The position numbers and the translations under genes were made by a program. 64,000 nucleotides of DNA from the NCBI GenBank assembly GCA_003389385.1, contig QQVM01000017.1, forward strand, positions 74,443 to 138,442, read 5' to 3'. The DNA is from Bacteroidota bacterium (lineage in GTDB: Bacteria; Bacteroidota; Bacteroidia; AKYH767-A; 2013-40CM-41-45). The notes beneath the pieces are model-generated. The model ran no database searches. It saw only the letters and a program-made list of their open reading frames with translations, and had not been told where the DNA came from. Below, in pieces: positions 1 through 64,000 of this stretch (positions within the stretch are counted from its first letter, which is position 1; every line of letters starts with the position of its first letter).

Positions 1-1427
1 TAAATGATGTCTCTCGGGCAAATGATTGTGTCAGATTCGATGGAGAAGATAAAAATCACTTGTTGAGTGGAGTTTTTCACAGCGGTGATTCTGTCATTCA
101 GATCCTTGATTGAGAATCGACCGCCTTCGGATTCTTCTTTCAGCCAGAAAGGGCAGGTATACGGCATTGAAGAAGGAGTAATGAATGATTTATCTATATC
201 AGTTTTTTCATTTGAGCCACATGAAACATTCAAAGTCGTATCAGCTTTAAATATTCCGGTGTGAATTCCAATCAATTTGACATTCAGATTGCTTCGGTGA
301 ATAAAAGAGATCTTCAGATGAAGGCTGTCACCGGGTACATGTGAAAAGTCTTTGCTGATTGCTTCCAGATAGAATCCTCCGCAATCCAGTATCAGCTGCT
401 CTGCTTCATTCAATTTATATTCTCTCCAGTAATCATCTTTGATGTCGGACTGAATCAGTTTTTTTAGTTGCAGAAGATCAGGTATGCTTGCTGAGGGATT
501 TGTATGATTGAATTCAGCAATGATTTTAGCATTCAAGGCTGCGATTCTTTCGCTGCCATTCAGTCTTGACCAGGTTGTATTGATCCCGTCGAGCTCACTC
601 TTGGAGAAAGAATTTCCTGCGAGAAGCTTAAGATAATCGATTTGCACCCCCCTTGATTTGGCAGCGCCGAATCCCTGGCTCTTGTGCATGCTTCTGCTTT
701 CAGAAGCCATTTCACCATAGGAAATGCCTAAAACAGGATTATACTTTCCCAGATCAACCGGTATCACATCTGCTTTATTTTTTACATCTTCTTCTTTAGG
801 TCTGAAAACATTCCAGAAAATTCGGCTTGACTGCCAGACAGAAACTTGTTTGAGTTGTCCGGGAAAAGCGTTCGGGTCTGCAGCAGCACTGAAAGCTTCA
901 ACTCCCAGGATAGCAGAAGCAGTATGATGTCCGTGTCCGCCTTCACCGGTAGTGGGGAAGCGATTAATTATGACATCAGGCCTGAATTTTCTGATGAGAT
1001 ACACCAGGTCAGACATGATTTCGTCTTTGCCCCATATTCTAAATGTTTCATCCGGATTTTTGGAATATCCGAAATCCACTGCTCTTGTAAAATATTGTTC
1101 GGCCTTGTCGATTTTTCTTGCTTCAAGCAATTCATTTGTGCGAATCAGTCCGAGCAGAGGGCCTTGTTCACTTCCTATCAGGTTTTGGCCTCCGTCTCCT
1201 CTTGTCAGACTGACATATGCTGTTCTTAATTTCAGTTCATTTGCATAGTACGACAACATGCGAGTGTTTTCATCGTCAGGATGTGCAGCGATGTATAGTA
1301 CAGAGCCGAGAGTGTTAAGCCGATGAAGACTCTCAAGAATTTCTGAAGAAGATTTGTTTTGTGCGAAACTGCGAAATATGCAAAAGCATGTGAGCGCAAT
1401 AAGACAGGTTGATTTTCTCAATGGCAT
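1..1427 (-). CDS. PIG-L family deacetylase, 3' end cut by window edge
   Basis: Reading leftwards from an ATG at 1427, the frame stays open to base 1, so at least 475 residues are present and the C-terminus lies outside the window. The first about 20 residues form a hydrophobic signal peptide ending near SFAQ. They are followed by the PIG-L zinc signature AHPDDE (about residue 45), TRGDGG about 20 residues later, and the distal ligand motif GHGHH. Family members are zinc-dependent N-deacetylases of GlcNAc-like or related substrates. The exported, long form with an extra domain after the catalytic part is common in Bacteroidota and of unknown substrate. A -7 promoter match lies just upstream. 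The family is clear; the substrate is not known. Confidence 0.9.
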   Translation of the reverse strand, partial: MPLRKSTCLIALTCFCIFRSFAQNKSSSEILESLHRLNTLGSVLYIAAHPDDENTRMLSYYANELKLRTAYVSLTRGDGGQNLIGSEQGPLLGLIRTNELLEARKIDKAEQYFTRAVDFGYSKNPDETFRIWGKDEIMSDLVYLIRKFRPDVIINRFPTTGEGGHGHHTASAILGVEAFSAAADPNAFPGQLKQVSVWQSSRIFWNVFRPKEEDVKNKADVIPVDLGKYNPVLGISYGEMASESRSMHKSQGFGAAKSRGVQIDYLKLLAGNSFSKSELDGINTTWSRLNGSERIAALNAKIIAEFNHTNPSASIPDLLQLKKLIQSDIKDDYWREYKLNEAEQLILDCGGFYLEAISKDFSHVPGDSLHLKISFIHRSNLNVKLIGIHTGIFKADTTLNVSCGSNEKTDIDKSFITPSSMPYTCPFWLKEESEGGRFSIKDLNDRITAVKNSTQQVIFIFSIESDTIICPRDII

Positions 1428-1448
1428 ATATCAGTGATGGGTCTTGGA

Positions 1449-1456
1449 CAAATATA
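1449..1456 (-). promoter_or_regulatory. -7 promoter element (TATATTTG) for the PIG-L gene
   Basis: The minus strand reads TATATTTG, an exact match to the Bacteroidota -7 consensus TAnnTTTG. It would start transcription about 16 nt before the ATG at 1427. No -33 TTG is seen at the expected spacing, so the call is tentative. Confidence 0.4.
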
Positions 1457-1608
1457 CCAAATTGCGATTGTTGATGCTGTATTAGGGTGAAAAGGATTTT
1501 AATTGTAAATTGTGAATTCGAAAGATGTAAAATTACAGTCAATGTTGTTATAAATATCATGTCATTCGAAAGGAATTATTTTTATCTTGCTACAATAATC
1601 CTAATACT

Positions 1609-1812
1609 ATGGAAGTAACTACAGAGACCAAGAAAGTTTTGATTGAGTCGCAAATTGCACTTGAATCATTATTGAAAGTTACCAATGACGCCCTGTTAGA
1701 ATTGGAAAAAATCAGGCCAAATGATGTAGAGACAAGGGTGAGGTATAAAGAAGTTGAACGGTCTGCGAAAGGGATGAGGAAGCAGATCAACGAATTGCTA
1801 CAAAACATGTGA
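1609..1812 (+). CDS. Small hypothetical helical protein (67 aa)
   Basis: The ORF encodes 67 residues rich in E, K, L and R with a spacing that suggests one or two long amphipathic helices or a coiled coil. It has no signal peptide, membrane segment or cysteine. I do not recognise a family. The opposite strand also has an ORF here, but its translation is Leu/Ser/Phe-rich and looks like a shadow, while the plus-strand codons look normal. It stands alone between the divergent PIG-L gene and the end of the giant secreted-protein gene, and an inverted repeat followed by a T-rich tract lies 25 nt after the stop. That arrangement supports a real single-gene unit. Confidence 0.55.
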   Translation: MEVTTETKKVLIESQIALESLLKVTNDALLELEKIRPNDVETRVRYKEVERSAKGMRKQINELLQNM

Positions 1813-1837
1813 ACATAAGAAAGTAGCTTTTAAAATG

Positions 1838-1890
1838 AACGGCCCATACAAGTGTGCGCCGTGGTTGATATTTTTGGCCGTTTTATTTTT
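1838..1890 (+). terminator. Possible terminator after the small helical gene
   Basis: AACGGCC (1838-1844) and GGCCGTT (1876-1882) form a perfect 7-bp stem around a 31-nt loop, followed at once by TTATTTTT. It sits 25 nt after the stop codon at 1812. The long loop makes it weaker than a textbook intrinsic terminator. Confidence 0.4.
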
Positions 1891-2070
1891 TCTTAGATCA
1901 ATTGATTTAAAATATTTTTATTATTCATTGGAGAGAAAAAATAGAGGAGAATCTTCTGTATCCATGGAATATATATTTCTGAAAATGATTCATTTAATGT
2001 TTTATCGTTGACACATTTATGTTGACTAATTGTTTTTATAGAAATACAAATTTGAAAGCATAGCCCGTCA

Positions 2071-2095
2071 TTTATTAATTGAATCAATTAATAAA
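2071..2095. repeat. AT-rich 25-nt near-perfect palindrome
   Basis: TTTATTAATTGA (2071-2082) and TCAATTAATAAA (2084-2095) are exact reverse complements separated by one base. It lies 18 nt beyond the GC-richer hairpin that probably terminates the giant gene. It could be a protein-binding site or simply AT-rich spacer. Confidence 0.5.
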
Positions 2096-2100
2096 AGTTG

Positions 2101-2146
2101 AGATCAAAAAGAAAATCCGGTTCATGCTGCGATCATGAACCGGATT
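2101..2146 (-). terminator. Intrinsic terminator of the giant T9SS protein gene
   Basis: AATCCGGTTCATG (2114-2126) and CATGAACCGGATT (2134-2146) make a perfect 13-bp stem with a 7-nt loop. On the minus strand the stem is followed by TTCTTTTTGATCT, a U-rich tract. It lies about 180 nt downstream of the stop codon at 2328. Confidence 0.75.
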
Positions 2147-2327
2147 GGTCTGGAAAAATGAGTGAATGAAGAAAAGTTTTATCAGTAGACAAAAATACAG
2201 AAGACCTTTGAGTAAAACGCATGTTTTTAAAAAATCAACCTAAAGGTTGAGTGTATAGGACAAAGAATGAATATTTGGTAAAATTTCTTTGTTTGGAAAA
2301 AGGAATAATATATTAAATATTGATCAA

Positions 2328-5300
2328 TTACATGATTGCGATCCTGATCTGATCTTCCCGGCCATTGTATTCCATTGTCAGGATATAGATGCCTTTTTTC
2401 ATGTGAATTAAATTCAACTCTCGTGTGTCATCTATTTCGGAAAAGTTTATTGATTTAAAGTAAACTTCCCTGCCTATGATATTTTTCACAATGATTCGTG
2501 TTTCCTTGATTTCAGGGTTTAAAATTTTAACTGTAAACATTCCGGTTCCAGGATTTGGATAAACGCTGAAGTTTTCTAAAGAAGAGATGCTTGTTGATTC
2601 TGTCCTGCATGAAGAATTTATTGAAACGCTTCTGCTGGCATTGGGTCCGAATCCGCAAAGGTTTTCTGCTGATGCCATGATTACAGAAGTGGAAGATGTT
2701 GTCCAGTTGAAATTTGCAGTAGCTGACAAGCCAGTTCCTATGGTTATGAGAAATGTACCGTTGGTGGCAGACCAGAGATACGACAATGCTCCGTTCACAG
2801 GTGATACATCATAGAGAACAGAGGTTTGTGATTTGCAAACGCTGGAAGGCCCTGTGACGCTTACAGGGGCGGCAAGGGTTGCTGTGACAGGCAGACATCT
2901 TGCTACGGATACGCCGCAATTGTTAACTGCTGAAACGCAAATATTACCAGAGCCACTGAATGATGAAGTGTAATTAAATGTGGCCGTAGTTCCTGTACTT
3001 GAAGTCATGACAACTCCCGGTGGTGATGTCCATATGTAAGAGGTTGCTGAAGTTACTGCTGAGATGCTGTATATGACTCCATTGACAAGGCAATTTCCAT
3101 TTCTAGGGCCGCTAATGCCACCTGGCTGAGCGGGTACCGAGCGAATCGTATAAGACTTTGCAAACGTACCGCAAGGATTGGAGCTAGTCACAGTAAGCAC
3201 ACCGGAGCTGAAGTTTGAGTGTGTATTGATTACCGCGTTTTGGGGTGTTTGAGAAGTTATTGAAAAATTACCTGAAGTGACAGACCATATTACACTTGTT
3301 GCAGATGCAATTGTTGGGATTGAATAGACTACATTTGAAGTGTTCGCGCAAACGTACCCGGGCCCGGAAATTGAGAATGAATGTACCGGAGATCCATGCA
3401 AAGGTCTGCTGATCGAAGTGCTGTTGCCACGGCAGTTTCCGGCAAATACGCTGACTGTGCCGCTATTGAAACCTGATGTTGTACTCACAGTAATCTGGTT
3501 GGATCCCTGTCCAGAAGTGATGCTCAAGCCCGTACCGCTAACTGACCATGTGTAGAACGTAGCATTCGTAACAGGATCAACATAGAAGGAGTATGTTCCA
3601 GACGGACACGCAAAAGTGCTGCCGATTATCTGAGCTGGAGTGGATGGCGCAATTGATAAGACTGGCAGATTTAAACATGAAGGCTGGCTGCTGCCGCAAC
3701 TGTTTAAAGCAGACACGCAGATAAATCCACCGTTAAAGTTTGAATTGAATGTTATATTGATGGAATTCGTGCTGCTGATTCCGCTGGCTCCTGCAGGCAA
3801 GGTCCAGTCGTATGATGTCGCGCCACTCACTGCGGGAACAGAAAACACGGCCGAAGTGCTTCGGCAAACGCCTGAAGGTCCGTCTATCATTCCAGGGTTT
3901 TGAGGAATAGTTCCAGTTCCCAGTATGGTTGCAGTTGCAGAAATTGAACAGCCATTGGCATCAGTGATATCAACTGAATGAATTCCGATAGGTAGGTTTG
4001 ACGCATTTGAACCATTTTGTCCGTTGGACCACAGATAGGAATGTAAGCCTGTTCCTCCTCCGGAGCTTACAAGGGCAGTTCCGTTGGCGAGTCCGCACAG
4101 TGATGGAGTTGTGCTCACTGAAGCAGTCATTTTATTTGGCTGGGACAAGCTTACTGATGCAGTATTACTGCAGCCGGCAGCATCAGTAATTGTGAAAGAA
4201 TAGAATCCGGCCATTTTAGTGAATACACCCGTGCCCTGATAGGGTGGAGTTCCGGAGTTTGCAAGCACTTCAATTTCTGTTGTTCCGAAATAACATTGAA
4301 TTGCAACTGGCACATTCAAGCTGATTTGTGGAACAGTACGAACAGTGAGATATAAAATGTAAGTATGCTCACATCCGAACATATTGGGCTCACCAAAAGT
4401 GTAAGTACCGGATGAAAAATAAGTCAAGCCCGTTCGTGGCCAATAATAAGATCCGCAAACTGATATAGTTTCAGAAGAGAAGGAGCTGCTGTTTATTGTT
4501 AGATTGAGGTGGCTTGTATGAATACAGCCATCCTGATTCATGGACAGATGTGTGTATGTGCCACTTGAATTGTAAGTCAACCCGGTGACAGGCCAGGTGT
4601 ATAAGTCGCAGGCAGTAACGGTTTGCGATGAAGTGGTGCTATGTCTCACTACAAGGTTTAATGTGCTCGTATGTGTGCAGCCTGCAGCATTGATTGATGA
4701 ATGAGTGTATTGCCCGCTTATAGTATAAGTCTGATTATTGACAGGCCAGATATAGTTGTCACATACTGATTGGTTTTCCGTTGAGGAAGTGCCCTGATTT
4801 ATTGTCAGGTCCAGAGTTGCGGTGTGGGTACAACCATTCTGATTTAAACTTTGATGAGTATATATTCCGGTAGAATTATATGTCACACCGTTTTCCGGCC
4901 AGATGTAACTTCCGCATTCGGTGACAGAAAGGTAAGATGATGTGCTTTCGGAAATGTCAAGAATGAGAGTGGAAGTGTGCGGACATCCGGAAGCATTTGT
5001 GCTAATATGAGTGTATACTCCTGTGCGCGTATAAGTTTGTCCGTCTGCGGGCCAAATGTAAGAGTCGCATGCTGAAACATTGTCCGTGCTATTCGTGCTT
5101 TGCCTGATAGTCAGATCCAGTCTCCTGGTGTGAAGGCATCCAGAGGCATTAGTGGAATAATGATAGTAAGTGCCAGATGAAGTATAGGTGTTGCCTGTAG
5201 CAGGCCAGGTGTATGAGTCACAGGTATTGATGGCAAGGAATTCTGATGAAGACTGATTGACTGTTAGATTCAGAATATTGGTATGCGGGCAGCCTGAAGC

Positions 5301-8300
5301 GTTTGTAGTCAAATGTGTATAGGTGCCGGAACTTGTGTAGGTAGCGCCATTGAGTGGCCATGTGTATGAATCACAGACACTCACATTTTGAGAGGAAGAG
5401 GAACTATATCTGATTGTAAGATAGAGAATAGTTGTATGCAGGCAACCTTGGGCATTGGTGCTGTAATGGAAATAGGTTCCGGAATTAGTATATGTAACCC
5501 CGTTTTGAGACCATGTGTAGGAATCGCAAGCGCTTACTGTAAGTGAAGAATTTGTGTTTTGGTTTACTGTCAGATTCAGTGTAGTCGTGTGAGGGCATCC
5601 GTTGGCATTAGTTCCGGTATGAGTGTAGATTCCGCTGGATGTATAATTGATTCCTGTGAGAGACCAGGTATAAGAACCGCAAGCTACGACAGTTTGACTG
5701 CTGCTGGTGCTCTGGTTTATAGTGATGACTGCGGATCCGCTCATTGAAGTGGTGCAGATAGAGCTTTCAGTGGCTATGACTGTATACGTTCCTGCGATTG
5801 ACTGAAGTCCGAATGAAATTGGATTTCCTGTACCTGATAAAGGAGAGCCCACATTAACTGTTCCGTTTCTTCTCAGCTGGTACATTTTTCCTGACTGCGA
5901 ACCGCTGAGTCCGATGTCAGAACCTGTAAAGGTAGATGTGCAAAATGTTCCGCCTCCGGTGACATTATATTGGACAGGAAATGGCGGGCAGGGTAACTTG
6001 GTAAATTCGCTTGCGCTGCTGTCAATGCAGGTGCCTGTAATTGATATTTTTCCGGTAGTGGCGGCAGAAGGAACCACAGCCTTGATCAAAGTGTTGCTGA
6101 TGATTTGAAAGGATGCAGGTGTTCCGCTGAACCGTACCTGCGAAACAAAATTAAGATCCGTGCCGCTGATCTGTATTGTATCCCCTGTTCCGCCTGAAGC
6201 AGGGCTGAAAGATGTGATGCGGGTGCATGAATTTGAAGTGCTGAATTTCCGTGTTGCAGTACGGATAATAGTATCTCCGTTGCTGAGTGTTGCGTACCAG
6301 AGATAGCATTTTCCGGGTTGAAGTCCCAGCATAGACACTGAGGCTGTGCTGCCGGAACTGATATTGGGAAGGGTTGCGAATAAAGAGTATCCGGTAGTCG
6401 GATACATGTCGTAATTGTAAGTGAATGCGCTATTGGAATCAATTTCGACCTGGTTCAGCCAGGGAGAAAAAGTTTCCACTGAAATCGTATTGTTCAATGG
6501 AGAAAATTTCATTTTTCTCATCCATCCTTGTCCGCCGTTTCTTGACTGATAATTGGCAAGCAATGTGATAATTTTATTGCCGTCGAAATTGTCATCACGT
6601 CTTGATTCTGCATGCACGTGTGCTCCCAGCATGAGAAATACATTCGGAAGTTTTTTAACCGCGTTATAAATAAGCTGGCCTTGAACACCAAATGTTGCAT
6701 CAGCATTGAGAAGGTAGTGGCTTGTGATGATCACTCTTTTTTCCGGATTTGCTTTGATCAAGTTCACCATCCAGTCGATAATTGCCTGAGGCATGTTTAC
6801 ATTGTATTCAATGTCGAATACCATGAAATCCATTCCTGAAGCGGAAAACAACATGTAATTGTTATTGTTGGTGTTGCCATAATATCCGCCGTAATATGTT
6901 CTTCCGGTAAAACGGTTTATTCCGAAGTAAGCATTAAAGAAATTAGTGCTGCCCAATGCGTCTCCGTTAGGAGTCTGATCGTGATTTCCAACATTGATGC
7001 CATAAGGAATGCCGTGCTGTAACTGGGTTGTAACAGGATCTTCAATTATTTTATATGCGGTGTCGGCCCTCTGCCATTCAATCGGATTGCCGTTATTATC
7101 ACCGTTTTCAACGCAATCGCCCGAAGAGGCAACGAAGGCGATGTTTTCCGCAATTCTGTTTTGAACTATCCAGTTAGTCTGCGCCTTGAATTGTGCAAGT
7201 GTTCCACCTCTTGTTTCTGATGTATAGTATTGTGTATCTGTAAGACCTGCTATTGTGAAGTCCTGCGGATCAGGATTTGGACATTCCCGGACATAATACC
7301 TCACAGTAACTGGTTTTTGATCTGGATCGCTCACGCTTACACTCAGGGATTCCGCCAGAGATACATTTATACTGTTGTTGGAGGGGGAAACAGTCTGTGG
7401 TTGAGAAGGAGGAATAATGCCGTTGTAGGGAGAGCCTGCAGCCCATGACCAGTTTCTCTCGGTAATGTTTACATTGAAATTGTTACCCGAGTTATCGTTA
7501 ATGCTACTTCCGCATCCTTCGTTCATGCCCCATCGGCCGACCAGTCCGGTTTGAGGACTGGTAATCGACTTGTTCATGTTTGCATGTATTTCCTGCTTTG
7601 ATCTTGCATAATTCCAGATTCTCACCTCGTCAATCATTCCGTCAAAAAATCCTCCGGGCGCTCCGGATGAGTAAAGTGCTGATGCAATAGATGCCGGTTG
7701 AATACTGGCTGATTGTGGTAGGAAAGGTGTGTAAAGCTGATTATCAAGAGTGCCGTTTAGCCAAAGTCTCATCATGTCGCCATCGAAAGTAACAGCCACA
7801 TGATACCATGTGTTGAGGGCAAGAGGCGTAGTTCCGGTGAGAGGATGATTTCGTCCTGGCTGATATTGTCCGGTACCTTCTTCATAGTCGGCTGCAAGAA
7901 AATTTGTTCCTTGTTCTATGCCAAGAAAGTAATTGATGTCTCTGTTGTTGGCGTTGGATTCTTCGCGCCCTTTGGCAATCAGAGGAACAGCATTGAATGC
8001 ACCGGTAAAGGTTGAGATTCCGTTTCCTTTACGCATAATCCAGGCTTCCAGAGTGAAAGTGTTCAGGCTAAGTGAAGCAGGGTTGCCAAGATTCACATAG
8101 GAATTTGTCCCATCAAATTCAACAGAAGTATTACTGATTCCGTTCAGTGAAGAAAATGGACTGCCTTTTGACCATAGTGGTCCGTTGATGAGTGTCCCGT
8201 TCACTGTTGATGCTGAGCCGGAATTTGATGCCGTCAAGCCTAAGCCTTCATTCAAGGCCCAGCGACCAACAAGACCAGGTGTGGCGCCAAGTTCCAGATT

Positions 8301-8927
8301 CCTTGAAGCGTTGATTTCTGCTGCTGATCTGGCATAGTTCCAGATTCTCGCCTCATCTATTTTTCCTGCAAATGCTCCTGCAGGCACTCCGGCGGAATTC
8401 AAAGCTGCGCCCAAAGCTGCATGCTGAATGCTGGATGACTGAGGAAGTGCATTTACTACTACAGAGTTTTCAATATTTCCGTCAAGATAGAGTCTTAGAG
8501 TATTGCCATCATAAGTGACAGCTGCATGATACCACCTGAACATGCAGATAGGTGTGATGCCGTTGATGGGATGGTTTTTACCGGGAAATGGTTGCCCGTT
8601 ACCCTGTTCAAAGTCAGCGCATATTGTACCTGTTGTTGAATTAATTCCGAGGAAATAATTCATGTCAGTATTATTTCCCTCGCCTTCGGGTCTGCCTTTT
8701 GTGATCAGCGGCACGGCAATCACACCGTCAGTATCAGTCGATAATGCAATTCCTGCCGCTTCGCGCTTGAACCAAAGTTCCAGGGTGAAATTTTGCAAAT
8801 TCAAAGCGGGCGCCTGACCAAAACTTACATGATCATTTACTCCGTCGAAACTAATACCTGTCTGGCCATGTGCCGAACAAAAAAGCGTGATGAATGCAAA
8901 TGATATAAGGGCAATTTTTCTGTTCAT
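2328..8927 (-). CDS. Giant secreted modular protein: LamG x2, metallophosphoesterase, repeats, T9SS tail (2199 aa)
   Basis: The N-terminal signal peptide ends near SAHGQ. Domains in order: two LamG/concanavalin A-like modules (about 22-260 and 265-500, each with SFDGVNDHV- or EFDGTNSYV-like openings); a calcineurin-like metallophosphoesterase (about 553-800) with DTQ, SSGD, GNHD, TSHY and GAHVH; an IPT/TIG fold (about 900-980); nine tandem repeats of about 51 residues (1073-1531); two SprB-like modules; five PKD-like modules (about 1675-2105); and a T9SS sorting domain starting SVYPNPGTG (about 2117-2199). The family knowledge predicts export by T9SS and surface attachment or release. The phosphoesterase substrate is unknown. 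The gene stands alone with its own terminator. Motif I has Gln where many family members have His (DxH), a variation seen in some subfamilies. Confidence 0.9.
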   Translation of the reverse strand: MNRKIALISFAFITLFCSAHGQTGISFDGVNDHVSFGQAPALNLQNFTLELWFKREAAGIALSTDTDGVIAVPLITKGRPEGEGNNTDMNYFLGINSTTGTICADFEQGNGQPFPGKNHPINGITPICMFRWYHAAVTYDGNTLRLYLDGNIENSVVVNALPQSSSIQHAALGAALNSAGVPAGAFAGKIDEARIWNYARSAAEINASRNLELGATPGLVGRWALNEGLGLTASNSGSASTVNGTLINGPLWSKGSPFSSLNGISNTSVEFDGTNSYVNLGNPASLSLNTFTLEAWIMRKGNGISTFTGAFNAVPLIAKGREESNANNRDINYFLGIEQGTNFLAADYEEGTGQYQPGRNHPLTGTTPLALNTWYHVAVTFDGDMMRLWLNGTLDNQLYTPFLPQSASIQPASIASALYSSGAPGGFFDGMIDEVRIWNYARSKQEIHANMNKSITSPQTGLVGRWGMNEGCGSSINDNSGNNFNVNITERNWSWAAGSPYNGIIPPSQPQTVSPSNNSINVSLAESLSVSVSDPDQKPVTVRYYVRECPNPDPQDFTIAGLTDTQYYTSETRGGTLAQFKAQTNWIVQNRIAENIAFVASSGDCVENGDNNGNPIEWQRADTAYKIIEDPVTTQLQHGIPYGINVGNHDQTPNGDALGSTNFFNAYFGINRFTGRTYYGGYYGNTNNNNYMLFSASGMDFMVFDIEYNVNMPQAIIDWMVNLIKANPEKRVIITSHYLLNADATFGVQGQLIYNAVKKLPNVFLMLGAHVHAESRRDDNFDGNKIITLLANYQSRNGGQGWMRKMKFSPLNNTISVETFSPWLNQVEIDSNSAFTYNYDMYPTTGYSLFATLPNISSGSTASVSMLGLQPGKCYLWYATLSNGDTIIRTATRKFSTSNSCTRITSFSPASGGTGDTIQISGTDLNFVSQVRFSGTPASFQIISNTLIKAVVPSAATTGKISITGTCIDSSASEFTKLPCPPFPVQYNVTGGGTFCTSTFTGSDIGLSGSQSGKMYQLRRNGTVNVGSPLSGTGNPISFGLQSIAGTYTVIATESSICTTSMSGSAVITINQSTSSSQTVVACGSYTWSLTGINYTSSGIYTHTGTNANGCPHTTTLNLTVNQNTNSSLTVSACDSYTWSQNGVTYTNSGTYFHYSTNAQGCLHTTILYLTIRYSSSSSQNVSVCDSYTWPLNGATYTSSGTYTHLTTNASGCPHTNILNLTVNQSSSEFLAINTCDSYTWPATGNTYTSSGTYYHYSTNASGCLHTRRLDLTIRQSTNSTDNVSACDSYIWPADGQTYTRTGVYTHISTNASGCPHTSTLILDISESTSSYLSVTECGSYIWPENGVTYNSTGIYTHQSLNQNGCTHTATLDLTINQGTSSTENQSVCDNYIWPVNNQTYTISGQYTHSSINAAGCTHTSTLNLVVRHSTTSSQTVTACDLYTWPVTGLTYNSSGTYTHLSMNQDGCIHTSHLNLTINSSSFSSETISVCGSYYWPRTGLTYFSSGTYTFGEPNMFGCEHTYILYLTVRTVPQISLNVPVAIQCYFGTTEIEVLANSGTPPYQGTGVFTKMAGFYSFTITDAAGCSNTASVSLSQPNKMTASVSTTPSLCGLANGTALVSSGGGTGLHSYLWSNGQNGSNASNLPIGIHSVDITDANGCSISATATILGTGTIPQNPGMIDGPSGVCRSTSAVFSVPAVSGATSYDWTLPAGASGISSTNSINITFNSNFNGGFICVSALNSCGSSQPSCLNLPVLSIAPSTPAQIIGSTFACPSGTYSFYVDPVTNATFYTWSVSGTGLSITSGQGSNQITVSTTSGFNSGTVSVFAGNCRGNSTSISRPLHGSPVHSFSISGPGYVCANTSNVVYSIPTIASATSVIWSVTSGNFSITSQTPQNAVINTHSNFSSGVLTVTSSNPCGTFAKSYTIRSVPAQPGGISGPRNGNCLVNGVIYSISAVTSATSYIWTSPPGVVMTSSTGTTATFNYTSSFSGSGNICVSAVNNCGVSVARCLPVTATLAAPVSVTGPSSVCKSQTSVLYDVSPVNGALSYLWSATNGTFLITIGTGLSATANFNWTTSSTSVIMASAENLCGFGPNASRSVSINSSCRTESTSISSLENFSVYPNPGTGMFTVKILNPEIKETRIIVKNIIGREVYFKSINFSEIDDTRELNLIHMKKGIYILTMEYNGREDQIRIAIM
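4335..5711 (-). repeat. Nine tandem coding repeats (about 153 bp, about 51 aa)
   Basis: Inside the giant gene, nine consecutive units share the pattern ACxSYTWPxxGxTYxxSGTYTH followed by TNxxGCxHTxxLxLTV. Each unit has two conserved cysteines, one near the start (ACDSY) and one at GCxHT. The units differ at many positions, so the array is not recent. Unit 9 is the most divergent (TFGEPN in place of THxSTN). Such cysteine-paired Thr/Ser-rich modules are common in Bacteroidota adhesin-like surface proteins; the role here is an inference. Confidence 0.9.
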
Positions 8928-9102
8928 CCTATTATAAAATGCTTCATTTAATCTCTTGACTTAAAGAATGAAAATTTGTAATTTAAGTGGAGTGTCAATA
9001 GACTTAGCTAATATACTGATAATCGTCATATAGAAGTTCAAGTTTTGGCAGTATTCGCTCCGAGCATGGTAAAGAGTAATTTGTGCAATTTAAAGTCCTT
9101 TT

Positions 9103-9134
9103 TTTGATTTATTATAAAGAAAAATGTAGGTTTG
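9103..9134 (+). promoter_or_regulatory. Promoter of the nuo operon
   Basis: TTTG (9103-9106), 20 nt, then TAGGTTTG (9127-9134): an exact match to the Bacteroidota -33/-7 promoter (TTTG, about 19-21 nt, TAnnTTTG). The predicted transcription start near 9140 lies after the GTG at 9083, so it supports translation starting at the ATG at 9179 with a leader of about 40 nt. Confidence 0.7.
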
Positions 9135-9178
9135 ACAATTCTCAAAACAAAGCCGGTCAGGCGAAGAAAATAGATAAG

Positions 9179-9529
9179 ATGGGTGCAGGATCCATGATAT
9201 TGCTGATACTTTGCGGAGTCGCATTTTCTGCAGGAGGAATAATACTATCGAGGATACTTTCAAGGAGCTCATATAATCCGCAAAAAGGACAGACCTATGA
9301 GTGTGGTGTTCCTACCATTGGTAAGTCTCTCGTTCAGCTGAATGTAGGATATTATCTCTTTGCACTGCTGTTCCTGATTTTTGATGTGGAACTGGTTTTC
9401 CTTTATCCTTGGGCGGTAGTAGTAAAGCAGGTTGGTTGGCCTGCACTTATTGAGGTGCTGGTTTTTCTGTTCATTCTCTTCCTTGGATTCCTATACGCTC
9501 ATAAGAAAGGAGCATTGAAATGGATGTAA
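9179..9529 (+). CDS. nuoA: NADH-quinone oxidoreductase subunit A
   Basis: NuoA is a small membrane subunit of complex I at the junction of the peripheral and membrane arms. From the ATG at 9179 the protein has 116 residues, the usual family length, with three transmembrane helices. It carries the conserved YECGVP motif and the [17 protein letters not shown] segment. The frame extends upstream to a GTG at 9083, but that start would precede the predicted promoter and would add a polar tail unlike NuoA. It is first in an 11-gene nuo operon and overlaps nuoB by 10 nt. Confidence 0.95.
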
Positions 9530-10062
9530 AAGATAAAAAGGATCCTAAAGATACGTTCCCCGGGCAAGTACATGAAGTGCCGGGTGGTGGAATTCTCACC
9601 GGAAAGCTGGATGATGTCCTGAACTGGGCAAGGTCAAATTCTTTGTGGCCACTTGTTTTTGGAACAAGTTGTTGTGCAATTGAAATGATGTCAACCGCTT
9701 CTGCAAAATACGACTGGTCGAGATTCGGATTCGAAGTTGCAAGAGCAACGCCCAGGCAGGCTGATGTGATTATCATTGCCGGTACAATTGTTAATAAAAT
9801 GGGGCCGGTACTGAAAAGGTTGTATGATCAAATGCCAGATCCGAAATATGTTATTGCAATGGGGGCCTGCGCCACTTCCGGCGGCCCGTTCTTCTACAAT
9901 ACCTATTCTGTGGTTAAAGGTGCTGACCATGTGATTCCTGTGGATGTTTACGTTGCGGGTTGTCCGCCACGACCTGAAGCATTGCTTCATGCCTTGATTA
10001 CACTTCAGGAAAAAATCAGGAAGGGTGAAGGTAAAAAGACAAAGGCTGACATCAGTAAGTAA
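9520..10062 (+). CDS. nuoB: NADH-quinone oxidoreductase subunit B
   Basis: NuoB carries the N2 [4Fe-4S] cluster that passes electrons to quinone. The cluster ligands are visible: the paired cysteines in GTSCCAIE, the cysteine in MGACATSGG, and the cysteine in AGCPPRPEA. At 180 residues it has normal length, with a Lys-rich C-terminal tail (GEGKKTKAD). The start overlaps the end of nuoA and nuoC follows at once, so it is translationally coupled in the operon. Confidence 0.97.
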
Positions 10063-10069
10063 TTTGAAA

Positions 10070-10528
10070 ATGGATCAGGAATCAATTAAGAACCGGCTTC
10101 AGGAAAAATATCCTTCATATCAGATTGATGAGGGAGGACAATGGATTGTTTTGAATGTTCCTGTGTCGGACTGGAAACAAGTGGCAGCTGAATTGAGAAA
10201 TGAAGCAGAGTTTGAATTAGACTTTTTGTTTTGTCTTACTGCGGTAGACTGGAAAACACATTTCAGCGTTGTGTTTCATTTGCGTTCGATACTTCACAAT
10301 CATGAGCTGGTAGTAAAAGTGAAGATCGATGATCGTCAAAATCCGGTATTGGAAACTGTATCAGACATATGGAGAACTGCAGAATTTCATGAGCGTGAGG
10401 CATATGATTTATTCGGCATTCGTTTTAACTATCATCCTGATTTGCGCAGGTTGTTCTTAACAGAAGACTGGAAAGGCTGGCCATTGAGGAAGGATTACGA
10501 AGATCCGGTTAACATGATTAAACTATAA
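10070..10528 (+). CDS. nuoC: NADH-quinone oxidoreductase subunit C
   Basis: NuoC is the 30-kDa subunit of the connecting module of complex I. The family signature is present as the acidic/aromatic stretch WRTAEFHEREAYDLFGI, followed by the motif LRRLFLTEDWKGWPLRKDY. I chose the ATG at 10070 (153 residues, starting MDQESIKNRL) over an upstream GTG at 10025, because the extra 15 residues overlap the nuoB C-terminus and are not NuoC-like. nuoC and nuoD are separate genes here; in some bacteria, including E. coli, they are fused. Confidence 0.95.
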   Translation: MDQESIKNRLQEKYPSYQIDEGGQWIVLNVPVSDWKQVAAELRNEAEFELDFLFCLTAVDWKTHFSVVFHLRSILHNHELVVKVKIDDRQNPVLETVSDIWRTAEFHEREAYDLFGIRFNYHPDLRRLFLTEDWKGWPLRKDYEDPVNMIKL

Positions 10529-10546
10529 AAACTATTTTCAGATAAA

Positions 10547-11662
10547 ATGCTGGAGGAAATAGGTACAAGCGCAGAAGGCGATCTGATAATCAATGTCGGG
10601 CCGCAGCATCCGTCAACACACGGAGTGCTTCACCTTGTAATTACCCTCCAGGGTGAGACTATCAAAAAGGTTGAACCACATCTTGGATACATTCACCGCT
10701 CTATTGAAAAAATGTGCGAGAGTTTAAGTTACAGGCAATTCATTTACGTGACCTCACGAATGGATTACCTTTCTTCTCATATCAATAATCTTGGTTGCGC
10801 TCTTGCAGTTGAGAAGGGTCTTCAGGTTGAAGTTCCCCGAAGAGCCATGGTGATAAGAGTTTTGATGAGTGAACTCACGAGGTTAGCTTCTCATCAGTTG
10901 TGGTGGGGTGCAATGGCAATGGACATTGGTGCACTTACTCCATTCTTCCATGCATTCAGGGAGCGTGAAATGATCAATGATATCATGGAAGAAACCTGCG
11001 GAGCACGCTTGACAATGAATTACATGGTTCCCGGAGGAGTGATGTTTGATCTTCATCCGGATTTCCAGAAAAAGGTGAAGGAGTTCATCGCTCACTTCAA
11101 AGGTAAGATTGACGAATACGATGAACTGCTAACAGGCAATGTCATTTTCAGGGAAAGAACGGTGGGTGTAGGGAAGATAAGCCGTGAAGATGCCATTTCA
11201 TATGGTTGCAGCGGACCAGTCGCCAGAGCAGCAGGAGTTTCCTGTGATATCAGGAAGCATGCTCCTTATGATATGTATTCTGAACTTAAGTTTGATGAAA
11301 TACTTCATACAGACGGTGACTGCTATGCACGTTATCTTGTAAGGATGCAGGAAATGAGGCAGTCTCTGAATATTATTGAGCAATTGATTGACAATATTCC
11401 TGAAGGAGATTTTCAGGCAAAGACCAAAGCTGTACTGAAATTACCGAAGGGAGAATATTATTCCATGGTGGAAACTGCCAGGGGCGAATTTGGGGTGTAT
11501 ATCATCAGTGAAGGTGCCATGACACCTTACAGAATTAAATTCCGATCACCAGGATTTTCAAATCTATCGGCCCTCGACCACATGGCAAAGGGATCGAAAA
11601 TAGGAGACCTGGTGGCTATCATGGGGACACTTGATCTGGTAATACCTGACATTGACCGTTAA
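10547..11662 (+). CDS. nuoD: NADH-quinone oxidoreductase subunit D
   Basis: NuoD is the 49-kDa subunit that, with NuoB, forms the quinone-reducing site. The conserved GPQHPSTHGVLHL motif is at residues 17-30, followed by the GYIHRSIEKM segment. The C-terminus ends IMGTLDLVIPDIDR, the typical ending. The length of 371 residues is slightly below the usual 390-420, mainly because the N-terminal extension is short. It lies 18 nt after nuoC. Confidence 0.97.
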   Translation: MLEEIGTSAEGDLIINVGPQHPSTHGVLHLVITLQGETIKKVEPHLGYIHRSIEKMCESLSYRQFIYVTSRMDYLSSHINNLGCALAVEKGLQVEVPRRAMVIRVLMSELTRLASHQLWWGAMAMDIGALTPFFHAFREREMINDIMEETCGARLTMNYMVPGGVMFDLHPDFQKKVKEFIAHFKGKIDEYDELLTGNVIFRERTVGVGKISREDAISYGCSGPVARAAGVSCDIRKHAPYDMYSELKFDEILHTDGDCYARYLVRMQEMRQSLNIIEQLIDNIPEGDFQAKTKAVLKLPKGEYYSMVETARGEFGVYIISEGAMTPYRIKFRSPGFSNLSALDHMAKGSKIGDLVAIMGTLDLVIPDIDR

Positions 11663-11677
11663 AGCAGACAGGCAAAT

Positions 11678-12754
11678 ATGTTCAGTCTTGAAAAAATAAG
11701 TATAGGAGTACAAACTGCACTCAACAACAGCCTCCCGGCCTTCTGGGCTCTTATGGCACAATTTGCAATTGTTGGTGTACTTGTCATCAGCTTGTTCGCT
11801 GTTCTGGGGCTAGTGTTAGTTTTCATGGAAAGAAAAGTTTCTGCGTATATGCAGATAAGACTAGGGCCAAACAGGGTAGGATATAAGGGTACTGCCCAAA
11901 CATTAGCCGATACTTTAAAACTTCTTGTCAAGGAAGGACTTATTCCAGACGGAGCAGATAAATTTCTCTTCCGGCTTGCGCCTTATGTGGTGATGATTTC
12001 GGCTATGCTTCTTATGGCGCCAATTCCGTTCAGCAGGAATTTTCAGATTTGGGATATCAATATCGGTGTGCTTTATATTTCGGCTATTTCTTCAATGGCA
12101 GTAATCGGCATACTCATGGCAGGATGGTCCAGCAACAATAAATATTCACTGCTTGGCGCAATGCGCAGCGGAGCTCAGATTGTAAGTTATGAATTGTCAG
12201 CCGGCTTGTCTGTGCTGAGTATTGTAATTCTAAGTGGCAGCCTGCAATTGTCGGAGATTATTCAAAGCCAGGAAAACGGTTGGTGGCTATTCAAAGGCCA
12301 TATTCCTGCAGTAATCGCATTTGTGATTTTTATAATCGCTGTAACGGCCGAAACTAACAGGGCACCTTTTGATCTCGCAGAAGCGGAGTCCGAACTCACT
12401 GCAGGTTTTCATACTGAATATTCCGGAATGAGATTCGCGTTATTCTTCCTAGCTGAATACGCTAATATATTTATTGTCTGTGCCATTGGTGCCACTCTGT
12501 TCTTAGGCGGTTGGATGCCATTTCATGTAGGCAGCTGGAGCGCTTTCAACCAAATAATGGATTATATACCAGGTTCAATCTGGTTCTTTGGAAAGACATT
12601 CCTCCTCATATTCGTGATCATGTGGTTCAGGTGGACATTCCCCAGACTGAGAATTGACCAGTTGTTAAATCTAGAATGGAAATATCTTCTTCCGATTGGA
12701 CTAATAAATTTGTTGCTGATAACTGTGATGGCAATTCTCGGCTGGCATTTTTAA
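11678..12754 (+). CDS. nuoH: NADH-quinone oxidoreductase subunit H
   Basis: NuoH is the membrane subunit that docks the peripheral arm and helps form the quinone chamber. It has about eight transmembrane helices in 358 residues. Conserved parts are ERKVSAYMQIRLGPNRVG (about 51-68), AETNRAPFDLAEAESELTAG (about 225-246) and FRWTFPRLRIDQLL near the end. It follows nuoD directly. nuoE, nuoF and nuoG, which in canonical operons lie between nuoD and nuoH, are missing at this point. Confidence 0.97.
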   Translation: MFSLEKISIGVQTALNNSLPAFWALMAQFAIVGVLVISLFAVLGLVLVFMERKVSAYMQIRLGPNRVGYKGTAQTLADTLKLLVKEGLIPDGADKFLFRLAPYVVMISAMLLMAPIPFSRNFQIWDINIGVLYISAISSMAVIGILMAGWSSNNKYSLLGAMRSGAQIVSYELSAGLSVLSIVILSGSLQLSEIIQSQENGWWLFKGHIPAVIAFVIFIIAVTAETNRAPFDLAEAESELTAGFHTEYSGMRFALFFLAEYANIFIVCAIGATLFLGGWMPFHVGSWSAFNQIMDYIPGSIWFFGKTFLLIFVIMWFRWTFPRLRIDQLLNLEWKYLLPIGLINLLLITVMAILGWHF

Positions 12755-12805
12755 TCAACGCTCTTAACTTGATTAAATGATGTTGGCAAGAAATTAATTA
12801 ACTGA

Positions 12806-13285
12806 ATGGGATTTTTAAAAAACTATATCAAAACGGTTTACGAAGCGGTTTCCTCCCTGCTGAAGGGAATGAAACGCACCGGATATTATTTTACCCATCA
12901 TAAGGAAATCATCACGCAGTCTTATCCTGATAACAAAGATACAATGATTCTTCCCGAAAGATTCAGAGGGGAAGTAGTGATGCCACATACTGACAGCAAT
13001 GAACACCGGTGCACAGGATGTACTGCCTGTGAACTCGCCTGTCCAAATGGCACCATTAAAATTATAACCAAGTTTGAGATGACACCGGAAGGCAAAAAGA
13101 AGAAGGCCCTTGATACCTTCGTTTATCATCTAGAACTGTGTACTATGTGTAATCTTTGTATTGAAGCTTGTCCGACCAATGCTATCAAAATGGCTCAAAA
13201 CTTTGAGCACTCAGTATACGACCGCAGTCAACTTACAAAGACACTGAATAAGGAAGGGTCAAAACTTATGGAGGGCGTGGAGTGA
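12806..13285 (+). CDS. nuoI: NADH-quinone oxidoreductase subunit I
   Basis: NuoI is a ferredoxin-like subunit with two [4Fe-4S] clusters (N6a, N6b). Both binding motifs are visible: CTGCTACELACP (about residue 70) and CTMCNLCIEACP (about 110). The length is 159 residues. The N-terminal amphipathic region (KNYIKTVYEAVSSLLKGM) fits membrane docking. Its stop codon overlaps the nuoJ start (TGATG). It is preceded by a 51-nt spacer with no separate promoter that I can see. Confidence 0.97.
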   Translation: MGFLKNYIKTVYEAVSSLLKGMKRTGYYFTHHKEIITQSYPDNKDTMILPERFRGEVVMPHTDSNEHRCTGCTACELACPNGTIKIITKFEMTPEGKKKKALDTFVYHLELCTMCNLCIEACPTNAIKMAQNFEHSVYDRSQLTKTLNKEGSKLMEGVE

Positions 13286-13800
13286 TGAACATGGAGAGTA
13301 TTGTATTTTACATGCTAGCGTTCCTGGTCCTCAGCGGAGGGATTATGGCTGTGACCGCCCGCAAAATATTCAGGTCAGCAATCTATTTGCTCTTTTCTTT
13401 GGTCGGCATTGCCGGGCTTTATTTTCTGCTTGCGTATGAATTTCTTGCTGCTGTGCAGGTGGTAGTGTATGTAGGCGGAATTGTGGTGCTTATCATATTT
13501 TCAATATTCCTCACCCAGGCGGCAGACAGCGACCTTCCTAAAGCCTTAAGAGGCAGAAAAGTGTTTTCATTTCTTGCCACTGCAGCCGGATTTGCACTTG
13601 TGCTAACTCAAATACTTCGGCATAATTTTATACCAAGCGGCTCAGAGCCGGTCAGTACTAATGTGACCGAGATTGGTTTGAGAATGTTAAGCACAGGTGA
13701 AGGCGGATATGCACTTCCTTTTGAAGTTGTAAGTGTACTACTGCTTGCGGCCATGATTGGTTGCATTGTAATCGCGATTAAAAAACCAGGGAACTCATGA
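13285..13800 (+). CDS. nuoJ: NADH-quinone oxidoreductase subunit J
   Basis: NuoJ is a membrane subunit of the proton-pumping arm with five transmembrane helices. The conserved AVQVVVYVGGIVVLIIFSIF helix is present in the middle. I chose the ATG at 13285, which overlaps the nuoI stop, instead of the GTG one codon upstream. The C-terminal helix (VVSVLLLAAMIGCIVIA) fits the family. The stop overlaps the nuoK start in an ATGA arrangement, so the two are translationally coupled. Confidence 0.95.
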   Translation: MNMESIVFYMLAFLVLSGGIMAVTARKIFRSAIYLLFSLVGIAGLYFLLAYEFLAAVQVVVYVGGIVVLIIFSIFLTQAADSDLPKALRGRKVFSFLATAAGFALVLTQILRHNFIPSGSEPVSTNVTEIGLRMLSTGEGGYALPFEVVSVLLLAAMIGCIVIAIKKPGNS

Positions 13801-14111
13801 TGGAAATAGGATTGAATCATTTCTTAGTACTGAGTACTGCCTTGTTTTTTATAGGGGTGTACGGATTTCTTACGCGTCGGAATCTGATCACACTCCTGAT
13901 GAGCGTGGAACTGATTCTGAACAGTGTCAATATAAACTTCGTTGCATTCAACAAGTATTTATATCCTGAGAACCTGGACGGTTTGTTTTTTTCCGTCTTC
14001 ATTATAGCTATTGCAGCTGCAGAAGCTGCTGTCGCAATAGCGATTATCATCAATCTCTACAGAAATTTCAATACCATCGATGTGGAGGAAACTGACACAA
14101 TGAAATACTGA
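13797..14111 (+). CDS. nuoK: NADH-quinone oxidoreductase subunit K
   Basis: NuoK is a 104-residue membrane subunit with three helices that resembles MrpC antiporter subunits. Its conserved glutamates are visible in MSVELILNSVNINFV (about 35-50) and in the AAAEAAVAIAIIINLYR helix (about 75-90). Both are thought to take part in proton translocation. The start overlaps the nuoJ stop by 4 nt, and nuoL follows after 4 nt. Confidence 0.96.
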   Translation: MMEIGLNHFLVLSTALFFIGVYGFLTRRNLITLLMSVELILNSVNINFVAFNKYLYPENLDGLFFSVFIIAIAAAEAAVAIAIIINLYRNFNTIDVEETDTMKY

Positions 14112-14115
14112 GAGT

Positions 14116-16047
14116 ATGAATGTTTTGTATCTGCTTTTGATTCCATTGCTTCCTTTTGCAGGATTCCTGCTTACAGGTCTTTTTGGGAAAGCCTTCCGCG
14201 GAAGCAGCGCAGGACTGCTCAATACAACTCTTCTGCTGATTTCTTTTCTGCTAAGTGTAAAAGTGGTTTCTGATTACTTTTTCATACACGGTCTGTTGGA
14301 AGACAGGTATGTTCCCATTATTGCCTTTCAATTGGAATGGCTCAGGTTTAGCGAGGACCTGGTGATTAATATGGGTGTTCTTATGGATCCTCTCACAGCT
14401 GTAATGCTGCTGGTGGTCACATTCATTTCTCTCATGGTCCACATGTATTCAATAGCCTACATGAAGGGAGAAGAAAGGTTTGCAACTTACTTCAGTTTTC
14501 TTTCTCTGTTTACTTTTTCCATGCTCGGGCTGGTTATGTCCTCCAATATTTTTCAGACTTATATCTTCTGGGAACTGGTCGGAGTTTCTTCCTTTCTTCT
14601 AATAGGTTATTATTTTCAAAAGCCGAGTGCTGTGGCGGCCTCAAAGAAAGCTTTCATTGTGACCAGGTTTGCAGATCTGGGTTTTTTAATCGGGATACTT
14701 GTACTTTCTTATTACGGTAACTCATTTGATTTTTTAGCACTGAGCGCAAATCTGACCTCATATGATTCATCGTTCCATCAGGCAGCCATCGGAGCCGGTT
14801 TTCTGGGTATCAGTGCACTCTCCTGGGGTCTGATCCTGGTATTCATGGGCGGCGCCGGAAAATCTGCAATGTTTCCTCTGCATATTTGGCTTCCCGACGC
14901 AATGGAAGGCCCAACGCCTGTATCAGCACTCATACATGCAGCCACAATGGTGGTTGCGGGAGTATTCCTTGTTGCCAGAATGTTCGCGCTATTTGCACTT
15001 GGAGGAACTAATGTTCTCGAGCTGGTGGCCTGGACAGGTATTATTTCCGCCATGATGGCCGCTTTGATCGCATGTACACAGCAGGATATAAAACGTGTGC
15101 TGGCATACTCTACGATGTCTCAGATAGGATTTATGATGTTTGCGATTGGAGTTTCCGGTTATGGATCTGAAAGCGGACTTGGGTATACCGCAGGGATGTT
15201 TCATTTGTTTACGCATGCTATGTTTAAAGCTCTCCTCTTTTTGGGAGCCGGCGCAGTGATTCACTTTGTGCATTCCAATTACATGGATGATATGGGCGGA
15301 TTAAGAAAGATGATGCCTGTGACACATATTACTTTCCTGCTGGCATGTCTTGCCATTGCTGGTATTCCACCGTTTGCAGGTTTTTTCAGTAAAGAAGAAA
15401 TTCTACTGGCATCATACAACGCGAACAGGATTATTTTCTGGCTGGCGTTGTTTACGAGCGGACTAACTGCCTTCTATATGTTCAGGCTTTATTTTTCAAT
15501 ATTCTGGAAAAAAGAGAAAGCTTATCAAAATCATCAAGGAGAAGGCGGAGGTTTATTGCTTACACCACTGGTGATTCTCGGAATATTGACGGTGGTAAGC
15601 GGATTCATTCCTTTTGGAAATTTTGTAAGCAGCGACGGAGTACCAGTAAGTCCGCATCTTGACTTGAAATTTTCCATTTTGCCTGTAGGTTTGTCTCTGG
15701 CAGGGATAATTATTGCCTCACGATTGTATATGAAAGAAAGTGTACTTCCGGAAAAATTGTCTGCCCGATTGGGTAGAATATACAAACTGCTTAGAGGCAA
15801 GTTTTATATTGATGAAATATACCTTTTCATCGCTAAAAAAATAATATTCCGTTTCATTTCAAGGCCTGCAGCCTGGGTAGACAGGAATATAGTTGACGGT
15901 CTGATTAACACAAGTGCAGCTGCCACTCAACTGTTCTCAATTTCAACAAGCGGTATGCAGTCCGGAAAACTTCAGCACTACGCTGGATATTTTCTCAGCG
16001 GTGTATTGCTGCTTATCGTATTATTCATATTTCTCTTAAGCAACTGA
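14116..16047 (+). CDS. nuoL: NADH-quinone oxidoreductase subunit L
   Basis: NuoL is the largest antiporter-like membrane subunit and ends with a long lateral helix. It has 643 residues and 14-16 predicted helices. Conserved parts are WELVGVSSFLLIGYY (about 155-170, with the key Glu), GKSAMFPLHIWLPDAMEGPTP (about 250-270, with the key Lys), and HLFTHAMFKALLFLGAGAVI (about 360). The C-terminal part contains the FYIDEIY motif typical of NuoL. It lies between nuoK and nuoM in the operon. Confidence 0.97.
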   Translation: MNVLYLLLIPLLPFAGFLLTGLFGKAFRGSSAGLLNTTLLLISFLLSVKVVSDYFFIHGLLEDRYVPIIAFQLEWLRFSEDLVINMGVLMDPLTAVMLLVVTFISLMVHMYSIAYMKGEERFATYFSFLSLFTFSMLGLVMSSNIFQTYIFWELVGVSSFLLIGYYFQKPSAVAASKKAFIVTRFADLGFLIGILVLSYYGNSFDFLALSANLTSYDSSFHQAAIGAGFLGISALSWGLILVFMGGAGKSAMFPLHIWLPDAMEGPTPVSALIHAATMVVAGVFLVARMFALFALGGTNVLELVAWTGIISAMMAALIACTQQDIKRVLAYSTMSQIGFMMFAIGVSGYGSESGLGYTAGMFHLFTHAMFKALLFLGAGAVIHFVHSNYMDDMGGLRKMMPVTHITFLLACLAIAGIPPFAGFFSKEEILLASYNANRIIFWLALFTSGLTAFYMFRLYFSIFWKKEKAYQNHQGEGGGLLLTPLVILGILTVVSGFIPFGNFVSSDGVPVSPHLDLKFSILPVGLSLAGIIIASRLYMKESVLPEKLSARLGRIYKLLRGKFYIDEIYLFIAKKIIFRFISRPAAWVDRNIVDGLINTSAAATQLFSISTSGMQSGKLQHYAGYFLSGVLLLIVLFIFLLSN

Positions 16048-16053
16048 TAACTG

Positions 16054-17547
16054 ATGAACCTGACTTTGCTTATTCTGCTTCCTGCTTTAACTGCACTTGC
16101 AATCATTGTTGCAAATGCAAAGTTGTCAAAGGTTATTGCGCTGTCAGGGGCGACTATTCAACTGATTCTTTCTGCGTTGCTTTTGATATTGTACATGAAG
16201 GCTGCTCCGGCCGGTGAAAACGGGTTTGTATTCGAGAGCAATAAATCATGGTTTCCCTCGCTAAATATCAATTACCATTTGGGTGTCGACGGAATCTCAC
16301 TGTCAATGATTCTTCTTACAGCCATTGTTGTATTAGCGGGAGTTTTGGTCAGTTGGAAAGTTGAATACAGAGTAAAAGAGTTTTTCTTCCTTCTTATCCT
16401 TTTGAGTGCAGGAGCATACGGCTTCTTTATTTCATTGGATCTCTTCCTGATGTTTTTCTTTCTTGAACTTGCTGTAATTCCAAAATATTTGTTGATAGGA
16501 ATTTGGGGCAGCGGAAAGAAAATTTACAGCGCGAATAAACTGGCTTTGATGCTGATGGGCGGATCAGCATTGATTTTAGTCGGCTTGCTGGGCATGAACT
16601 ATTCATCCGGTACAAACCCCGCCGGATTCAGTCTTTTAAATCATGCCACAAATGGAATAGCACTGAATTACCAGATGTACTTTTTTCCTCTGTTGTTTGT
16701 TGGCTTCGGAGTATTCACCGCAATATTCCCATTTCACACCTGGGTTCCTGACGGTCACAGTTCAGCACCCACAGCGGCTTCCATGTTTTTAGCAGGGATT
16801 TCGATGAAGCTTGGAGGTTACGGTTGTCTCCGGGTTGCGGCATATCTGATGCCTGAGGCAGCACAGCATTACAGCTGGATAATTGTCAGTTTATCCGTGA
16901 TCGCTATACTTTACGGTGCATTGGCGACCATGATGCAGACAGATCTCAAGTACATGAATGCATATTCATCAGTAAGTCATTGCGGATTTGTCCTTCTCGG
17001 CATCGGCATGCTCACCAAATCAGCTGTTGCTGGAGCTGTCGTGCAAATGGTTTCACACGGATTGATGACAGCACTTTTCTTTGCTGTGATCGGAATATTG
17101 TATGACAGAACGCATACCAGGGAAGTGAAAGAACTGGGAGGATTGCTTCGTGTTATGCCATTTGCCGGGACTGTTTTCATTATAGCAGGATTGTGCTCAC
17201 TGGGATTACCAGGATTCAGCGGATTTGTGGCAGAGATGATGGTGTTTGTTGGGTCATGGGAGAGGGCAGAACTGGCTTACAGATTTGCGACAGTACTTGC
17301 ATGCGCTTCGATAGTTGTGACAGCTGTATATATTCTGAGAGCAACAGGCAGAGCTGTAATGGGACCATTATTGAAACCGGAGTACATGGGAATCAAAGAT
17401 GCAGCCTGGAATGAAAAAGCCGCCGCCATAGTGCTTATTGCAGGAATTTTAATTATCGGAATCATGCCATTCCACATTATTGATCTTGTATCTCCGGGCA
17501 CAGAAGAATTCATGAAACAAATTAAAAAAGTCGCACTGAACAATTAA
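16054..17547 (+). CDS. nuoM: NADH-quinone oxidoreductase subunit M
   Basis: NuoM is an antiporter-like proton-pumping subunit of complex I with about 14 helices in 497 residues. Visible family motifs are YHLGVDGISLSMILLTAIVV (about 70-90), FFLELAVIPKYLLIGIWG (about 135, with the key Glu), FPFHTWVPDGHSSAPTAASM (about 228-247) and GLMTALFFAVIGILYDRT. It starts 6 nt after nuoL and ends 5 nt before nuoN. Confidence 0.97.
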   Translation: MNLTLLILLPALTALAIIVANAKLSKVIALSGATIQLILSALLLILYMKAAPAGENGFVFESNKSWFPSLNINYHLGVDGISLSMILLTAIVVLAGVLVSWKVEYRVKEFFFLLILLSAGAYGFFISLDLFLMFFFLELAVIPKYLLIGIWGSGKKIYSANKLALMLMGGSALILVGLLGMNYSSGTNPAGFSLLNHATNGIALNYQMYFFPLLFVGFGVFTAIFPFHTWVPDGHSSAPTAASMFLAGISMKLGGYGCLRVAAYLMPEAAQHYSWIIVSLSVIAILYGALATMMQTDLKYMNAYSSVSHCGFVLLGIGMLTKSAVAGAVVQMVSHGLMTALFFAVIGILYDRTHTREVKELGGLLRVMPFAGTVFIIAGLCSLGLPGFSGFVAEMMVFVGSWERAELAYRFATVLACASIVVTAVYILRATGRAVMGPLLKPEYMGIKDAAWNEKAAAIVLIAGILIIGIMPFHIIDLVSPGTEEFMKQIKKVALNN

Positions 17548-17552
17548 TCTGT

Positions 17553-18962
17553 ATGACTGACATATTACTTTTAATGAAGCATGAGCTGACACTGGTTGTC
17601 ATTATAGTGTTGCTGCTTATTCTGAAGATAAGAGAGAAGGAAGAAGGCGCAGAAAACTATATGCCCTTTGTCAATATCATGCTGGCTGGAAATTTCCTAT
17701 TAGGTCTGGTTTTAAACAGGGGCGGAGAATTGTTTGACGGCATGTTTGTCAGCGACAATATCATGGTTTTGCAAAAGAACATCCTCAATTTCGGAGTGCT
17801 CATGATCAGTATGCAGTCATCTGCATGGCTCGGACGCCACAGGCATGCGCCGGAATTTTTTGTTTTACTACTCAGTACTCTTCTTGGAATGTTCCTGCTA
17901 CTTTCGAGCAGAAATTTACTGATGTTTTATCTTGCCCTCGAGTTAAGTACTATACCTCTTGCCGCTATGTGCAATTATGATCTCGCAAAGAGAAGATCCA
18001 GCGAAGCAGCAATGAAACTCATCTTGTCGTCTGCGTTGTCTTCAGGAATATTGCTTTTCGGCATTTCATTGTTTTATGGTGCGACAGGTACATTCGATTT
18101 TCGGGAAATTTCTTCTTTGGCTGACTCCAGCGCTCTTCAAATTATGGCTTTTATCATGGTGTTTACAGGATTTGCATTCAAGTTATCTGTAGTTCCGTTT
18201 CACCTTTGGACAGCAGATGTGTATGAAGGGTCTCCTGTTGCTGTCACTTCATTTCTTTCGGTGATTTCAAAAGGGGTGATGGTATTTGCTCTTTGCAATG
18301 TACTTTATACGGTGTTTAACCAGATGTCGTCTATATGGTACGATTTGATTGTAATCACATCAGTTCTGACCATGGCTATTGGTAACTTGTTTGCAATCAG
18401 ACAGGAAAACATCAAACGTTTCCTCGCATTTTCTTCCATTGCTCAGGTTTCATACATCTTAATTGGGATATCGGGGATGTCAGCACACGGAATGACATCT
18501 TCTATCTATTTTATTTTGATTTATATTTTCTCCAATCTGGGGGCTTTTGGAGTTGTAGCCATAGTTTCACATGCAAGTGGCAAGGAAAGCATCAACGATT
18601 ATCGTGGTTTTGCGCATAAGAATCCCGCACTAGCATGGATTCTGACCATATCACTTTTTTCTTTAGCGGGAATTCCACCAACTGCCGGATTTTTTGGAAA
18701 ACTGTTTCTGCTGAATTCAGGAGCAGGTCAGGAGAATTGGTACTTGATAATCTTTGCATCAATGAACATGATTGTTTCACTCTATTATTACTTGAGAGTG
18801 GTGAAGTCAATGTTTATGGATGAAACTGAAGAAGAAATTAATGTAGAGAGTACCTGGCTTGCCAGGCTCTCACTTTATATTTGCGTGGGTGGGATATTAA
18901 TAACCGGATTTACAACAGGGATCTATGAGCACATTCTCTCACTCGCACAGAGTTTGAAATAA
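17553..18962 (+). CDS. nuoN: NADH-quinone oxidoreductase subunit N
   Basis: NuoN is the third antiporter-like subunit of complex I. It has 469 residues and about 14 helices. Conserved segments are YLALELSTIPLAAMC (about 130-145), FKLSVVPFHLWTADVYEGSP (about 210-229), RFLAFSSIAQVSYILIG and LAGIPPTAGFFGKLF. It is the last complex I gene in the operon and is followed after 3 nt by a gene of unknown function that is probably cotranscribed. Confidence 0.97.
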   Translation: MTDILLLMKHELTLVVIIVLLLILKIREKEEGAENYMPFVNIMLAGNFLLGLVLNRGGELFDGMFVSDNIMVLQKNILNFGVLMISMQSSAWLGRHRHAPEFFVLLLSTLLGMFLLLSSRNLLMFYLALELSTIPLAAMCNYDLAKRRSSEAAMKLILSSALSSGILLFGISLFYGATGTFDFREISSLADSSALQIMAFIMVFTGFAFKLSVVPFHLWTADVYEGSPVAVTSFLSVISKGVMVFALCNVLYTVFNQMSSIWYDLIVITSVLTMAIGNLFAIRQENIKRFLAFSSIAQVSYILIGISGMSAHGMTSSIYFILIYIFSNLGAFGVVAIVSHASGKESINDYRGFAHKNPALAWILTISLFSLAGIPPTAGFFGKLFLLNSGAGQENWYLIIFASMNMIVSLYYYLRVVKSMFMDETEEEINVESTWLARLSLYICVGGILITGFTTGIYEHILSLAQSLK

Positions 18963-18965
18963 TCA

Positions 18966-19331
18966 ATGCATATGGCAATCAATCAGAATCACCCTTTTGA
19001 AGAAATAGACGGAGTAAGATGCGCTGTGGTTGAGAAAAACCTGAGCCCAGAAAGACTGAATTTTCTTAAGGAATTGCTGGAGTATAACGGGTATTCAGTG
19101 GTGATAAAAGACAGTCCGCCACCTAAAACCCAGGCTAAGGAAGGTGAGGAGCCCGCTGCACCTGCGCCTGAAACATTTACTCTGGCAGTTACTGATGTCA
19201 GGTTTAATGTTACCAATGCAATTTTTGGAAGACTTTTGCGCACAAAGAAGAATGAGATAGTAACCCGTGCTTACTGGTTTCAGGAGGAAAGTGTCTCTAA
19301 CGACACAATTCCCTATTATCAGAAAAAATGA
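18966..19331 (+). CDS. Hypothetical protein at the end of the nuo operon (121 aa)
   Basis: I do not recognise this family. The protein is soluble, with no signal peptide, membrane helix or cysteine cluster. Its N-terminal half (about 1-50) looks like a small alpha/beta fold. A Pro/Ala/Glu-rich linker at about 55-72 (KTQAKEGEEPAAPAPE) follows, then a C-terminal part with TLAVTDVRFNVTNAIFGRLLR. It starts 3 nt after nuoN, so it is almost certainly cotranscribed and may be linked to complex I assembly or function; that is only inferred from position. The stop is 2 nt from the end of the convergent histidine kinase gene. A second ATG at 18972 is also possible as start. Confidence 0.8.
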   Translation: MHMAINQNHPFEEIDGVRCAVVEKNLSPERLNFLKELLEYNGYSVVIKDSPPPKTQAKEGEEPAAPAPETFTLAVTDVRFNVTNAIFGRLLRTKKNEIVTRAYWFQEESVSNDTIPYYQKK

Positions 19332-19333
19332 AG

Positions 19334-20812
19334 TTACTCCCGTGGTTTTTCCGGATAATTGTGAAAGACCGGCATGTCAGTTTTGCCTTTCTTTTCCCTT
19401 ACACATGCGTTCACATCAGGCAAACTGAAATAAAAGGTGGCGCCTTCTCCCGGTTTTCCTTCAGCCCATACTGAACCATTGTGTTTTTCAATGATTCTTT
19501 TCACAATGCTGAGTCCTACACCGCTTCCTTCATAATCTTGATAATTATGCAAGCGGTTAAAAGTTGTGAACAGTTTGTTATAATATTTCATATTGAATCC
19601 GGTGCCGTTATCACGTACATAATAAACAATTTTATCTCCGTCAATGTAGCTTCCAGATTCAATTACCGGATTGTTCACTTTTGAGCTGTACTTGAATGCG
19701 TTTGAAATATAATTTTTCCAGACCTGTCTGATCAGCTTTTCATCGCAAAAGGCATGAGGAATTTCTTTGATTCTGATTTCAACAGTTCTTGAGGGATCAG
19801 TTATTGTAAATTCAAGTATCGTGTCGTTAAGTATTTGTTTCATGTCCACCTTTTCTTTGGACAAAGTGGCTTTGCCTGAACGGGAAAATTCAAGCAGATC
19901 GTCAATGAGCACCTGTATTCGGTCGATGTTTGACCTGATTTTGTAAAATAGCTCCAGGGCATCTTTCGGAATTTCTTTGCTGTAATCCTCATTAATCATG
20001 TCAATTAAGGAGTTGATTCCGCGCAATGGAGATTTCAGGTCATGTGTAACAGTATGGTTAAATGCTTCCAGTTCCTGGTTAGTGAATTCCAGCTCCTTGA
20101 GCTTTTCAGATAATTTGTTGTTCAGTTCAATGATTGAATTTTCCTGAATTTTTCTTTGACTGATATCCCTCACTACGCAATGAAAACCGCTCACATAATC
20201 ATCCTGCTGAATGAGAATCACTGTTTGTTCAACCCATCTTTTTTCTCCTGACTTATCTATAATCTGCAATTCGCTGATTGTTTCCGGAGTTCTGGAACGG
20301 AACTGGTTCAGATAGAATTTACTTACTTCATCCATCATATCCGGAACAATCAGACACGTAAAGTGTTTTCCAACAAGTTCTTCAGGAGTGTAACCATAAG
20401 CTTTGTAAATCCTTTGATTGAAATATGTGAAATTACCTTTGTAGTCGGCTGAATACACTACATCACCAGCTTCTTCAATCAAGTTCTTGTATTTGTTATT
20501 GAGTTTTTCCCTGATGATGTTGTTTATCTCTATGTTTTTTCTTCCTAATCGATGTCCGAAAAGTGCCATAACTATTGGAGCCAGAAATATTATCCAGAGT
20601 GCTGGATAATGATTCAGAATTGTATCAGTCTGTTCAATAAAACTGAATCCTCTGCCTACAGTATTATAATGGATTGAAAATGCTACAATAGGAAAGATCA
20701 AGCCAATTAAAAAACCTGCTGACCCATAGATTTTATCCTGGCCCAGGTGTTTTAGCGCAGACCTGATTTTTACATTGATGAGATGCATAAAATGCAAAAT
20801 TCGCTGATTCAA
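19334..20812 (-). CDS. Membrane PAS-domain sensor histidine kinase
   Basis: The protein has 492 residues. Two N-terminal membrane helices (about 30-49 and 70-88) flank a short periplasmic loop. A PAS domain follows (about 105-222, with YGYTPEELVGK and the C-terminal VVRDISQRK), then a coiled coil, and a HisKA domain with the phospho-acceptor His257 in THDLKSPLRG. The ATPase domain shows the N box (NYISNAFKYSS), the G1 box (DNGTGFN) and the G2 box (GSGVGLSIVKRI). It has no receiver domain, so it must signal to separate proteins. The two response regulators and the NarL-type regulator next to it are natural candidates. It points towards the nuo operon end and is probably transcribed from its own promoter. 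The PAS ligand is unknown. Confidence 0.93.
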   Translation of the reverse strand: MNQRILHFMHLINVKIRSALKHLGQDKIYGSAGFLIGLIFPIVAFSIHYNTVGRGFSFIEQTDTILNHYPALWIIFLAPIVMALFGHRLGRKNIEINNIIREKLNNKYKNLIEEAGDVVYSADYKGNFTYFNQRIYKAYGYTPEELVGKHFTCLIVPDMMDEVSKFYLNQFRSRTPETISELQIIDKSGEKRWVEQTVILIQQDDYVSGFHCVVRDISQRKIQENSIIELNNKLSEKLKELEFTNQELEAFNHTVTHDLKSPLRGINSLIDMINEDYSKEIPKDALELFYKIRSNIDRIQVLIDDLLEFSRSGKATLSKEKVDMKQILNDTILEFTITDPSRTVEIRIKEIPHAFCDEKLIRQVWKNYISNAFKYSSKVNNPVIESGSYIDGDKIVYYVRDNGTGFNMKYYNKLFTTFNRLHNYQDYEGSGVGLSIVKRIIEKHNGSVWAEGKPGEGATFYFSLPDVNACVREKKGKTDMPVFHNYPEKPRE

Positions 20813-20944
20813 GACTGGATGAATCCAATCTTGTTCACAAAGTTGAAACGATTCCGGTAATGATGGGTTTTTATAAATTTTCAGAATTCTTACAGAAAAA
20901 GAAGCCTGAAAGATTAAAAGCCTGATGTGGAAAAAGGATTAATT

Positions 20945-21023
20945 TGAAAAAATCAGGCCGGAATTCCAAATATGCCGGGTCGCAGCGGCATTTTTTAATA
21001 CTTGAAATTTCAATCCGGCCTGA
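20945..21023 (-). terminator. Nested hairpin terminator after a response regulator gene
   Basis: TCAGGCCGGA (20953-20962) and TCCGGCCTGA (21014-21023) form a perfect 10-bp outer stem. Inside it, ATGCCG (20972-20977) and CGGCAT (20986-20991) form a second stem. On the minus strand the outer stem is followed by TTTTTTC, which fits termination of the gene ending at 21070. On the plus strand the inner stem is followed by TTTTT, so the structure could act in both directions. Confidence 0.6.
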
Positions 21024-21069
21024 AATTCTAAATAATCAGCTCATCAGATATATGTTATTTTCCGTTTTC

Positions 21070-21483
21070 TTACGGTTTTTGCATAGAGTTAATTTGCAAT
21101 GCAACCATTATTTCCTTTGTGATAGGTTTTAAAAATGAACTGAATATTGAAGGATTGGATTTGATTTTTACCAGATCAATTTCACTGAAGTCGTTTGAGA
21201 CAAGAACAATTTTAACGTGAAACAAACCCGGATTGATCTTTTTGTATTCCTCAATAAAATCAAAGCCGTTAATTGCAGGCATATTCTTATCAACAATTAT
21301 TAATTCTGGCATATTTCCCCTGATATGTGTATTGTATAAATACAGTAAAGCTTGTTCAGGATGGTCAAACGTCTTGATTTCTTCCACAGCACAGATTGTT
21401 TTCACAGCTTTCCTGCTGATTAACCTATCTAATTCACAATCATCTACAATTAATACCTTGCAGGGATCACTTTGACAACTCAT
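21070..21483 (-). CDS. Single-domain response regulator (CheY-like)
   Basis: The 137-residue protein is a bare receiver domain. The acidic pair is Asp14-Asp15 (VLIVDDCE), the phospho-acceptor is Asp65 in IIVDKNMP, a Ser replaces the usual Thr in LVSND, and the conserved Lys is in FLKPI. With no output domain, it must act by protein contact or as a phosphorelay intermediate. It lies between the histidine kinase and a second receiver gene on the same strand, but each gap holds structure (a terminator below, a spacer of 89 nt above), so these may be separate transcripts. Confidence 0.92.
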   Translation of the reverse strand: MSCQSDPCKVLIVDDCELDRLISRKAVKTICAVEEIKTFDHPEQALLYLYNTHIRGNMPELIIVDKNMPAINGFDFIEEYKKINPGLFHVKIVLVSNDFSEIDLVKIKSNPSIFSSFLKPITKEIMVALQINSMQKP

Positions 21484-21572
21484 TTTACTTAATAATAATC
21501 TGTTTACGGATGCAGGAATTGCAAGCCGGCTCCAACATCATTGATAGCAATTTATTTTTATACAAGTATATT

Positions 21573-21938
21573 TTACTTTTTATTTTGCAATGAACGAATC
21601 GCAGCTTCTACAGATCCGAACTCAGTTGATTTGTCGAAAAAATAATTTGCTCCCAACTTGGTGCATGCAATTCTGTATTGTTCTTCAGGATAGTTCGTCA
21701 GTACGATCACACTTGTTTGCTGATCATTCTTCCGGATATTCTTTAAGACCTCAATTCCGTTCATGATTGGAATTTTTATATCCAGAAGAATGAGATCTGG
21801 TTTGAGGAAATTGTACAAGGTAAGAGCTTCCTCTCCATTCTTTGCATGCGCAATGGAGTTAACAAATTCCATTGAGTTAAGAAATGAATGAATTCGCCTG
21901 ACAATGATGGCGCTGTCGTCGATAACCAGAATTTTCAT
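21573..21938 (-). CDS. Single-domain response regulator (CheY-like)
   Basis: The 121-residue protein is a receiver domain only. Acidic residues Asp7-Asp8 (LVIDDS), phospho-acceptor Asp53 (LLDIKIP), Thr in IVLTNYPEE and Lys in FFDKSTE are visible. Its sequence is closer to the receiver of NarL-type regulators than to the neighbouring 137-residue protein, so the two are not recent duplicates. An exact -7 promoter element lies 41-48 nt before its ATG, so it probably has its own promoter. Partner kinase and output are unknown; the adjacent PAS kinase is the obvious candidate. Confidence 0.92.
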   Translation of the reverse strand: MKILVIDDSAIIVRRIHSFLNSMEFVNSIAHAKNGEEALTLYNFLKPDLILLDIKIPIMNGIEVLKNIRKNDQQTSVIVLTNYPEEQYRIACTKLGANYFFDKSTEFGSVEAAIRSLQNKK

Positions 21939-21978
21939 TTTTCCGCAGTATAGATTGCTGATGCAGTCTGCAATCAGT

Positions 21979-21986
21979 CAAAGATA
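21979..21986 (-). promoter_or_regulatory. -7 promoter element (TATCTTTG) for the 121-aa response regulator
   Basis: The minus strand reads TATCTTTG, an exact TAnnTTTG match. It predicts a leader of about 34 nt before the ATG at 21938. No good -33 element is visible at the expected spacing, so an activator may be needed. Two palindromes lie 57-92 nt further upstream. Confidence 0.45.
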
Positions 21987-22042
21987 CATGCATAAATCAA
22001 TCAGGCTTGTAGGATATCATCGGTAGATTAGAATAAAAGCTT

Positions 22043-22071
22043 AACTATAGTTGTAGTATTATATACTACAA
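22043..22071. promoter_or_regulatory. Overlapping palindromes between two response regulator genes
   Basis: AACTATAGTT (22043-22052) is a perfect 10-nt palindrome. It overlaps by two bases a perfect inverted repeat, TTGTAGTAT (22051-22059) and ATACTACAA (22063-22071), with a 3-nt spacer. The pair lies upstream of the 121-aa response regulator gene and just after the NarL-type gene. No T tract follows on either strand, which argues for a protein-binding operator more than a terminator. Confidence 0.45.
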
Positions 22072-22090
22072 AGGAGGTCGGAAAATTAAT

Positions 22091-22720
22091 CTAAGGTATC
22101 AGATTATTTGAAAGTGCATACTGGGTAAGTTCCGCATTAGAACTCATTTTAAGTTTGCCCAATATCCTGGATTTATAAGTTGAAACGGTGTTAATGCTGA
22201 TAGACAATTCATCAGCGATATCAGACAGTGATTTACCGGACGCAATCATTTTCAGTACGAGAAATTCCCTGTCTGAAAGGGCATCATGCGGATATTCCGT
22301 GGTGCCTGAACTTACTGCTTCCAGAAGATATTGAGCCATTTCATGGCTGATGTATTTTTTTCCTTTAAGAATAGTTCGCACTGCTTTAATCAATTCTGCC
22401 GGTGCAGAATCTTTTGTGATGTATCCTGATGCACCCGACTTCAAGACTCTCATAGCATATTGATTCTCGGGATAAATGCTAAGCACAAGAATAGGGCTGA
22501 GTGATGACTGCGCTTTTAGGTCTTTGATTGCATCAATCCCGTTTTTACCCGGCATTGATATGTCGGTGATAATGATGTCCCAGTTGCGTTCATGAATGTT
22601 TCTGAGTAATTCAAAGCCGTCAGATACTTCTGAGCAATATGCATCCGGAAATTCTTCTTTAAGGATTTGCACCAATCCTCTTCTCACAATTGAATGATCG
22701 TCTGCGATCAGGATATTCAT
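22091..22720 (-). CDS. NarL/FixJ-type response regulator
   Basis: The protein has 209 residues. The receiver domain (about 1-120) has Asp7-Asp8, phospho-acceptor Asp53 (IITDISMP), and Lys in YITKDSAP. A LuxR-type helix-turn-helix follows (about 142-205), with LSDREFLVLKMIASGKS and the recognition region ISINTVSTYKSRI. Family members are phosphorylation-dependent transcription factors that bind short inverted repeats. It is divergent from the nos cluster and shares a 225-nt intergenic region with it, so it may control nos or respiratory genes; that is inferred from position only. Confidence 0.95.
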   Translation of the reverse strand: MNILIADDHSIVRRGLVQILKEEFPDAYCSEVSDGFELLRNIHERNWDIIITDISMPGKNGIDAIKDLKAQSSLSPILVLSIYPENQYAMRVLKSGASGYITKDSAPAELIKAVRTILKGKKYISHEMAQYLLEAVSSGTTEYPHDALSDREFLVLKMIASGKSLSDIADELSISINTVSTYKSRILGKLKMSSNAELTQYALSNNLIP

Positions 22721-22805
22721 AATTGTTTCGGATTGATATTTATTCGAATAGACTGAAACTTATTTGAGTTTGGAAGAAATAAAAGCTTCAATTTTTCAAT
22801 CAGGA

Positions 22806-22829
22806 TTTTATCCGTCCGTGGACGTAAAA
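22806..22829. promoter_or_regulatory. Interrupted palindrome in the divergent narL-type / nos intergenic region
   Basis: CGTCC (22813-22817) and GGACG (22820-22824) form a perfect inverted repeat with a 2-nt centre. It is flanked by TTTTA (22806-22810) and TAAAA (22825-22829). The symmetric layout between two divergent genes suggests an operator. The binding protein is unknown; the adjacent NarL-type regulator is one candidate. Confidence 0.4.
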
Positions 22830-22883
22830 TTAAAATTTTTCAGTCTTTTTAAGAGTCTTGTATGATAAAAATCATGCTCAATC

Positions 22884-22927
22884 TTGAGTGTGATCATTAT
22901 GCGTCCTTCACGACAGGCTTATTTTTG
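22884..22927 (+). promoter_or_regulatory. FNR/CRP-like box and -7 element of the nos cluster
   Basis: TTGAGTGTGATCAT (22884-22897) matches eight of ten fixed positions of the FNR-type consensus TTGAT-N4-ATCAA. TATTTTTG (22920-22927) is an exact TAnnTTTG -7 element. If transcription starts about 5 nt after the -7 element, the box is centred near -41.5, the usual class II activator position. No -33 TTG is present at the normal spacing, as expected for an activator-dependent promoter. The perfect palindrome TTTTGATCAAAA (22924-22935) overlaps the -7 element and start region. Confidence 0.5.
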
Positions 22928-22945
22928 ATCAAAATAAACCACGAC

Positions 22946-23452
22946 ATGTATAAAATGACGAAAATTCTGCAATTAATATGGAAACGCTTGTTTTTTGCAG
23001 TTGCTCTGTTTTCACTTCTTATGGTATACGCTTGTAGTTCAGGTGATCGCACTGAGTCGGATAATTCCGGCAGTGGCAATCTGATGAAAGAAGCGGAAGA
23101 AATGGTAGATGACGGTAAAGGTGTCGGTCCGGTGAAAAACCTTGAGCTATCAGCTGAGCTCGATCAAAAACTTGTAGCTGAAGGTGAAAGCATTTTTGAA
23201 AGTAAATGTACAGCCTGTCATAAGTTCTCAGATGAAAGATATGTAGGCCCCGGATTAAAAGGGGTCACAGTAAAAAGGAAGCCGGAGTGGATAATGAATA
23301 TGATTCTGAATCCACAGGAAATGACTCAAAAAGATCCAACCGCAAAGGAGCTGCTTGCACAATACATGACAGTGATGACAAACCAAAACATCACAGAACC
23401 TGAAGCAAGAAGCCTTCTTGAATATCTGAGGAAGATGGATAAAAGCAATTAA
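22946..23452 (+). CDS. Cytochrome c lipoprotein of the nos cluster
   Basis: This is a small c-type cytochrome with one haem site, CTACH, at about residue 90 from this start. A hydrophobic N-terminal segment ends in a lipobox (VYAC), so it is probably a lipoprotein anchored at the periplasmic face. Candidate Met axial ligands are in the segment YMTVMTNQN. Directly upstream of nosZ, it is the likely electron donor or relay to nitrous oxide reductase, as in other clade II clusters; that role is inferred. The frame is open upstream to an ATG at 22862, but the predicted promoter at 22920 favours the ATG at 22946 (MYKMTK) or 22955. Confidence 0.9.
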   Translation: MYKMTKILQLIWKRLFFAVALFSLLMVYACSSGDRTESDNSGSGNLMKEAEEMVDDGKGVGPVKNLELSAELDQKLVAEGESIFESKCTACHKFSDERYVGPGLKGVTVKRKPEWIMNMILNPQEMTQKDPTAKELLAQYMTVMTNQNITEPEARSLLEYLRKMDKSN

Positions 23453-23515
23453 ATAAAGTAAGATCAAGGTTCAATCAGAAAAGTATATTTTCAAATACAG
23501 TCAAAAAACAATATC

Positions 23516-25477
23516 ATGAAAAATTTAAAAAGTATAATACTATTCAGCACCCTGCTTATCGGAGTTGCAGCAATGATTTCATGCGGCGGCGGAGGAAAGA
23601 AGGCTCATATCGGTGCAAGTGATGCGGCTTCCAAAGTGTATGTTGCTCCGGGCCAGTGGGATGAATTCTATTCATTCCTTTCTGGTGGATTCAGCGGACA
23701 AGTAAGCGTATACGGATTACCTTCAGGCCGACTTTTAAAGGTAATTCCGGTTTTTGCCGTGAATGCCGAAAATGGCTGGGGATTTTCTGAAGAGAGTAAG
23801 CCAATGCTCCAAAGCACCCATGGGTTTGTTCCGTGGGATGATTCACATCACCCTGAACTTTCAATGACTAACGGAAAAACTGACGGGCGCTGGCTTTTCA
23901 TCAATTCCAACAACACTCCCAGGATTGCAAGAATAAACCTGAAAACATTCAAAACAGAAGAGATTCTGGAAATTCCAAACAGCGGTGGAAATCACAGTTC
24001 TCCTTTTGCCACTGAGAACACAGAATATGTTGTGGCAGGAACAAGGTTCAGTGTGCCAATTCTTGGTAATCAGGATGTGCCAATTAACAGCTATAAGGAA
24101 AACTTCAAGGGCACAATCACTTTTGTAAAAGTAGGTGACGACATCGGCGGAATGGATGTTGCATTTCAGATTCTTACGCCAGGTTTTGACTGGGATCTGG
24201 CCCGAGCAGGAAGAAATGCTTCAACAGGATGGTTCTTTTTCTCATGTTACAACAGCGAACAGGCTCACACACTTCTTGAAGCAAACGCTTCACAGAATGA
24301 CAAGGATTTCATAGCAGCGATAAACTGGAGGCTGGCTGAAAAATATGTTGCAGAAGGAAAAGCAAAGCAGGTTCCTTCACAATATTATCACAATGTTTGG
24401 AGTCATGAAACTCATTCAGCCACTTCAACAATTAAAAGAAACACTCTGATGCTTGATCCGAAAGATTGTCCAGGGCTGATGTACCTGATGCCTTGTCCTA
24501 AGTCTCCTCACGGATCAGACGTTGATCCTTCAGGTGAATACATTGTCGGAGGAGGAAAGCTTGCTACAGTAATTCCTGTATTTTCATTCAGCAAGATGCA
24601 GAAAGCCATTGAAGCCAAAGACTTTATAGGAGAAGTAGACGGCATTCCTATCCTGAAGTATGAATCAGTTCTTGCAGGTGAAGTGCAAAAACCTGGACTT
24701 GGCCCATTGCACACTGAGTTCGACGGTAAGGGTTTTGCTTACACATCAATGTTTGTGTCTTCTGAAGTTGTAAAATGGAAGCTTGGCACCTGGGAAGTGG
24801 TCGACCGCATGCCAACATATTATTCAATCGGTCACCTTTCAATCCCAGGCGGCGGATCTGTTGAGCCAGACGGAAAGTATCTGCTGGCAATGAACAAAAT
24901 TACTAAAGACAGATATCTGCCTACTGGTCCAGAACTTGCACAAAGCGCACAGCTGATAGATATCAGTGGTGAGAAAATGAAGATGCTTAGCGATTTCCCG
25001 ACAGTCGGAGAGCCTCACTATGCACAGGGAATCAAAGCTGATATGATTTCTAAAGATCAGGTTAGGGTATTCAGGATTGAGGATAACAAGCATCCTTATG
25101 TTACCAAAACCGAAAAAGAAAGCAGAGTTGAGCGTAAAGGCAAAACCGTTCATGTGTACATGACCAGCATTCGTTCTCACTTTGCGCCTGACAACATTGA
25201 AGGAATTCAGCAAGGTGATACGGTTTACTTCCATGTTACGAATCTTGAGCAAGACTGGGATACACCTCACGGTTTCGCGATCAAAGGTTCCACTAATGCA
25301 GAATTGCTGATCATGCCTGGTGAAACATCCACATTGAAATTCTTTGCTAAAGATGTGGGAATATATCCGTTCTACTGCACGGACTTTTGTTCTGCACTGC
25401 ATCAGGAAATGCAAGGATACCTTAGAGTCTCGCCCGCCGGCTCTAGTGTACCAATCAGTTATTCGACGGGCAAATAA
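23516..25477 (+). CDS. nosZ: Nitrous oxide reductase, clade II (Sec-dependent)
   Basis: NosZ reduces N2O to N2 in the periplasm. Its 653 residues begin with a Sec-type signal with no twin Arg and a lipobox-like end (MISC, Cys23), typical of clade II. The seven-bladed propeller carries the CuZ histidines in DDSHHPE (His111, 112), SGGNHSS (His160), SPHGSDVDPSG, GPLHTEFDG, SIGHLS and GEPHYAQG. The C-terminal cupredoxin domain holds the CuA site: His in DTPHGFAIKG and the set CTDFCSALHQEM (Cys621, Cys625, His629, Met632). All expected ligands appear present, so the enzyme should be active. It follows the cytochrome c gene by 63 nt and is followed by two strong hairpins before the accessory genes. 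Confidence 0.98.
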   Translation: MKNLKSIILFSTLLIGVAAMISCGGGGKKAHIGASDAASKVYVAPGQWDEFYSFLSGGFSGQVSVYGLPSGRLLKVIPVFAVNAENGWGFSEESKPMLQSTHGFVPWDDSHHPELSMTNGKTDGRWLFINSNNTPRIARINLKTFKTEEILEIPNSGGNHSSPFATENTEYVVAGTRFSVPILGNQDVPINSYKENFKGTITFVKVGDDIGGMDVAFQILTPGFDWDLARAGRNASTGWFFFSCYNSEQAHTLLEANASQNDKDFIAAINWRLAEKYVAEGKAKQVPSQYYHNVWSHETHSATSTIKRNTLMLDPKDCPGLMYLMPCPKSPHGSDVDPSGEYIVGGGKLATVIPVFSFSKMQKAIEAKDFIGEVDGIPILKYESVLAGEVQKPGLGPLHTEFDGKGFAYTSMFVSSEVVKWKLGTWEVVDRMPTYYSIGHLSIPGGGSVEPDGKYLLAMNKITKDRYLPTGPELAQSAQLIDISGEKMKMLSDFPTVGEPHYAQGIKADMISKDQVRVFRIEDNKHPYVTKTEKESRVERKGKTVHVYMTSIRSHFAPDNIEGIQQGDTVYFHVTNLEQDWDTPHGFAIKGSTNAELLIMPGETSTLKFFAKDVGIYPFYCTDFCSALHQEMQGYLRVSPAGSSVPISYSTGK

Positions 25478-25485
25478 GGAGAGAG

Positions 25486-25514
25486 CAGAAGGGGGATTTT
25501 TAATCCCCCTTCTG
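25486..25514 (+). terminator. GC-rich hairpin directly after nosZ
   Basis: CAGAAGGGGGATT (25486-25498) and AATCCCCCTTCTG (25502-25514) form a perfect 13-bp stem with a 3-nt loop, 9 nt after the nosZ stop. The following bases (TATTTGG) are only moderately T-rich. It could be a terminator, an attenuator, or a 3' stabiliser of the nosZ mRNA. Confidence 0.7.
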
Positions 25515-25535
25515 TATTTGGCTGATTCCATCTTT

Positions 25536-25580
25536 ATGACCGCTGTCAGATTAAATTCTGATACCGGTCATTTTCTTTCC
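25536..25580 (+). terminator. Second hairpin with T tract after nosZ
   Basis: The arms at 25536-25550 and 25557-25571 pair over 15 positions with one mismatch and one G-U pair, around a 6-nt loop. They are followed by TTTCTTTCC. It looks like an intrinsic terminator, placed between nosZ and the accessory nos genes, so readthrough is probably partial. Confidence 0.65.
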
Positions 25581-25593
25581 TACGTAATATCAC

Positions 25594-25601
25594 TAATCTT
25601 G
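25594..25601 (+). promoter_or_regulatory. Possible -7 element for the nos accessory genes
   Basis: TAATCTTG differs from TAnnTTTG at one base and lies 23 nt before the next start codon, downstream of both hairpins. No clear -33 element is seen. It would allow expression of the accessory genes independent of nosZ. Confidence 0.25.
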
Positions 25602-25624
25602 TAAGCGACATAATTTTAATCCAG

Positions 25625-26191
25625 ATGAAAAAAAGTTCAGCACTGATAATAGCCGCAGTATCTCTGGCCATGATAGCAAGTTTGTTCCTGCCGTTATGGA
25701 CAATAGACTTACAGGCTCCTCAATACCCGGAAGGATTGAGAATGCACATTTGGCTGACTAAACTTTCAGGTGATGTGAGTACGATCAGTGGCCTTAATCA
25801 TTACATCGGGATGAAACCAATCAGTGCTGAAATGTTCCCTGAATTCGGTTACATGCACTACATTGTAATGATTCTGATAGGCACAGGTATAATCACATCA
25901 TTGATCAGTAAAAGATGGGTATTCGGAGTTTGGTTTACTGTGTTCTTTCTGACAGCATTAATAGGGATGTATGATTTCTGGCTGTGGGAGTATGATTACG
26001 GACATAATCTTGATCCCAAAGCACCTATAAAGATTCCGGGAATGTCATATCAGCCTCCTTTGATCGGCTGCAAGGAACTGCTTAACTTCTATGCATGTTC
26101 CTTTCCTGCCAGCGGTGGCTGGGTGATAATTTCTTCAGGAACGATTTCATTTTTAGTCTTCGTCAGGGAGTTTTTTCTAAACAAAAAATAA
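25625..26191 (+). CDS. Conserved-looking membrane protein of the nos cluster, function unknown (188 aa)
   Basis: The 188-residue protein has about four transmembrane helices: one at the N-terminus (about 5-25), two in the middle (about 78-95 and 102-118), and one at the C-terminus (about 163-182). Between helices 1 and 2 is a loop of about 50 residues, predicted to be periplasmic, with aromatic residues and YIGMKP. A second loop holds YDYGHNLDPKAP, IPGMSYQPPLIG and CSFPASGG, with Met, His and Cys residues that could bind copper. It lies between nosZ and nosL, so a role in NosZ maturation or electron supply is likely but unproven. Clade II clusters elsewhere contain a membrane gene called nosB near nosZ; I cannot tell whether this is the same family. 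Confidence 0.85.
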   Translation: MKKSSALIIAAVSLAMIASLFLPLWTIDLQAPQYPEGLRMHIWLTKLSGDVSTISGLNHYIGMKPISAEMFPEFGYMHYIVMILIGTGIITSLISKRWVFGVWFTVFFLTALIGMYDFWLWEYDYGHNLDPKAPIKIPGMSYQPPLIGCKELLNFYACSFPASGGWVIISSGTISFLVFVREFFLNKK

Positions 26192-26200
26192 TTATATACA

Positions 26201-26635
26201 ATGAAACCAATAGTCATCACAATTTTATTTTCTTTCTTACTTATCTCATGTAAAAAAGAGATAGACACAATAAAGTATGGACAGGATTTATGCGTGGAAT
26301 GTAAAATGACCATCATGGATAACAAATACGGAGCCGCCTTGATGTCGAATAAAGGTAAGACTTATAAATTTGATTCTGCTGAATGCATGGCGCATTACAT
26401 TAATGAGGGAAAGATCCCGGAAGCTGAAGTTTTTGTCATGAAGGTGAGTGACCATGCCAGTCCGGGAACAATGATTGACGCAGCTTCGGCTCATTTCCTT
26501 CACAGCCAGTTTCTGCCAAGTCCGATGGGAGCTTATCTGACCGCCTTAAGCTCCGAAGAATCATTGAAATCTTATATTTCAAGATTCAACGGTGAAGCCT
26601 GGACATGGCAGGATGCAAGAAATAATCTGAAATAA
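26201..26635 (+). CDS. nosL: NosL copper chaperone lipoprotein
   Basis: NosL is an outer- or inner-membrane lipoprotein that delivers Cu(I) for assembly of the NosZ CuZ site. The 144-residue protein has a signal peptide with a lipobox (LISC), then the family motif DLCVECKMTI, which supplies Cys and Met ligands. AECMAHYI and DAASAHFLHS regions further along fit the family. It starts 9 nt after the membrane protein gene, and its stop is directly followed by the nosD start. Confidence 0.93.
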   Translation: MKPIVITILFSFLLISCKKEIDTIKYGQDLCVECKMTIMDNKYGAALMSNKGKTYKFDSAECMAHYINEGKIPEAEVFVMKVSDHASPGTMIDAASAHFLHSQFLPSPMGAYLTALSSEESLKSYISRFNGEAWTWQDARNNLK

Positions 26636-27886
26636 ATGCTGAATCCCGCTTACATAATTATTCTGTTCGCTCTGCTGATTTCTTTTTCATCGAATGCAGT
26701 TAAGATTCATGTTGGCGGCTCTGATGGCTTGGCAAGCATCAGAGAAGCGGTTATGAAAGCGAAGGCAGGAGATACTGTATTGGTAAGGGCAGGAGTATAC
26801 ATGGAAGGAAGTATCGTCCTCAATAAGGGTATTGTATTATTAGCCGAGAAAGGAGTGGAGATTGACGCTCAGGGAAAAGAGCCTTTGATAGTTATTCGAG
26901 CTGATAAGTCTGTCGTTAAAGGATTCACACTTAAAAATTCAGGCTACAGTGACATCGCCGAAATTGCAGGCATTCGTCTGGAAAATGTAAAAGCCTGCAG
27001 AGTAGAGGATAATTACCTCTACAATAATTTCTTCGGAATTTATCTTTCCAATTCAAGCTATTGTATTTTGCGAAATAATGTAATTCATGGATTCGCAAGA
27101 ACTGAAACTTCTTCCGGTAACGGAATTCACCTATGGAAAAGCGATCATAACACTGTATTGGGAAATAAAATCAAAGGACATCGTGACGGTATTTATTTTG
27201 AATTTGTGAAGAACAGTTCAATAATCAACAATATCAGCGAAGACAATCTGCGATATGGCTTGCATTTTATGTTCTCCGACAATGATGTTTATCGTTACAA
27301 TATATTCCGAAGGAATGGTTCCGGCGTGGCGGTGATGTATACCAGAGATGTAGAAATGTCATTCAACAGATTCGAGCACAACTGGGGAAGCGCGTCTTAT
27401 GGTTTGCTTCTTAAGGATATTTCAAAGAGCCAAATCAGGAACAATATGTTTTTACGCAATACCACAGGCTTATATATGGAGGGTTCACACAGTACTATAA
27501 TTGAGCAGAACGATTTTCGTGAAAACGGTTGGGCATTGAGAATACTGGGAGATTGCTACAATGACACAATTACTTCGAATAATTTCATTGGAAATTCTTT
27601 TGATGTGGCAACTAATGCAGTGAGGAATATGAATTATTTTTATTCCAATTATTGGGACAAGTACACAGGCTATGACCTGAATAAGGATGGAACAGGCGAT
27701 ATTAGTTATTATCCGGTAAGTTTGTATTCTAAAATCACCGAAGAAAATCCTTACGCACTTATGATGCTGCACAGTTTCTTCATTGATCTGCTGAATCAAA
27801 CTGAAAAGCTGCTTCCGTCAATTACTCCGGACCAGTTTCTTGACGCATTGCCGAAAATGAAAAAACTGATGCATGATACATATTAG
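26636..27886 (+). CDS. nosD: NosD periplasmic copper-processing protein
   Basis: NosD is a periplasmic right-handed beta-helix protein needed with NosF and NosY for maturation of the copper centres of NosZ. The 416-residue protein has a signal peptide (about 1-22) and repeated short beta-helix turns (CASH/parallel beta-helix repeats) such as NYLYNNFFGIYLSNSSYCIL, NVIHGFA, GDIY-like turns and FNRFEHNW. Near the end is the NYWDKYTGYDLNKDGTGD motif typical of NosD. The ATG follows directly after the nosL stop, and the end overlaps nosF by 14 nt. Confidence 0.95.
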   Translation: MLNPAYIIILFALLISFSSNAVKIHVGGSDGLASIREAVMKAKAGDTVLVRAGVYMEGSIVLNKGIVLLAEKGVEIDAQGKEPLIVIRADKSVVKGFTLKNSGYSDIAEIAGIRLENVKACRVEDNYLYNNFFGIYLSNSSYCILRNNVIHGFARTETSSGNGIHLWKSDHNTVLGNKIKGHRDGIYFEFVKNSSIINNISEDNLRYGLHFMFSDNDVYRYNIFRRNGSGVAVMYTRDVEMSFNRFEHNWGSASYGLLLKDISKSQIRNNMFLRNTTGLYMEGSHSTIIEQNDFRENGWALRILGDCYNDTITSNNFIGNSFDVATNAVRNMNYFYSNYWDKYTGYDLNKDGTGDISYYPVSLYSKITEENPYALMMLHSFFIDLLNQTEKLLPSITPDQFLDALPKMKKLMHDTY

Positions 27887-28586
27887 CGGACTAAATAAAA
27901 GTTTTGGAAAGCAAACAGTGCTTAATGATATCAGCCTGGAATTTTCCGGAGGCAAGGTGATTTGCCTGATTGGGCCAAACGGAAGCGGCAAGACAACACT
28001 CATCAAGTGTTTACTAGGACTCGTTATTCCAGATCGTGGTATTGTGAAAATGGATACTCGCGACATGCTCAAAGACTGGACGTGCAGAAATGCTGTAGGG
28101 TACATGCCACAGATTCTGCGTTTTCCTGAGCAAATCCGGATGAAGAGCGTGTTTGAGCTGATTAAAGATTTCCGTTCAGATTTTCAAAACTACGATGAAG
28201 AGCTTATTGAATCGCTTGGTTTGAATTTAATAATGCAAAAGAAGATGGGAACTTTGTCAGGAGGAACAAGGCAAAAAGTAAGTGCTGCATTGGCCTTTTT
28301 GTTTCGTCCGAGTGTACTCGTTCTGGATGAGCCCACCAGCGGCCTTGATCCCGTGGCATCTGAAAAGTTAAAAAATAAAATCAGGAAAGAAAGGCAGAGA
28401 GGAGCATTGACTTTCATCACCACTCATAACATGAGTGAAGTAGAGGAGTTGGCGGACAATGTAGTATTCATTGTAGACGGTAAAATCCGTTTTTACAAAT
28501 CTGTAGACACTATAATGAATGAGACAGGAGAAATGAAGATAGGTAGAGGTCTTGCGAAATTGATGGAGGCAAACGGTTATGCTTAA
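27873..28586 (+). CDS. nosF: NosF ABC transporter ATP-binding protein
   Basis: NosF is the ATPase of the NosDFY complex, which powers a step in NosZ copper-site assembly. In 237 residues the Walker A motif is GPNGSGKTT (about 34-42), the signature is LSGGTRQKVS (about 128), the Walker B is VLVLDEPTSGLDP (about 147), and the switch His is in THNMSEVE. It overlaps nosD at the start and nosY at the end, so the three are translationally coupled. Confidence 0.95.
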   Translation: MIHISGLNKSFGKQTVLNDISLEFSGGKVICLIGPNGSGKTTLIKCLLGLVIPDRGIVKMDTRDMLKDWTCRNAVGYMPQILRFPEQIRMKSVFELIKDFRSDFQNYDEELIESLGLNLIMQKKMGTLSGGTRQKVSAALAFLFRPSVLVLDEPTSGLDPVASEKLKNKIRKERQRGALTFITTHNMSEVEELADNVVFIVDGKIRFYKSVDTIMNETGEMKIGRGLAKLMEANGYA

Positions 28587-29346
28587 AGTATTTTCATACG
28601 TTTTTCAAGAGGTGTTCAGAAACAGGATGCTTGTCTTTTATTCGCTGTTCCTGTTTCTGCTTTCCAGTGGTTTGTTTTATTTCGGAGCAGACAGCTCAAA
28701 AGCCGTGGTCAGCTTGCTGCATGTAGTGCTGTTGGTAGTTCCTCTTTTGTGCATTGTATTTGCAACTATTCACTACTACAATTCGCTCGAGTTTATCGAA
28801 TTGTTGCTAGCTCAACCAGTTCCAAGAAGACGGATTTTCACCGGTGAATACCTCGGTTTAAGTGTGGCAATGACATTAGCATTGCTGACAGGGCTTGGAT
28901 TACCGGTTCTTTTCTGGGATACTTCGGCGGCCTCCTTGTTTCTGTTGGCTATGGGAGTTATGCTTACTTTTATTTTTACCTCTATAGCTTTTTTCGCTTC
29001 AGTAAGCAGTACCGACAAATCAAAAGGTATTGGAACGGCGCTGATAATCTGGTTTTATTATGCAGTGATTTTCGATGGACTTGTATTACTCGTTCTTCAT
29101 TACTTCAGCGATTATCCTCTTGAAAAGGTCGTACTTGTGCTTACGACACTGAATCCGATTGACCTGGCAAGAGTTTTTGTATTGCTCAAACTGGATACAT
29201 CCGCATTAATGGGATATACAGGATCACTTTTTCAAAGTTTTTTCGGAACAATTTGGGGAATTCTGTTTTCCCTGTTTTTCCTTCTGCTTTGGCTGGTGAT
29301 ACCTCTCTGGCTTTCAATCAGAATATTTACAAGAAAAGACTTATAA
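28579..29346 (+). CDS. nosY: NosY ABC transporter permease
   Basis: NosY is the membrane subunit of NosDFY, a permease of the ABC-2 type. Its 255 residues contain six hydrophobic helices, with the conserved VPRRRIFTGEYLGLSVAM-like loop between helices 2 and 3 and a C-terminal helix rich in Leu and Trp. It overlaps nosF by 8 nt and is the last gene of the nos cluster. The convergent OmpA-like gene ends 27 nt after it. nosR and nosX, found with clade I nosZ, are absent, as usual for clade II clusters. Confidence 0.93.
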   Translation: MLKVFSYVFQEVFRNRMLVFYSLFLFLLSSGLFYFGADSSKAVVSLLHVVLLVVPLLCIVFATIHYYNSLEFIELLLAQPVPRRRIFTGEYLGLSVAMTLALLTGLGLPVLFWDTSAASLFLLAMGVMLTFIFTSIAFFASVSSTDKSKGIGTALIIWFYYAVIFDGLVLLVLHYFSDYPLEKVVLVLTTLNPIDLARVFVLLKLDTSALMGYTGSLFQSFFGTIWGILFSLFFLLLWLVIPLWLSIRIFTRKDL

Positions 29347-29372
29347 GAACTTTGAAGAATTTTTGATTTCGA

Positions 29373-31544
29373 TTATTCCAGAACAGTGAATTCCACTCTT
29401 CGGTTTAGTTTTCTTCCTTCAGCAGTCGAGTTTGTAGCGATTGGTTTTTCTGAGCCGTGACCAAAACTCCTGATTCTGTATTCGTCTATCATTCGTTTTT
29501 GCAGATATTCCTTCACAACATCTGCTCTTTTTTGTGAAAGTACTTTGTTCGCTGATGCTGAACCTGTATTGTCTGTATGCCCTTCTATCAGTATTTTGTA
29601 GTTTGGTTTTCTTCGCAGCAGGGAGACAAGTTCTTCCAGGGAAGAATAGCTTTCCGGCCTTATCACTGCTTTTCCAGTTTCGAATTCAAGATTAGAAAAT
29701 ACCCTGTTAAGCACTTCCTGTTCTTCTGCTTCCAGTACTGCTTTTTGTGGAGGCCTGTTAATGATTTCGTTTTTCTCTATTATCGGACAGCCGTTATTTG
29801 ATGCCGGGCCCGGGACAAGTATGCAAGAATCCAGACGGTCGATTATACCGTCTTCATCCGTATCAGGACAGCCGTTATACATCCAGGGTCCTTTGTCGTA
29901 AATGCAATCATCTTCCAGGTCAGGAATAGAATCACCGTCAGTATCCGGACATCCTCTGAATATTTCGAGACCAGGCAGATCAGGACAAGCATCCTTGGCG
30001 TCTGGTACACCGTCATTGTCACTGTCAGGACATCCTTCAAATTTTTTCAGCCCAGCTGTATCCGGGCATGCATCTGCATGATCCGGAACTCCGTCCATAT
30101 CTTTGTCTGGGCAACCCTCCAAAGCAGGCAGTCCGGGTATATCCGGACATTTGTCATTCTTGTCAGCTACTTTATCTCTGTCACGATCACGTTTGGGTCT
30201 TCCAAAAATAAGATTGAAACCAGCCTGCACATTTGCACTCTTGGTATTCAAAGGAAGAAAAGTTCCGTATACATTATCTGAAACCAAATAAAACTGAACA
30301 GGTCCCGCGTTAGCAGAAACTCCGGCTCCAAAATTAAATGCAGAATTATTCAGATATGACCATGATGTGCTCAGGCTAATATTGCGGGTTGCCTTCAGGT
30401 TATAGGCGAAAGTAAGAGAAGGATGCAGACTTTCTTTGAAATATTCAAAATGAAGCAATCCTGATATACTACTGTTTTCATTTAAATTATAACTTGCATT
30501 CAAGCGTAAATTTGCGGGCAGAACAGAGCTATAGTGATCAGAATTTTCAGATGTCCCGAATGAACCCGAAAGCGAATCAAGAACATTCTGGATGTTTGTA
30601 GTGCTGTCGTTGATGAAGCCTTTGAGGTCAACACCGCCAAATGAATAGCTGCCTTCTTCCGAACGGAAATTTTTCACATTGCTTTTCCAGCGAATGTACC
30701 CCAGATTATTCAGTGCGATGCCATACTTCCATTTTTCATTGTAAACATATTGTGCGCCGATGTCAATTCCCCAGCCACGGTTATCCATTTTATACAGATA
30801 GTTCCGAATATTTTTTCTCTTTTCAGATTTGTCTTCGGAATCAATGCCATCGTAACCAGGCTCTGAATTTTCCAGTGAAGATGTGTGTATGATTACCTCT
30901 GTCGGAATTATAAGAGAATAATCTTCAGGAGAAGTATATAATCCGAAACTGCCAGTAGTGGAAGAAAAGTTCTCCATGCCGTACAGATGTTTGATTCTGA
31001 ACCCCGCACTGAATTTTTCATTAATTTGTCTAGACATTCCCAGTGCATATTCTCTGTAATGGCTTGCATCAAATCCTGTTTTTCCGAAGTCAAGTTCAGT
31101 GCCAATAAATGGCCCATTGCCTTTATCAAGTAATTCTATGAGGGCTTTGTCAAAAGAAAAACCGAACTGGAGTTGCTCCGTGATGCCGGCGTGAAAAAAG
31201 TTTGGTCCCAGTTTGTATCCGATGGAAAGAATATCCGTGCTGATTCCTGCACTGATATAATTTCTCTTTCCCATTTTACTGATGGCATTGTCTATATCAA
31301 TTTGAACAGAATCATCGGAGCGGACTTTGTAAAAATCATGATATGTAAAGCTGTTGTTTCCGTAATACGCTGATAGGTGCGAAATAAAAGGAATACCAAT
31401 ATGTATTTTGCTTTCCGGAATAAAGGCCGGATTAGTTTTTATCCCCTGAACAGGTGAGTTAAGATTGTGCAAAGTCAGGCCTTGCCATGCCAATACTGAT
31501 TTCTGACAAGCAATGAAAAGAAATAGGAAGGTGAAAAACCTCAT
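29373..31544 (-). CDS. Outer-membrane protein: DUF5723-like barrel, thrombospondin-3 repeats, OmpA domain
   Basis: The 723-residue protein has a signal peptide (ending near VLAWQ) and an N-terminal region of about 430 residues that resembles DUF5723 beta-barrel proteins. Five Ca2+-binding type 3 repeats follow (about 453-585), each with a DxDxDGxxD- and GCPD-type pattern. An OmpA C-terminal domain ends it (about 605-720, with ILIEGHTDNTGSASANKVLS and RRVEFTVL), which should bind peptidoglycan. It is encoded directly downstream of a lipoprotein gene (11 nt gap), so the two probably form a unit. The role is likely structural or adhesive in the cell envelope. Confidence 0.9.
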   Translation of the reverse strand: MRFFTFLFLFIACQKSVLAWQGLTLHNLNSPVQGIKTNPAFIPESKIHIGIPFISHLSAYYGNNSFTYHDFYKVRSDDSVQIDIDNAISKMGKRNYISAGISTDILSIGYKLGPNFFHAGITEQLQFGFSFDKALIELLDKGNGPFIGTELDFGKTGFDASHYREYALGMSRQINEKFSAGFRIKHLYGMENFSSTTGSFGLYTSPEDYSLIIPTEVIIHTSSLENSEPGYDGIDSEDKSEKRKNIRNYLYKMDNRGWGIDIGAQYVYNEKWKYGIALNNLGYIRWKSNVKNFRSEEGSYSFGGVDLKGFINDSTTNIQNVLDSLSGSFGTSENSDHYSSVLPANLRLNASYNLNENSSISGLLHFEYFKESLHPSLTFAYNLKATRNISLSTSWSYLNNSAFNFGAGVSANAGPVQFYLVSDNVYGTFLPLNTKSANVQAGFNLIFGRPKRDRDRDKVADKNDKCPDIPGLPALEGCPDKDMDGVPDHADACPDTAGLKKFEGCPDSDNDGVPDAKDACPDLPGLEIFRGCPDTDGDSIPDLEDDCIYDKGPWMYNGCPDTDEDGIIDRLDSCILVPGPASNNGCPIIEKNEIINRPPQKAVLEAEEQEVLNRVFSNLEFETGKAVIRPESYSSLEELVSLLRRKPNYKILIEGHTDNTGSASANKVLSQKRADVVKEYLQKRMIDEYRIRSFGHGSEKPIATNSTAEGRKLNRRVEFTVLE

Positions 31545-31555
31545 GCTGTGGTCTC

Positions 31556-33154
31556 TTAGCGGAATTTTAATAGCAGATTTGCTCTGACTCCAACCTTAAC
31601 CTCTATGTAGTTGTTTTTGTAAATGGCTACAGAACTCATTGGGCTATCCTTAGTGTCAATAACAGCACGAATAATTATTTTCCTGGCTGTGTAAATATTC
31701 GTAAGTCTGTTAGATTCAAAATATTCATCCCGCATTTCATGAGCTGCAGCGATCACTTCTCCGGAGCTGTTCATGTCGGCGGATCTGACAATTTGATCAG
31801 CAGGATCTGAGAGCATGGAGTCGAGAATATTTCCGGATTGGTCAGCAAAGTAGAGCTGAAGCAAAGCTCTGGCAGGAAAGGCATTGCGAATATTAATGCG
31901 GAATGTGGCTGATTTGACTTCGTCAATATTTTCAAGAGTAAATTCAGTTGTATCCTGTACCACAAATCCTTGTGCATATCCTCTCAACGGAAACAATGCT
32001 TTTATATCCACACTGAATTTACTTGAGTCTTCTACAAAATTATAAACCGGGAAAGGGGAATTGGTGACCGCGCTTACTTCAAAATCAAGATATCTGGGAT
32101 TCTGGTTGAGGACAGTGTGCACATTGCTGTTGTTTTTATCCAGAGTAAATGAACCAGATGCAGTTTGTCCTGTAAGTATCGGATAAGACACCGGAAGGGG
32201 ATCAGGAATAGATCCGGTAACATTCAGGTTGCCGCTGACTGCGGAATACGCATACAAGGAGTTTAGACGTGCATTAAGCGGGATACCGAATGAATTTTTA
32301 ATGTCAAATGTTATTTTGGGATCATCCAATATGATGCTTCCCCCAAGTTCATTGTTGAAGAGTGATATATGAGCAGAGTCTTCCCTAATGGTCATTTGTC
32401 TTTGACCCAGATATCCGAATGCCTGCCGGATGCGAATGTTCTCAATGTTTGCATTAATATTCACATCCTTATTTGTAAGGGGGGATGAGCTTCCTGAGTT
32501 TGACAGCGTAAGGTTATAATCTACTCTTAGCTGATTGAAATTGCCGGAAGACCGAAAGTCAAGTTTATATCCGCTTAGATCAGTGACTGATTGAAAATTC
32601 ACCGGTGTGCCATTACCCCCATTCAGTGGAACAGAAAGAAAAAACGGAACTCCGTGTTTACGTACATCAGGCATGCGAATTTCAAGTATGGCATTGTGAG
32701 GCACAGTTGAAGCCAATGAAAAATTCAGATCTCCCATACTTAGATAAACCGAATCAAGCTGTTCGCCACCGGAAGTATTAAATGGTATTATCACGGAATT
32801 GCTGAGTGTGAGGTTGCCGGAATTATAAAGCAGATTGCTGTCTGCCTGGCTGATAGAAAAGTTTTCATAAAAAATTTGATCAGGCAGAATAAGAAATTCC
32901 GCTCCGTTCACTGACACTACATTGCCTGTGTAAGCCAGATATACGAGACGTGTGCTGTCGGAAAATATCGAAGTGCTGCTGCTCAGTCCTGTGATGTCAT
33001 TAATGGTCAATGTTGAATTTACCAGAGGAATTGCAATGTCAGGATCCCAGGTAGAAGCAGCGACTTTATCATAGTTAAATTCATTCTCCTTGATGCATGA
33101 GAATAAGATAACTGATATACCAAAGAGAATGAAGGTTTTTCGGATTGAATTCAT
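31556..33154 (-). CDS. Beta-rich envelope lipoprotein, function unknown (532 aa)
   Basis: The protein starts with a short hydrophobic signal and a lipobox (LFSC, Cys20), followed by IKENEFNYDKVA. The rest is rich in Ser, Asn, Asp and beta-prone residues, with no helices, cysteines or enzyme motifs that I can see. It contains repeated strand patterns such as VTGSIPDP and NSNVHTVLNQ. It is encoded 11 nt before the OmpA-like gene on the same strand and probably acts with it at the outer membrane. I cannot assign a function. Confidence 0.85.
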   Translation of the reverse strand: MNSIRKTFILFGISVILFSCIKENEFNYDKVAASTWDPDIAIPLVNSTLTINDITGLSSSTSIFSDSTRLVYLAYTGNVVSVNGAEFLILPDQIFYENFSISQADSNLLYNSGNLTLSNSVIIPFNTSGGEQLDSVYLSMGDLNFSLASTVPHNAILEIRMPDVRKHGVPFFLSVPLNGGNGTPVNFQSVTDLSGYKLDFRSSGNFNQLRVDYNLTLSNSGSSSPLTNKDVNINANIENIRIRQAFGYLGQRQMTIREDSAHISLFNNELGGSIILDDPKITFDIKNSFGIPLNARLNSLYAYSAVSGNLNVTGSIPDPLPVSYPILTGQTASGSFTLDKNNSNVHTVLNQNPRYLDFEVSAVTNSPFPVYNFVEDSSKFSVDIKALFPLRGYAQGFVVQDTTEFTLENIDEVKSATFRINIRNAFPARALLQLYFADQSGNILDSMLSDPADQIVRSADMNSSGEVIAAAHEMRDEYFESNRLTNIYTARKIIIRAVIDTKDSPMSSVAIYKNNYIEVKVGVRANLLLKFR

Positions 33155-33224
33155 TCTGATTCAAAGTCAGTGATTAAAGAAAAGCAATATTGTTCATCTG
33201 ATAATTAATTTAAGGGTTTTTTAT

Positions 33225-33842
33225 TTACAAATTTGTGTTAAAAGGAATTTGCTGTTGAGCTTCTTTCAGGTGGAAAGATTTTCTGTGCATTGGAGAAAGT
33301 CCAAGTGACAATATCATCTTTCTGTGTTCTGCGGTTCCGTAGCCTTTATTTTTATTCCATCGATATTGAGGATAAATAATATGCATCTCATTCATATAAT
33401 CGTCACGATAAGTTTTAGCCAGCACTGAAGCCGCAGCGATGGAAGCGAACCTGGAATCTCCCTCGATAAAACATTGATGTGAAATTCCCTGATAAGGTTT
33501 AAATCGGTTGCCGTCTATCAGCAAAAGTTCGGGTACTACTGCCAACTTCGAAACCGCCAGGTGCATGGCTTTGATTGAAGCATTCAAAATGTTGATTCGG
33601 TCTATTTCCTCTTCTGAAACACTTGCAACGGCCCAGGCTATTGCATTCATTTCAATATATGGCCTTAGAATCAGTCTTTCCTTTTCACTGAGCTGTTTTG
33701 AGTCGTTCAGTCCGGGGTGCATGAAGTTGTGCGGAAGTATAACTGCAGCAGCAAATACAGGTCCGGCGAGGCAACCTCTTCCTGCTTCGTCACAACCTGC
33801 TTCAAGAAGGTCTTTGCTGTAATATGATGGCAGTGATTTCAT
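33225..33842 (-). CDS. rnhB: Ribonuclease HII
   Basis: RNase HII removes RNA from RNA/DNA hybrids and excises single ribonucleotides from DNA. The catalytic residues are visible: Asp-Glu in GCDEAGRGCLAGPV (near residue 18), Asp in LLIDGN, and Asp/Glu in the ARFASIAAASVLAKTYRD region. The length is 205 residues. I chose the ATG at 33842 over a TTG one codon upstream. It ends with a basic tail. It lies 7 nt after a glycosyltransferase gene on the same strand and is probably cotranscribed. Confidence 0.96.
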   Translation of the reverse strand: MKSLPSYYSKDLLEAGCDEAGRGCLAGPVFAAAVILPHNFMHPGLNDSKQLSEKERLILRPYIEMNAIAWAVASVSEEEIDRINILNASIKAMHLAVSKLAVVPELLLIDGNRFKPYQGISHQCFIEGDSRFASIAAASVLAKTYRDDYMNEMHIIYPQYRWNKNKGYGTAEHRKMILSLGLSPMHRKSFHLKEAQQQIPFNTNL

Positions 33843-33849
33843 CAATGTT

Positions 33850-34980
33850 TCAGTTTATACCGCTGGCTTTGCATATGCATGACCATAGAGAAGCTGCTGT
33901 TTGATCCCAATTGAATGACAAGCTTCTGCTCAATCCTTTATTGGATAATTCATCCCTTAATACGGATTCATTACTGAGCTTTTCCATCGCTGCAGCAATG
34001 TTTTCTTCTGAGAAGGGATTTACATAATAAGCTGCATCACCGCCGATTTCCGGCATTGCTGAGGTGTGTGAAGTGATTACCGGCACTTTGCATCGAAATG
34101 CTTCCAGAATGGGAATTCCGAAGCCCTCGAAAACTGAAACATATGTCATGGCGAATGCTGCGCCGGTCAATTTTCTGAGCTCAGAATCTTCCAGCCGGCC
34201 AGTGAACACTACCTCTCCTTTGAAATGCATGCTGCTGAATGCTTGTTCCATTTCAGCTGTCCACCATCTGCGCGTGCCGGCAAGTATTAATTTCATCGAC
34301 GAACCTGTGTGCTTTTTAAAAATGTCGAAGGCAGTTAGCAGTCTGCTGATGTTTTTTCTTGCATGCAATGCGCCAACAAAAAGAAAATAATCATTCCCCC
34401 CGGCATACTTGTCCTTCATCTCTTTTTTTTCTTCTTCCGACAATGGTTTATAGCTATCACCAACACCATTGTAAGTTAGGTCAATTTTTTCAGGATTTAT
34501 TTGGTAATGTTCGGCAAGATCTTTTCTTGAAAAATCTGATACAGTGGCAATGCGGTTAGCTCGTTTCGCAAACTTTGGGAAAAAGAAACGCAGATATTTT
34601 CTGATTAGGAAAGGCAAATCTCCCGGATAATGTTCAAAATTGATATCATGAATCACTGCAACTGATTTTACATTACTCCTCAATGAAACAAATCCGTCAC
34701 ATGATACGAACATGTCTGCTTTTTCTTTTTTCAGTATTGCGGGAATAATCCACTCATACCAGATAAACCATAGGAATGGATGCCCTGCTCTGGGGCCGCT
34801 GAAAACTCCTTTTACATTACTGCTGAAAATAAAATCTTGTGAAAAGGGTCGGTCAAAAATAAAAATGAATTCATGTTCGGGATGATCGCGCGTGATTCTT
34901 CGGAATGTCTCATAGGTAAAGTATCCTATGCCTTCCATCTTGTTATTTTGAAGCATCCTGGTATTGACCGCAATTCTCAT
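33850..34980 (-). CDS. GT4-type family 1 glycosyltransferase
   Basis: From the ATG at 34980 the protein has 376 residues and the two-domain GT-B fold. N-terminal conserved parts are NTRMLQNNKMEGIGYFTYE and AVIHDINFEHYPG. In the C-terminal domain the donor-binding region reads YVSVFEGFGIPILEAFRCKVPVITS, with the conserved Glu pair (E-x7-E). Such enzymes build exopolysaccharide or lipopolysaccharide chains from nucleotide sugars. The longer ORF starting at 35013 adds 11 residues unlike the family, so I rejected it. The polysaccharide genes at 37341-42480 lie nearby, but not in the same transcription unit. Confidence 0.92.
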   Translation of the reverse strand: MRIAVNTRMLQNNKMEGIGYFTYETFRRITRDHPEHEFIFIFDRPFSQDFIFSSNVKGVFSGPRAGHPFLWFIWYEWIIPAILKKEKADMFVSCDGFVSLRSNVKSVAVIHDINFEHYPGDLPFLIRKYLRFFFPKFAKRANRIATVSDFSRKDLAEHYQINPEKIDLTYNGVGDSYKPLSEEEKKEMKDKYAGGNDYFLFVGALHARKNISRLLTAFDIFKKHTGSSMKLILAGTRRWWTAEMEQAFSSMHFKGEVVFTGRLEDSELRKLTGAAFAMTYVSVFEGFGIPILEAFRCKVPVITSHTSAMPEIGGDAAYYVNPFSEENIAAAMEKLSNESVLRDELSNKGLSRSLSFNWDQTAASLWSCICKASGIN

Positions 34981-35109
34981 ATGCCGATAATCCTGCGAAA
35001 ATAGCATTCGCAAACGCTGCTAAAATAAGAATTGCAAAAAGTTAAAAACAAGGCTGAATGAATGCTCACCCTGTTTTGTTGATAAATGGATAATGCTGGA
35101 TAATTCCGG

Positions 35110-35141
35110 TTGATCATGTGCTTGAAAATAGATTAATTTTG
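35110..35141 (+). promoter_or_regulatory. Promoter of the lpxD-like gene, near-leaderless
   Basis: TTG (35110-35112), 21 nt, then TAATTTTG (35134-35141), an exact TAnnTTTG -7 match. The ATG at 35148 is only 7 nt beyond the -7 element, so the mRNA would have no leader or one of a few nucleotides. This also rules out the upstream GTG at 35118 as start if the promoter is real. Confidence 0.6.
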
Positions 35142-35147
35142 TCGACA

Positions 35148-36083
35148 ATGAAATTCGAAAAAGCAATAAGTCTTGCTGATTTGGCCAAGCTGACCGGAAC
35201 CCGGGTAATTGGTGACGGAAGTATGCAGGTGCATGGCATCAATGAGATCCATAAGGTGGAGCCCGGAGACATCACATTCGTTGATCATCCGAAGTACTAC
35301 GGAAAGGCACTGCAATCTGATGCCACTTTTGTCATAATAAATCAAGAAGTTGAAGCTCCTCAGGGAAAAGCATTGATTTATTCCGAGTTCCCTTTTGATA
35401 CATACAATCTGATTGTTAAGCATCACAGGTCATTTCAGCCATCAGCTCAGGCAGTCAGCAATCAGGCAAAAATAGGCGAGGGCACAGTTATCCAGCCGGG
35501 AACATTCGTTGGGAACAATGTGGTGATAGGAAAGAATTGCATTATTCATTCCAATGTGAGCATATACGATCATACTGTTATCGGAGATAATGTGGTGATA
35601 CACGCGAATTCGGTTCTTGGGGCTGATGCTTTTTATTTCAAGAGGAAAAGTACAGGCTACGACAAGATGCTTTCGTGCGGGAGAGTAATCATTGGTGATG
35701 ATGTTGAAATTGGCGCTTGCTGCACTATTGACAAAGGAGTTTCCGGTGATACTGTTATTGGTGCGGGAACAAAGTTAGATAATCAGGTGCATGTCGGGCA
35801 TGATACAGTTATAGGCAAAAACTGCCTTTTTGCAGGCCAAGTTGGCATTGCCGGCGTAGTGACTATAGAAGATGACGTAATTTTGTGGGGACAGGTGGGT
35901 GTGCAAAAAGATCTTACCATAGGTAAAGGTGCCGTCGTTCTTGGTCAATCTGGAATTCCGAAATCTCTTGAAGGTGGAAAAACTTATTTCGGCAGTCCGA
36001 CGCAGGATGCCCGCGAAAAAATGAAAGAGCTTGCAATGATAAAACAGCTTCCTTCAATAATTGAAAAGTTAAAATCAAACTGA
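35148..36083 (+). CDS. lpxD: LpxD-like UDP-3-O-acylglucosamine N-acyltransferase
   Basis: LpxD transfers a hydroxyacyl chain from acyl-ACP to the amino group of UDP-3-O-acyl-glucosamine, the third step of lipid A synthesis. The 311-residue protein has an N-terminal uridine-binding domain (about 1-100), then left-handed beta-helix hexapeptide repeats such as VVIGKNCIIHSNVSI. The catalytic His region reads DNQVHVGHD, and a C-terminal helix (EKMKELAMIKQLPSIIEKL) closes it. The Bacteroidota often carry a second lpxD next to lpxA/lpxC elsewhere, so this may be a paralogue. It is followed 1 nt later by a phosphatase gene. Confidence 0.88.
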   Translation: MKFEKAISLADLAKLTGTRVIGDGSMQVHGINEIHKVEPGDITFVDHPKYYGKALQSDATFVIINQEVEAPQGKALIYSEFPFDTYNLIVKHHRSFQPSAQAVSNQAKIGEGTVIQPGTFVGNNVVIGKNCIIHSNVSIYDHTVIGDNVVIHANSVLGADAFYFKRKSTGYDKMLSCGRVIIGDDVEIGACCTIDKGVSGDTVIGAGTKLDNQVHVGHDTVIGKNCLFAGQVGIAGVVTIEDDVILWGQVGVQKDLTIGKGAVVLGQSGIPKSLEGGKTYFGSPTQDAREKMKELAMIKQLPSIIEKLKSN

Positions 36084-36084
36084 G

Positions 36085-37338
36085 TTGAATCCGCAGAAAG
36101 AAATCCCGAAAATTGAAGTGAGCAAAGAGGCACTTGCAGAAGAGCTTCATGTGAAGAAGCTTCAATTGCACTGGCTGCTTCAGATAACCAAGGCGATTAA
36201 TTACAATTTTACGACCAAGCAACTGCTAGATGTGTACGAGCATGTCCTGAACAGCCAGCTCAAGGTGGAAAAGCTGGCATTGCTTCTGCATGACAGAGCA
36301 TGGAAATGCGCATTGCTTTATGGCACGGAAAAGGACATGAATAGTTTTGACGTAGGCAAAACTATCAGTGAGCTAAACAGCCTGCATAATCTGGAGACAG
36401 AGAAACAGCTTTGGATAAAAACATTCGAATCTATTTTACCTGTACATCATAAGGACAATATCATTGCGTATGCTTTATTGGGGGGGTATGAAAACAGTGT
36501 TATTCCCAGAAAAAATGAGCTGATCGCTTTCGTTCAGACCATCACAAATCTTATTGTCGTCGCGATAGAAAACAATCATGTCGCGGATGAAAAGATCAGG
36601 CAGGCAGGTATCAGTGCGGAATTGCAACTGGCTGCTCAAATGCAATCTCAGCTTTTTCCGGAAGTATTACCTCTTACTGATGAATACGATTTCTGCGCGA
36701 CATATCTTCCACATCAGGAAGTGGGCGGGGACTATTATGATTTTGTTCAGCTGAATAAGGATGAATTTGCGTTCTGTATGGCTGATGTGAGTGGTAAAGG
36801 AATTCCGGCAGCCCTTCTCGCCTCTAATTTCCAGGCGAACCTGCATGCACATATCAACCACATCAACTCACTTTCTGATTTGATCAATCTTTTAAACCGA
36901 AAGGTTTTTGCTAGTGCCAAAGGTGAAAAATTTATTACATTCTTTCTTGGCAAGTATAATAAGCGGACCCGGGAGCTCCAGTATGTGAATGCAGCCCACA
37001 ATCCTCCTTTTCTGATTCATGACAAAGTTGTCTACATGCTGAATGAAGGAAGTACCGGTCTTGGTATGTTTGAGGAGTTGCCGTTCGTAAATGTTGGAAA
37101 GCTTTTCATTCCGCCGAACGCTCAGTTGCATTGTTATACCGACGGAGTGACAGATGCTGTGAATGACAGAGGAGAAGAATTCGGCATGGACAGGCTTCGT
37201 GACTTCCTTGCATCCAAAGTGCCTTATCAAAGCCCGAAGGAATTGCAGCAATCACTTGTAAACACATTGAACTCATTCAGAGAAACAAGTGATTTCACTG
37301 ACGATATCACCCTTTTAAGTTGTCACTTCAAAGGCTGA
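36085..37338 (+). CDS. SpoIIE/RsbU-type serine phosphatase
   Basis: The protein has a GAF-like N-terminal region (about 25-170) and a C-terminal PP2C-type SpoIIE phosphatase domain (about 185-417). The phosphatase motifs are visible: MQSQLFP, EVGGDYYDF (metal-binding Asp), MADVSGKGIPAALLAS, HNPPFL and YTDGVTDA with FTDDITLLSCHF at the end. Such proteins dephosphorylate anti-sigma-factor antagonists or other partners, and the GAF region usually senses a ligand. The start is a TTG at 36085, 1 nt after the lpxD stop; a GTG at 36118 would be the alternative. The coupling to lpxD is unusual and its meaning is unknown. Confidence 0.9.
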   Translation: MNPQKEIPKIEVSKEALAEELHVKKLQLHWLLQITKAINYNFTTKQLLDVYEHVLNSQLKVEKLALLLHDRAWKCALLYGTEKDMNSFDVGKTISELNSLHNLETEKQLWIKTFESILPVHHKDNIIAYALLGGYENSVIPRKNELIAFVQTITNLIVVAIENNHVADEKIRQAGISAELQLAAQMQSQLFPEVLPLTDEYDFCATYLPHQEVGGDYYDFVQLNKDEFAFCMADVSGKGIPAALLASNFQANLHAHINHINSLSDLINLLNRKVFASAKGEKFITFFLGKYNKRTRELQYVNAAHNPPFLIHDKVVYMLNEGSTGLGMFEELPFVNVGKLFIPPNAQLHCYTDGVTDAVNDRGEEFGMDRLRDFLASKVPYQSPKELQQSLVNTLNSFRETSDFTDDITLLSCHFKG

Positions 37339-37361
37339 ATTCAGTTTTTACTGAATCCTGA
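37339..37361. terminator. Hairpin between convergent genes
   Basis: ATTCAGT (37339-37345) and ACTGAAT (37350-37356) form a perfect 7-bp stem with a TTTT loop in the junction of the phosphatase gene and the convergent O-antigen ligase gene. A T-rich run lies a few bases further. It could serve as a short bidirectional terminator. Confidence 0.4.
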
Positions 37362-38789
37362 AAATTTTTCCGGAGACGCTTTTCGGTGATAAACATCCAG
37401 CGAAACGATGATGCTGATGAAACCCCATACGGGTACAGCAAGTTTATCGGTATCAAGAAAATTATTGAGTATTCCGTGTGCAAAATAGGTCACAAGCCCG
37501 AGTAGAATACCAAGCAGCAGATTTTTATGTGCAGGATCAATGTGCGATGAATACAGCACAGTTCCTGTATAAAATACTGCGATTACCAGGGAAAGAATGG
37601 TAATCAATCCTGGTACGCCTTGTTCTGAGAGCGGACCTATGTACTCGGAGTGTGCATTACCCATGTCTCCGGCATTCGTACTGATTATAGTTTTTTCACT
37701 GGACTTCTGGTATGGGGCGTAGTTAAACTGGTATGTTCCCGGGCCCCAGCCTTGTAACGGTCTTTCTTCGAACATCCTGAGTGCCGCACTCCAGCGGTTG
37801 ATCCGTTCGAGGTTTGAAGCGTCAGTGCTGATGTTTGAAATTGACTTTAAATGTTTACTCATGTCGGTGGCAGAATCTTGTCTGTTTTGCTCCAGCCGCA
37901 ACATAATATCAGTACGGAAATAAAGAAAAACTGCAAGCACAGACAGACCTAAAATGGCAACTTTGTAAAACCTAATCCGAAAATGAAAAATAAGATATAC
38001 CAATGCGGCAATAAAAAGACTTATCCATGCAGCTCTTGTGTATGATAGAATCATGGCAATTGACAGGATGAGGAGCGTAAAAAATGAAATCAACTTGTTA
38101 CTTAACTCTGCACTACGATCACGTGTGAAAGATATAAATACAGGTATGAACAAAGCGATGGCGGCTGCATATGCAGTATGGTCGTTGTAGAATGGCCACA
38201 TTACGGAATGGGCCGCTTTCTGAGTCCAGCCGTACATTGCATGTCTGATAATTGTGTAAGCAATCACTATCATCAGTGTCGAAGCATACAGCCATATAAA
38301 TGTCTTGATGTTTTTGATTTTCCTGAATAACTGAGTACCCATTAAATAAACGGGAAGAATCAGCCAACACTGTGACAAGAGATATTTAAAGGACACGACA
38401 GGGTAGCTGCTGGATAAAGACGTGATGAACATCCAGCCAAGGAGAACGGCAATTGCGATGCTGACAGGATGTGCGAGGATCCGCTTGTCGAAGCGCCCCT
38501 CAAACAGAAGTTTATAAACAGTCAGAAGCAAGAGTCCGAACAAAAGGGGTTCCGTAGGCACACTCACTGCAGGGCCGGTGGTTTTGTTGTTAATCACAAT
38601 CGCTAAAGGAGTTGTTAAAACAACGGTATACAGGATTAAGTCGAGCCTAAACACGAAAAGATAAAGCACAACCAGCATCAGCGGGAGCGCTGCAATGAAG
38701 TACATTTCTTTGGACAAAAAGAAAAGGCTGATACCCAGTACACTTAACGCTACCAGGTAGAACCACCTAACTTCAATTTTCTCCAGCAT
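37341..38789 (-). CDS. O-antigen ligase / Wzy-like polymerase
   Basis: From the ATG at 38789 the protein has 482 residues and about 11-12 transmembrane helices. A large periplasmic loop contains the family-typical region RPLQGWGPGTYQFNYAPYQ and NAHSEYIGPLSEQGVPGLI, in which the His and Arg residues are conserved in WaaL/Wzy proteins. It is expected either to ligate O-antigen to lipid A core or to polymerise repeat units. The start overlaps the end of the upstream Wzz-like gene, so the two are coupled. The longer frame to 38810 is less likely, as it adds a polar extension. Confidence 0.88.
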   Translation of the reverse strand: MLEKIEVRWFYLVALSVLGISLFFLSKEMYFIAALPLMLVVLYLFVFRLDLILYTVVLTTPLAIVINNKTTGPAVSVPTEPLLFGLLLLTVYKLLFEGRFDKRILAHPVSIAIAVLLGWMFITSLSSSYPVVSFKYLLSQCWLILPVYLMGTQLFRKIKNIKTFIWLYASTLMIVIAYTIIRHAMYGWTQKAAHSVMWPFYNDHTAYAAAIALFIPVFISFTRDRSAELSNKLISFFTLLILSIAMILSYTRAAWISLFIAALVYLIFHFRIRFYKVAILGLSVLAVFLYFRTDIMLRLEQNRQDSATDMSKHLKSISNISTDASNLERINRWSAALRMFEERPLQGWGPGTYQFNYAPYQKSSEKTIISTNAGDMGNAHSEYIGPLSEQGVPGLITILSLVIAVFYTGTVLYSSHIDPAHKNLLLGILLGLVTYFAHGILNNFLDTDKLAVPVWGFISIIVSLDVYHRKASPEKFSGFSKN

Positions 38790-38802
38790 GTTTGGGCTTC
38801 GC

Positions 38803-39756
38803 TCAGGCAAATTGATTCTTCGATTTGAATATCAGGATTGTCAGAAAAGAGACGAAAAGGGCTGAACCGACAGAGATAACTACAATCAGCCATCTGACAG
38901 GATAAGATTTTTTATCTGCTGGCTGCGGTCTTGTTACCACATTCGCATATGTCAGGTTTTTATACACGTCGCGTTCGGCATTTTCATAGATCATCTTCAG
39001 GTCGTTATAATCTCCACGGATTCGCCAGAGATGTTCGCTAAGTGAGTTGAATTCACCGCCCTTTTCTTTGAGAGAATTCATGAGCGATTGTGATTCGCTG
39101 ATTGCTCTTCCGTTTCCGGAAGAAAGGGCTCTTAAGTATCCTCTGGTTGCTTCCTTCGACTGACTTTTATATTCAAGAATTCCGTACCTGAGTCTGTAGT
39201 CCTTCAGGATAGTTTCCATTGAATCCATTTCTCTCTTTTTATTCATGAGCTGATTCTGGGCAATCACCATCACTTCATGTGATTTTTCAGCCTGCATCTT
39301 TCGGGTTTTGATGTCGAAGTAGCGAATGAGTGAGTCTACCATTCGAGAGGCAATAAGAGGATCTGTGTCTAACACGGTGATTTCCATCGACTCGAATTCA
39401 GTCTTCCGAATGTTCACATTTTCCTCATACATTTTGATTGCTTTAGACCTGAAATGAGGGTTATTGACTGTGTCAATTTCATAGTGATTGTACAGGTCAA
39501 ATGCATCAATGATCCAATTGCGGATGTCTGATGATTGTGCAAGTTGCAACATTTGTTCAGTTGCGCTTTCATCGCTGTATGCCATCAGGTTGCTTGGATA
39601 TACAAGTGCATAAGACTTATACTTTGGCTTAATGAAGAATGGTGATGATAGTATGGCAGATGCAACTAAAGCAATCAGACCTACAATGATCAGGTGTTTT
39701 CTCCAGCGTATCAATTCTTTTACAATTTCAATTGAATTGAAAAACGAATTCGTCAT
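38803..39756 (-). CDS. Wzz-like polysaccharide chain-length protein (copy 2)
   Basis: The 317-residue protein has the Wzz layout: an N-terminal membrane helix (about 20-40), a periplasmic part rich in coiled coil (about 150-270), and a C-terminal helix (about 285-310) after PVRWLIVVIS. The motif PKYKSYALVYPSN follows the first helix. There is no kinase domain, so it is a chain-length regulator of the Wzz/PCP type, not a Wzc. It shares layout and several motifs with the next gene upstream and was probably formed by duplication. It lies 12 nt from that gene. Confidence 0.88.
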   Translation of the reverse strand: MTNSFFNSIEIVKELIRWRKHLIIVGLIALVASAILSSPFFIKPKYKSYALVYPSNLMAYSDESATEQMLQLAQSSDIRNWIIDAFDLYNHYEIDTVNNPHFRSKAIKMYEENVNIRKTEFESMEITVLDTDPLIASRMVDSLIRYFDIKTRKMQAEKSHEVMVIAQNQLMNKKREMDSMETILKDYRLRYGILEYKSQSKEATRGYLRALSSGNGRAISESQSLMNSLKEKGGEFNSLSEHLWRIRGDYNDLKMIYENAERDVYKNLTYANVVTRPQPADKKSYPVRWLIVVISVGSALFVSFLTILIFKSKNQFA

Positions 39757-39768
39757 AATTTAAGGTAA

Positions 39769-40884
39769 TTATATTTTGTACTGAATATCCTTGTATTGTT
39801 CGTTCAATAGAATCAGTGCTATGGATATCATCATGGCCCCGGAAACAGTGATGAGAATTATCAGCCATCTGACCGGATACGATTTTTCTTCAGCAGGGTA
39901 GGCCTGATTCACAGTGAATTTTGATGAAAGATTTTGATTTGCGTCAATCTTGAGTTTTCCCAACTGTTCCTGCATACGTGACAGTTCCTCTCTTTCCAGG
40001 CTGAGTTCTTCATTGAGACTTACGCTGGCTCCACCCAGATCCGCAAGCAGATTCAGTTTAACCTGCAGATTTTCCACTCTTGATTTTGCGCCTTGAATTC
40101 TAGCTTTGGTATTGATCACAGACGAGTCCTCAGGAGATTTGTATTGCTCAAGAACACTTAGTGCAGCCCTTTCATTGCTGAAATCGCTGAATGCTTTTGC
40201 ATATTCTTCATTCCAAATGAGGCTTTGATTTTTATAATCAATAACACCCTTTGCTCTGATGTTTTTAAGGGAATCCTCCTTTAGCCGAACCGACTCTTTT
40301 TTCTCATCAATCGCCCTCACCAGGAGAGAAAGCGCAGCCTGAGCTCTTTCATTCTGCATTGAGTTTTTCAGCGTATCAGCCAGAGCTGCAATCTCATTCG
40401 CAATTGCCGCTGCAAGCTTTGGATCTTTGTCAAGCACATCTATTCGCACTGACAGAAATTCTGTTCGGGAGAAACTGATATTGGCTCTGAATTCCTTTTT
40501 CAGTTTCGTAAGTGGATATTTCTCTTCAGGTCCGATTCCATAATGTTCCAATAGACCGAATCTTTTGATGATGGTTTCCCTGATAAGATCTGAGTGAAGT
40601 ATCTGGAGCATTTGCTCCGACTCTTCTTCTGCTCCGAACGCGAGAAGGTCTTGCTTTCCTGATGTGTGCTGGTCAAGCAGTGATTTACTGATTGAATTTG
40701 TATGTGCAGGAAAGAAAATTACCGACGAGCGGTACTTGGGAGTAATAAAAGCAGGGCCTGAAAAAATTACCGAGCCGATCAGAGACATGAAGAAAACAAT
40801 CAATAAAGGTTTTCTCCAGCGGATCAGCAGGATTAACAAACTGGTGGACTCCAGGTAGGTGCTTTCCCTGGCTTTTTGAAACAT
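39769..40884 (-). CDS. Wzz-like polysaccharide chain-length protein (copy 1)
   Basis: The 371-residue protein matches its downstream neighbour: N-terminal helix (about 22-42), the motif PKYRSSVIFFPAHTNS, a long coiled-coil region (about 165-310), and a C-terminal helix after SYPVRWLIILI. Shared parts between the two copies include EEQML or EQMLQ and SYPVRWLI. It is 54 residues longer, mainly in the coiled coil and a loop with SGKQDLLAFGAE. The pair sits between flippase and ligase genes and probably sets chain length of the exported polysaccharide. I could not tell if the two form a mixed complex. Confidence 0.88.
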   Translation of the reverse strand: MFQKARESTYLESTSLLILLIRWRKPLLIVFFMSLIGSVIFSGPAFITPKYRSSVIFFPAHTNSISKSLLDQHTSGKQDLLAFGAEEESEQMLQILHSDLIRETIIKRFGLLEHYGIGPEEKYPLTKLKKEFRANISFSRTEFLSVRIDVLDKDPKLAAAIANEIAALADTLKNSMQNERAQAALSLLVRAIDEKKESVRLKEDSLKNIRAKGVIDYKNQSLIWNEEYAKAFSDFSNERAALSVLEQYKSPEDSSVINTKARIQGAKSRVENLQVKLNLLADLGGASVSLNEELSLEREELSRMQEQLGKLKIDANQNLSSKFTVNQAYPAEEKSYPVRWLIILITVSGAMMISIALILLNEQYKDIQYKI

Positions 40885-41025
40885 GCTTTTTGGAAAATTA
40901 TCTGAAAGGGCTTCAAAGTTAGAAAAGGAATTGGAATCTTAAAATTTATTTACAGTCAAATTGACCGGTAGCTTCTGAATGCCAAATGTTTACGACAAAT
41001 GTGATGTTGGGTCGTCATCATTTTT

Positions 41026-42480
41026 TCATATCGTATCATAACGGACAATTCTGTACAAATTCTTGATGCTGATAAGTTGAAGTGCAAAGGCAAGTCCAAG
41101 GCAGGAAAGTCCGGCCAGTATCAGGCGGTAAATCCAAAAGACTTCGGTTTTTGAAATAAATATGTTGAGTACGATGCACAGCAGGATGAAGAGCGCTGTT
41201 CGAATGATAAATGAATAATTCATTTTAAACCTGAACACAAGTTGGACCATTAATATTTGTGTCATAGCAGTAAATAACTGCGTACTGATACTTGATATCG
41301 CGGAGCCTGTGGCAGCCAGCTTAGGTATCAGAACCAAGTTCATAATGACATTAATTAACATTCCTGTTGTAGCCATGAGATTCAGCTGTTTCAGGTTCCC
41401 GTTGGCAGTGAGTAGTGTTCCAAAAATGTATGTAGCAGACCATGGAACAAAACATAGCATCAGAATCCTGAATACATTGGCGGATTCTTCAATGTGGTCT
41501 CCGCTATACATCAGGTCCATTATCTCATAAGAGTAAAAGACCATGCTAACCGAGATGATAATTGCCGGTATTACCAGAAGTGAAAAGGAAAGTCTTACTA
41601 AATCTTCTACATTTTCTTTAAGTTTTAGCATACGCGCAAAAATCGGCAGCAATAAGCCGGCGAATAAAAACGCGATCATGTTGGCTGCATCGAGCAACCT
41701 GTAAGCTGAAGCATAAATTCCTGCTTCATGTGCGCCTGTACGGAAGGGTAGGATTCTTTCAAGCATTACACTGTCAATGCGGTTGTAAAACGACATAAGC
41801 AGTACCAACACTGCATAAGGATAGCTTTTTTTCAGAATCATCATGAAAAAAGGCCACCTCCAAGTAAACCTTCTCACTTTGGCTTTGTCAATCACGATCA
41901 TCAGGGTGATTATTGTCGTAAGTACATATGCAGCAGTCTGTGCATAAACAAACCATTTAATCTGAAAAGTGCCTTTCTCCGCATGAGTGACGAGTAGAAA
42001 TCCACACAGAACAATCATGATTAAGCGGTCGAGTACTGATATAATGCTGTCTGTTTTAAAAAGATGAAGCCCGGCAAGATTTGATCGCAGGTACATAATG
42101 AATGATAGCAGAATCTGATTGAAGATAACCGCTACAAGCATCTTCATCATATCCGGAGTGTATTCAATAACCAGTCCGCCTACCAGAGTAATGACAGTGA
42201 ATATTCCGGCGAGAAGTATCCTGAGCATCACGATGCTGGAGAAATGTTTTCCAAGCAAGTGATTGTTTTGGGCAATGTTTTTATTGTTAAAGTTGGTGAT
42301 CCCCAGATCAAGAACAATGTTCAGGAGAAAGGAAAAGTTGAAGATCGCATAATAAAATCCGTACTGTTCTGTGCCGACAACATTCTGTACCGCTCTGTCT
42401 ATCCCCAAAATCCAGAAAGGCTTTACCAGCAGGTTCAGAAGAAGTACAAGAGCAAGATTGGTTACAAACTTTCTTTGCAT
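41026..42480 (-). CDS. Wzx-type polysaccharide flippase
   Basis: From the ATG at 42480 the protein has 484 residues and about 12-14 transmembrane helices, typical of the MATE-like oligosaccharide flippase family. The N-terminal part includes NLALVLLLNLLVKPFWILGI and the middle includes the motif GIYASAYRLLDAANMI. Such proteins move undecaprenyl-linked sugar repeats across the inner membrane. An ORF to 42543 exists, but an exact -7 element at 42499-42506 would place transcription start after it, so I chose the shorter form. It is followed by the wzz pair. Confidence 0.9.
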   Translation of the reverse strand: MQRKFVTNLALVLLLNLLVKPFWILGIDRAVQNVVGTEQYGFYYAIFNFSFLLNIVLDLGITNFNNKNIAQNNHLLGKHFSSIVMLRILLAGIFTVITLVGGLVIEYTPDMMKMLVAVIFNQILLSFIMYLRSNLAGLHLFKTDSIISVLDRLIMIVLCGFLLVTHAEKGTFQIKWFVYAQTAAYVLTTIITLMIVIDKAKVRRFTWRWPFFMMILKKSYPYAVLVLLMSFYNRIDSVMLERILPFRTGAHEAGIYASAYRLLDAANMIAFLFAGLLLPIFARMLKLKENVEDLVRLSFSLLVIPAIIISVSMVFYSYEIMDLMYSGDHIEESANVFRILMLCFVPWSATYIFGTLLTANGNLKQLNLMATTGMLINVIMNLVLIPKLAATGSAISSISTQLFTAMTQILMVQLVFRFKMNYSFIIRTALFILLCIVLNIFISKTEVFWIYRLILAGLSCLGLAFALQLISIKNLYRIVRYDTI

Positions 42481-42498
42481 AAAGTTTCGGGTGCTGCG

Positions 42499-42506
42499 CA
42501 AATGTA
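42499..42506 (-). promoter_or_regulatory. -7 promoter element (TACATTTG) for the flippase gene
   Basis: The minus strand reads TACATTTG, an exact TAnnTTTG match, giving a predicted leader of about 13 nt before the ATG at 42480. No -33 element is seen at the expected spacing. Confidence 0.45.
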
Positions 42507-42615
42507 TATAAATTGATGTGCATCCTTTCGGGATTGCCAGCAATCATATAAAATTGATGAAATGTCATTCAGACCACTATGCCCTCCTGAGGCACTTGCC
42601 TGGAGGCTGACTCAA

Positions 42616-44640
42616 CTATTGATTCTGTCTTTTACTGTAACGGCAAATACCCTCATCCAGGAATTTCACGTATTCATTCACATCTGGAGTGTAGCCTCTG
42701 GGTTCGGCCAGAAGTTTGCCTTTATTGTCCAACAAAACATAGTAGGGCTGTGAATTTGTCTGGTATGCGGTTGCCTGAAAATCGCTCCATTTATTTCCTG
42801 TAGTCCTGATTCGCTTTCCTGTTACCGGTGAAGTGAATTGTTTGTCTTCCGGAAGCTTCGTCTTGTCATCTACATACAGTGAAATCAGTACGTATTGTTC
42901 AGACAGCCTTTTCAGCACTTTGGGATCGCTCCATACATAATCTTCCATCTTGCGACAGTTCACACAGCTCCACCCTGTGAAATCTATCATAACTGGTTTT
43001 CCCTGAGCTTTAGCATATCTCATTCCTTCCTCGTAATCGTGAAAACAAGTCAGGTCATGCGGACATTCACTTTCATGGCCTGTTTTCCACTCTTTATAAA
43101 ACTCCGGTGGCGGAAATCCGCTGATCAGTTTCAGTGGCGCTCCCCAAACTCCCGGAAGCAAGTAAAGAGAAAAGGTGAGTGACAGCAATGCGAATACCAT
43201 GCGTGTAACAGATATTCCTTCAGTTTCACTGTCGTGCGAAAGTCTGATTTTCCCTAGCAGGTAAGCACCCATCACTCCGAAAATGACTACCCAAATGGCC
43301 ACAAACAATTCACGCTTGAGAAATCCCCAGTGATAAGCCAGGTCAACATTTGAAAGGAATTTGAAGGCCAGGGCCAATTCGAGGAATCCAAGGCAGACCT
43401 TCACAGTGTTCAGCCATCCGCCTGATTTGGGTAATGAGTTTAGCCAGTTTGGAAAGAGGGCGAAGAGAGCAAATGGCACAGCGAGTGCAAATGAGAATCC
43501 CGTCATGCCAGCAATCGGACCAAGATAGCTTCTTCCCTGTGCTGCTTCCACAAGCAGTGTCCCGATAATAGGGCCAGTGCATGAAAATGATACAAGCGAC
43601 AGGGTAAAGGCCATGAAGAAAATTCCGATAAGTCCTCCGCGGTCACTTGCCGCATCAGCTTTGTTAATCAGCCATGCAGGCAGTGTGATTTCAAAAGCGC
43701 CGAAGAATGAAATAGCGAATATGATGAAGATGATGAAAAATGCCATGTTGAAGAAAGCGTTGCTGGCAAGTTCATTCAGGGCATCACTTCCAAAGGATAC
43801 TGTTACCAGTAAACCAAGAGATACATAGATCAGGATGATTGATGCTGCATAAAGCAGAGCATTCTGAATTCCTTTTTTCCTTCCTCCGCTGCGTTTGGTG
43901 AAGAAGCTTACTGTTAGCGGAATCATTGGGAACACACAAGGTGTAAGCAATGCAAGCAATCCTCCAATCATTCCTGCGATAAAAATTCCCCATAATCCCT
44001 GTACAGGAGATCTTCCGCTTGTTCCTCCCTCACCGCAGCCTTCTTCAAGTTGAGTATGAGGATTTGCTATGCTGAAATCGGCTTTTGATTCGTCGGGTTT
44101 GAGTTCGTATTGCAAATCGGGCCCCTGCATTTCAGGTTGAATGAGAACTGCGACACTGCTGTCTATGATTTTGCCGCTGCCTATCTGTTCGCCCCCGCCT
44201 TTAACCTGAAAAGTAAAATCCTCTTCCTGAAAAATGCAGGCTTCCTTGCAAACCTGATATTCTATTGTTCCGCTTATTTTACATTGAGGACCCTTTAATT
44301 TTATTTTTTGTGTGAATACAACTTCTTTCTCGAAAATAAGCACCTTAACTCCGAAGATGGAATCGAAATCTTCATGCGCCTTAGGTTCCAGAACTTTTCC
44401 GATCCGTTCATAACATGAAGCAGGATCGAAACGGAAAACCATTGGAAGTGGTCCGCCGTCAGGCGTAAACTGGGAGTAAATATGCCAGCCTTCATCCATC
44501 TTCACTTTGAAGATGAGGTTGACTTCTCCATCTTGTTTTTGCTCAGTGCTGAAGGTCCATTTGGCCGGATTCAGGATCTGAGAAAAAGCAAACTGGCTCA
44601 GTAGAAATAATATCCCTGCCAGGATGAATTTTTTCATCAT
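42616..44640 (-). CDS. dsbD: DsbD-type thiol:disulfide interchange protein
   Basis: DsbD carries electrons from cytoplasmic thioredoxin across the inner membrane to periplasmic proteins, including cytochrome c assembly factors. From the ATG at 44640 it has 674 residues: a signal peptide, an N-terminal DsbD-alpha-like domain (about 20-160), a membrane domain of about eight helices (about 215-485) with TPCVFPMIPLTVSFF and SFSCTGPIIG, each supplying one Cys of the membrane pair, and a C-terminal thioredoxin domain with the CxxC WSCVNCRKM. All six expected cysteines seem present. It may help mature the cytochrome c of the nos cluster. The start could be one codon further in. Confidence 0.92.
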   Translation of the reverse strand: MMKKFILAGILFLLSQFAFSQILNPAKWTFSTEQKQDGEVNLIFKVKMDEGWHIYSQFTPDGGPLPMVFRFDPASCYERIGKVLEPKAHEDFDSIFGVKVLIFEKEVVFTQKIKLKGPQCKISGTIEYQVCKEACIFQEEDFTFQVKGGGEQIGSGKIIDSSVAVLIQPEMQGPDLQYELKPDESKADFSIANPHTQLEEGCGEGGTSGRSPVQGLWGIFIAGMIGGLLALLTPCVFPMIPLTVSFFTKRSGGRKKGIQNALLYAASIILIYVSLGLLVTVSFGSDALNELASNAFFNMAFFIIFIIFAISFFGAFEITLPAWLINKADAASDRGGLIGIFFMAFTLSLVSFSCTGPIIGTLLVEAAQGRSYLGPIAGMTGFSFALAVPFALFALFPNWLNSLPKSGGWLNTVKVCLGFLELALAFKFLSNVDLAYHWGFLKRELFVAIWVVIFGVMGAYLLGKIRLSHDSETEGISVTRMVFALLSLTFSLYLLPGVWGAPLKLISGFPPPEFYKEWKTGHESECPHDLTCFHDYEEGMRYAKAQGKPVMIDFTGWSCVNCRKMEDYVWSDPKVLKRLSEQYVLISLYVDDKTKLPEDKQFTSPVTGKRIRTTGNKWSDFQATAYQTNSQPYYVLLDNKGKLLAEPRGYTPDVNEYVKFLDEGICRYSKRQNQ

Positions 44641-44738
44641 AAATGGATTCATATAAATTACCGTGAAACTATATTGGAAACGAATTTTTTTATCAAATGT
44701 TTATTTCTGGAATCGACGAAAATATGAAAAAATCGCAC

Positions 44739-45485
44739 TCAGAACCAGCTTACTAATTCATTCAGGTTCAGATTTTTCTTTGATTCTGCGTCAAAATCCC
44801 GGATAATTTTTCCTTCAGACATCTGTAAAATGCGATTCCCATACTGAAGTGCATCTTTCAGGTTATGCGTGACAAGAATTGCCGTGATCTGATTGTCCTG
44901 AATAAGCATTTCGGTAAGTTTCATCAATTGTACAGAAGATTTCGGGTCAAGCGCTGCGGTGGGTTCGTCAAGCAGAAGAAGCGTGGGTCTTGCGAAAACA
45001 GACATCAGCAAAGTGAGCGCTTGTCTTTGTCCGCCTGACAGTTTTCCCATTTCCTGATCAAGTTTTTTTTCCAAACCCATGTTCAGCTCCCTGATTTTTT
45101 CGCTGATCATTTCCCTGAAATCATTACCGGTTCCAATCCGCAGACTTTTACACTTGTCTCTCAGGTAGGCCAGGCGAAAATTTTCAAGTATGCTCAGATC
45201 AGGTGAGGTTCCTGAAAGCGGGTTCTGAAAAATTCTCCCGATCAACCGGCTTCTCTCATGCTCTTTGTATTCAACGATTTCATCTCCATTCAGTTTTATA
45301 CTTCCCGAGTCAGCATTCAAATTGCCTGCAATGAGATTCAGCAGTGTGCTTTTACCTGATCCGTTCGAGCCTACCAGAATGATAAATTCACCTCGCCAGG
45401 CCTGAAAATTCAGTTTGTCAACAGCAGTGATTTCATTGGCTGTGCCTCTGTTGAATTGCTTTTGCAGGTTCCGGATTTCAAGCAT
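44739..45485 (-). CDS. ABC transporter ATP-binding protein (TrpX-type system)
   Basis: The 248-residue ATPase has Walker A GSNGSGKST, signature LSGGQRQALTLLM, Walker B LLLLDEPTAALDP and switch His in VTHNLKDAL. Together with the two upstream genes it forms an importer of the ABC_sub_bind/TrpXYZ-like class. Members of that class are predicted, from riboswitch or T-box context in other bacteria, to transport aromatic amino acids; the substrate here is not known. Its start overlaps the permease stop by 8 nt. Confidence 0.9.
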   Translation of the reverse strand: MLEIRNLQKQFNRGTANEITAVDKLNFQAWRGEFIILVGSNGSGKSTLLNLIAGNLNADSGSIKLNGDEIVEYKEHERSRLIGRIFQNPLSGTSPDLSILENFRLAYLRDKCKSLRIGTGNDFREMISEKIRELNMGLEKKLDQEMGKLSGGQRQALTLLMSVFARPTLLLLDEPTAALDPKSSVQLMKLTEMLIQDNQITAILVTHNLKDALQYGNRILQMSEGKIIRDFDAESKKNLNLNELVSWF

Positions 45486-46344
45486 GGCTTTTTCTCAGAT
45501 TTGGAATGCTGATGATGAGCAATACAAACACTGCCACAACAAGTTTGAGATAGAGTGGGTCAATGCCTATTGAGAGTGCAAATGCAAGCACTAGCCGGAA
45601 AAGGATACTGCCTGAAATAACAGCCGTGATTTGAATTATTATTGAATTGGATCCGAAAAGCCGGACAATCATTTCTCCCATCATCACAGATCCTAATCCG
45701 AGAATCACGACACCAATTCCCATGTTGATGTCAGCGAATCCCTGTACCTGTGTAATCAGATATCCGCTTAAGCCGGTAAAGCCGTTGGCGATTGCAAGGC
45801 CTGTGATTTTCATTCTGTCAGTATTGATTCCGTTCGACCTTGCCATTTGTTCGTTATTTCCGGTGGCTCTCATCGCTATGCCAAAATCTGTTTTCAGCAA
45901 ACGGTCAAGAAAAAAAGCGCAGATCAGTATCATAAGAAAGAGGTAGACAAAGCGGTTTAGATTTCCGTCCTCAGCAAATGTGATTATTTCAAAAACCAAT
46001 GCTTTCCCAATCAGCGGAATATTGGACTTGCCCATGATTGCCAGGTTGACTGAATACAATGCTGTCATTACAAGAATTCCGGCAAGTAGAGCATTCACTT
46101 TCATTTTTGCATGGATGAATCCTGTGATTGCACCTGCAAATGCACATAACAAAAATGCAGCCGGCATGCTGAGGAGTGAATGAAAATCAGACATGATTAA
46201 TACGGCTGTCAGTGCTCCTCCCAAAGTGAATGTCCCGTCAGTGGTGATGTCAGGAATATTAAAGATTTTCATGGAGATGAATATTCCCATCGCCATGGAA
46301 GAGAAACCTAAGCCGAGCAGGATTGCAGACAAATAAAAATCCAT
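45478..46344 (-). CDS. ABC transporter permease (TrpX-type system)
   Basis: The 288-residue protein has about eight transmembrane helices and belongs to the branched-chain amino acid/sugar permease family (BPD_transp_2). The motif ITTDGTFTLGGA is near the N-terminus, and a cytoplasmic loop reads FGIAMRATGNNEQMARSNGI, the coupling region for the ATPase. It lies between the substrate-binding lipoprotein gene (17 nt upstream) and the ATPase gene (overlap), so the three make one transporter. Confidence 0.9.
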   Translation of the reverse strand: MDFYLSAILLGLGFSSMAMGIFISMKIFNIPDITTDGTFTLGGALTAVLIMSDFHSLLSMPAAFLLCAFAGAITGFIHAKMKVNALLAGILVMTALYSVNLAIMGKSNIPLIGKALVFEIITFAEDGNLNRFVYLFLMILICAFFLDRLLKTDFGIAMRATGNNEQMARSNGINTDRMKITGLAIANGFTGLSGYLITQVQGFADINMGIGVVILGLGSVMMGEMIVRLFGSNSIIIQITAVISGSILFRLVLAFALSIGIDPLYLKLVVAVFVLLIISIPNLRKSHA

Positions 46345-46361
46345 TCAGATTGACTATAAAA

Positions 46362-47330
46362 TCAGGGCCTTGTTACCGCAGTAAATGTGCTGTCGAATTC
46401 AAGGCCAAACAATTTGGACTTTTCCGGATTGTAAACTCTTCTTCTGAACTCAACAGGTTCAGGCTTTAAGCCTTCTGCGGTACGGCTCTGAAGCATTTTC
46501 ACGGCCTGCAAGCCAGATTGATAACCCCATGAATACATGTCAGCGCCATAAGCGCACAGTGCTCCTCTCATCACAAGGCCTTCTTCACTGGTGAATACAG
46601 GAACAGATGCCTTGTCGCATAACTGCACAATCACTTCCATTGATGAAAATACAACATTGTCGGGCAAGGCAAAGAATGCATCAATTTTTTTATTCAACAG
46701 GGCAGCGACCACCAACTGTGTTTCATTCGAATTGTTCACCGGCATGGCTTCAATTTGCAAACCAAGGCTTTCGCATCCTTTTCTGATCTGCTCCAGTGCA
46801 TCAACAGATTGCGGCTCCGATTGATTAAAGACTGTGCCGATTTTCTTCGCATCCGGCATTACAGATTTTATCAGGGCAAGTGAAGTATCTATATAATCAA
46901 GAGTTTCAAACACACCGAAGAGGTTTGGCGGAGCATTCCCGGATTCATCTGTGAGTCCGGCGATTTCAGGGCTGGGGGAGACCATCATGAATATCGGAAT
47001 TCTGGATGTGCGTTGCACTGCAGTGATGGTTGACAAAGTCGGATTGGTGGCGATGAGGTCTACCTTTTGAGAAATCAGATAATCACAAGCCTGAATAAGT
47101 GTAGGCTGGTCGTTCTGCGCATTGCGGTAGAGAATTTCAACGCTGCCATCAGTAGGACTAAATCCATTTTCTTTGAGGGCAACAAAAAATCCTTTTTTTG
47201 CCTGAGCAAGTGTTTCATCATGCAATAGATCAAGAAATCCGATCAAAGGTACATTACGCTTATTATCACGGCCACCACATGCTGCCAGAAAAACCAGAAA
47301 TAAAAAAAGTAAAAGTCTTTTTACTTGCAT
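46362..47330 (-). CDS. ABC transporter substrate-binding lipoprotein (TrpX-type)
   Basis: From the ATG at 47330 the protein has 322 residues. It starts with a signal peptide and a lipobox (LAAC), followed by GGRDNKRN. The rest fits the ABC_sub_bind family: two Rossmann-like lobes with IGFLDLLHDETLAQAKKGF, VDLIATNPTLSTI and AKKIGTVFNQSEPQS. The longer ORF to 47492 runs into the upstream TPM gene and is Glu/Val-rich, so I rejected it. The gene starts 26 nt after the stop of a TPM-domain gene, so the transporter may be cotranscribed with LemA and the TPM genes. Confidence 0.9.
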   Translation of the reverse strand: MQVKRLLLFLFLVFLAACGGRDNKRNVPLIGFLDLLHDETLAQAKKGFFVALKENGFSPTDGSVEILYRNAQNDQPTLIQACDYLISQKVDLIATNPTLSTITAVQRTSRIPIFMMVSPSPEIAGLTDESGNAPPNLFGVFETLDYIDTSLALIKSVMPDAKKIGTVFNQSEPQSVDALEQIRKGCESLGLQIEAMPVNNSNETQLVVAALLNKKIDAFFALPDNVVFSSMEVIVQLCDKASVPVFTSEEGLVMRGALCAYGADMYSWGYQSGLQAVKMLQSRTAEGLKPEPVEFRRRVYNPEKSKLFGLEFDSTFTAVTRP

Positions 47331-47355
47331 CGGTAATTTAAATTCAGAATTTTTT

Positions 47356-48204
47356 CTACCAGCTTCCACCTGCGCCACCGCCTCCGGACATACCTCCTCC
47401 AAAACCTCCAAAGCCTCCGCCAAATCCTCCTCCGCCGTATCCTTTTCCCGAAAATGAACCCCAAGAACCTCTGGAACGGTCCATTGCGGCATTCATCAAT
47501 GCCCATGCTGCCCAGAATGAAAGATTGTTTCTTCTAGCATATCGATTGACATCCCTTGTTTTCAAGACAGAAATGAGTATGAAGATGAATACAAAAAGTA
47601 GAATGAGAAACCATGCAGGCGAATCTTTTTCATAACCTTTTTTCATATACTGATCCGCAGTGTATTCTCCTGCCACTATTCGCATGATGGAATTCGTCGC
47701 ATCGTCCAGACCTTTGTAAATCATTCCTGCCCTGAAAGCCGGAACAATTTCATTTTCCACAATGCGCTTGCATAATGCATCAGGAAGCACACCTTCAATC
47801 CCGTATCCTGTATTGATAAATACTTTCCTGTCTTCTATAGCGACCAGAACGAGCACACCGTTGTTTTTATCCTTCTGTCCGATTCCCCAGTGATTGTACA
47901 AACGGACCGCATACTCTGAAATCTCGTAATTGCCGGTTGATCTCATGATCACGACTGCGATCTGTGTGGAAGTGCTGTCGTTGAATGCCACAAGTTTTCT
48001 TTCCAGTTGAGAATGCTCTTCCTTGCTGAGCATGTTGGCAAAGTCACTGACAAGAGTGTTTGCTTTTTCGGGAAAATCTTTTTCGGCTAATACAAAGGGT
48101 GCTGTCAGTGTAAACAGAAAGATCAGGAATGCAAAAGGCGGAAAGTGGGATTTAATCTGAAATCCGCAAATTGATTCAATTTTTGATAACAATCTATTAC
48201 TCAT
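47356..48204 (-). CDS. TPM-domain membrane protein with Gly-rich tail (YgcG-like)
   Basis: The 282-residue protein has an N-terminal membrane-targeting segment (about 20-40), a TPM domain (about 45-180, with LVSDFANMLSKEEHSQLERKL and GYGIEGVLPDALC), a transmembrane helix (about 193-212), and a Gly-rich tail that is almost free of other residues near the end (GGGGAGGSW). TPM domains have been linked to acid phosphatase activity and photosystem repair in plants, and YgcG-like proteins usually occur beside LemA genes. It overlaps the preceding TPM gene by 4 nt (ATGA). The role is unknown. Confidence 0.88.
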   Translation of the reverse strand: MSNRLLSKIESICGFQIKSHFPPFAFLIFLFTLTAPFVLAEKDFPEKANTLVSDFANMLSKEEHSQLERKLVAFNDSTSTQIAVVIMRSTGNYEISEYAVRLYNHWGIGQKDKNNGVLVLVAIEDRKVFINTGYGIEGVLPDALCKRIVENEIVPAFRAGMIYKGLDDATNSIMRIVAGEYTADQYMKKGYEKDSPAWFLILLFVFIFILISVLKTRDVNRYARRNNLSFWAAWALMNAAMDRSRGSWGSFSGKGYGGGGFGGGFGGFGGGMSGGGGAGGSW

Positions 48205-48647
48205 GCTTTGCCTTTCCCGAAAATGATGTCATCCGGCAACTCATTCTTGTCTGACTTGCTGTAAGGGAAGTGAAGGGATAATGCATGTCCGGAAAGGCGA
48301 ATGCCTTCTTTCAGGCCCTTGACGAAATTTCCGTCAACAAAATGTTGCTGCATGATCATTTTAATCTCATGCCAGAAGTCTTCAGGAACTTTGGCATTTA
48401 TACCTGAATCGCCTAAGATGGCAAACTTGTGTGAGTCAAAAGCCATGTAAAAGAGTACACCGTTTTTTTCCTGTGTTCGGTCCATTCCGATTTCATGGAA
48501 AATGTAAGCTGCCCTGTCGAGAACATTGCCTTCACATTTCTTTTCAATGAAGAGACGAATTTCACCGGAGGTGTTTTTTTCAGCCTCTTTTATCGATGAC
48601 AGAATCTGTTGCCTGTCCTGCTCGGAAAAATAGTCTTCTACGCTCAT
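48201..48647 (-). CDS. Small soluble TPM-domain protein
   Basis: The 148-residue protein consists of a TPM domain only, without signal peptide or membrane segment. Visible motifs are ILSSIKEAEKNTSGEIRLFIEK (pattern similar to the larger TPM protein), KNGVLFYMAFDSHKFAILGD and GLKEGIRLSGHAL. It overlaps the LemA gene by 1 nt and the larger TPM gene by 4 nt. The LemA / small TPM / large TPM order recurs in Bacteroidota, and function is not established. Confidence 0.88.
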   Translation of the reverse strand: MSVEDYFSEQDRQQILSSIKEAEKNTSGEIRLFIEKKCEGNVLDRAAYIFHEIGMDRTQEKNGVLFYMAFDSHKFAILGDSGINAKVPEDFWHEIKMIMQQHFVDGNFVKGLKEGIRLSGHALSLHFPYSKSDKNELPDDIIFGKGKA

Positions 48648-49222
48648 TAGAATTTTACATCAGGCGCTTTCTCGCTGCCCTTGTCGCTTTCGAAGTATGG
48701 CTTTTCACCAAATCCCAGAATTCTGGCAAGGACTACTCGCGGAAAGCTTAGTCTTTGTGTATTATATGATTGGGCTGCTTCATTGTATTGACGCCTTGCT
48801 TCGTTGATTCTGTTCTCTGTACCTTCGAGTTGAGCCTGAAGATCCTGGAAATTTTGAACAGCTTTCAGCTGCGGATAATTCTCAGCTACAGCAAGGAGCC
48901 TTCCCAGAGCACTTCCAAGTTGGCCCTGCACTGCCTGGTATTTCTGTATGTTCTCCGGAGTGAGATCATTCGGGTCAATCTTCATGCTGGTCGCACTGGC
49001 TCTTGCCTGTGTGACGGCTTCCAGCGTTGACTTCTCAAAATCTGCTGCTCCCTTCACGGTTTCAACGAGGTTCGGAATGAGATCAGCTCTGCGCTGGTAT
49101 TGGTTTTCTACATTCGCCCAGGATTTGTTTACATTTTCACGGATGCCAACAAGTCCGTTGTAGGAGCTGATTCCCCAGATGACAAGCAGACCAAGGACAA
49201 TCCACCAGAAGTATTTTCTCAT
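48647..49222 (-). CDS. LemA family protein
   Basis: LemA proteins have a single N-terminal membrane helix (here about 5-20) and a long helical bundle outside it. The 191-residue protein shows the family pattern YNGLVGIRENVNKSWANVEN, QYQRRADLIPNLVETVKG, and FPRVVLARILGF near the C-terminus, with the tail KPYFESDKGSEKAPDVKF. The function of the family is unknown. It is first in a probable operon with two TPM genes and perhaps the ABC transporter. An exact -7 element lies 34-41 nt before its start. Confidence 0.93.
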   Translation of the reverse strand: MRKYFWWIVLGLLVIWGISSYNGLVGIRENVNKSWANVENQYQRRADLIPNLVETVKGAADFEKSTLEAVTQARASATSMKIDPNDLTPENIQKYQAVQGQLGSALGRLLAVAENYPQLKAVQNFQDLQAQLEGTENRINEARRQYNEAAQSYNTQRLSFPRVVLARILGFGEKPYFESDKGSEKAPDVKF

Positions 49223-49255
49223 ATTATTTAATTTTTAGGTGATATTAATGAAAAG

Positions 49256-49263
49256 CAAAGATA
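49256..49263 (-). promoter_or_regulatory. -7 promoter element (TATCTTTG) for the LemA/TPM operon
   Basis: The minus strand reads TATCTTTG, an exact TAnnTTTG match, placing transcription start about 28 nt before the LemA ATG at 49222. No -33 TTG is seen at the expected spacing. Confidence 0.5.
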
Positions 49264-49359
49264 TATTTAATTAGTTTTAATTAATCATACAGAATGTGAG
49301 AAAATTCTGTTTGGTATTTACCCCTCTCAATCAATCTTATTAAAATAAATTTTCAGCCA

Positions 49360-50751
49360 ATGAAGTTCATCACAAAATCAAATCCTGTCTTAACTTTCTT
49401 TTGTTTGTTCTTTTTTATGATACCGTGTGCCGGATTCGCTAAAGACAAAGGGAAAACTATTACAATATACGCGAATAATGTCTGCGGACATTTTATGAAT
49501 CTTGTGGTAGCAGAGGGGGATAGCGCGATAGGAATTCACGCTTCCTTCGGCTATGTGGCTTGCCATACCGGCCAATATGTACATGCTGATTCTCTTCCGG
49601 TTTTCTATGCTAAGATCATGTCTGTACTTCCGGATGGATTAGGTCCATATTTATCCAAGAGGATTATAATTGGAAATGAAAATCAATTAAGTCTTTATGA
49701 TATTTCCTACCCAAGCGGATGGTGTGATTCTGTGCTCATAACTCATCGTGCTAATTTAAGCAGCGACAGTGTTCTTCATGCAAGTGTGCACTACAATAAA
49801 AATGTTATTATAAAAAATTCTGTCTCGAGCGATAATTTCATAGTGTATGATTCCCTGCTAAGCACTGTTCTTTATTCTGATAATCTTGGCATGAAACCGG
49901 TTCTGGCGGATTACCATTGGGCTTTCGCTGTACTCGGCATCGATTCTTCAGGTGCTTATCGCTTCAAACTGATTGAAAGGAATAATTACACAACTTTGGC
50001 GGATACTGTATTCGGATCTTTTTTATCAAATCCTACATCCATTAAAAAGGTCGGTTTGGGATGCGTAATTATTGACCAGCCGGGCGATAGCATAGCAAGA
50101 CTGGTTCAATATTCATCACAAGGAGGAGTATTGCAGGATGTAATCATCTACCCACAAAGTGATTTGAATGTCCATGCATTTTATCTTGATAATGAAGTGC
50201 ATTTTCAGCCTCGTGTTGACACAACAAGCTCCATGCTCGACAGACAAGTAATGGTGTATAACTATTCAAATGGCACATACAGAGGGCCATTCAATGTGAA
50301 TTCCCGTTTTCAATTAATGCAGTCACCACATAAGGATGATCATCCTCATATCGTAACACAAAAGGATAGCACTGACGGCAGCATTTATTTTCTTTACAGT
50401 TCTTATAATTGGTTTTTACAAGACTCAGGTTTTACCGCTCCGGGAACGGTATTTTACAAAAGCGATTTTCGTTGTCCTGTAAAGGTGAATGAATACGATG
50501 ACTCCAGAATAGAGTGGAAGGTATTTCCAAATCCTTCAAGAGATCATCTGAATTTTACAGTCAACGGATTGATTTGCGGAAGAGAGTACAAATTCGACGT
50601 AGTAAACAGTCAGGGAAAAGTTGTCCTGGAAAAAATGGTTCAGGCCAAAACGGTTCATGAACTGTTTCTTGAAAATTTGAAACCTGGAATTTATTTTTTA
50701 CGAGTACACACTCTCAATGGTCCGGTTATCCAAAAGTTCGTGAAGGAATAA
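49360..50751 (+). CDS. T9SS-exported protein, function unknown (463 aa)
   Basis: A signal peptide (about 1-27, ending near GFAK) is followed by about 350 residues of beta-rich sequence with no motif that I recognise, and a T9SS type A sorting domain at the end (about 385-463, EWKVFPNPSRDHLNFTVNG, closing with GIYFLRVHTLNG). It may be a propeller or other repeat fold, as suggested by spaced aromatic/Asp motifs (for instance DYHWAFAVLGIDSSG and HKDDHPHIVTQKDS). It is divergent from the LemA operon and convergent with a 95-residue gene. Family knowledge supports only the export route; the function is unknown. Confidence 0.88.
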   Translation: MKFITKSNPVLTFFCLFFFMIPCAGFAKDKGKTITIYANNVCGHFMNLVVAEGDSAIGIHASFGYVACHTGQYVHADSLPVFYAKIMSVLPDGLGPYLSKRIIIGNENQLSLYDISYPSGWCDSVLITHRANLSSDSVLHASVHYNKNVIIKNSVSSDNFIVYDSLLSTVLYSDNLGMKPVLADYHWAFAVLGIDSSGAYRFKLIERNNYTTLADTVFGSFLSNPTSIKKVGLGCVIIDQPGDSIARLVQYSSQGGVLQDVIIYPQSDLNVHAFYLDNEVHFQPRVDTTSSMLDRQVMVYNYSNGTYRGPFNVNSRFQLMQSPHKDDHPHIVTQKDSTDGSIYFLYSSYNWFLQDSGFTAPGTVFYKSDFRCPVKVNEYDDSRIEWKVFPNPSRDHLNFTVNGLICGREYKFDVVNSQGKVVLEKMVQAKTVHELFLENLKPGIYFLRVHTLNGPVIQKFVKE

Positions 50752-51039
50752 TCAGATCAGTTCCACCTCGTGTATGCTTCTGATCGGAATGTCAACGTTA
50801 CTTTTCAAAATGACATAATTTTCGGTCAGATTCCAAATAGTGGTTTCTGTGCACATGGTTCCGGAATCGCTTTCAAAAATGATTTTCACTTTCTGGTACT
50901 CGGCATTTCCCAACCGCAATGCTTTTTCCAAGTCAGAACGTCTCTGTTTAATTGCATAGTCATCCTGAAGTACATCACCTTTCGGAAATTTCAATCCGGA
51001 AATTTTCTCCTTTTCAATCAGTGTGATATTCGGTTTCAT
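50752..51039 (-). CDS. Hypothetical protein (95 aa)
   Basis: The 95-residue soluble protein has no signal peptide or membrane segment and is not a family I recognise. Its composition is normal for coding sequence (mixed charge, one Cys), with the conserved-looking core GDVLQDDYAIKQRRSDLEKAL and ETTIWNLTENYVILKSN. It lies 17 nt after a membrane protein gene on the same strand, so both are probably transcribed with tilS. The stop codon touches the convergent T9SS gene. Confidence 0.75.
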   Translation of the reverse strand: MKPNITLIEKEKISGLKFPKGDVLQDDYAIKQRRSDLEKALRLGNAEYQKVKIIFESDSGTMCTETTIWNLTENYVILKSNVDIPIRSIHEVELI

Positions 51040-51056
51040 TATTCCTTCAGTAATAT

Positions 51057-51554
51057 TCAGACTGCAGGTGTTGTGAGCTTCCTGAGGACAGATTCCAGTT
51101 CAGCAGGCTTCTGAGTCCCGATGCGTGTATGTTTTCCTTCAGACGAAGTGATTTCTACTGCATCATTCCCACCGGTGTAAAAACGGACAAGCCCGTTAAG
51201 TTTTAAATTGAAAACAGGATTGTTCAGATGATACTTGCTGTATTTTTTTCTTTCTATCCTGATAATATTTTTAAGATCGATCTTCACTTTTTTTGATGTC
51301 CACAATCCGTCCAGTTCAATGTAATTTTTATATACTCTGAGTTTGATGTGCAATACGAATAGCAGAATAATTGAAATAACAATGATGGTAATGCCGAGCC
51401 AGAAAAAAAGATCACCGTTTCGTCCATGATGAGTTTTCCACCAATACAGTCCGAAGCAAAACAAAGCCATCAGCAGGCGTCTAAGCAGGCTAAGAGGGTT
51501 GTACCCGAGATATTGCTTTTCCTCGAATAAGGGTTTCTCTTCATTCGTTTCCAT
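51057..51554 (-). CDS. Membrane protein with PH-like domain (165 aa)
   Basis: Two adjacent membrane helices (about 27-42 and 50-70) are followed by a soluble part with KLRVYKNYIELDGLWTSKKVKIDLKNIIRIERKK, the typical strand pattern of bacterial PH-like (bPH2/DUF304-type) domains; I judge this from pattern only. The start overlaps the end of tilS by 14 nt, so it is probably cotranscribed. The role is unknown. Confidence 0.8.
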   Translation of the reverse strand: METNEEKPLFEEKQYLGYNPLSLLRRLLMALFCFGLYWWKTHHGRNGDLFFWLGITIIVISIILLFVLHIKLRVYKNYIELDGLWTSKKVKIDLKNIIRIERKKYSKYHLNNPVFNLKLNGLVRFYTGGNDAVEITSSEGKHTRIGTQKPAELESVLRKLTTPAV

Positions 51555-52869
51555 TCTGCAGCCTGATTATGTAAGTAGTTTTTGTGTGATCGCTGACTTT
51601 GTATCTGTCATCAATTCTATGCCCTAAGATACATACAATGTCCCTGCCTGACAAGAGCAAATGGCAATTTTCCTTACAGAAAAGGTCGATTTTTTTATCC
51701 GTCAGATAGTCGCTGACCTTCTTTTTCTGTTTCATCCCAAGAGGCACAAATGCGTCACCTGCCTGCCAGGGCCTTATCAATAGCGGAAATTTCAGCCTGC
51801 CAGCATCCAGTATCTGAATCTTACTGTCATCTGCCTTGATTTTGGTTCTATTCCATTCTTTGAATTCAAATCGCAGGGATTGACTTCCGAGAGAAATCTC
51901 TCTTGTGACTTTTTTAACCTTGATTCCTGAGAGTTTTCCGTCCGATTGCTTTTCAATGATGATTTTATTCCGGTCCCTTAGTAATCTGAATTTCCCAGAA
52001 TAAAACAATTTGCCTGAACCATCATGCTCAAGTAAAGACTTAGCCAGATTCGCCTGAATTCCTATTGAATGCATAATGGCAGCAAGTAATTCTTCGGGAT
52101 GTTTCTCATCCCTGAGTCGGATCATGTCAATCACCCTTCGCCCGCCCTTGGATTCAAGCGTTATTTGTGACAATTTTTCTTTCAGGAGATCTTCAAGCAC
52201 TAATTCAGATGAATGTAAATTCTCAATATTCGATTTCATCCTGCCTTCGAATCCCTCCCTCAAAGCAGCCAGTTCAGGAATGATTTTAATCCTGAGTTTA
52301 TTTCTGAGATAATCGCTCTTAGCATTACTAGAATCCTCCCGCCACTCAAGTTTGTTTTTCTTTGCGTAAGCCAGAAGATCGGATCTTTTAAAATCAATCA
52401 TTGGCCGTATGATATTATCTCTGTGTTTAGGCATACCTGTCAGGCCTTTCAACCCGGTTCCTCGGATGAGGTTGATGAAAAAAGTTTCAATTTTATCATT
52501 GAGATGATGAGCAGTAAGGATAGAATCAAATTTGTACTTCTTTCTCAATTCTTCGAACCATTTATATCTTAGTTCCCTGGCTGTTTCCTGGATTGATTTA
52601 CCGGATTTGCTGTTTATTTTAGCAGTATCAAAGCGCTTCGTGAAGCATCTAATCCCTGCAGATTTGCAAATATGTTTAACGAAAAATTCATCATCATCTG
52701 ATTCTTTTCCTCTGAGCGTAAAATTGCAATGCACGGCTGAAAACTTATATCCCCCTTCTATCAGTATGTGAAATAAAACAACCGAGTCTAGTCCGCCACT
52801 AAATGCAAGGAGATAAGACTTGCTCTTGTCAAGAATATTTAAGTCCGTATAAGAAAGTTCTTTATTCAC
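51541..52869 (-). CDS. tilS: tRNA(Ile)-lysidine synthetase
   Basis: TilS converts C34 of tRNA-Ile(CAU) to lysidine using ATP and lysine, an essential step for reading AUA. The ATP-binding P-loop motif SGGLDSVVLFH is near residue 20, with AVHCNFTLRG, TAHHLNDKIETF and REDSSNAKSDYLRNKLR further along. The C-terminal part (about 370-442, FPLLIRPWQAGDAFVPLGM and HRIDDRYKVSD) matches the TilS substrate-binding domain. The length of 442 residues is normal. The start codon is GTG (52869). An exact -7 element lies 15 nt upstream. Confidence 0.96.
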   Translation of the reverse strand: MNKELSYTDLNILDKSKSYLLAFSGGLDSVVLFHILIEGGYKFSAVHCNFTLRGKESDDDEFFVKHICKSAGIRCFTKRFDTAKINSKSGKSIQETARELRYKWFEELRKKYKFDSILTAHHLNDKIETFFINLIRGTGLKGLTGMPKHRDNIIRPMIDFKRSDLLAYAKKNKLEWREDSSNAKSDYLRNKLRIKIIPELAALREGFEGRMKSNIENLHSSELVLEDLLKEKLSQITLESKGGRRVIDMIRLRDEKHPEELLAAIMHSIGIQANLAKSLLEHDGSGKLFYSGKFRLLRDRNKIIIEKQSDGKLSGIKVKKVTREISLGSQSLRFEFKEWNRTKIKADDSKIQILDAGRLKFPLLIRPWQAGDAFVPLGMKQKKKVSDYLTDKKIDLFCKENCHLLLSGRDIVCILGHRIDDRYKVSDHTKTTYIIRLQNGNE

Positions 52870-52883
52870 TATTGCCTTCAGGA

Positions 52884-52891
52884 CAAAATTA
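52884..52891 (-). promoter_or_regulatory. -7 promoter element (TAATTTTG) for tilS
   Basis: The minus strand reads TAATTTTG, an exact TAnnTTTG match, with a predicted leader of only about 10 nt before the GTG at 52869. No -33 TTG is seen. It lies between tilS and pabB, so tilS may be transcribed both from here and by readthrough. Confidence 0.45.
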
Positions 52892-52913
52892 ATTATTTAA
52901 CTGTATCAGTTCT

Positions 52914-54224
52914 CTATTGTGAAGTTGCAATCTGCATTCCCAGGGCCTTCATCATGCTTTCCGCTTTTAACAGGCATTCTCTGTATTCTTTTTCCGGATC
53001 AGCGTCTGTGGTAATTGCGCTTCCAGCCATAAAGGAAATTACCTTCAGGTCGGAATTATACAGCACTGTTCTGATCACCACATTAAAGTCGAAGTCACCG
53101 TTAGGACTTATATATCCGATGCTTCCGCTGTAAAGTCCGCGTCTGAAATCCTCGAATTCTTCTATGAGTTCCATGGCTCTGATTTTAGGCGCTCCTGTCA
53201 TTGAGCCCATGGGAAAAGTTGTTTTCAGGATTTCTGCCAATCCGACTCCGGGCTTTTGTTCAGATACAACAGTGGATATCATATGATGCAGGTTTTTAAA
53301 AGTATAAACTCCGCAGAGCTCCTCTACCTTCACACTTCCTTTGGCAGCTGTGCGACTCAAATCATTTCTTACAAGGTCTGTGATCATAATATTTTCCGAG
53401 CGCTCTTTTAGGCTTGATGATAATTCATTCTTGATTTTTTCATCCTCCTCTGCAGTCTTTCCGCGTGGTGCTGTTCCTTTGATAGGTTGTGAAATGATTT
53501 TATTGCCTCTTCTGGCAATGAAGCGCTCCGGACTGGCGCATACAGCGTGAATGTTTTTCATTTTGAGAAAAGCTGAAAAAGGCATTGGTGAATGATTATT
53601 GAGTCTGTTGTATACATGTGCGGTATCAATATCTGTGCCTTGTGAAAAAAACTCCAGACAATAATTCATTTCATAAATGTCTCCATACCTTATATGCTTT
53701 TTTACGCTATGGCAATTTTCAATATACCGGATTTGATTTGTGCCTGCGCTGATTTCCGGTTCAACAAGGTGTGTATTGGCTTTTGCAGACTTTGTGACAT
53801 CGGTCCAGCATTTAAGTGCATCTTCTTTGGTGTTTTGATCTTTACGAAATGAAGCGAAAATTTTCCCATCCTTTCCGTAAAAAACAAATCTGGGAATGAA
53901 AAATCCTGATAAGGGAATTTGCATTCTGTCAGCATTGTAGGAGTCAAGGTTTTCAATTTGATTTTTGAGATCATATGACAAGAATCCAAAATGCCAGTCG
54001 GGATTTCTTTGAAATGAATTTTGAAGATTTTCAAAAGCATAATTCCCGGGTTCGATCAGTTCCAGAGCATCCACGGCAATAAGAAAATCATATGCTGAAT
54101 ACTGGTCACTGCTCTCTACATTCTCATCATTGCTGTTCAGGAAAATTGAGTATTCAAATGACATCAGATTTCTTGAAATGTCATCAGTAACGAATTTCCC
54201 CTTCAGCTCAATGTTTTGCCTCAT
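52914..54224 (-). CDS. pabB: Aminodeoxychorismate synthase component I
   Basis: PabB converts chorismate with ammonia to aminodeoxychorismate in folate synthesis. From the ATG at 54224 the protein has 436 residues. The chorismate-binding domain has PIKGTAPRG (the Lys is typical of PabB; anthranilate synthase has PIAGT), LVRNDLSRTA, TTFPMGSMTGAPKIRAMELI and the end motif AGSAITTDADPEKEY. These points favour PabB over TrpE. No glutaminase subunit is adjacent, so it must pair with one encoded elsewhere. It is upstream of tilS on the same strand. Confidence 0.9.
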   Translation of the reverse strand: MRQNIELKGKFVTDDISRNLMSFEYSIFLNSNDENVESSDQYSAYDFLIAVDALELIEPGNYAFENLQNSFQRNPDWHFGFLSYDLKNQIENLDSYNADRMQIPLSGFFIPRFVFYGKDGKIFASFRKDQNTKEDALKCWTDVTKSAKANTHLVEPEISAGTNQIRYIENCHSVKKHIRYGDIYEMNYCLEFFSQGTDIDTAHVYNRLNNHSPMPFSAFLKMKNIHAVCASPERFIARRGNKIISQPIKGTAPRGKTAEEDEKIKNELSSSLKERSENIMITDLVRNDLSRTAAKGSVKVEELCGVYTFKNLHHMISTVVSEQKPGVGLAEILKTTFPMGSMTGAPKIRAMELIEEFEDFRRGLYSGSIGYISPNGDFDFNVVIRTVLYNSDLKVISFMAGSAITTDADPEKEYRECLLKAESMMKALGMQIATSQ

Positions 54225-54591
54225 GGAGTTAAAAATTATCATCAGAAAAAATTATTAAAAACTAAATCCGAAACAGGATTTGCCGGCAAAATAGAATATG
54301 AATAGCCAGATTATCCCCTTAATGGTGAAAAAAAGAAATCCGGCAATGCCAATTTTTTTAATCCATTCTTTCATCTTGAATGCAACTCTGGACTATAATA
54401 ACGGCCTGTATATATACAAGCCTTGTTTTAACCTGAAATTTAACGTACAAATGTACTTAAAACCTTTGATTTTTAGCTAAATCCTGCTTAGTTTTAAAGA
54501 TATTTTCTAATATTGATTTTCATGCTGATTCTATAAACGACATCCTGATTGCACTCAATAATACAGTTTATGCTTACCGAAACTCCAGATT
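54225..54591. other. 367-nt intergenic region between divergent pabB and T9SS gene
   Basis: No gene is supported here; a 60-codon plus-strand ORF (54298-54480) has a composition unlike proteins. It holds a 20-nt imperfect palindrome (GGCCTGTATATATACAAGCC, 54403-54422), a possible binding site, and AT-rich sequence. No exact -7 element was found on the plus strand before the T9SS gene. Confidence 0.6.
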
Positions 54592-57180
54592 ATGAAAATG
54601 CTAACTAAATGTTCATTTCAGAGAAAAACTTCCTTCCATATTGCAGTTTTGTCCAGTATGTTGTTAACGATGAGTTCAGTCATAAAGCCAGCCAATGCTA
54701 CACACATGGCAGGAGCAGATCTCACTTACCAAAATATAGGCATAGGGCAGTATATCGTGACCTATACTTTCTACCGTGATTGTATTGGGATTCCGGCTCA
54801 AACGACAATTGGTCTCACAGTAAGCTCCGCAATGTGCAATATGAATCTGAATTTCACTATGACGCAAGTGCCCGGAACAGGGCAGGAGATCACTCATACT
54901 TGTCCGAGTGCGGTCACCACATGCAACGGTGGCAGCGCTCCCGGAATACAGAAATGGGAATACAGAGATACAATCACTTTGCCTGCGCAGTGCAATGACT
55001 GGATTCTTGGAGTTTCCGCCTGCTGCAGGAATGCCGCAATCACAACTCTCCCCAATCCGGATTCTTACAACATGTACATTCAGGCTCATCTGAACAACAT
55101 GGTTACAGACAACAATTCTCCGATCTTCACGAATATTCCTATTGCGTTCATGTGCATAAACCAGAATAATTATTACAATCACGGTGTATTGGATATTGAC
55201 GGAGATTCACTGGTATATAGTTTTGTAAATCCTCTTTCGACAAGAACCACACCTGTTCAATACAATCCCGGGTATTCTGTCAGCAATCCAATCACTTCGG
55301 TTCCGCCTGTCGCTCTCAATGGATTGTCGGGCGATGTGTTCATGCATCCTGTTACTCCTGAAATTGGTGTGATAGCAGTATTGGTGGAAGAATACAGAAA
55401 TGGTGTGCTGATAGGAAGCACAATGCGTGATATACAGATCTACACCATTCAATGCAATAACAACCTTCCGGTTGCATCGGGTATAAATGGAACCAATATA
55501 TTTGAAGCATATGTCTGCGCAGAGAATGAGCTCTGCTTTGACATATTTACGAGCGATATTGATGTCGGTGATTCTCTTACAATCTGGTGGAACCAGGGTA
55601 TTCCCGGCGCCAGCTTAACACATGTCCCTGACCGCAGACCGGTTGGTACGTTCTGCTGGACGCCAGGACAGAATCATGTAAGGAGTTTGCCGTACACATT
55701 TATTGTCAGTGTGCGTGATGATGCCTGCCCTTCCAATGGTGTGCAGTCATATGCTTATCTGGTCTATGTTTCCGCAATGTCAGTGACGGTCAATTCCAGT
55801 CCATCCGTGTCATGTTTCGGTGCGCATGATGGATGGGCCAGAGCGGTGCCGGTTGGAACCGGACCTTTCGATTATTACTGGATGCCGGGAGAACTCACAG
55901 GTTCCAGGATTTCGCATCTGGAGGGCGGGACATATTCTGTTACCATTGTAGATGGAAGAGGCTGCGTCGCCAGCAGGACTTTCACAATCACTGAACCTCC
56001 GCTGTTGACAGTGAGCACCAGTGGAGTGAATGCAGGCTGTGGCAGTCAGCCAGGTTCTGTCTCTGCAATTCCTTCAGGTGGAACGACGCCGTATATGTAT
56101 TCATGGAATACTGTTCCTGTACAAAATACACAGACTGCTAGCGGACTTGGACCGGGAAGTTATAATGTGCTGGTAACTGACAGGAACGGCTGTAGCGCAA
56201 GCGCCAGCCAATCAATTTCTGCAGCTGTTCCGTTTAATCTGAACATGAGCACTACTCCTGCAGCCTGCCTTGTTGCTAACGGAACTGCATCAGCAAATGT
56301 AAGCGGTGGCAGTGGAAATTTCAGTTATACCTGGACTCCTGCTGTGAGCACAAATTCCTCTGCAAGCGGACTTTTGTCGGGGAATTATTCAGTGCTTGTG
56401 GAAGACCTCATCCACGGTTGCATTAATTCTGCCAGTGCCTATGTAGGCAATACTTCAGGTATCGTCGCCACGATTGTTTCGTCAACAAATGCAAATTGCC
56501 AGGACGGCGAAGACGGTACAGCTCTTGCAATGGGTTCAGGAGGAACACCTCCTTATTTTTATCGATGGAGTCCTAATGGTGACAGTACTGCATATATAAG
56601 CAATCTCGCGCCCGGTGTTCATACAGTCGAGGTAACTGATTATCTCGGATGCCCTGGTTATGCTACAGTGAGTATCGGTTATAATTATACTACTCCGGCG
56701 TTGGATCTAGGTCCTGACACTGTATTGTGCCTGGGGCAATCTTATATTTTAAATGCCGGCGCAGGATTTTCATCCTATACATGGTCAAATGGAAGTACTG
56801 GTCAAACATTGATCGTTAATAATCCTGGAAATTATTCGGTGCTGATAAGAGACGGCAACGGATGTGAAAACTTTGATGCTGTCCAGGTAAGTTATATTTC
56901 TTGCCAGTCATCGAGGAGTTTGCCGGTCAGATTAACTTATGTTGAGCTGTTCCCGAATCCTGCAGGTGAATTATTAAGCCTCAATTTTAGAAATTATCCT
57001 GCAGGAAATTGCAGAATGTTTGTCTATGATTCCAGTGGAAGAATGATTTTGGAAAGCAACCTGGAACTTTCTGGCAATGATCAAAAAGAGCTGAATGTCT
57101 CCGTCTTGCAGCCTGGAATTTATGTCTTGCTGCTTCAGTCTTCAAGCGAAAGCAAAATGCTGAAGTTTATCAGGAACTAA
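54592..57180 (+). CDS. T9SS-exported SprB-repeat surface protein (862 aa)
   Basis: A signal peptide (about 1-37, ending near ANAT) is followed by a region of about 350 residues starting HMAGADLTYQN that is typical of gliding-associated or adhesin-like Bacteroidota proteins. Four SprB-like modules follow (about 398-695, each with CFGxxDG-like or CxxxNGTA openings and YSVTIVDGRGC-type closings). Then come an Ig-like module (LGPDTVLCLGQSYIL, about 705-775) and a T9SS sorting domain (about 785-862, VELFPNPAGELLSLNF). The paired cysteines suggest disulfide-stabilised surface modules. Expected role: adhesion or gliding-related surface structure, inferred from family architecture. It is convergent with the small reductase gene. 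Confidence 0.92.
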   Translation: MKMLTKCSFQRKTSFHIAVLSSMLLTMSSVIKPANATHMAGADLTYQNIGIGQYIVTYTFYRDCIGIPAQTTIGLTVSSAMCNMNLNFTMTQVPGTGQEITHTCPSAVTTCNGGSAPGIQKWEYRDTITLPAQCNDWILGVSACCRNAAITTLPNPDSYNMYIQAHLNNMVTDNNSPIFTNIPIAFMCINQNNYYNHGVLDIDGDSLVYSFVNPLSTRTTPVQYNPGYSVSNPITSVPPVALNGLSGDVFMHPVTPEIGVIAVLVEEYRNGVLIGSTMRDIQIYTIQCNNNLPVASGINGTNIFEAYVCAENELCFDIFTSDIDVGDSLTIWWNQGIPGASLTHVPDRRPVGTFCWTPGQNHVRSLPYTFIVSVRDDACPSNGVQSYAYLVYVSAMSVTVNSSPSVSCFGAHDGWARAVPVGTGPFDYYWMPGELTGSRISHLEGGTYSVTIVDGRGCVASRTFTITEPPLLTVSTSGVNAGCGSQPGSVSAIPSGGTTPYMYSWNTVPVQNTQTASGLGPGSYNVLVTDRNGCSASASQSISAAVPFNLNMSTTPAACLVANGTASANVSGGSGNFSYTWTPAVSTNSSASGLLSGNYSVLVEDLIHGCINSASAYVGNTSGIVATIVSSTNANCQDGEDGTALAMGSGGTPPYFYRWSPNGDSTAYISNLAPGVHTVEVTDYLGCPGYATVSIGYNYTTPALDLGPDTVLCLGQSYILNAGAGFSSYTWSNGSTGQTLIVNNPGNYSVLIRDGNGCENFDAVQVSYISCQSSRSLPVRLTYVELFPNPAGELLSLNFRNYPAGNCRMFVYDSSGRMILESNLELSGNDQKELNVSVLQPGIYVLLLQSSSESKMLKFIRN

Positions 57181-57183
57181 TCT

Positions 57184-57696
57184 TTATTGTTTCCTTGAAT
57201 AATGTAATTGCACAAGGCCGCTGCTGTATTCTTTTGTTGACAGAAGTTTTAGCAGCAGTTTTTCCTGATCAGAGGAGAACAGTCGTTTACCTGCGCCAAG
57301 CAGAATCGGATGGATAGAAAGGATGTATTCATCTATCAAATCCGCCTTCTGCATTTCAGCTATCAGCTTGGCGCCTCCGAAAAGCCACAAGTCTTTTTCA
57401 TATTCCTTTTTTAAATCAAGTGTTCTCTCCACTGCATGATCACTGATTGTTAATAGATTTTTTCCGGAATAAGTGAGGGTGTTCGAATAAATATATTTCA
57501 ATTTATCAGGATAAGGGTCAGAATCCATTTCTTTCAAAACCTGAAAACTTTTTCTCCCGAAAAGAATCGCTTCAGTCTGTCCTAAAAATTCTGTCATACC
57601 GTAATCCTGATCCGTAAAGCACCAGTCGAAAGAACCATCCGGTCCTTCAATAAATCCATCCAGTGAGATTGCCAGGTTTAAGCAGATTTTGCCCAT
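57184..57696 (-). CDS. RibD/dihydrofolate-reductase-like protein (YyaP type)
   Basis: The 170-residue protein belongs to the RibD C-terminal / YyaP-YwjB reductase family, with the DHFR-like fold. Motifs are LAISLDGFIEGPDGSFDWC at the N-terminus, ILFGRKSFQVL (NADPH-binding region), LWLFGGAKLIAEMQKADLIDEY and HPILLGAGKRLF. Physiological substrates of this subfamily are unknown. It is convergent with the SprB-repeat gene (3 nt gap) and preceded by a 260-nt spacer. Confidence 0.9.
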   Translation of the reverse strand: MGKICLNLAISLDGFIEGPDGSFDWCFTDQDYGMTEFLGQTEAILFGRKSFQVLKEMDSDPYPDKLKYIYSNTLTYSGKNLLTISDHAVERTLDLKKEYEKDLWLFGGAKLIAEMQKADLIDEYILSIHPILLGAGKRLFSSDQEKLLLKLLSTKEYSSGLVQLHYSRKQ

Positions 57697-57811
57697 ATCG
57701 ATGAAAGTAATTTGTTATGACTTATTTCAATTCAATTTGACAGATATATAAACTACTCGCTGAATGCCAGACGAAACTTGCTCGTACAGTTGCCTGACTC
57801 AGTTTAGTCTA

Positions 57812-57848
57812 TAAGATTAATATCAAAGCCAGATTAAAATTAATCTTA
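57812..57848. repeat. AT-rich inverted repeat upstream of the reductase gene
   Basis: TAAGATTAAT (57812-57821) and ATTAATCTTA (57839-57848) are perfect reverse complements with a 17-nt spacer. The plus strand continues TTTTCG. It lies between two minus-strand genes (reductase and SRPBCC), and could be an operator or a weak terminator. Confidence 0.45.
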
Positions 57849-57956
57849 TTTTCGAATCTAATATAGAACTCGCTTGTATTGTTTTTTCATTTGTCAGGAG
57901 TTGAATTAAAGGTTCAGAGTCGAAGAAAAAGAAGGCTAGAATTTATAAACGTATAT

Positions 57957-58406
57957 TTATCGTGCTTTTTTCAGCTCAGATTCTGCATAGAATTTGAACT
58001 GCATAAGATATTTCATCGATTGCTTTTCAAAAATTCCTTTCATCATCCATCCGATCAGTTTCATCATTCCCGTGAATTTGAATTCCTGTTCTGTGACATA
58101 CTTTGTTTTTCCCCCCTCAATTTCTGTGAATGTGATATAGGTTCGATTGTTTGCTCCGGGTGCTTCGAAGCTTAGTTCCATTTCATCAGGTAAATTTTTT
58201 TTATGAATCGTTTCAAGAAGAATTACTTCCCTTTTTCCTGACTTGTAACGAAGCCTGGATTTCGCTCCAGTTTGTCCCGGTGTTCCGCTGAGATGTTCCA
58301 GTGACTTCAGTTCAGGCTGCCATTTTTTTAAATTATCTGGATTGTCGAATAATTCAACCACTTCGGGTCTGGGAGCGTCTATAATTATTTCTGATCTGAT
58401 TAACAT
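57957..58406 (-). CDS. SRPBCC (START-like) family protein
   Basis: From the ATG at 58406 the protein has 149 residues and the SRPBCC fold pattern: SEIIIDAPRPEVVELFDNPDNLKKWQPELKS at the start, TEQEFKFTGMMKLIGWMMKGIFEKQSMKY at the end with a long C-terminal helix. Such proteins bind hydrophobic ligands in a deep cavity. The ORF extends upstream to 58550, but the extra 48 residues are not domain-like. The ligand is unknown. Confidence 0.88.
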   Translation of the reverse strand: MLIRSEIIIDAPRPEVVELFDNPDNLKKWQPELKSLEHLSGTPGQTGAKSRLRYKSGKREVILLETIHKKNLPDEMELSFEAPGANNRTYITFTEIEGGKTKYVTEQEFKFTGMMKLIGWMMKGIFEKQSMKYLMQFKFYAESELKKAR

Positions 58407-58581
58407 TAGGTATTGAGTTCTGAAATGAAAAGTAAAAGTATTCTTTCTACTGATATTAACCTTCGGCTCTATCGTGGAAACTTGCTTAAAACTGCAGCAA
58501 TTTGTAAGTTCGCGCTCCAATTTCAAATGAAGTGCAGCTGACACCTGCAAGTATCTGATTACCAGTCAGGTTAATTAAATA

Positions 58582-59274
58582 ATGACTCCCGAAGAAATTT
58601 TAAAAGTGCTTGAAATCCCTGAGTGGGATACTGCTTCGCCTGTGAAGACCGAAGAGGCAAGATTTATATATGATTTTATTCGCGAGCATGGGCTTTCACG
58701 TACTCTGGAAGTCGGATTCGCCTTTGCTAAGTCAGCCTCTCACATTATGGCAGCCACTGGCAGGCCACACATAGCCATGGATCCTTTTCAGGAGAATTAC
58801 AAGCATTTGGGGCTTAAAAATATTGAAAAGCTTGGCTTACGGGAGCGTTTGGATTTTCACGGAGATTTTTCACACAATGTTCTTCCGGAATTGGTACGTC
58901 AAGGCAAGAAGTTCGATTTCATATTCATAGATGGCGACCATAAATTCGACGGCATCCTGGTCGACTTTTATTATTCAAATTTGTTGCTCGAAAACGGAGG
59001 TTATATTCTCATGCACGACACCTGGATGCGCAGCACCAGACTGGTGGAGCGTTTTGTTCAAACCAACCTTGAGAATTACGAGTACATTAAGACCCCATTG
59101 AGAAACTTTTCTCTCTTCAGGAAAAAAGGTGAAGACAAACGAGATGGCATGTATTTCAGAGAGTTTTACACTACAAAATCAATTTTTGTACACAAGATGA
59201 TCAACTGGATGGCAAACGGAAAAGATAGCTTCTTGAAAAGAACTGCCATGAAAGTAAAAGATTTGATCAAGTAA
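58582..59274 (+). CDS. Class I SAM-dependent methyltransferase
   Basis: The 230-residue protein shows the Rossmann methyltransferase fold of the Methyltransf_24 type. Motif I is LEVGFAFAKSASHIM (about 39-53), motif II MDPFQENYKHLG, motif IV FIFIDGDHKFDGILVDFYY and the following LLENGGYILMHDTW. The C-terminal 60 residues are basic and may be involved in binding a partner. Members of this group methylate sugars, O-antigen or small molecules; the substrate here is unknown. It is transcribed alone. Confidence 0.85.
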   Translation: MTPEEILKVLEIPEWDTASPVKTEEARFIYDFIREHGLSRTLEVGFAFAKSASHIMAATGRPHIAMDPFQENYKHLGLKNIEKLGLRERLDFHGDFSHNVLPELVRQGKKFDFIFIDGDHKFDGILVDFYYSNLLLENGGYILMHDTWMRSTRLVERFVQTNLENYEYIKTPLRNFSLFRKKGEDKRDGMYFREFYTTKSIFVHKMINWMANGKDSFLKRTAMKVKDLIK

Positions 59275-59321
59275 TTCCTGCCAAGCTATTCACCAGACGA
59301 AGATTAAGACACGATTTCAGG

Positions 59322-59340
59322 GTGTTCCGAACACTTTTCC
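59322..59340 (+). terminator. Weak hairpin after the methyltransferase gene
   Basis: GTGTTCCGAACAC (59322-59334) can form a 5-bp stem with a 3-nt loop and is followed by TTTTCCCTTT. It lies 48 nt after the methyltransferase stop, between convergent genes. The short stem makes the call uncertain. Confidence 0.35.
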
Positions 59341-59366
59341 CTTTAAAATTCCGCTCTCTTTGGCAT

Positions 59367-59819
59367 TCATTTTTCACTCACTTCTTTTAAAAGCTTGAGC
59401 GCTTTAGGCCATATTTCCATGAACATATCGTAATATTCTTCATCGATATTCATGTCCATTTTAAATTTTGTTTGATCCTTGCCTTCCCTGATGAATGTGT
59501 AGTTTTCATAAGACGGAGCCCACTTTCTGACTTCATCACTGCTGGTGTCTTCAATCCCGTCACTGATCATTCCAAGATGTCGAATAGAGATATATTCGGG
59601 ATAACGGCTTTCTGCAATTTCTGATACCATACCTTCTTTTTTGCCTTCTTCACTTATAGCAAGAAAGAGGATTTTTTCTCCTTGTTTCCAGTTTCCTTCA
59701 AAGTAGGAGCCTTCATGGAATACTTTTGTCCAGGCTTTATATTTTTCAGGATTGACTACGGAATCCCAAACTTTTTCCTGATTCGCATTAATCAGGATTT
59801 CGACTTCCATCTTTTTCAT
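59367..59819 (-). CDS. SRPBCC family protein (AHSA1-like)
   Basis: The 150-residue protein shows the SRPBCC pattern typical of AHSA1-like proteins: VEILINANQEKVWDSVVNPEKYKAWTKVF at the N-terminus, an EGMVSEIAESRYPEYISIRHLGM strand region and a C-terminal helix (MFMEIWPKALKLLKEV). The ligand is unknown. Its start overlaps the VOC gene stop by 4 nt (ATGA), so both are probably cotranscribed and may act together, as often seen for such VOC/SRPBCC pairs. Confidence 0.88.
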   Translation of the reverse strand: MKKMEVEILINANQEKVWDSVVNPEKYKAWTKVFHEGSYFEGNWKQGEKILFLAISEEGKKEGMVSEIAESRYPEYISIRHLGMISDGIEDTSSDEVRKWAPSYENYTFIREGKDQTKFKMDMNIDEEYYDMFMEIWPKALKLLKEVSEK

Positions 59820-60232
59820 TCTTGTGCTTGAGGTATTTTAGCAGGATCCATAAACATCACTTCCCATTGGTGTCCGTCAGGATCTGCGAAGCAATCATAA
59901 TACATCCATCCGTGATCCTCTTTTTCGCGGTAGCGACTGCCTCCGTTTTTAATAGCTTTTCCAATTACATCATCGACTCTTTCACGAGTGTCGACTTCAA
60001 TGGCAATTAATACTCCGGTAACGGATGATCCGGCGAGAGGTCTGTTTGTAAAGGTCTGAAAGAACTCTTCTTTCAGCAGCATCGAATACATCTTGCCTTC
60101 ATTCAGCACGAGGCATAATGCTTTTTCATCACTGAATTGCTCATTAAAACTGAAACCGAGATTATTCCAGAATTTTCTTGTTTTGTCAAGATCCTTCACA
60201 GGCAGATTGACATAAATAGATTTAATATTCAT
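59816..60232 (-). CDS. VOC (glyoxalase/bleomycin-resistance-like) family protein
   Basis: The 138-residue protein has the vicinal oxygen chelate fold, with VNLPVKDLDKTRKFWNNLGFSFNEQF near the start and CFADPDGHQWEVMFMDP near the end. The His and Glu of this last motif are typical metal ligands. The activity is unknown; relatives include dioxygenases and resistance proteins that bind small molecules. It overlaps the SRPBCC gene. Confidence 0.88.
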   Translation of the reverse strand: MNIKSIYVNLPVKDLDKTRKFWNNLGFSFNEQFSDEKALCLVLNEGKMYSMLLKEEFFQTFTNRPLAGSSVTGVLIAIEVDTRERVDDVIGKAIKNGGSRYREKEDHGWMYYDCFADPDGHQWEVMFMDPAKIPQAQE

Positions 60233-60267
60233 GGCCTGAAATTTTGAATGAGAAAGTTAATGAAAAA

Positions 60268-61296
60268 TCAGCTTCCCGCTGCGCCTTCTGCAATTTTCGC
60301 CAATGCGTCGATCCATAGAGGGTTGTCATTCAGGCTTTCCACCATTTGAACTTTTTGTCCCCCGTGCTCTCTGAAAAGTTCATCATATTCGACTCCGATT
60401 TCATGTATCGTTTCGAGACAATCGCTAGTAAACGCAGGAGCGAAAACCAGAAGCTTCTTATCTCCCAGGGAAGCCCTTTCTCTGATCACATCATCTGAAT
60501 ATGGCTTTATCCAGGGATCACGGCCCAGCCTCGACTGGAAACAAACAGAATAACGCCCGGCAGGGATATCAAGCACAGATGCGATTCTTCTTGCGGTTTC
60601 ATAACATTGCGCCCGATAGCAAAAAGCATTGTTTGAGTTAAGTGTCGAGCAACAGTTTTCTTTCAAACAATGATTGATCAAGTCTGCTTTCCTGATTTGT
60701 CTCTCGGGCAATCCGTGAAAACTGAAAAGCACATGATCATGCTCGTGATGAGGATATTTCCTGCCAATCTCTGAAAAGGCTCTGATAAAGCCTGGGTCAT
60801 CGCAATAACTGTTGATGAATCTGATATCAGGTACAACCTGCCATTTGGAAACAATTTCCATCACCTTTTCATGCACAGAGCCTGTTGAGGCTGATGCATA
60901 CTGCGGAAAGAGTGGAAGGATGATCAACTTTTGAAAATGTGCTGAATTGAATTTTGCAATCGCAGATTCAATGGATGGATTCCGGTAACGCATCGCGAAG
61001 TCCACGACAAATTTATCTCCCAGCTTTTCCTGAAGCAATTCAGCCTGCCTTCTTGTATAATACAGCAGGGGAGAACCCTTGTCTGTCCATATCTGCTTAT
61101 ACAATGCAGCTGATTTTCCTGAACGAAAAGGAATGATCAGGAAATTTACAAGGAAATATCTTCCCACAGGACTAATGTCAATCACTCTGGGATCATTGAG
61201 AAATTCAGTCAGATATATTTTTACGTCCGATCTGGATGGGCTGTCTGGTGTTCCGAGATTGACTAGCAATACTCCTGTTTTCTGTCTCTTGTCCAT
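60268..61296 (-). CDS. hemH: Ferrochelatase
   Basis: Ferrochelatase inserts Fe2+ into protoporphyrin IX to form haem, needed here for the cytochrome c. From the ATG at 61296 the protein has 342 residues. Family motifs are VLLVNLGTPDSPSRSDVKIYL, FSFHGLPERQ (the catalytic His), YSVCFQSRLGRDPWIKP and FAPAFTSDCLETIHEIG. An inserted stretch holds five Cys in the order C-x4-C-C-x9-C-x4-C, which could bind metal or an iron-sulfur cluster. It follows lpdA on the same strand by 5 nt, which suggests cotranscription. Confidence 0.95.
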   Translation of the reverse strand: MDKRQKTGVLLVNLGTPDSPSRSDVKIYLTEFLNDPRVIDISPVGRYFLVNFLIIPFRSGKSAALYKQIWTDKGSPLLYYTRRQAELLQEKLGDKFVVDFAMRYRNPSIESAIAKFNSAHFQKLIILPLFPQYASASTGSVHEKVMEIVSKWQVVPDIRFINSYCDDPGFIRAFSEIGRKYPHHEHDHVLFSFHGLPERQIRKADLINHCLKENCCSTLNSNNAFCYRAQCYETARRIASVLDIPAGRYSVCFQSRLGRDPWIKPYSDDVIRERASLGDKKLLVFAPAFTSDCLETIHEIGVEYDELFREHGGQKVQMVESLNDNPLWIDALAKIAEGAAGS

Positions 61297-61301
61297 ACAG
61301 T

Positions 61302-62702
61302 TCAAATGTGAATGGCTCTGTTTCCCGTGGCTGCAAGACATGCTTCCCTGAAAACTTCTGTATAGGTAGGATGTGCATGACTCATCCTGGCAATGTCTTC
61401 AGCGCTGGCGCGGAATTCCATTGCGACAACTGCCTCAGCAATCATATCAGCTGCACGGGGACCAATCATGTGAACTCCCAGAATCTCATCGCTCTGTTCA
61501 TCGGTAAGCACTTTTACAAATCCGTCTGTGTCCATACTGGCCCTAGCTCTTCCGCTGGCTTTGAAAGGGAACACACCTGATTTGAATTTTCTTCCTTCCT
61601 TTTTCAATTCCTCTTCTGTATGTCCGCATGCTGCCACTTCAGGCCATGTGTAAACGACTCCTGGAATGAGCTTGTAATTGATGTGAGGTTTTTGTCCGAC
61701 GATACTTTCAGCGACAAACACACCTTCTTCCTCGGCCTTGTGTGCCAGCATGGCACCTTTCACTACATCACCAATCGCGTAAATGTTGTCTTCAGCGGTG
61801 CGAAGTTTATCATCGGTGATTATTCTTCCCTGATCATCTGTTTTAATCTTTGTGTTTTCCAGTCCAAGTTTTTCTGTATAAGCTTTCCTTCCTACGCTAA
61901 GAAGGCAGTAGTCTCCCTTGAGTTCTATTTTCTTACCTGTCTTGTCTTCAGCGCTGATCACAACTGATTTGGCTTCGGCTTTAGCCCCTGTCACTTTGTG
62001 GCCTAAGTAAAATTCGAATCCTGTTTTCTGCAAAACTTTTTGCAGTTCTTTTCCTAATGACAAATCCATACCTGCAATGATGGAATCCATAAACTCCACT
62101 ACTGAAACTTTCGCACCCAATCGTGCATACACAGAGCCCAGCTCAAGACCAATCACTCCGCCGCCAATTACGATCAAGTGCTCGGGAATTTCATTCAGAT
62201 TCAATGCTTCCGTGGATGTGATTATTCTTTTCTTATCTGCTTCAATGCCTTTCAGTGTCGCAGGTTTTGAACCTGTGGCTATAATAAACTTATCAGAATT
62301 GATTTCTTCAGTCCCGCTTTTACCTTTGACTGAAATTTTCTTGTTGCTGAGAAATGATGCGTGACCGTAAATCACGTCGATCTTGTTTTTCTTCATCAGG
62401 AATTTGATGCCTTCCACATTCTGTTTTACCACATCATCCTTTCTCGCAATCATCGATGTGATTTCTGCCTTCAGGCCGTCGATGGCAATTCCATGTGTTT
62501 TAAAATTATGTTTTGCATTGTGATAATGTTCGGAAGAGTCGAGCAGAGCTTTGCTGGGAATGCAGCCTACATTCAGACAGGTACCTCCGAGGGAATCGTA
62601 CCTTTCAACAATCGCGGTTTTCAATCCAAGCTGTGCGCAGCGTATCGCGGCGACATAGCCACCCGGACCTGAGCCAATTACTGTAACATCGTAGGTTTTC
62701 AT
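61302..62702 (-). CDS. lpdA: Dihydrolipoyl dehydrogenase (E3)
   Basis: Lpd oxidises dihydrolipoamide with NAD+ in the pyruvate, 2-oxoglutarate and related dehydrogenase complexes and in glycine cleavage. From the ATG at 62702 the protein has 466 residues. Motifs are FAD-binding VTVIGSGPGGYVAA, redox-active GGTCLNVGCIPSKALL, NAD-binding VIGGGVIGLELGSVY and the C-terminal HAHPTYTEV with the catalytic His. The longer frame to 62747 lies upstream of the predicted promoter and is unlikely. hemH follows. Confidence 0.97.
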   Translation of the reverse strand: MKTYDVTVIGSGPGGYVAAIRCAQLGLKTAIVERYDSLGGTCLNVGCIPSKALLDSSEHYHNAKHNFKTHGIAIDGLKAEITSMIARKDDVVKQNVEGIKFLMKKNKIDVIYGHASFLSNKKISVKGKSGTEEINSDKFIIATGSKPATLKGIEADKKRIITSTEALNLNEIPEHLIVIGGGVIGLELGSVYARLGAKVSVVEFMDSIIAGMDLSLGKELQKVLQKTGFEFYLGHKVTGAKAEAKSVVISAEDKTGKKIELKGDYCLLSVGRKAYTEKLGLENTKIKTDDQGRIITDDKLRTAEDNIYAIGDVVKGAMLAHKAEEEGVFVAESIVGQKPHINYKLIPGVVYTWPEVAACGHTEEELKKEGRKFKSGVFPFKASGRARASMDTDGFVKVLTDEQSDEILGVHMIGPRAADMIAEAVVAMEFRASAEDIARMSHAHPTYTEVFREACLAATGNRAIHI

Positions 62703-62744
62703 GTGAAAATGATGAGGGTGAAAAATTCCGGAAAAGCCGGGCCG

Positions 62745-62752
62745 CAAAGATA
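62745..62752 (-). promoter_or_regulatory. -7 promoter element (TATCTTTG) for lpdA-hemH
   Basis: The minus strand reads TATCTTTG, an exact TAnnTTTG match, giving a leader of about 38 nt before the ATG at 62702. The element lies 18 nt after the lnt stop codon, so lpdA probably has its own promoter. No -33 element is obvious. Confidence 0.5.
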
Positions 62753-62769
62753 ATAATTGAGCTTGGAAA

Positions 62770-64000
62770 CTATTTATGGATCATTTTCTTTATCAGCATG
62801 AAAGTCAGCATACAAATACTTACAAAAGCGGCGATAAAACCAAGGTAGTTGCCGTATCGTGCATAAAATGTGATATTGTTATTCCTGTATACAGTTCCCT
62901 TGATGGCATCTTCTTCCCACCATTTAGTGCGGCTGACAATTTCACCTTTTTGGTTGATAAAACAAGATATTCCGGTATTGGCTGATCTTGCAATGCTTTT
63001 CCTGAATTCTATCGCTCTTAATCGTGCATAATGCATGTGTTGTTTGTATCCGGCTGTATTGCCCCACCATCCGTCATTCGTAACGATTACAAGAAATTCC
63101 GCACCCTTTCTTATGTATGCTGACATGAAACCTCCATATACAGATTCATAACAAATAGCAGGGGCAATTTTTACATGGTCTTGCGTAATGAAATTTCTTC
63201 TGTCATTCTGCATTCCCAGGCTTCCTGATGTGCCACCAAGTTCTATTGCATAGTCTTCAAGGAAACCGAATATTGCCGGATATGGCATCTTTTCAACTCC
63301 AGGCACCAGCCTTGATTTGTGATATACCTGGATGCTGTCGGTTTTTCGTATCATCAAGGCCGAATTATAGACGTCAAAATGGTCCTCTGAATATCTGAAT
63401 TTTCTTGCTGTGTGAGAAAGTTCGCTGCCTTTGGGATAATGCCTGAATGCCGTAAATCCTGTCAGGAGATTAAGCTTCGGATACGCGTTCAACCATGATT
63501 TGATTTGCAAAATATCGCGGTGAATGTAGAGTTCCTCCAGCCAGATGCCGTCAGGCAATGCTGTTTCAGGAAATACCAGCAAGCTTGTTCCTGAGTCAAC
63601 TACAGTAGAAGAAAGCCTTAGCATACCTGCAAGTTGTTCGGAACCTGTTCCCTTGAACTTTTCATTGTAGGGGTCAACGTTAGGCTGTACAATGCAAACT
63701 TCCATCGGTATGCCGGTATCGCCTCGCCTTGTCAATAGTTGCTTTGAAACAAAAACCGGAGCAAAAAGCAGAATGACCGTGACAGATGCAAGGATGAGGG
63801 AATTCATTTGCCTGAGACGGATGATGAGGTCACGCTTGATCAGATTTTTAAAAAGCTGGAAGATTAACAGGTTTAATGCCAAAACCCAGATGCTTCCACC
63901 CAAAACACCTGTGTATTCATACCACTGAACCCATTCGGTCATATCGGCAAATACATTTCCGAGTGTAAGCCAGGGCCATGAGATTTCCCAATTCATGTGA
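62770..64000 (-). CDS. lnt: Apolipoprotein N-acyltransferase, 5' end cut by window edge
   Basis: Lnt adds the third acyl chain to bacterial lipoproteins at the periplasmic face of the inner membrane. Only the C-terminal part of about 409 residues is visible; the first residues (HMNWEISWPWLTLGN) match an internal part of the family, so about 100-130 N-terminal residues with several helices lie outside. The nitrilase-like catalytic triad is present: Glu in LVFPETALPDG, Lys in YHKSRLVPG and Cys in ICYESVYGG. A final helix (about 25 residues) ends the protein. The cut form should not be read as a gene starting at the ATG at 63996. Many lipoproteins in the window (NosL, the cytochrome, TrpX-type) would depend on it. 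Confidence 0.92.
   Translation of the reverse strand, partial: HMNWEISWPWLTLGNVFADMTEWVQWYEYTGVLGGSIWVLALNLLIFQLFKNLIKRDLIIRLRQMNSLILASVTVILLFAPVFVSKQLLTRRGDTGIPMEVCIVQPNVDPYNEKFKGTGSEQLAGMLRLSSTVVDSGTSLLVFPETALPDGIWLEELYIHRDILQIKSWLNAYPKLNLLTGFTAFRHYPKGSELSHTARKFRYSEDHFDVYNSALMIRKTDSIQVYHKSRLVPGVEKMPYPAIFGFLEDYAIELGGTSGSLGMQNDRRNFITQDHVKIAPAICYESVYGGFMSAYIRKGAEFLVIVTNDGWWGNTAGYKQHMHYARLRAIEFRKSIARSANTGISCFINQKGEIVSRTKWWEEDAIKGTVYRNNNITFYARYGNYLGFIAAFVSICMLTFMLIKKMIHK

Follow-up and report, generated by a model that had tools for sequence, protein, structure and literature searches.

Control of nitrous oxide reduction by regulators of the Crp/Fnr family is already known, and the nearest experimentally supported case is the nosR promoter of Bradyrhizobium diazoefficiens, which carries a FixK2 site at −40.5 (PMC5582078). 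FixK2 of this organism is part of a FixLJ–FixK2 cascade (PMC6710368). Work by Rodionov and colleagues placed DNR boxes upstream of proteobacterial nosZ genes and assigned a different motif to HcpR2 of Bacteroides (PMC1274295). For the clade II nosZ of Nitrosophilus labii, upstream Crp/Fnr sites have been predicted (PMC11539149). A published nos promoter or regulator from the Bacteroidota, or a Crp/Fnr regulon of Bacteroidota nos or cbb3 oxidase genes, was not found in the open literature searched.

The locus considered here lies in a 64-kb window, the whole stretch of Bacteroidota DNA that was analysed. It resembles the FixK2/nosR system in having a Crp/Fnr-family box near −41 of nos, a regulator class shared with low-oxygen respiration, and a PAS kinase putatively at the top. 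The Bradyrhizobium promoter has a single box, sigma-70, and separate FixJ and FixK proteins, whereas here there is a 22-bp tandem, a TAnnTTTG element, and a candidate regulator whose single chain contains both a receiver and a Crp domain. Like the DNR regulon of Pseudomonas and β-proteobacteria (PMC1274295), in which Crp/Fnr-family boxes precede nosZ and other denitrification genes, the present system places such boxes before nos; but the DNR regulon has the consensus CTTGATnnnnATCAAG and NO sensing, and the boxes here follow (A/C)TGAY-N4-RTCA(T) and accompany an oxygen-limitation gene set. HcpR2 of Bacteroides and Porphyromonas is likewise a Crp/Fnr-family regulator acting in Bacteroidota, yet its motif, GTAACnnnnGTTAC, and its mostly hcp-only regulon are unlike those found here (PMC1274295). 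The Nitrosophilus labii sites are similar in being of Crp/Fnr type and proposed for a clade II nosZ; two mismatches to TTGA-N6-TCAA were allowed for them, and the available part of the paper reports no fixed tandem or −7 geometry. What is new at the present locus is the tandem geometry, its TAnnTTTG partner, and the receiver-Crp candidate.

Promoter architecture upstream of the nos cluster

The nos cluster is preceded by an intergenic region (22721–22957) that contains, in order, ATGATAAAAATCAT, TTGAGTGTGATCAT, and TATTTTTG, with a cytochrome gene following at 22958. The last of these elements (22920–22927, forward strand) is an exact TAnnTTTG, the −7 element of Bacteroidota sigma-A. Because TAnnTTTG spans −12 to −5 relative to mapped flavobacterial start sites (PMC9723704), transcription is predicted to start at 22932 on the forward strand. 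The proximal Crp/Fnr-type box TTGAGTGTGATCAT (22884–22897, forward strand), with an exact TGA-N6-TCA core, is thereby centred at −41.5, in agreement with the position given in the sequence-only reading. It matches 8 of the 10 fixed bases of the FNR consensus TTGATnnnnATCAA; 22 nt separate its end from TATTTTTG, and no TTG occurs in the interval between them (22898–22919). These features, and a perfect palindrome over the −7 element, are all present as had been described. The earlier account was of a single box, however, and although the proximal box is real, the conserved unit is a pair: the distal box ATGATAAAAATCAT (22862–22875, forward strand), missing from that account, is an exact palindrome located exactly 22 bp upstream, with a predicted centre at −63.5.

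Conservation of this arrangement was assessed in nosZ loci gathered from the order and from a species-genome collection. The 300 nt preceding the cytochrome start, with gene starts set by rule, were taken from loci in which a cytochrome gene precedes nosZ, which gave 90 distinct regions. In an unbiased search of every 3+3 dyad with gaps of 0 to 12, compared with dinucleotide shuffles, TGA-N6-TCA is the top dyad (74 of 90 regions, 6.8 expected). TCA-N10-TGA, the link that joins two boxes, occurs in 39 regions against 7.6 expected, and TAC-N2-TTG, representing the −7 element, in 33 against 7.1. Since these dyads were found without prior assumption, the whole architecture of box, box, and −7 element emerges unassumed. 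The spacing is equally sharp. A box-to-box distance of 22 bp is seen in 25 of the 90 regions, and every other distance in at most two; measured from the core, the proximal box stands 23 or 24 nt from TAnnTTTG (29 regions) and the distal box 45 or 46 nt from it (26 regions). Gaps of 10–59 nt are otherwise almost empty, save four cases at 35. Among cultured relatives, Flavisolibacter ginsengisoli DSM 18119 (L043) shares this promoter type.

At class II promoters, the −33 element is expected to be absent where an activator replaces it. The upstream core element is weak or absent here, as expected of class II Crp/Fnr promoters, and among 37 aligned cases TTTG comes directly after the box in 4. Among 109 boxes, the base preceding TGA is A in 55, C in 29, T in 17, and G in 8, so that these boxes depart from the strict FNR box TTGAT-N4-ATCAA in its first T and outer A. 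The designation of the site as an FNR-type box thus holds at the level of the Crp/Fnr family but not at that of the consensus. Conservation of the box in relatives had been chosen beforehand as the test that might overturn the proposal; the box is conserved, and the proposal stands. Many nos promoters of other lineages carry just one box or a variant form, for example TTATGAttgcacGCATAA. The nos promoters of loci L026, L027, and L028 have one box but 35 nt instead of 23 to TAnnTTTG; either a different −7 element is used there or activation differs.

The first gene of the cluster (22958–23452, forward strand) encodes a c-type cytochrome lipoprotein (Pfam Cytochrom_C, E 7.9e-9) and is found upstream of nosZ in nearly all relatives. 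It is followed by nosZ, encoding nitrous oxide reductase (23516–25477, forward strand; Pfam nos_propeller, E 2.6e-35), and by genes for a 188-aa membrane protein, nosL, nosD, a nosF-like ABC ATPase, and a nosY-like permease (25625–29346, forward strand), a region with Pfam matches to NosL, NosD, ABC_tran, and ABC2_membrane_2. A second tandem, TGACCGCTGTCA-N10-TGATACCGGTCA (25537–25570, forward strand), lies inside the cluster, and 23 nt past it stands TAATCTTG (25594–25601, forward strand), a TAnnTTTG with one mismatch. Placed as it is just after nosZ and ahead of the following gene, this assembly looks like a separate promoter of the same design for the accessory nos genes. As a general feature the internal tandem was rejected, having been found among 99 loci only in this genome and in G002. 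Two boxes within the nosZ coding sequence, at 23839 and 24954, are taken as chance. Genes for a PAS-type sensor, a LuxR-type response regulator, and a pair of single-domain response regulators occupy the opposite strand directly upstream of nos (19334–22720 of the window); G010 has a relative of the LuxR-type gene (58% identity), likewise upstream of nos.

Recurrence of the boxes in this genome and across Bacteroidia

This genome was examined by pattern searches and in selected stretches. The pattern ATGAY-N4-RTCAT occurs at 36 places in it, compared with 9 for the reversed control, and 7 of the 36 fall within C3:204–235 kb, one hundredth of the genome. In this neighbourhood, tandems with the 22-bp spacing stand before usp (220317/220339) and ccoNO (240506/240528), where 23 nt separate them from TAGGTTTG and TAGTTTTG respectively, and before ric with its operon (221306/221328) and an fnr-like gene (232827/232849). 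The B12-dependent nrdJ (228719) and queD-hemN (234208) each have a single box upstream. Many of the same genes, with their boxes, are found again in genomes G010, G002, and G007, and in part in G009, G004, and G006.

The tandem extends well beyond these relatives. Across 42 genomes of the order, its forward matches number about 119 and control matches 1; in the class it was found in 98 of 197 Bacteroidia genomes, where the reversed control gave 1 match, the MAGs among the genomes being possibly incomplete. In distant genomes the tandems flank the receiver-Crp gene and homologues of usp and hsp20, and in G217 also ccoI and ccoNO, often with 23–24 nt to TAnnTTTG.

Several further occurrences deserve mention. 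A tandem at L155:9807–9841 is spaced by 23 bp, with TAGTTTTG 23 nt beyond it; the ORF that follows, 108 aa in length, has no assigned function. A tyrosine phenol-lyase/tryptophanase-like pair lies between the ric–cytochrome pair and a COX1-like gene (L153:2526–5313); it belongs to an operon predicted to be controlled by the box and is conserved in several relatives. In this genome single boxes at L157:3718, L159:3949, and L167:3693 also precede genes resembling those of oxygen-using enzymes (named by eye): a tryptophan 2,3-dioxygenase-like gene, a homogentisate dioxygenase/fumarylacetoacetase-like pair, and a paaA-like gene. Because boxes lie before such genes, repression of some genes is possible, and the regulator that reads the boxes may act on these as a repressor.

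Candidate regulators and competing explanations

Two candidate readers of the box are encoded 15 kb apart. One is a receiver-Crp fusion protein of 352 aa (C3:217275–218339 of this genome, G000), in which the phospho-acceptor Asp and the recognition helix GTATESVIRTLSDFK are nearly invariant and whose gene adjoins that of a PAS histidine kinase. The kinase PAS domain matches FixL (E 8.5e-12) and the haem PAS of DosP, its best match being another PAS and the PAS type a common one. A His aligns with the haem-ligand position and is kept in all 10 of the orthologues covering it; the domain may bind haem. A search with the N-terminal membrane part of the kinase gave no useful match. The other candidate is an Fnr homologue of 247 aa (C3:232915–233658) with the recognition helix KEQVSK. 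Seven cNMP-binding proteins are encoded in this genome.

Across the 197 Bacteroidia genomes, with regulator presence or absence set by E-value thresholds, the tandem occurs in 70 of 96 genomes with the receiver-Crp gene and 28 of 101 without it (p 2e-10), and in 31 of 38 genomes with the Fnr homologue and 67 of 159 without it (p 1e-5), although the genomes are related and these p-values therefore overstate independence. The mean tandem count is 4.35 where both genes are present, 1.76 with receiver-Crp only, 1.42 with the Fnr homologue only, and 0.35 with neither. This class-wide association favours receiver-Crp, yet leaves both regulators as candidates. Within the order, receiver-Crp is present in 40 of 42 genomes, so that its presence or absence there cannot decide between the two. 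G001, of the same family, has neither regulator gene and zero tandems; G038 and G041 have both regulators and no tandem. The simplest reading is that both proteins would use the box, with receiver-Crp the more general user.

In several Chitinophagaceae and related bacteria, the nos cytochrome gene has as its neighbour a gene for a small Crp/Fnr protein of about 200 aa, mostly on the opposite strand (upstream of nos in L051, L053, L075, L088, L092, L099, L116, and L117). Several of these loci carry the box variant TTATGAttgcacGCATAA, and the proteins may constitute a regulator specific to nos that recognizes an altered half-site.

Taken alone, the proximal box is not significant, since 81 sites in the 64-kb window reach 8 of 10 bases of the FNR consensus; exact TAnnTTTG occurs there 53 times on the two strands. 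A chance match of the single box and its distance from the −7 element would be in keeping with these numbers, but the position and the tandem are kept across distant relatives, and on this ground chance was ruled out as an explanation of box and spacing, to near certainty. Indeed, TTGAGTGTGATCAT is the sole 8/10 box in the window at the right distance from TAnnTTTG, where a rough estimate gives about 0.2 such pairs by chance, and the only two exact tandem pairs in the 64 kb (22863–22896 and 25537–25570) are both inside the nos cluster. It is the conservation in relatives, together with the second exact box 22 bp upstream, that makes the site significant. The palindrome over the −7 element, TTTTGATCAAAA (22923–22934), fares differently. 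It is perfect over 12 bp and occurs once in the window, and the sequence-only reading had offered it as a repressor site; but it is absent from all the other nos upstream regions compared, same genus included, and its core TTGATCAA is present seven times in the window. A repressor operator controlling nos is thus highly improbable, and the palindrome is probably incidental.

The identity of the reader admits other views. The nos boxes might be read mainly by the Fnr homologue, with oxygen sensed via an iron–sulphur cluster and receiver-Crp acting on targets elsewhere. The N-terminal and central cysteines of the homologue align with those of FNR structures and are conserved in most same-family orthologues (that of G006 is without one of them); its gene lies inside the box-rich island of C3 with a tandem of its own upstream; and within the order, 16 of 23 genomes with nosZ encode it but 4 of 19 without nosZ. 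This view is nevertheless doubtful, given that the tandem design persists in genomes without the homologue at the threshold used, including G009, where it is kept around receiver-Crp, ccoI, and ccoNO, and that the class-wide association is weaker than that of receiver-Crp. Activation of nos by an NO-sensing, DNR/NnrR-like regulator seems unlikely. DNR boxes of the TTGATnnnnATCAA form do precede nosZ in Proteobacteria (PMC1274295), small Crp/Fnr genes adjoin nos in some of the Chitinophagaceae loci, and ric, an NO-damage repair gene, carries the same tandem. Against this, ccoNO, nrdJ, hemN, and usp share the boxes and fit oxygen limitation better, and no DNR-type gene adjoins nos in this genome.

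Proposed mechanism and implications

The sequence features with their fixed geometry, the conservation, the regulon-like distribution, and the statistical link to both regulator genes are direct results; that the boxes are bound and activate nos, by which protein, and on what signal are deduced from these comparisons. On this basis, class II activation of nos by a Crp/Fnr-type regulator has good support, and a low-oxygen signal is likely. Because the same boxes stand before a high-affinity oxidase and other low-oxygen genes, an oxygen or redox signal is favoured over NO. Of the earlier proposal that a Crp/Fnr-type regulator sensing low oxygen or NO governs nos, the class II assignment is thus strongly supported by conservation, whereas the NO alternative has lost ground. 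The preferred reading, to which a probability of roughly 0.75 is assigned, is that nos has a class II promoter served by a tandem-bound Crp/Fnr-family activator within a low-oxygen regulon, with receiver-Crp the most likely reader and the Fnr homologue probably sharing that role.

Under this preferred reading, low oxygen would cause the PAS histidine kinase to phosphorylate the adjacent receiver-Crp protein. Two activator dimers would occupy the boxes at −63.5 and −41.5, two helical turns apart on one face of the DNA, and RNA polymerase with Bacteroidota sigma-A would be recruited to TAnnTTTG without a −33 motif. The proximal dimer would touch the polymerase in class II fashion, and the distal dimer would contribute occupancy or a further contact. 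The Fnr homologue probably shares the boxes of receiver-Crp, and the nos promoter would belong to one regulon with the genes of the high-affinity cbb3 oxidase and with related genes for low-oxygen conditions. Whether the scheme extends to an oxygen-limitation system of the whole class is an evenly balanced matter. In such a system, a PAS kinase would act on a single-chain receiver-Crp, FixJ and FixK merged, and two dimers on 22-bp tandems (−63.5/−41.5) before TAnnTTTG would control N2O reduction, cbb3 oxidase, universal stress proteins, and small heat-shock proteins.

Many Bacteroidota have clade II nosZ and can consume N2O, a greenhouse gas. The nos promoter described here appears to be a clear example of how class II activation works at the unusual type of promoter found in Bacteroidota, and its signature, two TGA-N6-TCA elements 22 bp apart and then 23 or 24 nt to TAnnTTTG, is searchable. 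With it, the regulon can be predicted from sequence in roughly half of the sampled Bacteroidia genomes, and its analysis points to two candidate regulator genes. The recurrence of the signature before low-oxygen genes throughout the class points to a shared, little-studied oxygen-limitation switch over N2O consumption.
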